Notes under the pieces: generated by a model
The model's input: only the letters and a program-made list of their open reading frames with translations
Databases searched by the model: none
What the model was told of the DNA's origin: nothing
Source: Acholeplasmataceae bacterium
GTDB lineage: Bacteria; Bacillota_I; Bacilli_A; Acholeplasmatales; Acholeplasmataceae
Assembly: GCA_023264085.1 (NCBI GenBank)
Contig: JALQTF010000011.1
Location: 1-36,522 of the forward strand
Length of the DNA: 36,522 bases
Direction of reading: 5' to 3'
Program-made: the position numbers and the translations under genes
Shown here: piece by piece, positions 1 through 36,522 of the stretch
How positions within the stretch are numbered: the stretch's first letter is position 1
Layout of the letters: each line of letters begins with the position of its first letter

Positions 1-990
1 TAAAAAATCAGCAAAAGAAAGTGTCTCACATCGTATGAATCCTTTTTCAAAATCCGTATGTATAATGCCAGCACATTGTGGTGCTTTCATTCCTTGTCTA
101 AATGTCCATGCTCGTACTTCAGGCTCACCTGCAGTAAAAAAAGTTTTTAGACCTAAAAGATGATAACTCTTTTCAATCACAGTTTCCAATCCACTTTGAT
201 GCAATCCATAAGACGATAGTAATTCTTTCTTTTCATCTTCTTCTAATACAGCTAGTTCTGATTCCAACTGTGCGGATACAGGTATGACTTCAATATTAAA
301 TGGTGCTAAATATGCAATTAATTTTATCAAATACTTTTGATTTTCTAGATCAAATAAATCATCTTCTCCTATATTTGCAATCACAAGCATTTTTTTGAAA
401 CTTAATAATTGCAATTGTTTAAGAAAAGGGTAGTCATCTTCTTCAAAAAGATCATAGTTTAGGCGTTTATCTGAACTTAAAATATCTTTAATTTTCAATA
501 AAATTGTTTCTTCGTAAAGACCTTCTTTTGGTGATTGTTTTTTCTTTTTTCCAAGTTTATCAATGCGTTTATCAATACTCTCTAAATCTGCAAGTCGTAA
601 TTCTACATCAATCGTTTCAAAATCACGGACAGGATCAACAGACCCATCGACATGTGTAACATCTTTGAGATCAAAGCAACGTACAACATGACATATCGCA
701 TCTACCTCGCGTATATGCGATAAGAATTGGTTTCCAAGACCTTCGCCTTTAGAAGCACCTTTAACGAGTCCAGCAATATCAGTAAATTGATATGCTGTTG
801 GAATGATTTTCTTTGGTTGATAAACATCAGCAAGTTGTTGCAATCTTTGATCTGGTACTGAAACAATACCAACATTAGGTTCAATCGTTGCAAATGGATA
901 ATTTGCAGCAAGTGCACCAGCTTTTGTTAATGCATTAAATAATGTTGATTTGCCTACATTAGGTAATCCTATGATACCTGCTTGTAACAT
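1..990 (-). CDS. ychF: Redox-regulated/ribosome-binding ATPase YchF (Obg-like GTPase), C-terminus cut off by the window start
   Basis: Open frame from ATG (complement of 988-990) to base 1; translation begins [43 protein letters not shown] (P-loop NVGKST), typical of YchF; missing from the ORF track because it runs off the edge. Confidence 0.95.
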
Positions 991-1003
991 AACTATCTCC
1001 TTT

Positions 1004-1026
1004 AAAAAAAGGCGTTTCGCCTTTTT
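1004..1026 (-). terminator. Rho-independent terminator-like hairpin between ftsZ and ychF
   Basis: AAAAAGGCG-TTT-CGCCTTTTT inverted repeat right after the ftsZ stop. Confidence 0.7.
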
Positions 1027-2143
1027 ATAATGATCCTTTTTTCTTTAACCAAGATGGTATTTTTGGACCTTCTTTTTTCTCTTCTTGTGCATCGACTGAT
1101 TTCAAACCTTCATTGGTCATTTCGAGCTGGTCATCTGATTGATTATTAAGAATTTCATCAAATATGTCTAACCCTGTTTCAGTCCCTTTTAATTCATAAC
1201 CAGTAGCAATCACAGTCACAACCATTTCATCATTCATCTCTAAACTTACAGCTGAACCATAAATAATATTCAAATCTTTATCTGTTGCATTTCTAATTTC
1301 AGAGATCGCTTGTTCAGTTTCAAATAACGTAATGTTCGTGCCACTTGTAATATTGACAATGGCATCTGTTGCACCATTAATTGAAATTTCTAATAGTTTT
1401 GAATGAATGGCTTTCCTAGCTGCCTCAACTGCTCTATTTTCACCAGATGCTATCCCAACACCCATGAGTGCCATTCCTTTATTTTCCATCACTGTACGTA
1501 CATCTGCAAAATCTACGTTAATGAGCCCAGGAACTGTAATGATTTCTGCGACACCTTGAACTCCTTGTCTTAAAACATTATCAGACTCTCTAAAGGCTTC
1601 TAATAGTTGTGTCGAAGGTCCAGAAACTTCAAGAAGTTTTTCATTGGGAATCACAATCAATGTGTCAACATGCGGTTTCATTTCTTCGATCCCTTTAATT
1701 GCTTCTCGCATGCGCACAGGACCTTCAAATGTAAATGGTTTTGTGACGATACCAATCGTTAAAGCACCTAATTCTTTGGCCTTTTTAGCAATAATCGGTG
1801 CCGCACCTGTACCAGTGCCACCACCCATACCACACGTAATGAAAACCATATCAGATCCTCTTAGCATCTCTTCAATTTCTTTGGTTGATTCCAGTGCTGC
1901 GCGTTTTCCAACTTCTGGTTTTGCTCCTGCACCTAATCCTCTTAATAAATTTTTACCAATTTGAATACGTGTTTCAGCTTTTGAGTGTTTAAGTACTTGT
2001 GCATCGGTATTTACAGCGACAAAAGTGACGCCAGAGACATCATTTTCAATCATTCTATTGACAGCATTTCCGCCACCACCACCAACACCAACAACTTTGA
2101 TAATCGGTTTTTGATTAAATTCGTCGTGTTCGCCAAATACCAT
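1025..2143 (-). CDS. ftsZ: Cell division protein FtsZ
   Basis: [29 protein letters not shown] tubulin signature, C-terminal IPSWLKKK peptide. Confidence 0.98.
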
Positions 2144-2202
2144 GCTTCATACCCCATTTCATACTTATCATTATTGTATCATGAAAAAGTTGAGTTTTAA
2201 AC

Positions 2203-3312
2203 TCATTTAAAATAATTTGTCTTTGATTTCATATTTATGTAATAATCATACAATCGATCTTCTTTAATCGCTTCTCTTATTTCTTTCATCAAATGTTTTA
2301 AATAAGCCAAATTCTGAATACTTACAAGTCTAGAAACTAATAATTCTTCAGCTTTATACAAATGCCTTAAATATGATTTTGTGTATGGTGAAGCCAAAGT
2401 TTTTAAATTTGAATCTAAAGGCGATAAATCAAACTCATATCGTTTAGATTTTAGTATGACTTTTCCTTCAGTAGTTAATGCAGTACCATGCCTTGCAAGT
2501 CTTGTGGGTAGGACACAATCAAACATATCGATCCCATTCATGACATTTGTAATGAGATCTTCTGGTGCACCTACTCCCATCAAATATCTTGGTTTATCAA
2601 TGGGAAGGACATCTTTTAATAAAGCTGTGATACGATACATATCTTCTTTTGATTCGCCAACTGATAATCCTCCAATAGAATATCCATCAAAACCAATTGC
2701 CATTGTTTTCTCTGCAGAATATAATCTTAAATCTTCTTCCAATCCACCTTGGACGATGCCAAATAATGCTTGATCGGTTGATAAATAGTCTTTCCCTCTT
2801 TTCGCCCATCTAAGTGTTCTTTCAAGCGAATCTTTTAAGTATTCTCGAGATTCATGAGGTGGCGGGCATTCATCAAAACTCATAATAATGTCTGCACCTA
2901 TCGTTTGTTGTATATCAATGGATAATTCTGGAGACATAAAGAGTGGACTTCCATTTTTATGATGCTTAAAATGCACACCCTCTTCAGTGATTTTTCTCAT
3001 TTTTGATAAACTAAATACTTGATAACCACCACTATCTGTGAGTAAAGCATGTTGCCACTGCATCATATGTTTAACATTACCATGTGCTTTCACTACATCC
3101 ATACCCGGTTGATTCCATAGATGATATGTGTTTGCTAAAATAAGCCCCTCAGAAACATGTTCAATCTCTTCTGGTGTTAATGATTTCACTGTTGCTTGAG
3201 TACCAACTGGCATAAAAATAGGTGTTTCAAAGGTGCCACTTGGTGTATGTAGTTTTCCGTATCTTGCACCTGTTTGTTTACAAGTGTGTATGAGTTCAAA
3301 TGTAATCGCCAT
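2203..3312 (-). CDS. tgt: Queuine/preQ1 tRNA-ribosyltransferase (Tgt), atypical zinc region
   Basis: LTDSGGYQVFSL, MSFDECPPP, GIVQGG, IGGLSVGE, MFDCVLPTRLARHG motifs; C-terminal CxCxxC/H zinc ligands not present. Confidence 0.95.
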   Translation of the reverse strand: MAITFELIHTCKQTGARYGKLHTPSGTFETPIFMPVGTQATVKSLTPEEIEHVSEGLILANTYHLWNQPGMDVVKAHGNVKHMMQWQHALLTDSGGYQVFSLSKMRKITEEGVHFKHHKNGSPLFMSPELSIDIQQTIGADIIMSFDECPPPHESREYLKDSLERTLRWAKRGKDYLSTDQALFGIVQGGLEEDLRLYSAEKTMAIGFDGYSIGGLSVGESKEDMYRITALLKDVLPIDKPRYLMGVGAPEDLITNVMNGIDMFDCVLPTRLARHGTALTTEGKVILKSKRYEFDLSPLDSNLKTLASPYTKSYLRHLYKAEELLVSRLVSIQNLAYLKHLMKEIREAIKEDRLYDYYINMKSKTNYFK

Positions 3313-3324
3313 AATATTCCTTTG

Positions 3325-3333
3325 TGATATAAT
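3325..3333 (+). promoter_or_regulatory. Extended -10 promoter (TGATATAAT)
   Basis: TGaTATAAT with predicted start about 3340, at the first base of the aptamer stem; no good -35. Confidence 0.65.
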
Positions 3334-3339
3334 GATGTA

Positions 3340-3378
3340 GGCTGTATCCTAGTTACCAGCCAAATAAAAAAACAGGGG
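3340..3378 (+). ncRNA. preQ1-I-type riboswitch candidate upstream of queT-like gene
   Basis: GGCTG-TATCCTAGTTAC-CAGCC-AAATAAAAAAACAGGGG: 5-bp P1, CUAGYUAC loop core, A-rich tail, and AGG(G) able to pair with loop CCU as an H-type pseudoknot; the tail contains the SD. Confidence 0.85.
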
Positions 3379-3384
3379 TGTTTT

Positions 3385-3873
3385 ATGTCTTTAATATTTT
3401 ATATTAAAAATGCAATGATTGCAGCAATTTATGTCGTATTATTATACGTCTTTCAATTTTTAAGCTTTGAGCTTGTGCAATTTAGAATCGCAGAGCTATT
3501 ATTAGTGCTTGTATTATTTAATTCTAAATCTTTTTATGGAATTACGATCGGTACCTTCGTTGGTAATCTCATTTTCTCTCCATATGGATTTGTAGATGCA
3601 CTTGTAGGTACTCTCGCAACCATCATAACTTTGTTACTCATGATGCTTTTAAAGAAAAAACTAATGCTTTCATTGTTGATGCCAGGCATTGTCAATGGTA
3701 TTATCATTGGTCTGATGCTTGTTTATTTTAGTGATATTACAACATTCAATGCATTTATCATCACTTTTGGATGGATTTTCTTTGGTCAAACGGTTGTTTT
3801 ATTGACACTTGGCTTTCCGTTTTACAAACTACTCAAAGAAAAACCTTCATTTCAAGAACTCATAAATTTTTAA
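3385..3873 (+). CDS. queT: QueT-like queuosine precursor transporter (ECF S component family)
   Basis: Hydrophobic 162-aa protein with QFRIAELLLVLVLFNSKSFYGITIGTFVGNLIFSPYGFVDALVGTLAT, typical of the QueT family; preQ1 riboswitch-like leader; divergent from tgt. Confidence 0.85.
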   Translation: MSLIFYIKNAMIAAIYVVLLYVFQFLSFELVQFRIAELLLVLVLFNSKSFYGITIGTFVGNLIFSPYGFVDALVGTLATIITLLLMMLLKKKLMLSLLMPGIVNGIIIGLMLVYFSDITTFNAFIITFGWIFFGQTVVLLTLGFPFYKLLKEKPSFQELINF

Positions 3874-4863
3874 ATGTGCGTTTGGCATCATCTTGAATTT
3901 TTGATCATCAAATGACACAAGGTCAATACTTTTTGATTTTAAAGATTTAAGTTTGAAATGATGTACATCCATATACCATATTTGATGAGTAAAAACATGC
4001 TTAAATTTTTTCATCGATTTGATGTGATCAACAATAATACCTAATGATTCTAACCATTCAATCGTGTAGGTTACACTTTCAGATTCTATTTGTAAAAAGA
4101 GATACATCCCTTCAAAAAGGGATTGTGTCTCTTTTTTTATGAGATAGCGATTATGGTCATCAGTTATAATACACGTCATAAGTTGAATGTGTTTCTTAGA
4201 TTGAGGTTTAGATTTAAATGGATAGAGGTGTTGCACTTGATGCTCATAACTGCGACACATATCATTTAAAGGACATTTATGACAGTTCGGTTGTGTAGGT
4301 TTGCATATTGTTGCACCTAATTCCATCATTGCATGTGTATAAATATCTGGTTCATTTATGTCAATGAGAGATTGATTTAATTGATTTAATTGTTTCATTG
4401 TTTTTGGTTTTTTTATGTCATCATCAATCATGTAAACACGAGTTAATACACGCATCACATTACCATCTAAAGCACTATATGGCTTTTTGAATGCTGTAGA
4501 CATAATGGCACCGGCAGTATAATCACCAATCCCAGGAAGCCCTCTAATGTCTTTATAATTTGTAGGAAATTTCCCATGATAGTTTTTTTGGATTTGTATT
4601 GCAGCTTGATGCATAAGTCTGAATCTTCTGTAGTACCCCAATCCTCTTACATATGGAAGGATCTCTTCAAAAGAAACCGAAGCAAGTGATTGAATATCTT
4701 TGAATCGCAATAAAAATGCTTCATAATATGGTAACATCGTGACCACTTGCGTTTGTTGAAGCATAATTTCAGCAACCCATATTGCATAAGGATCTTGAGA
4801 TTCCCTAAACGGCAACATACGTTTATTTTTTTTATACCAAGTGTTAAGTTCTTTAATGCTCAT
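3847..4863 (-). CDS. mutY: A/G-specific adenine glycosylase MutY
   Basis: MLQQTQV, LPGIGDYTAGAI HhH-GPD, C-x6-C-x2-C-x5-C [4Fe-4S] motif; start placed at MSIKELNTWY (ORF track begins at 4890). Confidence 0.93.
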   Translation of the reverse strand: MSIKELNTWYKKNKRMLPFRESQDPYAIWVAEIMLQQTQVVTMLPYYEAFLLRFKDIQSLASVSFEEILPYVRGLGYYRRFRLMHQAAIQIQKNYHGKFPTNYKDIRGLPGIGDYTAGAIMSTAFKKPYSALDGNVMRVLTRVYMIDDDIKKPKTMKQLNQLNQSLIDINEPDIYTHAMMELGATICKPTQPNCHKCPLNDMCRSYEHQVQHLYPFKSKPQSKKHIQLMTCIITDDHNRYLIKKETQSLFEGMYLFLQIESESVTYTIEWLESLGIIVDHIKSMKKFKHVFTHQIWYMDVHHFKLKSLKSKSIDLVSFDDQKFKMMPNAHLKIYEFLK

Positions 4864-5384
4864 TACAAAGTAATTTTTCTGACACCACAATGTTCAATGA
4901 TATCGTCAAAATGCGTGAGTGTTGAAATCGCAATACCGTGAGACACAACGATGACTTGATCATATTGAGTATATTTAAGTAATACAAGTTCCATTCTTTT
5001 TTTAATCGCATCAAATGTTTCATAATGAAATAGGTTTTTAACATCTTTTTTGCCTTTATATTTCATATAAGCCTCAAATGCACCTTCACCATCGACATCA
5101 CTATTCGGATTGATATCAGGCATCCATTCATGCAAATCATGTTCAACAACAACTTCTAATCCTAAATGAGATGCTATAATGGCAGCCGTTTGAAGTGCTC
5201 TTGTAAATGGAGATGCTATGATGATTTGTGCACCTTTAAGTGAAGGATCTTTCCCTCTTTCATGTGCCTGAAGAATCCCATTATCAGTAAGTTTGCCAAA
5301 ATTATAAGCCATACCATAAATACCACGTTCAATCACTTCATCATAGCGTGGCTCTGCATGTCTAATTAAATAAAATGTTGTCAT
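4863..5384 (-). CDS. Histidine phosphatase family (phosphoglycerate mutase-like)
   Basis: YLIRHAEPRYDE, SPFTRALQTA, VVSHGIAIS; start at MTTFYLIRHAEP chosen within ORF 4863..5414. Confidence 0.85.
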   Translation of the reverse strand: MTTFYLIRHAEPRYDEVIERGIYGMAYNFGKLTDNGILQAHERGKDPSLKGAQIIIASPFTRALQTAAIIASHLGLEVVVEHDLHEWMPDINPNSDVDGEGAFEAYMKYKGKKDVKNLFHYETFDAIKKRMELVLLKYTQYDQVIVVSHGIAISTLTHFDDIIEHCGVRKITL

Positions 5385-5474
5385 TTTATACCTCGCTTGT
5401 ATTATATCACACACTGATACACATTTTATGACCTTCTTTATCTCGTGATATAATACATTTGCAAGGAGGAAATC

Positions 5475-6080
5475 ATGAAATTACTTGAAAGAAGATCTAT
5501 AAGATTATACGATGAAAATGTAAAAATTAATGATGATGAATTAAAACAAATCATCTTAGAGGCAAACTTAGCACCCTCTTCAATGAATATGCAACCCTGG
5601 AGATATGTCATTATCTCATCTAAAGAGTCAAAAGAAAAGCTACGACCTGCACTATATGGCAATTTAAGACAATTAGAAACGAGTGCTGCTATGATTGTTA
5701 TTTTCAATGACTTACATAAGTTTGAACTCGCTGAAAAAATATATAATACTGCTGTAGAAAAAGGATTGATGCCTGAAGATGTGAGAGAAAAACAGCTAGC
5801 AAATATAAGAAACATGGTTCAAAAAGTTGATTTAAACAAATTGAATGTAAGTGGTATGATTGACTGCGGATTAGCTGCAATGAATTTAATGTATGTTGCA
5901 CGTGAACATGGATATGATACATGTCCAATTGGTGGCTTTAATCATGAGATGATTCATGACGTGGTCGATTTAGATAAAGAACGTTATTCACCTGTCATGA
6001 TTGTTTCCATTGGTAAAGCTGCTGAAGAAGGTTTTCCTTCGGTACGATTACCATTTGATGATGTTGCAAAAATTATATAA
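5475..6080 (+). CDS. Nitroreductase family protein
   Basis: ERRSIRLYDENVKI, APSSMNMQPWRYVII, CPIGGFN; SD aaggagg upstream. Confidence 0.9.
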   Translation: MKLLERRSIRLYDENVKINDDELKQIILEANLAPSSMNMQPWRYVIISSKESKEKLRPALYGNLRQLETSAAMIVIFNDLHKFELAEKIYNTAVEKGLMPEDVREKQLANIRNMVQKVDLNKLNVSGMIDCGLAAMNLMYVAREHGYDTCPIGGFNHEMIHDVVDLDKERYSPVMIVSIGKAAEEGFPSVRLPFDDVAKII

Positions 6081-6111
6081 AAAATAGCCTTTAAAAGGCT
6101 ATTTTTTTTAC
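6080..6111. terminator. Bidirectional terminator between convergent genes
   Basis: AAAAATAGCCTTT-AAAAGGCTATTTTTTT. Confidence 0.85.
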
Positions 6112-8516
6112 ATGTCGTATTTAGATAAAATTTGTGCGGGAGTTTTATTGAGTAATAACCAAACTGGTAATAACCCTGCAATTAAATTCGAAACATACAC
6201 AACTATGATGCCACCAATGACTGAAATGAATGTGACATTAAACAAATTAAATTCTCCCAAGAAACTATCAGAAAGCAATGAAAATCCATAGGTCGCAATG
6301 CCATAACCAATAAGTGTGGTGATGGTTGATAGTAATAAGATTTCTATAACAAAAGCTCGCAAAATATCTTTTTTATACACACCAATCGCACGCATGATTG
6401 CGATTTCATATTGTCGTTTTACCAAACTTGAACGGATGACAAAATAAAATCCCAATCCTGCAAAACCTACAACAACAAGTGAGGTAGTGAGCGTTGAAAT
6501 CAGTGCCACTTGTTGTTCACTCTCAATAATTCTTCTAGCATTTTCTAACAAGTCTTCAAGTATTAAATCATAACCGACAAGCTCAGATTCTACAGCGTCT
6601 AAATCTGTAGTGTAAATGTAATATCTTGAGTTATTTTCAAATCTGAGTTGTTCTAAGTAATTCGCTGTGACATATACATATGGCTTTATATCTGTATCAT
6701 CATAAACACCACTAATCGTCACACCCTCTATTTCTAATGGGAAATTCATATTACTATTAAATATCCCAAGTGATGCAGGCACTAATAACGCCTCTTCAGT
6801 TGGTAAGTCACCATACAAAAGTGTGGATGTATCAAACCAATCGATGGACATATGTTGTGTGAGTGGATATGTTAAGAAATCAGCAAGTGCATCATTTGTA
6901 AAAATGACACTATAAGGAGCATCTACAATTCCTGAAATTGTAATGATCTCACCTTGATACATAAGGGATTCATTAAGTAGATGTTCATAAGACCAAATAC
7001 CAATATCTCTTCCAGCAGAACCATCCACTAAATTATCTGCAATTGCGCTTGTGATTAATATTTCATTGTTCGTTGCAGGCATAGAACCATAAACAATGTC
7101 TAAATCATGTAATCGATACAAATCTAGTAATCCAGAAACGGCTGTGTTATAAATGAGACCATTAGGTCTTAAAAAATTGATTTGAATAGAACTTCTATTA
7201 TACGTGTTGATATATGTGATATTTTCTATTTGTTTTAGTTGGTCGAGTGTTGGTTGTGTTGTATTGACATCTTCTGGATCTACAAGTGACACTTGCGCGT
7301 ATCCTGATGGCAAAATCATGTACTGTTCTGGTGACATAAACAACACACTTGCAAGTGATGTTGCTGCAAAAGCAATCACGGCACCTGCAAGAACAAAACT
7401 CGCCAACATGATTTTTCCTCTTCTAGATGTACCAATGACTTTTTCTAACGCCATAAAAATGGCTTTTTTTATGGAGAAAACAAAATGCTGCTTTCTTGGA
7501 ACACCTTCCAAACTCAGTTCTTCATTATTGAATGAAGACTCAGATAACATTTGTTTTTGATGTGTTGCTTTCTTACCCTGTTTAATTTGAATTGTAGAAA
7601 ATTCATCTAACAATTTGACTTTTTTTAATGCACTATCCACTTTAATATAAATCGTATCATTTTTAACAATAAACGTTGCATGCATCTTTTTGTCTTTTTG
7701 TTCTGAATAAACATCAATACTTTGTTGATGAGATGTTTCAAGTGTTTCTTTATTTAAGTCACCTAAATAAATCGTCTCATCGTATTTCATTTGATAATCG
7801 CCACGATCATGACTGTCATCATCAGAGATGATTTTCCCATCAGAAATTTTAATAATTCGATCACCATAAAAATTCGCAATTTCTTTTTCATGGGTGACCA
7901 TAATGACAAGTTTATCTTTCGCGATAGATTGAATGATATTCATGACTTCAATGGTATTTTGAGAATCTAAATTACCAGTCGGTTCATCGGCTATAATCAT
8001 ATCTGGATTTTTAACAATCGCTCTTGCAATAGCAACACGTTGCTGTTGTCCACCTGATAATTGAAGTGCATTTTTCTTTCTAAAGGTATACATATTCACT
8101 GCTTTTAAAACATAATGCACACGTGACTCTATAAGTGCTTCATCTGTAATACCCATCAGTTTTAATACATAAGCGACATTATCATAAACCGATAAATCAG
8201 GTAATAAATGATAGTTTTGAAAAATATACCCAATATGGTGATTTCTTAAATGATCCCATACTTTTGATTGATATCTAGAAATGTTTTTATCAAACATAAA
8301 AACATGTCCCTTATCAAATTTATCAAGTCCACCTAAAACATTTAATAATGTTGTTTTTCCTGATCCTGAGGGACCTAACAACATGACTAAACCTTTATTA
8401 GGTAAATCTAAGGTCATTTGATTGATCACATGAATCTGATTCGATTTGTTTTTATTAAAATATTTATTCAAACCTGAGATTTTAATAAGAGGTATCATTT
8501 GTGACATATTACTCAC
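6108..8516 (-). CDS. ABC transporter, N-terminal NBD fused to FtsX/MacB-like permease
   Basis: [39 protein letters not shown]; then TM, large extracellular segment and three C-terminal TM helices. Confidence 0.92.
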
Positions 8517-10743
8517 CTCCTGAAGTCAAACTTTGAATGACCGTTTGATGAAACACTTTTTTGTTAAATCTTAATCCTAACCATAATCCTAATAGTGTGA
8601 TCGCCAATACTAAAATAATGTAATCTGAAACACCCATATATTCAATCGTTAAGCCATGATCAGGGACAAACATCACGATTGCATTTAGTATCAAAATTGA
8701 TAATATCAGTCCAATCATTGAAAGTAAAATTTGCTCAATAATAACAAGCATCGATAGCGTTGATTCATGGGCCCCGACGGATCTAAAAATAGAAAAATCT
8801 TTTTTTCTAGCATTCATCATGTTTTTAGTTACTGCATGAATGACAGCATATAGGAAAAGCCCAAGAATGAGTAAAATAATCACTGCAACAATAGCTAATA
8901 TAAACACTAAGAATTCTTGTAAAAATCCTGGGATATTTGCTGGATAGTACACTTTATATACTTGTGCATCCAATGACTCAATAAGTCTTGTTCCAGCGAG
9001 TTGATTCTCAACAGAAACACTTGCAATTGCAGAAGGCAATGATACATATTCTTCTTCGACTTCCAACAATAATGTTTGAATGATCTCATCAAATACCGAT
9101 GTAGATATGCTTCCATAATTAAACTCATTTTCTAATATTCCATTTGCAAAAACCAATGTTTTATTCATTGTCACGGTTTGTGTGAGCGAATCAGCTTGAA
9201 CCTCAACTTCAAGAGACAATGGTGTTTCAAATATATCTTCATTATCTAAATACACATCATAGCCGTTGTATTCAGTTCTCGCATCATAAATAAACACTTC
9301 TTGATTATTGATAGTAATTTGTAAAGAATTCTCAAGCGATTGTTTTACTTGCAATTTAAGACTTTGATCAAGCGATGGTTCTGTAGGATAACTTTGTGAA
9401 AGATAGGCATCTGAAAAATAAATTGTTTGTAAGTCATTATCAATGATACCAACAATTTTAAAATATCCGATACCTGCCTCTTCTAATGCATTTTTATCCC
9501 AATCCCAAATACGATCACTTGTAAGTAAAACTGTTTGATCAATGTCGATACCCCACCAATAATTACTCACAACGATTTCATCCATTGCAATTGGTAATCT
9601 TCCTTCTGAAAGCATGTTTGAAGTTAACATGTGAGCACTATCGTTAAATCTATAATTCATCATATCCATCACTTCATCGTTATTATAAAAAGTGACTAAG
9701 TTAAAACTTGTATCATTATGAAATAATGCGCCATATGCATATACTTTATTCACATCTCTAAAGCTCTCAATGATGTTGATGTCCTCGTTGGTGAGTGGAT
9801 TGCCATCTCTTCTTTCAACAAGGACGCGACTACTCGGTACTGATGGATATGTCCCTGACTGTTCTAACCCTGTTGTACGAAGTCCATATATTTGATTAGA
9901 ATAAACGATCGTAAAAACACTGATCGCAATAAGCATTAAAAACAGCATAAAGAAAAATCTTTTAGGCTGCGCAAATAAGTTTCTCATAGAAAATTTCAAC
10001 AAATCAAAAATATTGAGTTTTTTTGATTTATCTTGTTTTGTTACGGAAACTTCTTGATGTGCTTTTAATTGAATATCTTCGACAACTTCACCATCAGACA
10101 TTTTGATTCTTCTCGTTGCATATGGTGCAACTTGATCAAATTCATGCGTAACAACAATCACGAGTTTATCCTTAGATATGTCATTTAATAAAGACATAAT
10201 TTGTTCAGCGGATGTTTGATCTAAGTTCCCTGTCGGTTCATCACACACGATGATTGGTGTATCTTTGGCAAGTGCTCTCGCAATGACTGCACGCTGCTTT
10301 TGACCACCTGATAATTTTGATGATTTTTGATTTTTTTGTTTTGTAAGTCCTACTTGATCAATAAGTTTTAATGCACGTGCTTTTCTTGCTTTAGAAGGAA
10401 ATCCCTGCAATTCTAGTGCTAACATCACATTTTGTAACACTGTATACGAATCAATAATATTATAGTTTTGAAATACAAAACCAACATTTTCACGACGATA
10501 TGTCTCAAAATCTTTAATTTGATAATGGGACGTTTCTTCAGAGAAAATAAACATTTCTCCTTCTTCATACTTGTCTAATCCAGAAAGTACATTAAGTAAC
10601 GTTGATTTCCCACTTCCTGATTCACCAGTAACTGCAATAAACTCACCCATATGAAACGTGAGTGAGATATGTTTCATCCCAACACTTACATTATTTTCTG
10701 ATTGATAATATTTTGATACTCTTTCTAATCTTAGTGCTTCCAT
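8509..10743 (-). CDS. ABC transporter, N-terminal NBD fused to FtsX/MacB-like permease (probable partner)
   Basis: [39 protein letters not shown]; same architecture; overlaps next gene by 8 nt. Confidence 0.92.
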   Translation of the reverse strand: MEALRLERVSKYYQSENNVSVGMKHISLTFHMGEFIAVTGESGSGKSTLLNVLSGLDKYEEGEMFIFSEETSHYQIKDFETYRRENVGFVFQNYNIIDSYTVLQNVMLALELQGFPSKARKARALKLIDQVGLTKQKNQKSSKLSGGQKQRAVIARALAKDTPIIVCDEPTGNLDQTSAEQIMSLLNDISKDKLVIVVTHEFDQVAPYATRRIKMSDGEVVEDIQLKAHQEVSVTKQDKSKKLNIFDLLKFSMRNLFAQPKRFFFMLFLMLIAISVFTIVYSNQIYGLRTTGLEQSGTYPSVPSSRVLVERRDGNPLTNEDINIIESFRDVNKVYAYGALFHNDTSFNLVTFYNNDEVMDMMNYRFNDSAHMLTSNMLSEGRLPIAMDEIVVSNYWWGIDIDQTVLLTSDRIWDWDKNALEEAGIGYFKIVGIIDNDLQTIYFSDAYLSQSYPTEPSLDQSLKLQVKQSLENSLQITINNQEVFIYDARTEYNGYDVYLDNEDIFETPLSLEVEVQADSLTQTVTMNKTLVFANGILENEFNYGSISTSVFDEIIQTLLLEVEEEYVSLPSAIASVSVENQLAGTRLIESLDAQVYKVYYPANIPGFLQEFLVFILAIVAVIILLILGLFLYAVIHAVTKNMMNARKKDFSIFRSVGAHESTLSMLVIIEQILLSMIGLILSILILNAIVMFVPDHGLTIEYMGVSDYIILVLAITLLGLWLGLRFNKKVFHQTVIQSLTSGGE

Positions 10744-10779
10744 GTTTCCTCCATTAAAAAATAATATCCCTTTTGTGTG

Positions 10780-11427
10780 TCAAAGTATTGACATCAAAAC
10801 TTCATCCAAAGTCTTTACATCATTGACTATGTGCATCGGGTTTAATTGAAGTAGTTGATTTTCCGTTCTGTAGCCATAGCTTACGGCAATATGGTCCACA
10901 TTTAATGCTTTTGCTACAATAATATCTGGCTCTGAGTCACCGATATAAATAATATCATCTTTAGAAATATTCATGGCATGACATACATGTAAAATCATAT
11001 CAGGAGCCGGTTTAATAGGAAGTGCATTTGTCATTCCCAACACAACATCAAATATATCTTTAAAGTAATACGCTGATAAAGATTGTACTAAATGATGATA
11101 TTTATTGGAAACAACTGCAAGTTGATAAGATAATTTAAGCTTTTGTAATAATTCAATGATTCCATCATAGATAACAGTTAAATCTTGATGATTGGCATCA
11201 TAATATGCTTGATAAGTATCATGAATCGATTTGACATGATTATCAGATGCTTTAGGTGCACATCTCTTAATCATTTGCATGGCCCCAGATCCAACACTTT
11301 GGCGAACATGATCTACTGATACTTCTTTATATCCAAATGTTTTTAATCCAATATTCACTGCCTGATGAATATCGTAAATGGTATCTAATAAAGTCCCATC
11401 TAAATCAAATATCATTGCTTTTTTCAT
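10780..11427 (-). CDS. HAD-superfamily hydrolase (phosphoglycolate phosphatase-like)
   Basis: IFDLDGTLLDT, VVSNK, YIGDSEPDI motifs; ATG at 11427 has a GAGGAAA SD, better than the TTG at 11439. Confidence 0.9.
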   Translation of the reverse strand: MKKAMIFDLDGTLLDTIYDIHQAVNIGLKTFGYKEVSVDHVRQSVGSGAMQMIKRCAPKASDNHVKSIHDTYQAYYDANHQDLTVIYDGIIELLQKLKLSYQLAVVSNKYHHLVQSLSAYYFKDIFDVVLGMTNALPIKPAPDMILHVCHAMNISKDDIIYIGDSEPDIIVAKALNVDHIAVSYGYRTENQLLQLNPMHIVNDVKTLDEVLMSIL

Positions 11428-11485
11428 GACTTTCCTCAAGTCATATTATACCACGATAATGATTGTAAAAATCGTTTATTTCGTG

Positions 11486-11491
11486 TATAAT
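11486..11491 (+). promoter_or_regulatory. tmRNA promoter (-10 TATAAT; -35 TTGTAA at 11463-11468, 17-bp spacer)
   Basis: Consensus -10 with 17-bp spacer, start predicted near 11499-11501. Confidence 0.65.
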
Positions 11492-11500
11492 CATCACGCT

Positions 11501-11841
11501 GGGGATGTTTATGGATTCGTCAGAGTATGAATCTATCATGTTGCGTATCTTGGTTGCTCAAGTAAAAAAGCCGAGGCTAATAACCGGAAACCAAAATTTT
11601 TCTTACGCAGCTTAAGAATAGCAAGCGTGCCAACTAAGTTGTTTGCTTACGACACTTACACGGCTCATAAAGTAAGCGATCTTATTGTTGTTGACATGCT
11701 TCAATAAGATTACTAAATGTCTCGATGTCATCTTTCTTGTTTATTGTTAGGATGTCATTTAAATTCGTCAATAAACTACGTACGTAGACGCATGGTATCA
11801 TCATATTTTGCACAGGGGTTCAACTCCCCTCATCTCCACCA
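11501..11841 (+). ncRNA. ssrA: Transfer-messenger RNA (tmRNA), CCA encoded
   Basis: 5' GGGGATG...GGATTCG and 3' GGGGTTCAACTCCCCTCATCTCCACCA pair as acceptor stem and T arm; internal tag ORF at 11586-11615. Confidence 0.96.
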
Positions 11842-11854
11842 AAAAAAATAAAAA

Positions 11855-11880
11855 AACACGTCATTGACGTGTTCTTTTTT
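11855..11880. terminator. Bidirectional terminator after tmRNA and convergent CotH gene
   Basis: AACACGTC-ATT-GACGTGTT flanked by A and T runs. Confidence 0.8.
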
Positions 11881-13334
11881 TATATGAAGGGTGATCTAAA
11901 CATCGCATCTCGATACCATATCGATCGTTCATATATGAATGTTTTATTCCACAAAATATGATCTGCAAACGATTCAAACTCAACCATGAACATCGGATTT
12001 GGCCACAAATATGTATTAAAATCATTCCATCTTTCAAAATTTTCTTCTGCATAAGGTATTAAAGAGATACCTAAAACTTCTATCAATGTTATAAACTGAG
12101 GTAAAATTTCATTGTAATAATATAGCATTTCTTTTTTAAACATGTCTTGAAATGCATCTAATTCAATAATCGTAAAAAACCATGACATCCTAGGATCAAA
12201 AGCTAAAAAGAAACCTTCAGGATTATAATAATCATCTCCGACATAATCAGCATTCCCTAATGCAAAATCAAAATCCCAAACAGGACCAAATTTTAACAAG
12301 TTACTTTCACGATACATAAATACAGATAATCCCCAAGCATCAACATTTTTAAATAATTCTTGAATGATCATGTATGTTGCCCAATTTTTTAAATCAATGT
12401 CAGGATGAATGATACCGTTTCGTAAATCATTTAAGACATTCTCTAAATACATTTCAATCGTATCAAGTGTTTGAGAATCCAAATTTGCACTTCTTTTTAT
12501 GGCATAAGGTGCGCCATCCACACGAATAAATAAATCATCAGATGGCTCCCAATCAATACGGTGATCAAGTTCTAAGGCAAATGTTAAAGGATCTTCATTC
12601 GATTTGATATATGTACGATCTTCAATCAAAGCATATAATCCCTGGTAATCACCATTGATGTATAAGGATATATACCTTGTATCTTGTGTGATCTCTAAAG
12701 ATAGCATTTTAGCAAGTTGATGGGCTAATACATCTCGCATCAATGATTTGTCTGCTGCCATTCCAATGAGCAAATAATCATGATGTGGTTTTAATCCCAT
12801 CATGTCGATATCTTGATCAAATGATATCCGGTATGATTTTTTATCATACGTAAACCAATTAGAATTTCCTCTTCCACGAATATTTCCTAATGATTCAAAA
12901 AGTTGACTATCATTTTGATAAAGTGAAATCAATGTTTGTGAGAAAGTTTCTTTTTGAATATTTTCAAAATCAACACCATTTAAATGAATTTCATAATTAT
13001 GTTTTGGAGAATATGCACTTAATACATAAATTTGATCAACAATTTTGAATGTATCATCTCTTGCATAAATAATGACTTCAATATCCATAAATTGGTCATA
13101 GATGGGTCGATCAAACGTTTTTAAATCATCTATCATTTGGTCATTTATTTCATACGAAATCGTTGTTCCTTCAAATAAAGGAAGCGTGCTTTCATGTGTG
13201 ACATCTTGATTAATAAAATTCTCAACATGTGGTAAAACCTCTTCTAAAGTATGTCTTGCTGTGAGGTTTTTTTGACAAGAAACAAGAAAAATTGTGATTA
13301 AAATAATAATGCTATTTATTAAAAATGATTTCAT
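11880..13334 (-). CDS. CotH-kinase-family lipoprotein
   Basis: Lipobox FLVSCQ; RGRGNSNW, YRISFD, LYINGDYQGLYALIE, GPVWDFDFALGN typical of CotH. Confidence 0.88.
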   Translation of the reverse strand: MKSFLINSIIILITIFLVSCQKNLTARHTLEEVLPHVENFINQDVTHESTLPLFEGTTISYEINDQMIDDLKTFDRPIYDQFMDIEVIIYARDDTFKIVDQIYVLSAYSPKHNYEIHLNGVDFENIQKETFSQTLISLYQNDSQLFESLGNIRGRGNSNWFTYDKKSYRISFDQDIDMMGLKPHHDYLLIGMAADKSLMRDVLAHQLAKMLSLEITQDTRYISLYINGDYQGLYALIEDRTYIKSNEDPLTFALELDHRIDWEPSDDLFIRVDGAPYAIKRSANLDSQTLDTIEMYLENVLNDLRNGIIHPDIDLKNWATYMIIQELFKNVDAWGLSVFMYRESNLLKFGPVWDFDFALGNADYVGDDYYNPEGFFLAFDPRMSWFFTIIELDAFQDMFKKEMLYYYNEILPQFITLIEVLGISLIPYAEENFERWNDFNTYLWPNPMFMVEFESFADHILWNKTFIYERSIWYRDAMFRSPFI

Positions 13335-13401
13335 GTATATCCTTTTTTTTGTTCATAAAAAATATGCTATAATTGTTTAGAAAAGAAAGTGAGGTCAATT
13401 T

Positions 13402-13911
13402 ATGACAAGTAACATGACACCTTTAAAAGTAATTTATGCCTCGATGTTTTCAGCAATTGTCTTTGTGTTTACGTATATCGGGATTCAAGTACCTGCATTC
13501 GGCGCATTTGGAGGTCTCACTCACATGGGAACGCTTGTGATGTTTTTAATTGCCATTAAATATGGAAAATATTATGGTGCATTATCAGGTGCCATTGGCA
13601 TGACTTTATTTGATTTATTATCTCCTTGGGCTGCTTGGGCACCAGGGACATTTGTTGTGAGAATCATTGCTGGATATGTGTTTGGACTTGTTGCAGAATC
13701 ACCTGAAGGTCAAGGCTTGTCTACATTGAAAAACTGGTTATCGCTTGGTCTTGGTGGAACAGTCATCGTTGTAGGATATTTAGTATTTGAAGCATTTTTC
13801 TTAGGATCTGGTGCTGCAGCATTTAGAAGTATTCCAGGAAATCTATTGCAACTCGTCATTGCAGCTGCAGGGATTTTCATAATTAAATCATTACCTGAAT
13901 TGAGGAAATAA
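13402..13911 (+). CDS. ECF transporter S component (substrate unassigned)
   Basis: Small six-TM-like protein, [57 protein letters not shown] at 13369. Confidence 0.75.
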
Positions 13912-13912
13912 C

Positions 13913-14824
13913 ATGACATATCAAGTATTATTATATTACCATTATACACCAATTGAAGATCCTGAGTCATTTGCAGAGAAACACTTAAAATACTGTAAGA
14001 AGTTAGGTGTATTGGGTCGAATCATTGTATCTAGTGAAGGTATTAATGGTACACTTTCTGGTAGCATTGAACAAACTAATACATACATGCATGACTTAAA
14101 ATCCATCAAAGGATTTGAAGATATGTCATTTAAAATTGATGTAGAGGATGCTCATGCTTTTAAACGTATTTCTGTAAAAGTAAAAAAAGAAATTGTGAAC
14201 TTAGGTTTAGAAGATGATATTAATCCACATGAACTTACAGGGACTTATCTTGAACCGAAAGATTACTATGAAAAATTAAAAGATCCAAATGTTGTGATTG
14301 TTGATGCAAGAAATAATTATGAATATGATTTAGGACATTTTAGAAACGCCATCAAACCTGATATTAAAAACTTTAGAGATATTCCTTCATGGTTTAGAAA
14401 ACATAAACAATTATTTGAAGGCAAAACCGTACTTACATATTGTACGGGTGGAGTGCGTTGTGAAAAATGGTCTGGATTTTTAAAACGTGAAGGTATTGAA
14501 GACGTTTATCAACTAAAAGGTGGCATTGTTACATATGGAAAAGACCCTGTCGTTCAAGGGGAACTTTGGGACGGCGCATGCTATGTATTTGATTCAAGAA
14601 TTAGTGTGCCTGTGAATAGAGTCAACCCTGTCATTGTTGGTAAAGATCACTTTACTGGTGAACCATGTGAAAGATACATCAACTGTGCCAATCCAGAATG
14701 TAATAAGCAAATTTTGTGTAGTGAAGAAAATGAAATAAAGTACAAAGGCTCATGTTGTGATAGTTGTAGAGAACATCCTCTCAATCGTTATGAGATAAGA
14801 GCATCATCAAGAATATATGATTAA
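13913..14824 (+). CDS. trhO: Rhodanese-family tRNA uridine(34) hydroxylase TrhO (YceA)
   Basis: N-terminal [43 protein letters not shown], rhodanese loop [16 protein letters not shown]-terminal Cys-rich region. Confidence 0.93.
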
Positions 14825-14850
14825 AGCACGTTATGAACGTGCTTTATTTT
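14823..14850. terminator. Hairpin terminator between convergent trhO and MarR-like gene
   Basis: AAAGCACGTT-ATG-AACGTGCTTTATTTTT. Confidence 0.75.
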
Positions 14851-15763
14851 TATATATTTCTGTGTATTTCTTAATCAATTGATATGTTTGTTCAATTAAA
14901 TCAAATTGTTTTTGGGAAACAGATTGTCTCATTTCTTCATATATGTCTATTCTAAATGACATATAATCTTCAACAATTTTTATTGTGTGAGGTTTTAAAA
15001 TAATATCTAATTTTCTTTTATCAATTTTACCTACTTCTCTATGTATGAAACCTTCTTTATCGAGTTTATGAATAATTGAAGATATGGTTGAAAATTGCAT
15101 AGACGTTTTTTCATTCAATGAAGATGGCTGATTTAATCCTTCTTCCTCAAAAATATAGGATAATGTTAATAGTTTTAATTCGGTGAGGTCTAAATCTAGT
15201 TCATATGTTTGTAAAAAAGATGTTTCTCTTTTGAAGTGATAAAAATAAATTCGATTAAATGCATCATAAATGGTTTCAAAAGAAGGCAAATTGAGCAGAT
15301 TTGGTGTCTTTAATTTAGGTGTTTCTTCTGAAAATGTATTACTAATGTGAATAATCACTTTCAAAAGCTCTAAAAGTTTCAAATTCGAAAATGAAGATTT
15401 TATATATGCTAGTAGCCCTTGATAGTACTCAATTAGTATTTTATAATAAGCGATGCCAACATCATCTAAATCAATTAACATGTGTTTATAATTACTAGGA
15501 TCACGATACCTTTTAATAATTTTATTTTTTTCAAGTATTTTTAAGTGATTTGAAAACGTTGAATGTGTCGCACCAATTTTTTTTGCTAAATTAGAAGAGA
15601 AATTTAATTGTTCTTTTTTTTCTTTTTGAATCGCAAACAATAAATTGATATCTTTAAGTGTCAATGGATAATCAAAACGACTTCTCAAAGACATTAAATA
15701 GTCTTGTTCAACGATTTCATAAAATGATTCATAAATAGGTTGATATAATTTTTTAATTGACAT
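14831..15763 (-). CDS. Tandem-MarR winged-helix regulator (two MarR-like domains in one chain)
   Basis: Two wHTH segments: NFSSNLAKKIGATHSTFSNHLKILEKNKIIKRYRDPSNYKHMLIDL and GLNQPSSLNEKTSMQFSTISSIIHKLDKEGFIHREVGKIDKRKLDIILKP. Confidence 0.75.
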   Translation of the reverse strand: MSIKKLYQPIYESFYEIVEQDYLMSLRSRFDYPLTLKDINLLFAIQKEKKEQLNFSSNLAKKIGATHSTFSNHLKILEKNKIIKRYRDPSNYKHMLIDLDDVGIAYYKILIEYYQGLLAYIKSSFSNLKLLELLKVIIHISNTFSEETPKLKTPNLLNLPSFETIYDAFNRIYFYHFKRETSFLQTYELDLDLTELKLLTLSYIFEEEGLNQPSSLNEKTSMQFSTISSIIHKLDKEGFIHREVGKIDKRKLDIILKPHTIKIVEDYMSFRIDIYEEMRQSVSQKQFDLIEQTYQLIKKYTEIYKNKARS

Positions 15764-15778
15764 ACGACCTCATTAAGT

Positions 15779-15801
15779 TTACTAAAGAATACTTTATTAT
15801 A
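15779..15801 (-). promoter_or_regulatory. Promoter -10 (TATAAT, complement of 15796-15801) with overlapping imperfect inverted repeat
   Basis: TTACTAAAG-AATA-CTTTATTA on + strand; candidate autoregulatory operator. Confidence 0.4.
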
Positions 15802-15829
15802 TCATATTCGTAATAATTTAATAAAAAAA

Positions 15830-15852
15830 ATAAAAAGGCTAAGCCTTTTTAT
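15830..15852 (-). terminator. htpG terminator
   Basis: AAAAAGGCT-AAGCCTTTTT hairpin next to the htpG stop. Confidence 0.7.
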
Positions 15853-17708
15853 TTAGATAATAATGTTGTGATTGCATCTGTATAAGCTTTAGGATTTTCT
15901 AGTGGAATCCCTTCAGCAACTAGTGACTGATAATAAAGTAATGACGCAATTGAATCGATTGTTTGATCATCCGATACAAACGTTTCATGTAGTTTTTTAA
16001 ATAAGTCGTGATTTGGATTGACTTCTAAGATACGTTCAGCTTTCACGGATTCACCGTTTGGCATTTGATTCAGTACTTTTTCCATCTCAAGCGACACACC
16101 CTCACCAGAGACAATACACACTGGTGACTCTGTAAGTCTTGCGGATACTTTAACATCTTTCACTTGATCTTTTAAACTATTTTTTATCGCTTTTAAAAAT
16201 TCTTTATAGTCTTTTTCTTGTTTTTTGACTTCTTTTTTCTTATCTTCTAATACTTCTTCTAAATCTCCTTGTTGAATCGATTTAAAAGGAATTTCTTGAT
16301 AGTTTTGCATTGCTTGGAACATAAATTCATCGACATCATCATAACATAATAACACTTCAATATCTTGTGACTTCATTGCATCCATTTGAGGTAAATTTAA
16401 CATTCTTTGTTTTGATTTACCTGTCGCATAATAAATAAATTTTTGACTTTCAGGTTTTCTATCTAAATATTCTTTTAATGTTATGGGTGATTCACTTTTT
16501 GAAGTCTCAAATAAAATCAGATCTTGCAACTTATCTTTATTCATCCCAAACATCTCATAAATACCATATTTTAACGTGAGTTTATAAGCTTCATAAAATT
16601 CTAAATACTTATCTCTTTCATCTGCTAACATGGATTCTAATTCACTCTTAATTTTTTTCTCTAAATGTGATGCAATTTTTTTAAGTTGGCGATCGTGTTG
16701 TAACATTTCTCTAGATAAATTTAGTGATAAATCCGCAGAATCTACAAGTCCTTTGACAAACTTAAAGTAATCTGGAATCAATGATTTATTTTTATCTTCA
16801 ATAAAGACGCTTTTAGAATATAATTGTAATCCCTTTTCAAAGCTTTCAGTGTAAAAATTATATGCAGGTTTTTTAGGTATGAATAAAAGTGCAGTATACG
16901 TTAACATACCTTCTACATTCGTATGAATCGTTTTTAATGGCGCTTCAAATTCATTAAATTGATGTTTATAAAATTCTTGAAGTTCTTCTTCTTTGACATC
17001 ATTTTTAGAACGTTTCCAAATGGGAGTCATTTGGTTGAGTGTCACATCTTCTTGAATTTCTTTTTTATCTTCTGTTCTCGTTTCTAGCATCTTTATAGGA
17101 TATCTTATATAATCGCTATATTTTTTTACGAGTGATTTGATTTCATAAAATTTTAAAAATTTGGAGAAATCAATATCTTCAGCATCTTCTCTAATATATA
17201 ATGTAATTTCTGTACCAATAGTCTCTTTTTCAATATCTTCAATTGTATAATTTGATACACCATCAGATGTCCATAAATATCCTGTTTCGGCATATGGTGA
17301 ACGTGTTTTTACTTCTACTTTTTCTGCCACCATAAATGCACTGTAAAAACCTACACCAAATTGACCGATGAGTTCTGCTTCACTTTTTTCTTCTAATGAC
17401 TCTTGAAAAGCTTTCGTACCAGATTTAGCGATGGTACCTAAATTTTCTACAAGTTCTTCTTGAGTAAGACCAATACCAGTATCAACAATCGTTAAAGTAC
17501 GTGCTTTATCATCATTGATCAATCTGATTTCATAGTCAGCATTCGGCACTTTTTCATCCGTTAATGATTTGAAATGACGTTTATCAATGGCATCACTCGC
17601 ATTTGAAATGAGTTCTCTTAAAAATATTTCATGGTGAGTATAAATTGAGTGTGTCATCAAATGTAGTAAACGTTGAGATTCTGTTTTAAATTGTTTTGTT
17701 TGTTTCAT
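15849..17708 (-). CDS. htpG: Molecular chaperone HtpG (Hsp90)
   Basis: FLRELISNASDAIDK, DTGIGLT, IGQFGVGFYSAFMVA, NLSREMLQ. Confidence 0.98.
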   Translation of the reverse strand: MKQTKQFKTESQRLLHLMTHSIYTHHEIFLRELISNASDAIDKRHFKSLTDEKVPNADYEIRLINDDKARTLTIVDTGIGLTQEELVENLGTIAKSGTKAFQESLEEKSEAELIGQFGVGFYSAFMVAEKVEVKTRSPYAETGYLWTSDGVSNYTIEDIEKETIGTEITLYIREDAEDIDFSKFLKFYEIKSLVKKYSDYIRYPIKMLETRTEDKKEIQEDVTLNQMTPIWKRSKNDVKEEELQEFYKHQFNEFEAPLKTIHTNVEGMLTYTALLFIPKKPAYNFYTESFEKGLQLYSKSVFIEDKNKSLIPDYFKFVKGLVDSADLSLNLSREMLQHDRQLKKIASHLEKKIKSELESMLADERDKYLEFYEAYKLTLKYGIYEMFGMNKDKLQDLILFETSKSESPITLKEYLDRKPESQKFIYYATGKSKQRMLNLPQMDAMKSQDIEVLLCYDDVDEFMFQAMQNYQEIPFKSIQQGDLEEVLEDKKKEVKKQEKDYKEFLKAIKNSLKDQVKDVKVSARLTESPVCIVSGEGVSLEMEKVLNQMPNGESVKAERILEVNPNHDLFKKLHETFVSDDQTIDSIASLLYYQSLVAEGIPLENPKAYTDAITTLLSK

Positions 17709-17758
17709 ATTATCCTCCCATATGATATTTTATTGATGTACATATATAAAGTCAATAA

Positions 17759-17790
17759 AAAAGGCACTTTATGGTAAAGTGCCTTTTATT
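17759..17790 (-). terminator. Terminator of sugar ABC operon
   Basis: AAAAGGCACTTTA-TGG-TAAAGTGCCTTTT. Confidence 0.8.
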
Positions 17791-17806
17791 AATCCTTAAT
17801 TTAAAA

Positions 17807-19063
17807 TTAAGCTAATGCTTCTACTGCAGCTTTCACTTGAGAAATAAATTCAGTTCTCGTGATTTGTCCACTTGCAAGTGCGCTATAGATTGGTCCTAAA
17901 GTATCCATACCAAATCCTGCAGGTAAATCATTTTGCCACCAAGCATACGCTTTACCAGCTTGATTCCAAGCAAGTACAGCAGCTGATAAAGGTGTTGAAG
18001 GCACTAATGTCACTGAATCAAATGCAGGTACCATATTCGCTTCATTCACCATATAGTTATGTCCAGCTTCAGTTCCAGCTAAATCTTCTAAGAATGCTTT
18101 AGCATTTTCGATATTCGCACCATCTTTGTTAATAACATAGTATGAAGGTGCACCAATGAAAATAGAGTCATTGCCAGTCGCTAAAACACCATGTGGTAAA
18201 TATCCCATTTCAAAATCACTGTTAGCATATGATGAATCTGTCCAGTTACCTTGGTGTAAGAATGCAGCTTTACCTGATGCAAATAATCCTACTTGTTCAT
18301 CATAACCACCAGTATTTAATATTGTTTGATCAGCAAATTCAAATAATAATTCTACCCAGTCAGTATATTCACCAAAACGAGCTTCATCTAATGTACCACC
18401 ATTTACTTGATCAATGACTGTTGAATCAGTATAAGGTAATCCTGCACTTAAATAACCATTAAAGTTATGTAATCCAGTAACCCAAGTCATACCTGAAGCT
18501 GCTGCCATTGAAACAACTGCTGAATCCGTAATGTTATTTTCAGTGTAGTAATCTTCTACTGCTTCAAACATTGCTCTAAAATCTGCTTGTGATAATGCAG
18601 CACCAATCGCAGGAACTGTAAGACCAGCTGCTTCTAAGATGGTTTTATTGTATGCCATACCCCAACCTTCAATCGCAACTGGGAAGCCATATACATCACC
18701 ATCATAAACAAATTCTAAACCTGTATTATCAACCCATGCTTCGTTTCCAGAGAATTGATAGATTTTATCTTTATATTGATTAAAACCACCGAGACCTTCG
18801 ATGACAAAGATATCTGGTTGATCATTTCCTTGGAATTCAGCTAATAATTGTGTACCATACGCACAAGAGTCACCACCACATGTTTGGACTTCAACATTAA
18901 GACCGTTTTCTTCGCCCCATGCAGTTGCATATGTGCTTAAAACATCATCGATTTCAACTTTGTTTTGGAATATCACAAGCGAATCAGTCGCTGGTGTTCC
19001 AGTACAAGAAGCTAAAACGATAGCTACAGTGAATACTGTAAATAATGAAAGTAACTTTTTCAA
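17807..19063 (-). CDS. Sugar ABC transporter substrate-binding lipoprotein
   Basis: Lipobox VLASC; family-1 SBP-like fold motifs (DIFVIEGLGGF, GKAAFLHQGNW); downstream of two sugar permeases. Confidence 0.9.
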   Translation of the reverse strand: MKKLLSLFTVFTVAIVLASCTGTPATDSLVIFQNKVEIDDVLSTYATAWGEENGLNVEVQTCGGDSCAYGTQLLAEFQGNDQPDIFVIEGLGGFNQYKDKIYQFSGNEAWVDNTGLEFVYDGDVYGFPVAIEGWGMAYNKTILEAAGLTVPAIGAALSQADFRAMFEAVEDYYTENNITDSAVVSMAAASGMTWVTGLHNFNGYLSAGLPYTDSTVIDQVNGGTLDEARFGEYTDWVELLFEFADQTILNTGGYDEQVGLFASGKAAFLHQGNWTDSSYANSDFEMGYLPHGVLATGNDSIFIGAPSYYVINKDGANIENAKAFLEDLAGTEAGHNYMVNEANMVPAFDSVTLVPSTPLSAAVLAWNQAGKAYAWWQNDLPAGFGMDTLGPIYSALASGQITRTEFISQVKAAVEALA

Positions 19064-19138
19064 TTTATTTTCCTCCTATATTTTTTTTAAATTGAAAACA
19101 AAAGTAAGTTGATTGCTAAGCAATCGATGTGTCGTATT

Positions 19139-20041
19139 TTACTTGATTGCACCCGATGTCATACCTTTAATGATATGTTTTTGAACAAACAAGAATAAAA
19201 TGAGTAATGGAATCGCAGCCAAAATCACTTGTGTGAGTATAAGTGGCCAATCTTTCGTATATAAACCCGCTAACACACCTACAGAAAGTGGTAGTGTTTG
19301 TACTGGATTTTTCACACCTAATACAAGAACAGGAAGTAAATAGTCATTCCATATCCATAAACCGTTTAAAACTAACATGGTCACAAAAATAGGTTTTAAA
19401 ATTGGAAATACAACTCTAAAGAATACTTGTCTTTGGTTACATCCATCGATGATCGCTGCCTCTTCTATTTCGAGTGGTACAGATTTAATAAATCCATAAA
19501 ACATGAACACTGAAAGTGGTGCACCAAAGCCAATATATGTAAGCACAATTCCATGTACTGTTTCTTTCATTTGTAGTCCAGTAATGTTTGTAATATCTTG
19601 GAGCAATCTAACAAGTGGTAGCATTACCACTTGAAAAGGAATGACGAGTCCACTCAGAAACAAAAAGAAGATCAACTTAGAATACTTCGTTTTCGTTCTT
19701 ACAAGTACCCATGCTGCCATCGAACTAAATATTCCTATTGAAAATAATGATAATGATGTAATAAGTAGAGAATAACCAAATGATGAAAAATATCTAATTT
19801 GTCGATGCGTTAAGATACGTTCTATGTTATTTATAAAATTTGTAAAATAATTTTGAGGAAATCCTAGCGGATCTAATATGATCGCATTATTGTCGGCTTT
19901 ACCGACATTGATTAAAACAATAATGATTGGCATGAAAAATAAAATTAATAAGATAATAGAAATGATTTCAATGGTCCAATTATTTTGTTTTAATGTAACA
20001 TTCCAATTTTTCTTTTGTTTGTTATTAGATTTTAATTGCAT
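19139..20041 (-). CDS. Carbohydrate ABC transporter permease (MalG-like)
   Basis: EAAxxDGxxxxxxFxxVxxPxxxP loop: EEAAIIDGCNQRQVFFRVVFPILKP. Confidence 0.93.
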   Translation of the reverse strand: MQLKSNNKQKKNWNVTLKQNNWTIEIISIILLILFFMPIIIVLINVGKADNNAIILDPLGFPQNYFTNFINNIERILTHRQIRYFSSFGYSLLITSLSLFSIGIFSSMAAWVLVRTKTKYSKLIFFLFLSGLVIPFQVVMLPLVRLLQDITNITGLQMKETVHGIVLTYIGFGAPLSVFMFYGFIKSVPLEIEEAAIIDGCNQRQVFFRVVFPILKPIFVTMLVLNGLWIWNDYLLPVLVLGVKNPVQTLPLSVGVLAGLYTKDWPLILTQVILAAIPLLILFLFVQKHIIKGMTSGAIK

Positions 20042-21000
20042 TACATTTCCACCTCTCTCTTTTGAGTAAAGAAGACTTGTAATCCACCAATAACACCTAT
20101 TAGTATGAAAAACAATATTGCTTTCGCTTGTCCAACACCTAATTGGAATCTCACAAATGCAGTTTCATATATGTTATATGTGATCACTTCAGTACTTTGC
20201 ACTGTGATTGGGTTAATCCCATATAAGTTGGCAAACCATACCGGCATTTGCATTGCAGGACCACTTTGAGTGAGTGACACAACAGTATCATATTGTTTAA
20301 ATGATGTAACTAGCGTTAAAAATAATGCAATCGTAAATGCTTGTGCAACCAATGGAAAAGTGATTGCTTTAAGTCTTTGCCAAGCATTCGCACCATCAAT
20401 CGTTGCCGCTTCTATTAAATCTTGAGGAACATTTTGAAGTGCAGCAATATAAATCATCATAATATAACCGGCATATTGCCATGTCACAACAATTGAAAGT
20501 CCTAAAATGGATGTTTCACCTACAGCTATTAATGAAGGTTCAAACCATACTATAAGCGCTCGATTGTATAAAAATTGCCAAATGTAACCTAATACAAGAC
20601 CACCAATAAGATTCGGTAAGAAAAATCCTGCACGATAAACATTTTTCATCAATGTATTTTGAGTGACAAGTAATGCCAAACCAAAAGCAACAATATTAAT
20701 AATGACCACTGCAAGTAATGAATATGTCGCAGTTTGCAAAAAAGAAAAGCCAAATTGAGGATCACTTAAGATTTGTCTGTAATTATCAAATCCGACAAAA
20801 CTTTCGTTTCCAGTATTTAGGCCTGACCAATTTGTAAAACTATAATAAATTCCTGTAAAGAATGGCACAATAACAAAAATAACAAAAGCAGATAATGATG
20901 GCAACAAAAATAACCAAAATGATCGGTTACTCTGTGCTCTTCTACTATTTCCGAATAATATATTTTGCTTCATGTTCCCTCTTTTAAGTAACGAAAACAA
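20041..21000 (-). CDS. Carbohydrate ABC transporter permease (MalF-like)
   Basis: EAATIDGANAWQRLKAITFPLVA; 1-nt overlap with next gene. Confidence 0.93.
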   Translation of the reverse strand: MFSLLKRGNMKQNILFGNSRRAQSNRSFWLFLLPSLSAFVIFVIVPFFTGIYYSFTNWSGLNTGNESFVGFDNYRQILSDPQFGFSFLQTATYSLLAVVIINIVAFGLALLVTQNTLMKNVYRAGFFLPNLIGGLVLGYIWQFLYNRALIVWFEPSLIAVGETSILGLSIVVTWQYAGYIMMIYIAALQNVPQDLIEAATIDGANAWQRLKAITFPLVAQAFTIALFLTLVTSFKQYDTVVSLTQSGPAMQMPVWFANLYGINPITVQSTEVITYNIYETAFVRFQLGVGQAKAILFFILIGVIGGLQVFFTQKREVEM

Positions 21001-21040
21001 TTCTTATCAACTTTTATAACATATAAAAGTGATTATTATG

Positions 21041-21054
21041 TGGAAAGGTTTTCA
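21041..21054. promoter_or_regulatory. Putative operator TGAAAACCTTTCCA (complement) at the predicted start site
   Basis: Imperfect palindrome; near-identical element upstream of the amylosucrase-like gene (23783-23796). Confidence 0.45.
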
Positions 21055-21059
21055 TAAAC

Positions 21060-21088
21060 ATTTTAACAAAAAATGTAAGCGTTGTCAA
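21060..21088 (-). promoter_or_regulatory. Sugar ABC operon promoter: TTGACA (21083-21088) N17 TAAAAT (21060-21065)
   Basis: Read on the complement strand; perfect -35 and 17-bp spacer. Confidence 0.75.
21073..21087. promoter_or_regulatory. cre-like site ATGTAAGCGTTGTCA overlapping the -35
   Basis: Fits WTGNAANCGNWNNCW at every constrained position. Confidence 0.6.
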
Positions 21089-21151
21089 TATAATTAACGT
21101 ATTTTATGTGAAAATCAATGGAACATGATAATATGGTGGTGAGGTGAGGAT

Positions 21152-21946
21152 TTGATTTACTTATTATATCTTTATTTTTTATGTTCAATTTCTTTTATAT
21201 CTATGCAGTCCACTTCTTTAGAAATTGCATTTATAAGTGTTGCTTTGTCACCTTTTACCGCTTTTATCATGGTATTTTTATTTGTAGCATTCCACATCCC
21301 TATATTCAAACTTTTCAACGTTAAACCACACAATTTATATCTCAATTACCTAAATAGACAAATGATCACCATTTTTAATCATGTATTCCTTAGAATGAAA
21401 ACAAGACTCATAGGCTCATTTGATCCCACAATCAATCAAGTCATTTATTCAAATCACACATCATATTCTGATGCATTATGTGTATTAGAAAAGGCGCAAA
21501 TGCCAATGGCATTCACACCTAAAGTTTCCATATTAAAAATCCCTTTCATTAGTCAATGGATTACATTACTCGGGAGTTTTCCCGTCGATAGAAATAATTC
21601 AAGAAAAACTCTAGAAAATATGATTAAAGCAATTCAAACCGTGAAAAATGGTCAAAACATGCTTGTTTTTCCTGAAGGTACTGTAAAGGACAAATATATG
21701 AATGATGTTGAAAATATGAAAGCTGGCGCATTCAAACTTGTTTTAAAAGCACAAACACATTTAACACTCATTAAAATAACTGGTGATATTGATGTTCGAA
21801 AAAAAGTTCCTTTTATTCCAATTAATCGTACCGTACAAATTATTGGGACCTATGATTTTGAATCGATCAAAGATATCCCAACGTCTGAATTATCTAAGCA
21901 AATGATGCAGACCATAAATACTTTTACAGGACACAAAGATCAATGA
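21152..21946 (+). CDS. plsC: 1-acyl-sn-glycerol-3-phosphate acyltransferase (PlsC family), TTG start
   Basis: NHTSYSDALC (NHx4D) and VFPEGT motifs; SD gaggtgagga. Confidence 0.88.
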   Translation: MIYLLYLYFLCSISFISMQSTSLEIAFISVALSPFTAFIMVFLFVAFHIPIFKLFNVKPHNLYLNYLNRQMITIFNHVFLRMKTRLIGSFDPTINQVIYSNHTSYSDALCVLEKAQMPMAFTPKVSILKIPFISQWITLLGSFPVDRNNSRKTLENMIKAIQTVKNGQNMLVFPEGTVKDKYMNDVENMKAGAFKLVLKAQTHLTLIKITGDIDVRKKVPFIPINRTVQIIGTYDFESIKDIPTSELSKQMMQTINTFTGHKDQ

Positions 21947-22520
21947 TATCAAATTGATCTTTTTTTGTATCATAATCTAACATCGAGACACTACAATTCC
22001 TAATAGGTATCGCATCTTTTTGAACTTGATTAATTTTCATGATGTTCGCGATGATTTCTCTTATGACACCACCATGTGTGACGATCATGATATTTTTTTT
22101 AGGGTGGTTGTGAACAATTTTCTTAAAAGTTTGAAATGATCGCAATTGAAATTCAATGTACGATTCTCCTGAATGGATATTCAGTGCATTTTTCTCATTT
22201 TCTGGTTTATTAAAAAAATAAGCATACTCTGCTTCAATTTCTTGCCAAGAATGTCCCTCCCATGAACCTAAATACATCTCTCTTAATTGCTTATCTATAT
22301 ACACTTCTTTATGAATGGCATCTGCAATAATTTGAGCAGTTTCCAATGCTCTAGAAAGATCACTTGAATAGACAATATCAATCGATTCTTCTTTAAAAAA
22401 AGATACAAGTGCATTTGCTTGTATGCGTCCTTGATCATTGAGAGGGGTATCTTTCCAACCTTGCATGAGGTTTTTTATATTATCATTGGTTTGTCCGTGT
22501 CTAACTAAATAAATTCTCAT
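21924..22520 (-). CDS. Histidine phosphatase family (phosphoglycerate mutase-like)
   Basis: MRIYLVRHGQTNDN, YSSDLSRALETAQII, MIVTHGGVIREI. Confidence 0.9.
   Translation of the reverse strand: MRIYLVRHGQTNDNIKNLMQGWKDTPLNDQGRIQANALVSFFKEESIDIVYSSDLSRALETAQIIADAIHKEVYIDKQLREMYLGSWEGHSWQEIEAEYAYFFNKPENEKNALNIHSGESYIEFQLRSFQTFKKIVHNHPKKNIMIVTHGGVIREIIANIMKINQVQKDAIPIRNCSVSMLDYDTKKDQFDIIDLCVL
21935..21966 (+). terminator. Terminator at plsC stop, inside the 3' end of the convergent gene
   Basis: AAAGATCAAT-gatatcaa-ATTGATCTTTTTTT: 10-bp perfect stem plus U-tract. Confidence 0.75.
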
Positions 22521-22598
22521 CTTTTACTCTTTTATTGCATATATACTTATGTTATCATAATAGGGTATCAATGAACAATAAAATATACGGAGTATTCT

Positions 22599-23705
22599 AT
22601 GACCCTTTTAGAGATTACCAATACATTAAAAGATTCAAAAAAACATACAAAAAAACTATTCATAGGTTTTGATGGATTTGTGGATAACATCATGCATGTT
22701 GTTGACAAGAGATTAAGTTTAACTGAGTTTAAACGTTTGGAATATATTAAAGATTATGCAGAACGTATTGGAAAAGCTGCAGGACTTTCCACCAACATTG
22801 AATGGGTCGTAGACCAACAAAAAATAGGTGGTAACGGTCCTATCATGACCAATGCTTTACTTAATCATAATGTCGATGTCACATATGTAGGGGCACTCGG
22901 CTATCCAACATTACATCCAGTATTTCAACCGATCGCTAATAAAGCGAATGTTATTTCAATTGAAAATCCTGGCATATCAGATGCTGTAGAATTTTTCGAT
23001 GGAAAAATCATTATGGGACGTATGAATTTTGATCATATGACTTATGATCGTTTAATTGAAACTTATGGAGAAAAACAGCTTATTGAGCAGTTGCAAACAT
23101 CAGATTTAGTCGCAAGTGTCAATTGGTCTATGTTACCGACAATGACGTCATTATGGGAGGATTTGTTAGAAAAAGCATTACCTCAATTAAACCCTAAAGC
23201 TGTCAAGCCAATACTTTTTGTTGATATTGCCGATCCTGAGAAAAGGGCTTCTTCTGATATTATTCGTGCACTTCATTTGTTAAAATTATTTAAATCTTAT
23301 TTTAAGGTTATTTTAGGATTTAATAAAAAAGAAGCCTATGATGTTTCAGTTACATTAGGTTTATTTTCTAGCGATGTCATTAAAGAAACAAGTCTTGAAA
23401 ATGTTACAAAAGCATTATTTAATGAACTTGAAGTTGACCAACTTGTTGTACATCCTGTAGATCGTGCAGTGGTCATGACTGAACAAGGTTTCTTTGAAAC
23501 AAAAGGACCTTATGTTGAGAAACCAAAACTCACAACTGGGGCTGGAGATAATTTCAATGCAGGATATGTATTTGGACAACTTACAGGGCTTACCCCCGAA
23601 GCATCACTGTTAACAGGTGTTTGTACAAGTGGATTTTATGTTGTGAATGCAAAAAGTCCTTCTACTGATGAACTCATTGAATTCATAGAAAACTTTAAAA
23701 AATAA
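22599..23705 (+). CDS. PfkB-family carbohydrate kinase
   Basis: KIGGNGPIMTNALLNHNVDVTYVGALG and LTTGAGDNFNAGYVFGQL PfkB signatures. Confidence 0.88.
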   Translation: MTLLEITNTLKDSKKHTKKLFIGFDGFVDNIMHVVDKRLSLTEFKRLEYIKDYAERIGKAAGLSTNIEWVVDQQKIGGNGPIMTNALLNHNVDVTYVGALGYPTLHPVFQPIANKANVISIENPGISDAVEFFDGKIIMGRMNFDHMTYDRLIETYGEKQLIEQLQTSDLVASVNWSMLPTMTSLWEDLLEKALPQLNPKAVKPILFVDIADPEKRASSDIIRALHLLKLFKSYFKVILGFNKKEAYDVSVTLGLFSSDVIKETSLENVTKALFNELEVDQLVVHPVDRAVVMTEQGFFETKGPYVEKPKLTTGAGDNFNAGYVFGQLTGLTPEASLLTGVCTSGFYVVNAKSPSTDELIEFIENFKK

Positions 23706-23728
23706 AAGTGCCTCGGCACTTTTTTTAT
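23703..23728 (+). terminator. Terminator after PfkB kinase
   Basis: AAAAGTGCC-TC-GGCACTTTTTTT. Confidence 0.8.
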
Positions 23729-23770
23729 TTATGTGCATTATTCACATATTTATTTATCTTTAGAATTTGA

Positions 23771-23796
23771 TATAATAATTTGTGAAAGGGTTTCCA
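23771..23796 (+). promoter_or_regulatory. -10 TATAAT (23771-23776) followed by putative operator TGAAAGGGTTTCCA (23783-23796)
   Basis: Same TGAAA-N3-TTTCCA element as at 21041-21054, same placement relative to -10; also contains the SD. Confidence 0.5.
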
Positions 23797-23800
23797 TATT

Positions 23801-25594
23801 ATGAATACATATCCACTAATTGACGCATTGTTTAACACTTTATACCCTCAAAGTTTAGAGGCAAAGCGTGATTTGTTACAATTTATAAAAGAACATGAAG
23901 CAACAAAGGTTGAATCGCCATGGTATACGAATACACCCATAGTTGCCATGACACTTTATGTTGATTTATTCTCTAAAGACCTTCTTTCATTGAGAGAAAA
24001 ATTATCATATTTCAAAGATTTAGGGATAAACTTAATTCATCTTATGCCATTATTAAAAACTCGAAAAGATGAAAATGATGGCGGATATGCTGTCGTTGAT
24101 TTTAATGATGTTGATGAGAAATTTGGAACGAAAGATGATCTTCTAGATATCATCAACTATTTCCATCAACATAATATTAAACTCATGATAGATTTTGTTT
24201 TGAACCATGTCGCAAAAGAACATCAATGGTCAATGAATGCGATGAAAGGCGACGTTTTTTATCAAAACTATTTTATGATGTTTGATGATGCCTTCATTCC
24301 CTCACAATTTGATTTGACAGTACCTTTAGTCATTCCAGAGAGAAAAAAAACAAATTTTACTTATGTGGACTCCATTTCAAAATATGTTTATACATCATTT
24401 AGCGACTATCAATGGGATTTAAATTATAAGAATCCTTATGTTTTAATAGACATGTTAAAACAACTCCATACATTTTCAAAATGGGGCATTGACATGGTAC
24501 GACTGGATGCTATACCTTTTATGTGGAAAACGATTGGAACAACTTGTCGAAATCTACCTGAAGTACACGTTCTTATGAGATTATTTAGAGCATTTCGTGA
24601 TTTAACATGTCCAAATGTCGCGCTTTTAGGAGAAGCAATCGTTGAACCTCATGAAATTGTCAAGTATTTTGGAACCGATGAAGCACCTGAATGTGATTTT
24701 ATGTACGGTGCGAATTTAATGGTAGATTTATGGCATACTGTTGCGACACAAGATGGACGTTTGCTTACTGTGGATGCAAATCGATTTCAATTACCCAAAC
24801 ATGCCACATGGCTAAATTATATACGATGTCATGATGACATAGGCTGGGGACTCAATGAAGATGCACTAAGAAGTCAAGGCTTTGATCCTTTTATGCATAA
24901 ACAGTTTTTAATATCATTTTTCAATGGCTCATTTGAAGGATCTTTTAGTAAAGGTATTGATTATCAAAAGAATGATCAAACTCATGATGCTAGAACAAAT
25001 GGAATGTTTGCTTCTCTTGCCGGCATCGAAGATGCTAAAAATCAACATGCTTCTATGTTATTAGATTTGTCCATTAAAAGAATAAAAATGCTAAATGGCT
25101 TATTATTTTTCTATCAAGGTGCACCGATGATTTATGCGGGAGATGATATCGGTATGTTAAATGATCTTTCTTATCTTGAGGATGATACAAAAAAAGAAGA
25201 TTCTCGATGGGTACACCGACCTTATTATGATTGGCAATTATATGACGATGTTATCCATCAAAAAGATCAACGTTTTGAAATTTATAGAGATTTAAAACAA
25301 CTGATTGCTTTAAGAAAAAAAGAACCTCTTTTAAGCCCTTTTACAAATCAACGCGCAATAAACATACATAATTCAGATCTTGTTGTCTTAGAAAAGAGAC
25401 ATCAAAAAGATGGTTTAGTCGGTATCTTCAACGTCTCCAATAAAACAACCTCTTTAAATCTTTCTTTTATGAAAGATCATGGTTATACACATATACAAAA
25501 AGATTTAATCCAAGGACGAAGCATATTAAAAAACCAATCATATATAACACTTGCACCTTATGAAATACTATTTGTTCCCGTAAAGACTGCTTAG
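23801..25594 (+). CDS. GH13 glycoside hydrolase, amylosucrase/sucrose hydrolase-like (GH13_4)
   Basis: LIHLMPLLKTRKDENDGGYAVVDF, QWDLNYKNPYV, MVRLDAIPFMWKTIGTTCRNLPEVH, LLGEAIVEPHEIVKYFG, NYIRCHDDIGWG, DDSRWVHRP-like segment: amylosucrase-type motif set. Confidence 0.85.
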   Translation: MNTYPLIDALFNTLYPQSLEAKRDLLQFIKEHEATKVESPWYTNTPIVAMTLYVDLFSKDLLSLREKLSYFKDLGINLIHLMPLLKTRKDENDGGYAVVDFNDVDEKFGTKDDLLDIINYFHQHNIKLMIDFVLNHVAKEHQWSMNAMKGDVFYQNYFMMFDDAFIPSQFDLTVPLVIPERKKTNFTYVDSISKYVYTSFSDYQWDLNYKNPYVLIDMLKQLHTFSKWGIDMVRLDAIPFMWKTIGTTCRNLPEVHVLMRLFRAFRDLTCPNVALLGEAIVEPHEIVKYFGTDEAPECDFMYGANLMVDLWHTVATQDGRLLTVDANRFQLPKHATWLNYIRCHDDIGWGLNEDALRSQGFDPFMHKQFLISFFNGSFEGSFSKGIDYQKNDQTHDARTNGMFASLAGIEDAKNQHASMLLDLSIKRIKMLNGLLFFYQGAPMIYAGDDIGMLNDLSYLEDDTKKEDSRWVHRPYYDWQLYDDVIHQKDQRFEIYRDLKQLIALRKKEPLLSPFTNQRAINIHNSDLVVLEKRHQKDGLVGIFNVSNKTTSLNLSFMKDHGYTHIQKDLIQGRSILKNQSYITLAPYEILFVPVKTA

Positions 25595-25607
25595 CAGTCT
25601 TTTTTTA
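25584..25607 (+). terminator. Terminator overlapping the GH13 stop codon
   Basis: AAAGACTGC-TTA-GCAGTCTTTTTTT. Confidence 0.8.
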
Positions 25608-25609
25608 TA

Positions 25610-25638
25610 AAAAAAACACTTGCAAGCAAGTGTTTAAA
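25610..25638 (-). terminator. Terminator of tRNA-Val
   Basis: AAACACTTGC-AAGCAAGTGTTT with an A-run on + (T-run on - strand). Confidence 0.75.
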
Positions 25639-25646
25639 ATATCAAA

Positions 25647-25721
25647 TGGTGGAGTTAGAGGGGATTGAACCCACGACCCCTTGCACGTCAAGCAAGTGCT
25701 CTCCCGCTGAGCTATAACTCC
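25647..25721 (-). tRNA. tRNA-Val (anticodon GAC), CCA encoded
   Basis: Complement GGAGTTATAGCTCAGCGGGAGAGCACTTGCTTGACGTGCAAGGGGTCGTGGGTTCAATCCCCTCTAACTCCACCA folds as a cloverleaf; anticodon loop TTGACGT. Confidence 0.96.
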
Positions 25722-25758
25722 ATTCGCACTTAACATTATACATGATTTATGTTATGAA

Positions 25759-27171
25759 TCAAGTCGTAGCGTGTAATTGATTTAAAACAAATTCTGATTT
25801 TTGTGAAATGTAATCTGATAAATTTCTATATCCAAAAGGTAACGACATCATGGAATCTAAAACATCGTTATCATAAATTGCCTTATAGTTATCAATAAAT
25901 GATGTGAAAAAATCGAATGTAAATGATGTTTGAATCAGTATTTCAAGATGATCTTTATATTGTAGTTTAAAAGTATCTATTTCAAATAATACTTCCATTA
26001 AAGGATGGTTTATATCTTGACCAGCTAAGTATGAAAAAATCTCTCCATAATGATAGAGTGTATTAGTGATCAGTTGATTTTCAAATACAGGTGCGCCATC
26101 CCATCCTTGACCTAAACTATGATCAAGATCATATGGGATAACATGATAGGTTTCATTAACGATATCAAAATACAAATAATAATTATTAGCCATGGAACGA
26201 AAATCATCTGGGTTCCCTAGTAAAAAGCTTACTGCAAACATTTTTGATAATGCTTGAATATCCATATTTGCTTCAATAAATGCTTTTTTAAAGTTCATAT
26301 CATCACTCGCCAACACATCAATGAGTAAATGAAGTGCTTCATGTGAAGATGTATTCTTATTTGTTTTTAAATCATATGCAGGACGATAATTGATGGAGAC
26401 ATCTTTAATACCTATAGACCCTTCCATCAAGTTTGCTAAATTTGCAGGACCAAATTGTTGCCATAATGATTTATACAGATCACCAACTTCACCCTCCTTA
26501 TCATCAAACCGTCTTTTAATAAACCATTCATCTATAGGTTCAAATGCAGTCATGATACCAACATTATAAATTATTTGGTCAATATGAACTTCCACATAAA
26601 TGAGCGTTGCACGTTGTGCAACCACATCATAAGCGTCATATAACTTGAGTGCACCAAATTCATTCATATAAGTTTCATCGTAGTTACGATTATATTTTAA
26701 ATCTAGTTCTTCTAAACCAAAAAGAAAGCCTTGACGTTCAATTGTTGTAAATTGCTGATTGAACTTGAGTTTAAAATGATTAAGTTGTAAGTTACCTTCA
26801 TCATTTAAAAAGCGATTCCTCGAAAGATTACCTCTCGTTCTAAACGGTACATCTAGCATGTCAATCGTACCAAATTCGTCTTGATACTTGATAGTCGAAG
26901 CTATATATTCATCACTTCTATAATTACCAAATTGATTAAAATATGTCTGCATTGATTGATCTAATAATAAAGCATCCTCTTGTGTAATGGAAATGATTAA
27001 TGTTTTATGGTTTTCATGATTAAAAAACCGATCATAATTATTATCTAGCAAGATCTCTTCTTCATTGATAATCACTGGTTCCGTTTCTGGTATGAGCGTT
27101 GTCTCACATCCACTAAGGAATATACTAATGATAACGATTAAATTTAAACTCAAATATTTCTTAAACATCAT
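25759..27171 (-). CDS. CotH-kinase-family lipoprotein, coupled to the two-component system
   Basis: Lipobox FLSGCE; VPFRTRGNLSRNRF, KLKFNQQF, VIPYDLDHSLGQGWDGAP; overlaps HK 3' end by about 11 nt. Confidence 0.82.
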   Translation of the reverse strand: MMFKKYLSLNLIVIISIFLSGCETTLIPETEPVIINEEEILLDNNYDRFFNHENHKTLIISITQEDALLLDQSMQTYFNQFGNYRSDEYIASTIKYQDEFGTIDMLDVPFRTRGNLSRNRFLNDEGNLQLNHFKLKFNQQFTTIERQGFLFGLEELDLKYNRNYDETYMNEFGALKLYDAYDVVAQRATLIYVEVHIDQIIYNVGIMTAFEPIDEWFIKRRFDDKEGEVGDLYKSLWQQFGPANLANLMEGSIGIKDVSINYRPAYDLKTNKNTSSHEALHLLIDVLASDDMNFKKAFIEANMDIQALSKMFAVSFLLGNPDDFRSMANNYYLYFDIVNETYHVIPYDLDHSLGQGWDGAPVFENQLITNTLYHYGEIFSYLAGQDINHPLMEVLFEIDTFKLQYKDHLEILIQTSFTFDFFTSFIDNYKAIYDNDVLDSMMSLPFGYRNLSDYISQKSEFVLNQLHATT

Positions 27172-28510
27172 AAAATCTCAATACCACTTGTACACCTTCT
27201 TTTATATTTCTAATGTAAAATGACCCGTCATGTGCTTTCATCACCTGATCCACAATCGCTAACCCTAACCCTAGTCCATCAGAGTTCACTTTATAAAATG
27301 TTTGATTTAGAAATGGTAAATGTTCATCCTCTATTGGTTTTGCTTCATTGAAAATCAATATATCAAAATAATCTTGATATTGTTGATACTTAATTTCAAT
27401 CATTGCATTTATATTTCTAAATTTTATCGCATTGTTTAAGACATTTATTATCACTTGTCTTATACTCAGTGCATCAATATGTAGTATTTTAGCGGATTTA
27501 GGTTTAATATGGTCAAATTTGACGTCACGATGTATCAATGATAATTCATTTGTGATATCTTCTACAAGTGTATAAATCCCTAAATGCTTTTTGTTCAAGG
27601 TGTTAGTATGGCTTTGCAATTTAGAGATAAGCATGACATCATCCGTCAATTTCTCAATAAGTTTAATTTGAGTATGAATCATTTTATAATACATTTCAAC
27701 TTTGTCAGTGTCACTTGTAACTGTCAATAAATCGATTGCTGATTGAATCACAGAAATAGGTGTTCTAATTTCATGAGATATGTTTGCAATAAATGTTTTT
27801 GATAATTGTTCTTGTTTTTTTTCTTTTTCAAGTTCATTTTTCAGTGTGTCAATCGAATCTTTTAACCTTTTTTTCATAGATATAAAAGAAACCATCAATG
27901 TGTTGAACTCATCGTTTCTACGATTATAAGGTACTGACAGATCATTTGATTTAGTTAATTGTATGAGTTGATGAATTGGTTTTGAAAATCGTTTTGAAAT
28001 GAACCAAGCAGTTAAAATTGACATGATGATGCCTAAACTCGTGATATAGAGGAATAGATCATTAATGAGAGAAATACTTTGATTTAGACCTTCTAATGAA
28101 CGTTGATATACAAAAACATATTCTGTTTTAATCATTAAAACTTGCATAAAATTTTGATCTAATGTATCGATTTCTTCAATGATGATGCTTTCTTCGTTCA
28201 GCTGAATGAGTATTCTAATTGGCAAATTACTAGTATTGCCATAAAGACCTTGACCTGTCAAATCATAAATCATCATTCGACCATTATTCGTAGATAAAAA
28301 GTTATTTACAATTTCTAAATGATTATCTGGGTCACTTGAATTCAAATCTAAATATAAACCTTCTATCGTTTCAATCATTTTAGATTCTAAATCATTTTTA
28401 TAAATCGAAGGAACTAATAAGTTTTGAGCGACACCTAAAATAACAAAAACGATTACCATTATCCCAACGATAAATAACAAAAGTTTATAAAAAATAGGGA
28501 ATTGTTTCAT
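27161..28510 (-). CDS. Sensor histidine kinase (TM-extracytoplasmic-TM-HAMP-HisKA-HATPase)
   Basis: FIANISHEIRTPISVIQSA H-box, VLNNAIKFRN N-box, GLGLAIVDQV. Confidence 0.93.
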   Translation of the reverse strand: MKQFPIFYKLLLFIVGIMVIVFVILGVAQNLLVPSIYKNDLESKMIETIEGLYLDLNSSDPDNHLEIVNNFLSTNNGRMMIYDLTGQGLYGNTSNLPIRILIQLNEESIIIEEIDTLDQNFMQVLMIKTEYVFVYQRSLEGLNQSISLINDLFLYITSLGIIMSILTAWFISKRFSKPIHQLIQLTKSNDLSVPYNRRNDEFNTLMVSFISMKKRLKDSIDTLKNELEKEKKQEQLSKTFIANISHEIRTPISVIQSAIDLLTVTSDTDKVEMYYKMIHTQIKLIEKLTDDVMLISKLQSHTNTLNKKHLGIYTLVEDITNELSLIHRDVKFDHIKPKSAKILHIDALSIRQVIINVLNNAIKFRNINAMIEIKYQQYQDYFDILIFNEAKPIEDEHLPFLNQTFYKVNSDGLGLGLAIVDQVMKAHDGSFYIRNIKEGVQVVLRFYDV

Positions 28511-29157
28511 CTTTGAACCTCAAAATAATAACCCACTCCAAATACAGTATGAATGCAAGAAACATGAGATAACTTATGTCGAATGCGTTTAATTGTTGTA
28601 TCTACTGTGCGTGTATCTCCATCAAATAAATAACCCCAACATGTCTCAAGGAGTCTTTCTCTTGAAATCACTTCTTTTGGGTGTTCAAAGAGATATTGCA
28701 ACACTTCAAATTCTTGTTTGGTAAGTTTTGTTTTATTTCCATCAACATTAACTTCATATGTATGCCTAATAAGTTGAAAGGCTGTGTGATTCGAATGTAT
28801 TACAGATAACATGTGTTCGATTCTTAAATGTAATTCTTTTAATGAAAATGGTTTTGTAAGGTAATCATCAGCGCCAAGTTCTAAACCGAATATTTTATCT
28901 GAGGCTTCACTTCGAGCAGTTAACATGATTACAGGAACTGAAAATGATTGTTTAATCTTTCTCAATACGGACCATCCATCTAAATCATCGAGCATCACAT
29001 CTAATATGACTCCATCGATCGTTTTAGAGGTTATCACATCCATAACCTCAGAACCCTTTGATACTAAAAAAACATCATATGAATGAGATGAAAAATAATC
29101 TTTTAAAAGCGTTTGTAAGTTGGTATCATTTTCAACAATTAGAAGTTTTTTATTCAT
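28507..29157 (-). CDS. OmpR/PhoB-family response regulator
   Basis: LLIVENDTNLQTLL, VILDVMLDDLDG, VIMLTARSE, GADDYLTKPFSLKEL; C-terminal winged helix LTKQEFEVLQYLFEHP...DTRTVDTTIKRIRHKL. Confidence 0.96.
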   Translation of the reverse strand: MNKKLLIVENDTNLQTLLKDYFSSHSYDVFLVSKGSEVMDVITSKTIDGVILDVMLDDLDGWSVLRKIKQSFSVPVIMLTARSEASDKIFGLELGADDYLTKPFSLKELHLRIEHMLSVIHSNHTAFQLIRHTYEVNVDGNKTKLTKQEFEVLQYLFEHPKEVISRERLLETCWGYLFDGDTRTVDTTIKRIRHKLSHVSCIHTVFGVGYYFEVQR

Positions 29158-29215
29158 ATCTATATTTTATCATGATGAAACCATAAAAAAACGTTCGTTT
29201 GAAAATTGTTAGATG

Positions 29216-29250
29216 TTTGACACAACTTTGACATAAATCTTGATTATAAT
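29216..29250 (+). promoter_or_regulatory. Direct repeat TTTGACA-N4-TTTGACA upstream of -10 TATAAT (29245-29250)
   Basis: 29216-29222 and 29227-29233, 11-bp period; covers the -35 region. Confidence 0.6.
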
Positions 29251-29274
29251 GAATGTAATTCTTGGAGGTATCTC

Positions 29275-31179
29275 ATGAAAAAAATATTATTACTTTTTGT
29301 TGCTTTTCTATTTGTAATCACTTTAGCTTCTTGTGATCAAATGATCACACATTATTCAGTTGACTCGCATTCACAATTATCTTATGTAAAAGATTATGAT
29401 CAATTTAAACAACTCATCGAACAAAATCAAGATAGTTACAATCGGTTTTATCCTGAAGCTGTTTTTGAAAGTGTTGAAATGGATGATAATACAACTTCTG
29501 AAAAATCAGATGTTTCTACGACAAATGTACAAGTCCAAGGGATTGATGAAGGCGATATTGTTAAAGTAGATGATACAAGAATATATATGTTGAGCTATGA
29601 TGCATTTTATGTAATAGATATAACTACAGATGAAATGTCATTGTTGCTCTCTCAGTCACTTGAATCTTCAAGAGAGGATTCAAGTTATACATATTATCAA
29701 GAACTTTACATAACAGAAAACGAAGTCATTGTAATAGGTCAGCGTTATTCTTATTATTTACAATCTAGAGATGGTCAAACAAAAGAAAGTGATTTTATCG
29801 ATATTGAACCTTGGTACTACTTTGGTTTACCTGAATCTGTTATTGAAATATACGATAAAGCATCCCTTACATTACAAGATACCTTTTTGGTCTCTGGATA
29901 TTTATCAAGTTCTCGTTTAATTGATAATCGTTTATATGTCATTACAAAACAAGATATTTTTCTTTATGAGGATATTGATCCAAGACCTCAACTCACGCAT
30001 AATTCCGATGTTTATATGCAACCTTATGAAAATATTCAATACATTGCTTCTTTAGAAACTCTTGAAAACTATACCAATATATTATTTGTTGAATTCGATG
30101 ACACACTAACATATGAATTAAAAACATATTTAGGTCAAAGTTATTGGGGTCATACTTATGTCACTTTTGATAGTATTTATTTTGCAGGTAACACGTATCA
30201 GTTTGATGAATTGACGAATACGTATGTTTCTAAAGGTGTCATTATACGCTATATTATCAATACTGATGGTTCAACTTCCTTTGGTGGCTATCAAACATAC
30301 GAAGGTTATATCATCAATCAATTTGCAATTGATCAATATGATCAAACATTACGACTTTTAACAACAGATGGTTGGGGAGACACAGTAGTTAATCGTCTGT
30401 ATATATTTTCTTTAGATTTGAATGACAACAATGAGCCTATAATGAATCAGTTAGCATTATTAGATGAAGGTATCGGTAAACCTAGAGAACGTGTTCAATC
30501 TGTACGATTTAATGAAGATATCGTGACTGTTGTAACCTTTGAACAAACAGATCCACTTTATATCATCGATATTTCAAATCCATTACAACCACTAATTACA
30601 AGTGAGCTTGAAATTACTGGTTTTGCAACCTATCAGCACCCTTGGAAAAATGATACTTTGATTAATATTGGTTATGAAACAGATAATGAAGGTCGAATTA
30701 TTGGTCTAAAAATCGCTATGTTTGATACTTCTGATATTTCCAATCTTAACCAAATTGGTTCTGAATTAACATTTTTAAATGGTAATCAAGGTTGGACATA
30801 TTCTGAAGCTCTTCACAATCATAAAGCTTTACTTTTCTCTGAATCTCACGATTTCTTTGGATTTGCGATGACACGTTATCAATGGATTGAAACTGCCGAA
30901 AATTTTAGTTATATGAATATTCAAGAATATATGTTATTTAATATCGATTTAAACAATACAAATTTACCACTAAGTGTTAAAGCAACTTTTTCTCATCAAT
31001 TTTTTATGCAAACACTCACTTTAGATTCAAATGCGTATTATCTATCTTATACGTTTGGCATTCAACGTGCAGTTTATGTGAATGATATCATCTACTTCAT
31101 TTCACTTGGTGGTGTAACATCATATAATCTAAATGATTTAACAACGATGACAGATTCATTATTGTTATATTCAGAATAA
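29275..31179 (+). CDS. Secreted lipoprotein with beta-propeller domain (Beta_propel/PF09826-like)
   Basis: Lipobox TLASCD; TNVQVQGIDEGDIVKVDDTRIYMLSYDAFYVID characteristic motif; SD ttggagg. Confidence 0.82.
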   Translation: MKKILLLFVAFLFVITLASCDQMITHYSVDSHSQLSYVKDYDQFKQLIEQNQDSYNRFYPEAVFESVEMDDNTTSEKSDVSTTNVQVQGIDEGDIVKVDDTRIYMLSYDAFYVIDITTDEMSLLLSQSLESSREDSSYTYYQELYITENEVIVIGQRYSYYLQSRDGQTKESDFIDIEPWYYFGLPESVIEIYDKASLTLQDTFLVSGYLSSSRLIDNRLYVITKQDIFLYEDIDPRPQLTHNSDVYMQPYENIQYIASLETLENYTNILFVEFDDTLTYELKTYLGQSYWGHTYVTFDSIYFAGNTYQFDELTNTYVSKGVIIRYIINTDGSTSFGGYQTYEGYIINQFAIDQYDQTLRLLTTDGWGDTVVNRLYIFSLDLNDNNEPIMNQLALLDEGIGKPRERVQSVRFNEDIVTVVTFEQTDPLYIIDISNPLQPLITSELEITGFATYQHPWKNDTLINIGYETDNEGRIIGLKIAMFDTSDISNLNQIGSELTFLNGNQGWTYSEALHNHKALLFSESHDFFGFAMTRYQWIETAENFSYMNIQEYMLFNIDLNNTNLPLSVKATFSHQFFMQTLTLDSNAYYLSYTFGIQRAVYVNDIIYFISLGGVTSYNLNDLTTMTDSLLLYSE

Positions 31180-31216
31180 AATAAAAGGACAATAATTTAA
31201 TGGTTATTGTCCTTTA
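31180..31216. terminator. Bidirectional terminator
   Basis: AAAAGGACAATAA-tttaatgg-TTATTGTCCTTT. Confidence 0.8.
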
Positions 31217-31219
31217 TTT

Positions 31220-32707
31220 TTATACCACTTGTTTTCTTGTAATATCTAATGCAACTTTACTTATCGCAATGAAGATCACATAAAACTCTAAACGACCTAA
31301 AAACATACCAAATGTGCCTGTCCACAATAAGAAACCTGGCGCATTTGCATTTAAAATTCCAACCGATAGTCCAACAGTTCCTAGTGCACTTGCAAATTCA
31401 AACAAGCTATCTTCAAACGTATATCCATATAACATGATCATGAATGCACCGATAAGTAATATCACAATATATGTTGTAATAAACATATAGTTTTGTGTAA
31501 TTTCATCTTGTTCAATGACCATTTTTTTACCTAAACGATTGATAAATTTTGTCCGAACAGTTTTTTTATGGCTTAACATGTCTTTGATTTGCCAATATTG
31601 TGACTTCACCATAAGTCCAATACGATACTGTTTGATTCCACCTGCTGTAGAGCCAGTACCTGCACCTAATATCATTGTTAAAATAATTAAGAAAAATAAT
31701 GTAGATGGCAAGTTTGTAAACCCAGAAATATTTTGATAACCAGTTCCTGTGATTGAAGAAATTAACTGAAAACTTGAGATTCGTAAGGATTCACCAAAAG
31801 TAAGTTGTAACTGCTGCATCACACTTATGGTTCCAAAAATAATCGATACAACTGCAATAAAGGCAAAAACTTTTAATTCAATATGTGAAAAAACATCTTT
31901 AAATTTTTTTCTAAATAGTAACAAATGAACAAAAAAGTTTGTTCCGCCTAAAATCATTAAAATGATGGTAATGATTTCAATTTCTAAACTTTGATAAAAC
32001 CCTATAGAGGCACTTTTCGTAGAAAATCCACCTGTTGCAACGGCACTAATCGAATGATTGATCGCATCAAACAGTGGCATACCAAATAAGACATAAAATA
32101 GAATGCCTAAAACAATATAGAAAACATAAATACGCATAATGATCTGACCTGATTTTAATAAATTTGGTACCAATCGATCACTATGTCCTTCTGCTTGATA
32201 CAATCGCATGCCTAACTTATCGGAAATAGCAGATGTTAAAACTAGAACGAATCCTACACCACCAAAAAACTGTAAAAATGAACGATAAAGAAGTAATATT
32301 TTTGGTGCATTTGTAACATCGACGACACTCAAACCTGTTGTTGAATATCCACTGGTGATTTCAAAAGCAGCATGTGTGAAACTATATCCTAATAGTAACA
32401 TTGGAATGGTAGATAAAAGGATGCCTAAAACCCAAGTACCAACAACTAGTACAGCATCCTGATGACGTGCAAGTTGACTTTTTTCAAATTGCTTAAAATA
32501 TCTTTGAAATAAAACACCTATGATGATAAGTGACAATCCCGGTATGGCAAAATTTAAACTTAATTGCCATTCAGATATATCAAAAAACAATGCAATAAGT
32601 GGCATCAACATGATGATACCAATGACAATCATAAACATTGTTAAATAACTAAAGATGAGTTTAAATCCGATTAATTTTTTAATGTCTGTCGTATTCGTAT
32701 CTTGCAT
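31220..32707 (-). CDS. trkH: TrkH/KtrB-family potassium uptake channel subunit
   Basis: Repeated filter motifs GYSTTGLSV, ATGGFSTK, TGTGYQNISG, GTVGLSVG. Confidence 0.92.
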   Translation of the reverse strand: MQDTNTTDIKKLIGFKLIFSYLTMFMIVIGIIMLMPLIALFFDISEWQLSLNFAIPGLSLIIIGVLFQRYFKQFEKSQLARHQDAVLVVGTWVLGILLSTIPMLLLGYSFTHAAFEITSGYSTTGLSVVDVTNAPKILLLYRSFLQFFGGVGFVLVLTSAISDKLGMRLYQAEGHSDRLVPNLLKSGQIIMRIYVFYIVLGILFYVLFGMPLFDAINHSISAVATGGFSTKSASIGFYQSLEIEIITIILMILGGTNFFVHLLLFRKKFKDVFSHIELKVFAFIAVVSIIFGTISVMQQLQLTFGESLRISSFQLISSITGTGYQNISGFTNLPSTLFFLIILTMILGAGTGSTAGGIKQYRIGLMVKSQYWQIKDMLSHKKTVRTKFINRLGKKMVIEQDEITQNYMFITTYIVILLIGAFMIMLYGYTFEDSLFEFASALGTVGLSVGILNANAPGFLLWTGTFGMFLGRLEFYVIFIAISKVALDITRKQVV

Positions 32708-33372
32708 TATGAGTTTTTCTCGAAAAACTTAACAACTTTGTCTTTTTCAACAGGAGTTGTCACAATGAGAAGTTTATCTCCTTCTTTAATCATTGTATCC
32801 CCTTTAGGAATGATCGGAAGTGGATCTCTAAAGACACAACTGATGTTGATATTTGTTGGAAAATGAATATCTTTAATATATTGATTAATGAATGAAAATG
32901 TTGGTTGAACTTGAATTTCAACGACGACAATTTTATCTTCATCATCTAATGAAATAGTTCTACTAAGCTGTTGAATGACTGCATCGTTATTAATATTTTG
33001 TACTAAATAATTGGTTGCATTGATGACACGATCAATGCCTAAACTTTTAAATACTTTCACATTATTTGGATTTCTAACAATACATACAACTTTTTTTACG
33101 TCAAATAAGTTTTTAGCAGACATACTCATAATGTAATTGTCAGTATCATTTTCAGACAATGCAATAAAAACATCAGCATCTTTGATTTGAGCATCTTCTA
33201 AAACATAAATTTTTGTTGGATCACCAGCAAACACAGGCAAATCATGATGTGCTGATAAGTACTTTGCAAAGTCAATATCAGGATTAATAATGATGAGTTG
33301 ATGATTGCTTTTCTTAAATTCATTAATGATAAAATCAGCCTCTAAACGGCCGCCAGCTAATATGATTTTCAT
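32707..33372 (-). CDS. TrkA-like RCK protein with RCK_N and RCK_C domains, degenerate glycine motif
   Basis: KIILAGGRLEADFIINEF instead of GxGxxG; C-terminal RCK_C (VVVEIQVQPTFSFINQYIKDI...GDKLLIVTTP). Confidence 0.85.
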   Translation of the reverse strand: MKIILAGGRLEADFIINEFKKSNHQLIIINPDIDFAKYLSAHHDLPVFAGDPTKIYVLEDAQIKDADVFIALSENDTDNYIMSMSAKNLFDVKKVVCIVRNPNNVKVFKSLGIDRVINATNYLVQNINNDAVIQQLSRTISLDDEDKIVVVEIQVQPTFSFINQYIKDIHFPTNINISCVFRDPLPIIPKGDTMIKEGDKLLIVTTPVEKDKVVKFFEKNS

Positions 33373-33794
33373 GATCTATCCTCAACATCACTTTGAAATA
33401 ACGTTCTAAAACTATCTAATGATAGTTTATACGGATAAATCGCTTGGATGCGCTCATTATCTATGAGTTTTTCTTTTTCTGAATCCATTAAACGTATATA
33501 TATTTTCGGTACTTGAAAAATTTGATCACATATATGTGCAATCAAAATATTGACATTATCTCTATTCGTAGAGATCAACACATATTCTGCTTCTTCTATG
33601 AAAGCTTTTTTTAAAATTTCTAATTGTGTTGCATCGCCTACTTCAGTATATCCTGCAAATGTTTCATGTAACTTTCTAAATGAATCTTCATGGGCATCCA
33701 CGACGATGACTTGCATGCCTTCTTCGGACCTTTCGGTTGCAACTTGTCCACCAAAACGACCACACCCAATAACAACAAACTTATTTCGTTTCAT
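33369..33794 (-). CDS. TrkA-like RCK_N-only protein with canonical GCGRFG nucleotide motif
   Basis: FVVIGCGRFGGQVA, VVDAHEDSF, GDATQLEIL; no RCK_C domain; 4-nt overlap with next gene. Confidence 0.87.
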   Translation of the reverse strand: MKRNKFVVIGCGRFGGQVATERSEEGMQVIVVDAHEDSFRKLHETFAGYTEVGDATQLEILKKAFIEEAEYVLISTNRDNVNILIAHICDQIFQVPKIYIRLMDSEKEKLIDNERIQAIYPYKLSLDSFRTLFQSDVEDRS

Positions 33795-33884
33795 AACAAA
33801 CCTTGCTTTCTTTAAATCATGAGTATTTTATCATAATTTTACTAATTTAAGTCATGATAAGGTTTTCATTAAAGAAAAATCGCA

Positions 33885-34388
33885 TCAAATAAATGCGAGT
33901 ATTTTCTCTAAGATTATCTTTTCAATTTCAATGAGATCAAACGAAGTTTGACACTCTAACTTCATAGAAGTGACATTTAACGTTGAAAAAACTGTTTGAT
34001 TAATATTCACACCAAATCCAATAACGGCACCTAAGACATTTTGATTTCGTGTTTTCGACTCCACAATCACACCTGCAATTTTATTTTTTTTCACGAGAAT
34101 ATCATTCGGTTCTTTAAAAGTGACATCGCTCATATAATTCTTCAAAATATCAACAATAATGAGTGCAATATCTCTTTGTAGATGAATTAACTTCTCTGTA
34201 GATATATCTTTTATGAGTATTGAACATAAAACATTTTGATCTTTTTCTGATTCCCAAACACGATCAAATTGTCCATGCCCTTCAGTTTGATAACCTGCAG
34301 ATAAAACGGTTAAATGTGGAAATGCATCTATATGCATCAGCAATTCTTTTTGAGTCGATGATACCACTTTTTTGTGTATGTAGGTCAT
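33885..34388 (-). CDS. birA: Minimal biotin-[acetyl-CoA carboxylase] ligase (BPL/LplA superfamily)
   Basis: STQKE, TEGHGQFDRVWES, FKEPNDILVKKNKIAGVIVES, GFGVNIN; no N-terminal HTH. Confidence 0.82.
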   Translation of the reverse strand: MTYIHKKVVSSTQKELLMHIDAFPHLTVLSAGYQTEGHGQFDRVWESEKDQNVLCSILIKDISTEKLIHLQRDIALIIVDILKNYMSDVTFKEPNDILVKKNKIAGVIVESKTRNQNVLGAVIGFGVNINQTVFSTLNVTSMKLECQTSFDLIEIEKIILEKILAFI

Positions 34389-34807
34389 TGCACCGCAAAA
34401 GAAAATTCTGATTCAACAACAAGTTCATTTCCAACGTAAGCAAAAGCTTCACCAAAGCCAAAATTCGAACGTAATTTTGTTAATTCGACTTGAAGAGTTA
34501 GTGTATCATTTGGAACAACTTGACGTCTAATTTTTGTATTTTTTATACCTGTAAAGTAGGCAATTTTACCTTTATATTGTTCATCACTGAGTAGTAAAAA
34601 TGCACCAACCTGCGCGAGTGACTCGACAATTAATACACCAGGCATCACTGGTTTTTGAGGAAAGTGACCTTTAAAAAAATCAAAGGTTTCTTTCACGAAT
34701 AATTTACCAATGGCTTTTTTTAGTGGTTCTATATGCGTAATCTCATCAATAAATAAGAATGGATCACGATGAGGAATCACTGCTTTAATTTGTTCTTTAT
34801 TAAACAT
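34385..34807 (-). CDS. fabZ: 3-hydroxyacyl-ACP dehydratase FabZ
   Basis: IPHRDPFLFIDEI, GHFPQKPVMPGVLIVESLAQVGA. Confidence 0.96.
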   Translation of the reverse strand: MFNKEQIKAVIPHRDPFLFIDEITHIEPLKKAIGKLFVKETFDFFKGHFPQKPVMPGVLIVESLAQVGAFLLLSDEQYKGKIAYFTGIKNTKIRRQVVPNDTLTLQVELTKLRSNFGFGEAFAYVGNELVVESEFSFAVQ

Positions 34808-34809
34808 AA

Positions 34810-36048
34810 TTATACCTTCTTGAAAATTAAGATTGCATTTTGTCCACCAAAACCTAAATTCATATTGATGGCATATTGCATGTCTTTTCTCACTGCTTGA
34901 TTCGGTGTGTAATTGAGGTCACAATCTTCATCAGCTTCTTTGTAGTTAATGGTTGGTGGAATGATGCCATTTCTTAACGCTTCTACTGTAAACACACTCT
35001 CAATTGCACCTGAAGCACCGAGTGCATGTCCAGTCATGGATTTTGTTGAACTCACATTTAGTTTGTATGCATGATCTTTAAATACTTTTTTAATCCCCAA
35101 TGTCTCGAATTTATCATTTAATGGTGTGGATGTTCCATGTGCGTTAATATAGTCAATCGCTTCTTTTTCTATACCAGCATCGTTAAGTGCAAGTTCTAAT
35201 GCTCTAGTAACACCTTCTGCATTTTCATCGGGAGCAGTAATGTGATATGCGTCAGATGTTGATCCATATCCTACGATTTCACCTAAAATATTTGCTTTTC
35301 TTGCAACTGCACGCTCATACTCTTCTAAAATGAGTACCCCTGCTCCTTCTGCAATCACAAATCCTTCACGACGTTTGTCAAATGGCATAGAGGCATTATG
35401 AATATCATCTGTTTGAATGAGAGCACGCATATTCGCAAATCCATTCACACCAATTGGGTTAATCGGTGCTTCTGATCCACCTGCAAATGCAATATCTAAA
35501 TAACCATCTCGAATATATCTAAACGCTTCACCAATTGAGTTAGTTGCTGCTGAGCAAGCAGTAACAACAGGTAAATTTGGTCCTTTTGCTTGATATTGCA
35601 TCGATATTGCACCACCGATTAAATTGATGATCGCTGCAGGAATAAAAAATGGTGACATACGGTCAACACCACGTAATACTGATACTTCTGTCTCTTTATT
35701 AATTGTTGTGAGACCTCCAATACCAGAACTTACAAATGTACCGAATCTAAATGGATCGCCAACATTCGATTCATTAAGACCACTTTGTTCATAAGCTTCT
35801 TTCGCAGCAACAAGAGCTAAATTGATTGCGCGATCTTGACGTTTAATTGATTTTTTCTCTATGTAATCTTCAAAATTGAGGTTTTTTACTTCTCCACCAA
35901 TTTTTACTTTCCAAGTTTCAGTATCAAATAAAGTAATTTTATCGATACCATTTTTACCTTCTATAGCTGATTGAAATGATGTTTTTACATCATTTCCAAT
36001 AGGACTTACGAGTCCAAGTCCAGTAATTACAACACGTCTTTTACTCAT
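34810..36048 (-). CDS. fabF: Beta-ketoacyl-ACP synthase II
   Basis: VVITGLGLVSPIGND, VTACSAATNSIGEA, NAHGTSTPLND, STKSMTGHALGASGAIE. Confidence 0.97.
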   Translation of the reverse strand: MSKRRVVITGLGLVSPIGNDVKTSFQSAIEGKNGIDKITLFDTETWKVKIGGEVKNLNFEDYIEKKSIKRQDRAINLALVAAKEAYEQSGLNESNVGDPFRFGTFVSSGIGGLTTINKETEVSVLRGVDRMSPFFIPAAIINLIGGAISMQYQAKGPNLPVVTACSAATNSIGEAFRYIRDGYLDIAFAGGSEAPINPIGVNGFANMRALIQTDDIHNASMPFDKRREGFVIAEGAGVLILEEYERAVARKANILGEIVGYGSTSDAYHITAPDENAEGVTRALELALNDAGIEKEAIDYINAHGTSTPLNDKFETLGIKKVFKDHAYKLNVSSTKSMTGHALGASGAIESVFTVEALRNGIIPPTINYKEADEDCDLNYTPNQAVRKDMQYAINMNLGFGGQNAILIFKKV

Positions 36049-36522
36049 GATGGCATCACCATCCCTCCATCGACTACTAATGTTTGACCAGTGATATAAT
36101 CTGATTGATTGGATGCAAGAAACAATGCTGCATTAGCAATATCTTTCACATCCCCCATGCGTTTTAAAGGTATTTGTGAAAGTGCTTGTTCGATAATTTC
36201 TTGAGGCACTTTATCAGTCATTTCTGTTTTTGTAAACCCAGGAGCAATTGCATTGACATTGATATTTCTACCTCCAAGTTCTCTTGCAAGGGCTTTTGTT
36301 AAACCAATGACACCTGCTTTTGCAGCACTATAATTTGTTTGTCCTGCATTTCCTAAAATACCCGATACAGATGAAATATTAATGATTTTACCTTTATCAG
36401 ACTTTAATAATGGTTTTAGAAGTGCTTGTGTAAGCATCCAAACGCCACGCAAATTGGTGTTAACAACGTCATCAAATTGATCTAAAGACATCCTTAGCAT
36501 CAATGTATCACGTGTAATACCA
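36045..36522 (-). CDS. fabG: 3-oxoacyl-ACP reductase FabG, N-terminus beyond window
   Basis: Frame stays open to the window end (GITRDTLMLRMSLDQFDDVVNTNLRGVW); INISSVSGILGNAGQTNYSAAKAGVIGLTKALA. Confidence 0.96.
   Translation of the reverse strand, partial: GITRDTLMLRMSLDQFDDVVNTNLRGVWMLTQALLKPLLKSDKGKIINISSVSGILGNAGQTNYSAAKAGVIGLTKALARELGGRNINVNAIAPGFTKTEMTDKVPQEIIEQALSQIPLKRMGDVKDIANAALFLASNQSDYITGQTLVVDGGMVMPS

Follow-up and report, generated by a model that had tools for sequence, protein, structure and literature searches.

The β-propeller lipoprotein gene of this Acholeplasmataceae bacterium is preceded by a perfect -10 element and, in the region of the -35 element, by two copies of one 7-mer, which raises the question of which protein reads these copies and how RNA polymerase is brought to the promoter. 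The gene lies in a window of 36,522 nucleotides (the whole stretch of DNA analysed), belonging to an assembly of 907 kb (G000) in which the recovered share of the genome is 84%. Among named genomes, those nearest to G000 are MAGs that bear the labels Acholeplasmataceae and Bacillota. A literature search found no functional paper on PF09826, the family of the propeller, and no literature on two-component boxes of Mollicutes or Izemoplasma.

Organization of the locus

Four genes are involved at the locus:
29275..31179, plus strand: β-propeller lipoprotein (PF09826), the putative target (open reading frame and domain search; lipobox-like signal peptide)
28507..29157, minus strand: OmpR/PhoB-family response regulator (RR), the putative binder (Response_reg and Trans_reg_C domains)
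27161..28510, minus strand: sensor histidine kinase, the putative partner (HisKA and HATPase_c)
25759..27171, minus strand: CotH-family protein (PF08757), overlapping the kinase gene in the same apparent operon

The RR, kinase, and CotH-family genes probably form one operon, because they overlap by 4–11 bp. The window contains two CotH-family lipoprotein genes (11880–13334 and 25759–27171, minus strand), one of them in the RR–kinase operon. A terminator-like bidirectional hairpin at 31184–31215 separates the propeller gene from the convergent TrkH gene.

The putative promoter of the RR gene faces the opposite direction:
29164..29169, minus strand: predicted -10 element TAAAAT, with TGA ahead (extended -10), kept in relatives

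This extended -10 (TGATAAAAT, window 29157–29169, minus strand) adjoins the ATG, and a leaderless mRNA, starting at or next to the ATG, is predicted. The same predicted arrangement is found in G004 and L093, and G012 has a leader with GGAGG.

Layout of the propeller promoter

The promoter reads exactly TTTGACA-N4-TTTGACA-N11-TATAAT at 29216–29250, in agreement with an earlier note on this DNA, which had described two identical 7-mers 11 bp apart, ending 11 nt before a perfect -10. The half-sites are separated by CAAC, and the elements are as follows:
29205..29211, plus strand: possible degenerate half-site 3, ATTGTTA, placed by its 11-bp register with the other two
29216..29222, plus strand: half-site 1, TTTGACA, predicted at -41 to -35 (read in the sequence, aligned with orthologues)
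29227..29233, plus strand: half-site 2, TTTGACA, predicted at -30 to -24 (read in the sequence, aligned with orthologues)
29245..29250, plus strand: -10 element TATAAT of the propeller promoter (sequence, orthologue alignment)
29264..29268, plus strand: ribosome-binding site GGAGG (sequence)
29275, plus strand: ATG of the propeller gene

The same note had held that no good -35 exists at the expected position, and this also stands. The hexamer at a 17-bp spacer, ACAACT (29222–29227), matches TTGACA at 2/6 positions, and a scan requiring at least 4/6 per hexamer and 9/12 overall lists no sigma-70-type promoter at the box. TTGACA itself occurs twice, but the copies stand 22 and 11 bp away from TATAAT, distances at which neither could serve that -10 as a normal -35. 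With the +1 near 29257, the two repeats are predicted to lie on one helical face of the DNA. Weaker, possible third copies in this upstream place are also seen in relatives, as TTTGTTA in G004 and TTTTTCA in G012 and G034.

The perfect TTTGACA-N4-TTTGACA is a single occurrence in the 907,189 bases of G000, and likewise in the window, the next best sites of the assembly having two mismatches. Within the window, matches with up to three mismatches are not enriched (12 observed, 16 expected), so that the weak matches taken together are noise; what carries the case is position and conservation. Dinucleotide shuffling of the 150 bp upstream gives p = 0.0015 for an exact 7-mer that repeats itself with a period of 11 and lies 11 bp from TAnnnT. 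Over about 73,000 window positions, a pattern of 20 fixed positions scores 20/20 at the propeller promoter and 16/20 at the next best site; among the 32 promoter regions scored in the window, the top two are the propeller promoter (20) and an ABC transporter promoter (16). A looser pattern, TTKWCA-N5-TTKWCA-N11-TAnnnT with two mismatches, was dropped, since it gave hundreds of matches and in several genomes roughly equalled its reversed control.

Conservation of the box in propeller orthologues

The pattern of 20 fixed positions taken from the window promoter was applied to 150 bp ahead of each propeller gene, with 2,000 dinucleotide shuffles per region as the reference. Where a divergent RR gene adjoins the propeller gene, the scores are 20/20 in G001, 18/20 in G004 (p 0.0005), 16/20 in G012 (p 0.001), 15/20 in L093 (p 0.006), and 15/20 in L094 (p 0.0015), and in all of these the spacing to the -10 is exactly 7+4+7+11 nt. 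The box is absent upstream of all eight propeller orthologues that have no RR as a neighbour (G043, G048, G050, G159, L092, L095, L096, and L097; best p 0.18 to 0.99), for which gene neighbourhoods were inspected, G159 being judged from its upstream sequence alone. In G034 the layout is kept (13/20, p 0.09); the RR is not adjacent, and the contig starts just upstream. That genome also carries a second near-perfect box (TGTCACAGGATTGACACGTGTTCATGGTAGAGT, L143 1499–1533) upstream of another short lipoprotein gene. In G025 the propeller box is degenerate, and the orthologous RR frame (L033 752–1411) has an internal TAA stop; such a joint decay of RR and box is suggestive, as a single case in which a MAG error is possible.

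Among these orthologues the presence of the box tracks the neighbouring RR. The layout could in principle be coincidental, at a constitutive promoter relying on TATAAT: TTGACA is common in promoters, and weak transcription is possible from TATAAT alone. This would require the same layout to have arisen by chance in four diverged orthologues, with p from 0.0005 to 0.006 each, and a second conserved promoter besides. Because the same spacing recurs before the diverged propeller genes with a divergent RR (G004, G012, L093, and L094), the repeat is not attributable to chance on this comparison; coincidence is largely refuted by conservation and is regarded as very improbable.

The aligned orthologues hold the spacing and the core and vary at position 5 (A/T). 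A half-site of TTTG(A/T)CAcA describes them best, and the perfection of the repeat in G000 is partly luck. The intergenic region 29158–29274 is 97.4% identical to that of G001, at fourfold-site identities of 63–67% in the flanking genes. Of 15 intergenic regions this one ranks first; hyperconservation was set aside as weak evidence, since others reach up to 96%.

A second box upstream of an ABC-FtsX operon

The earlier note had proposed looking for the perfect repeat at other promoters of the genome; the perfect form does not recur, but a 16/20 variant stands before an ABC-FtsX operon:
10761..10795, minus strand: second box GATGTCA-N4-TTTGACA-N11-TATTAT (16/20, the second-best window position)
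8509..10743, minus strand: ABC transporter, ATPase fused to an FtsX-like permease, the first gene behind the second box
6108..8516, minus strand: second fused ABC-FtsX transporter, overlapping the first ABC-FtsX gene

A search pattern derived from the propeller promoters, TGWCAYA-N4-TGWCAYA-N9-TAnnnT with up to two mismatches, gives 44 matches in 12 genomes, compared with 11 for the reversed control. Matches with zero mismatches occur at one place each in G000, G001, G003, G004, G034, G160, and G161; six of these places are propeller promoters, and the one in G003 is the promoter of an ABC transporter gene orthologous to window 8509–10743. The ABC box is kept in four members of the genus, with p of 0.003 (G000), 0.0007 (G001), 0.0003 (G003), and 0.10 (G004). 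It is absent in G002, where no RR match of the box-linked type was found, and in the more distant transporter-bearing genomes that were read. In G003 the RR locus was not found though its ABC box is perfect; since the neighbouring TrkH is missing as well, a gap in that assembly is the likely explanation. The second box overlaps the 3' end of the upstream gene for a HAD hydrolase, the stop codon of which lies inside the second half-site, and part of the conservation of this box may thus be coding. The operon is situated about 18 kb from the RR–kinase locus; in a Bce-type (peptide-sensing) TCS-ABC module the ABC genes are adjacent and the kinase has no extracellular sensor domain.

A broader regulon was sought in G000. 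The other two-mismatch sites inspected lie inside genes or at gene ends away from promoters and have no evident promoter role, leaving the propeller and ABC-FtsX boxes as the sole sites in promoter position. The regulon in the recovered 84% of the genome thus looks like two operons.

Identity of the putative binder

The regulator next door, which the earlier note had named as of OmpR/PhoB type, carries the corresponding Response_reg and Trans_reg_C domains, and the box co-occurs with its divergent gene. Furthermore, the RRs beside boxes have a common recognition helix, RTVDT(T/H)(I/V)KR(I/L)R(Q/H)KL, and the RTVDTxxKRxRxKL form was not found in the three other G000 RRs read. The RR is 39–40% identical to those of L093 and L094, a level similar to that of paralogues, and in the tree they are joined by a weak node (0.26); the grounds for their putative orthology are synteny and the recognition helix.

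Among the NCBIfam families shown, the RR reaches no equivalog cut-off, its best matches being YycF (in first place), RpaB, and PhoB. WalR (YycF) identity was rejected at a score of 169.8 bits against a cut-off of 340. WalR/VicR boxes have the consensus TGTWAH-N5-TGTWAH, and the B. subtilis PhoP boxes are TTAACA-like repeats; both are direct repeats in an 11-bp register, as here, but the present half-site has C/G where WalR has W.

Another OmpR-family regulator, above all the phosphate regulator, might bind the box, which would then be a true pho box with the adjoining RR as a bystander. At least three more OmpR-type RRs and a PhoU are encoded in the assembly, and the half-site is similar to CTGTCAT of E. 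coli. However, no pst or phoU gene lies beside RR 28507–29157, which argues against membership in a Pho regulon, and G012 has a separate RR type behind PstSCAB-PhoU, with an apparent orthologue in G000 on contig C34, one of the three RRs whose helix differs. Meanwhile, TTTACA-type repeats stand before pstS in G004 and G012, and these promoters match the box pattern at 12 and 10 of 17 positions, respectively; the single pstS promoter read within the genus has repeats of the TTTACAT type. In the G004 pstS promoter (L220, about 12650), two copies of TTTACATTTCA 22 bp apart flank TGTCATGACTC and lie beside TATACT, and these repeats are a probable phosphate box of different wording. The G160 pstS promoter, which has its own adjacent RR, matches the box pattern at 15/17 and is a caveat to the non-phosphate reading. 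Since the Pst-PhoU RR is separate and the TTTACA-type pstS promoters score low, the propeller box probably does not serve this lineage as its phosphate box, and a literal pho box was rejected. With the differing recognition helices of the other G000 RRs, and a box whose presence follows the neighbouring RR, binding by another regulator appears unlikely.

Proposed mechanism and comparison with known systems

We consider it likely that 29216–29233 is a tandem site for RR 28507–29157, which would recruit polymerase without a -35 and activate the propeller lipoprotein gene and the ABC-FtsX operon. The adjacent histidine kinase would phosphorylate the RR, and two (possibly three) phosphorylated copies would bind the 11-bp repeats head-to-tail on one face of the DNA. 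The bound RR would hold RNA polymerase, through sigma region 4, at a promoter with a perfect -10 and no -35, switching on the propeller lipoprotein; via the second box, the same RR would drive the ABC-FtsX operon at 10.8 kb. The sequence, the spacing, the conservation, the co-occurrence with the RR gene, and the second promoter are observed, and the binder, the dependence on phosphorylation, activation over repression, and the sigma contact are inferred.

The reading as an OmpR/PhoB activator box, already offered in the earlier note, is borne out in its pho-box-type layout of two 7-nt repeats with an 11-bp period in the -35 place, at a fixed distance from the -10 in diverged orthologues; together with the RR co-occurrence and the common recognition helix, this layout points to the predicted binding. 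Supported refinements are the TTTG(A/T)CAcA half-site, the upstream third copy, the target at 10.8 kb, and a role other than that of the organism's phosphate box.

Alternatively, the RR might occlude polymerase at the propeller promoter, or mainly control its own divergent promoter, as a repressor or at a dual site. The box overlaps the -35 region and is separated by 47 bp from the RR gene's own -10, and PhoB represses or activates depending on position (PMC10294691). However, the propeller promoter offers no -35 to occlude, the clear cases all have 11 bp between box and -10, a constancy expected of an activator contacting polymerase, and no RR gene adjoins the ABC site; repression is therefore considered quite improbable.

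Recruitment of polymerase by the phosphorylated RR, the preferred reading, is proposed by analogy with the PhoB and SARP layouts. The pho box consists of two 7-nt direct repeats 4 nt apart, or of two 11-nt units (PMC4415409). In PhoB-type promoters it stands in the -35 place (PMC3413638), which it replaces, PhoB contacting sigma (PMC4415409, PMC3413638), and strict spacing is noted for PhoB (PMC10294691). The present box resembles the class II-type E. coli pho box in its 7+4 repeats, its -35 place, and its similar word (CTGTCAT versus TTTG(A/T)CACA), but differs in consensus, in having no linkage to phosphate genes, and in the separate Pho-type RR of the clade. In the case of M. tuberculosis PhoP, whose protein is among the nearest solved RRs by sequence, tandem repeats (DR1/DR2) bound by an OmpR-family RR overlap the -35 in some promoters, with a third repeat in some (PMC3413638); the repeat word, the repeat spacing, and the regulon differ from those here. 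SARP activators such as AfsR have an OmpR-type DNA-binding domain and use direct repeats of 11 bp that stop 8 bp short of the -10 (PMC10936776), but they are actinobacterial and without a receiver domain, whereas the candidate here is a classical RR.

Implications for the lineage

The mechanism itself is textbook, an ordinary kind of bacterial switch. The wider interpretation, to which we give an even chance, is that of an undescribed Acholeplasma-like two-component regulon, in which the RR–kinase–CotH operon would control the propeller and two fused ABC-FtsX transporters via TTTG(A/T)CACA tandem boxes, possibly as an envelope-sensing circuit of a regulator-poor lineage. An anonymous two-component system of uncultured Acholeplasmataceae relatives is thereby given a putative DNA word and promoter architecture, together with two putative target operons, and the uncharacterised PF09826 propeller lipoproteins gain a putative regulatory context, with ABC-FtsX co-control and a CotH-family linkage.
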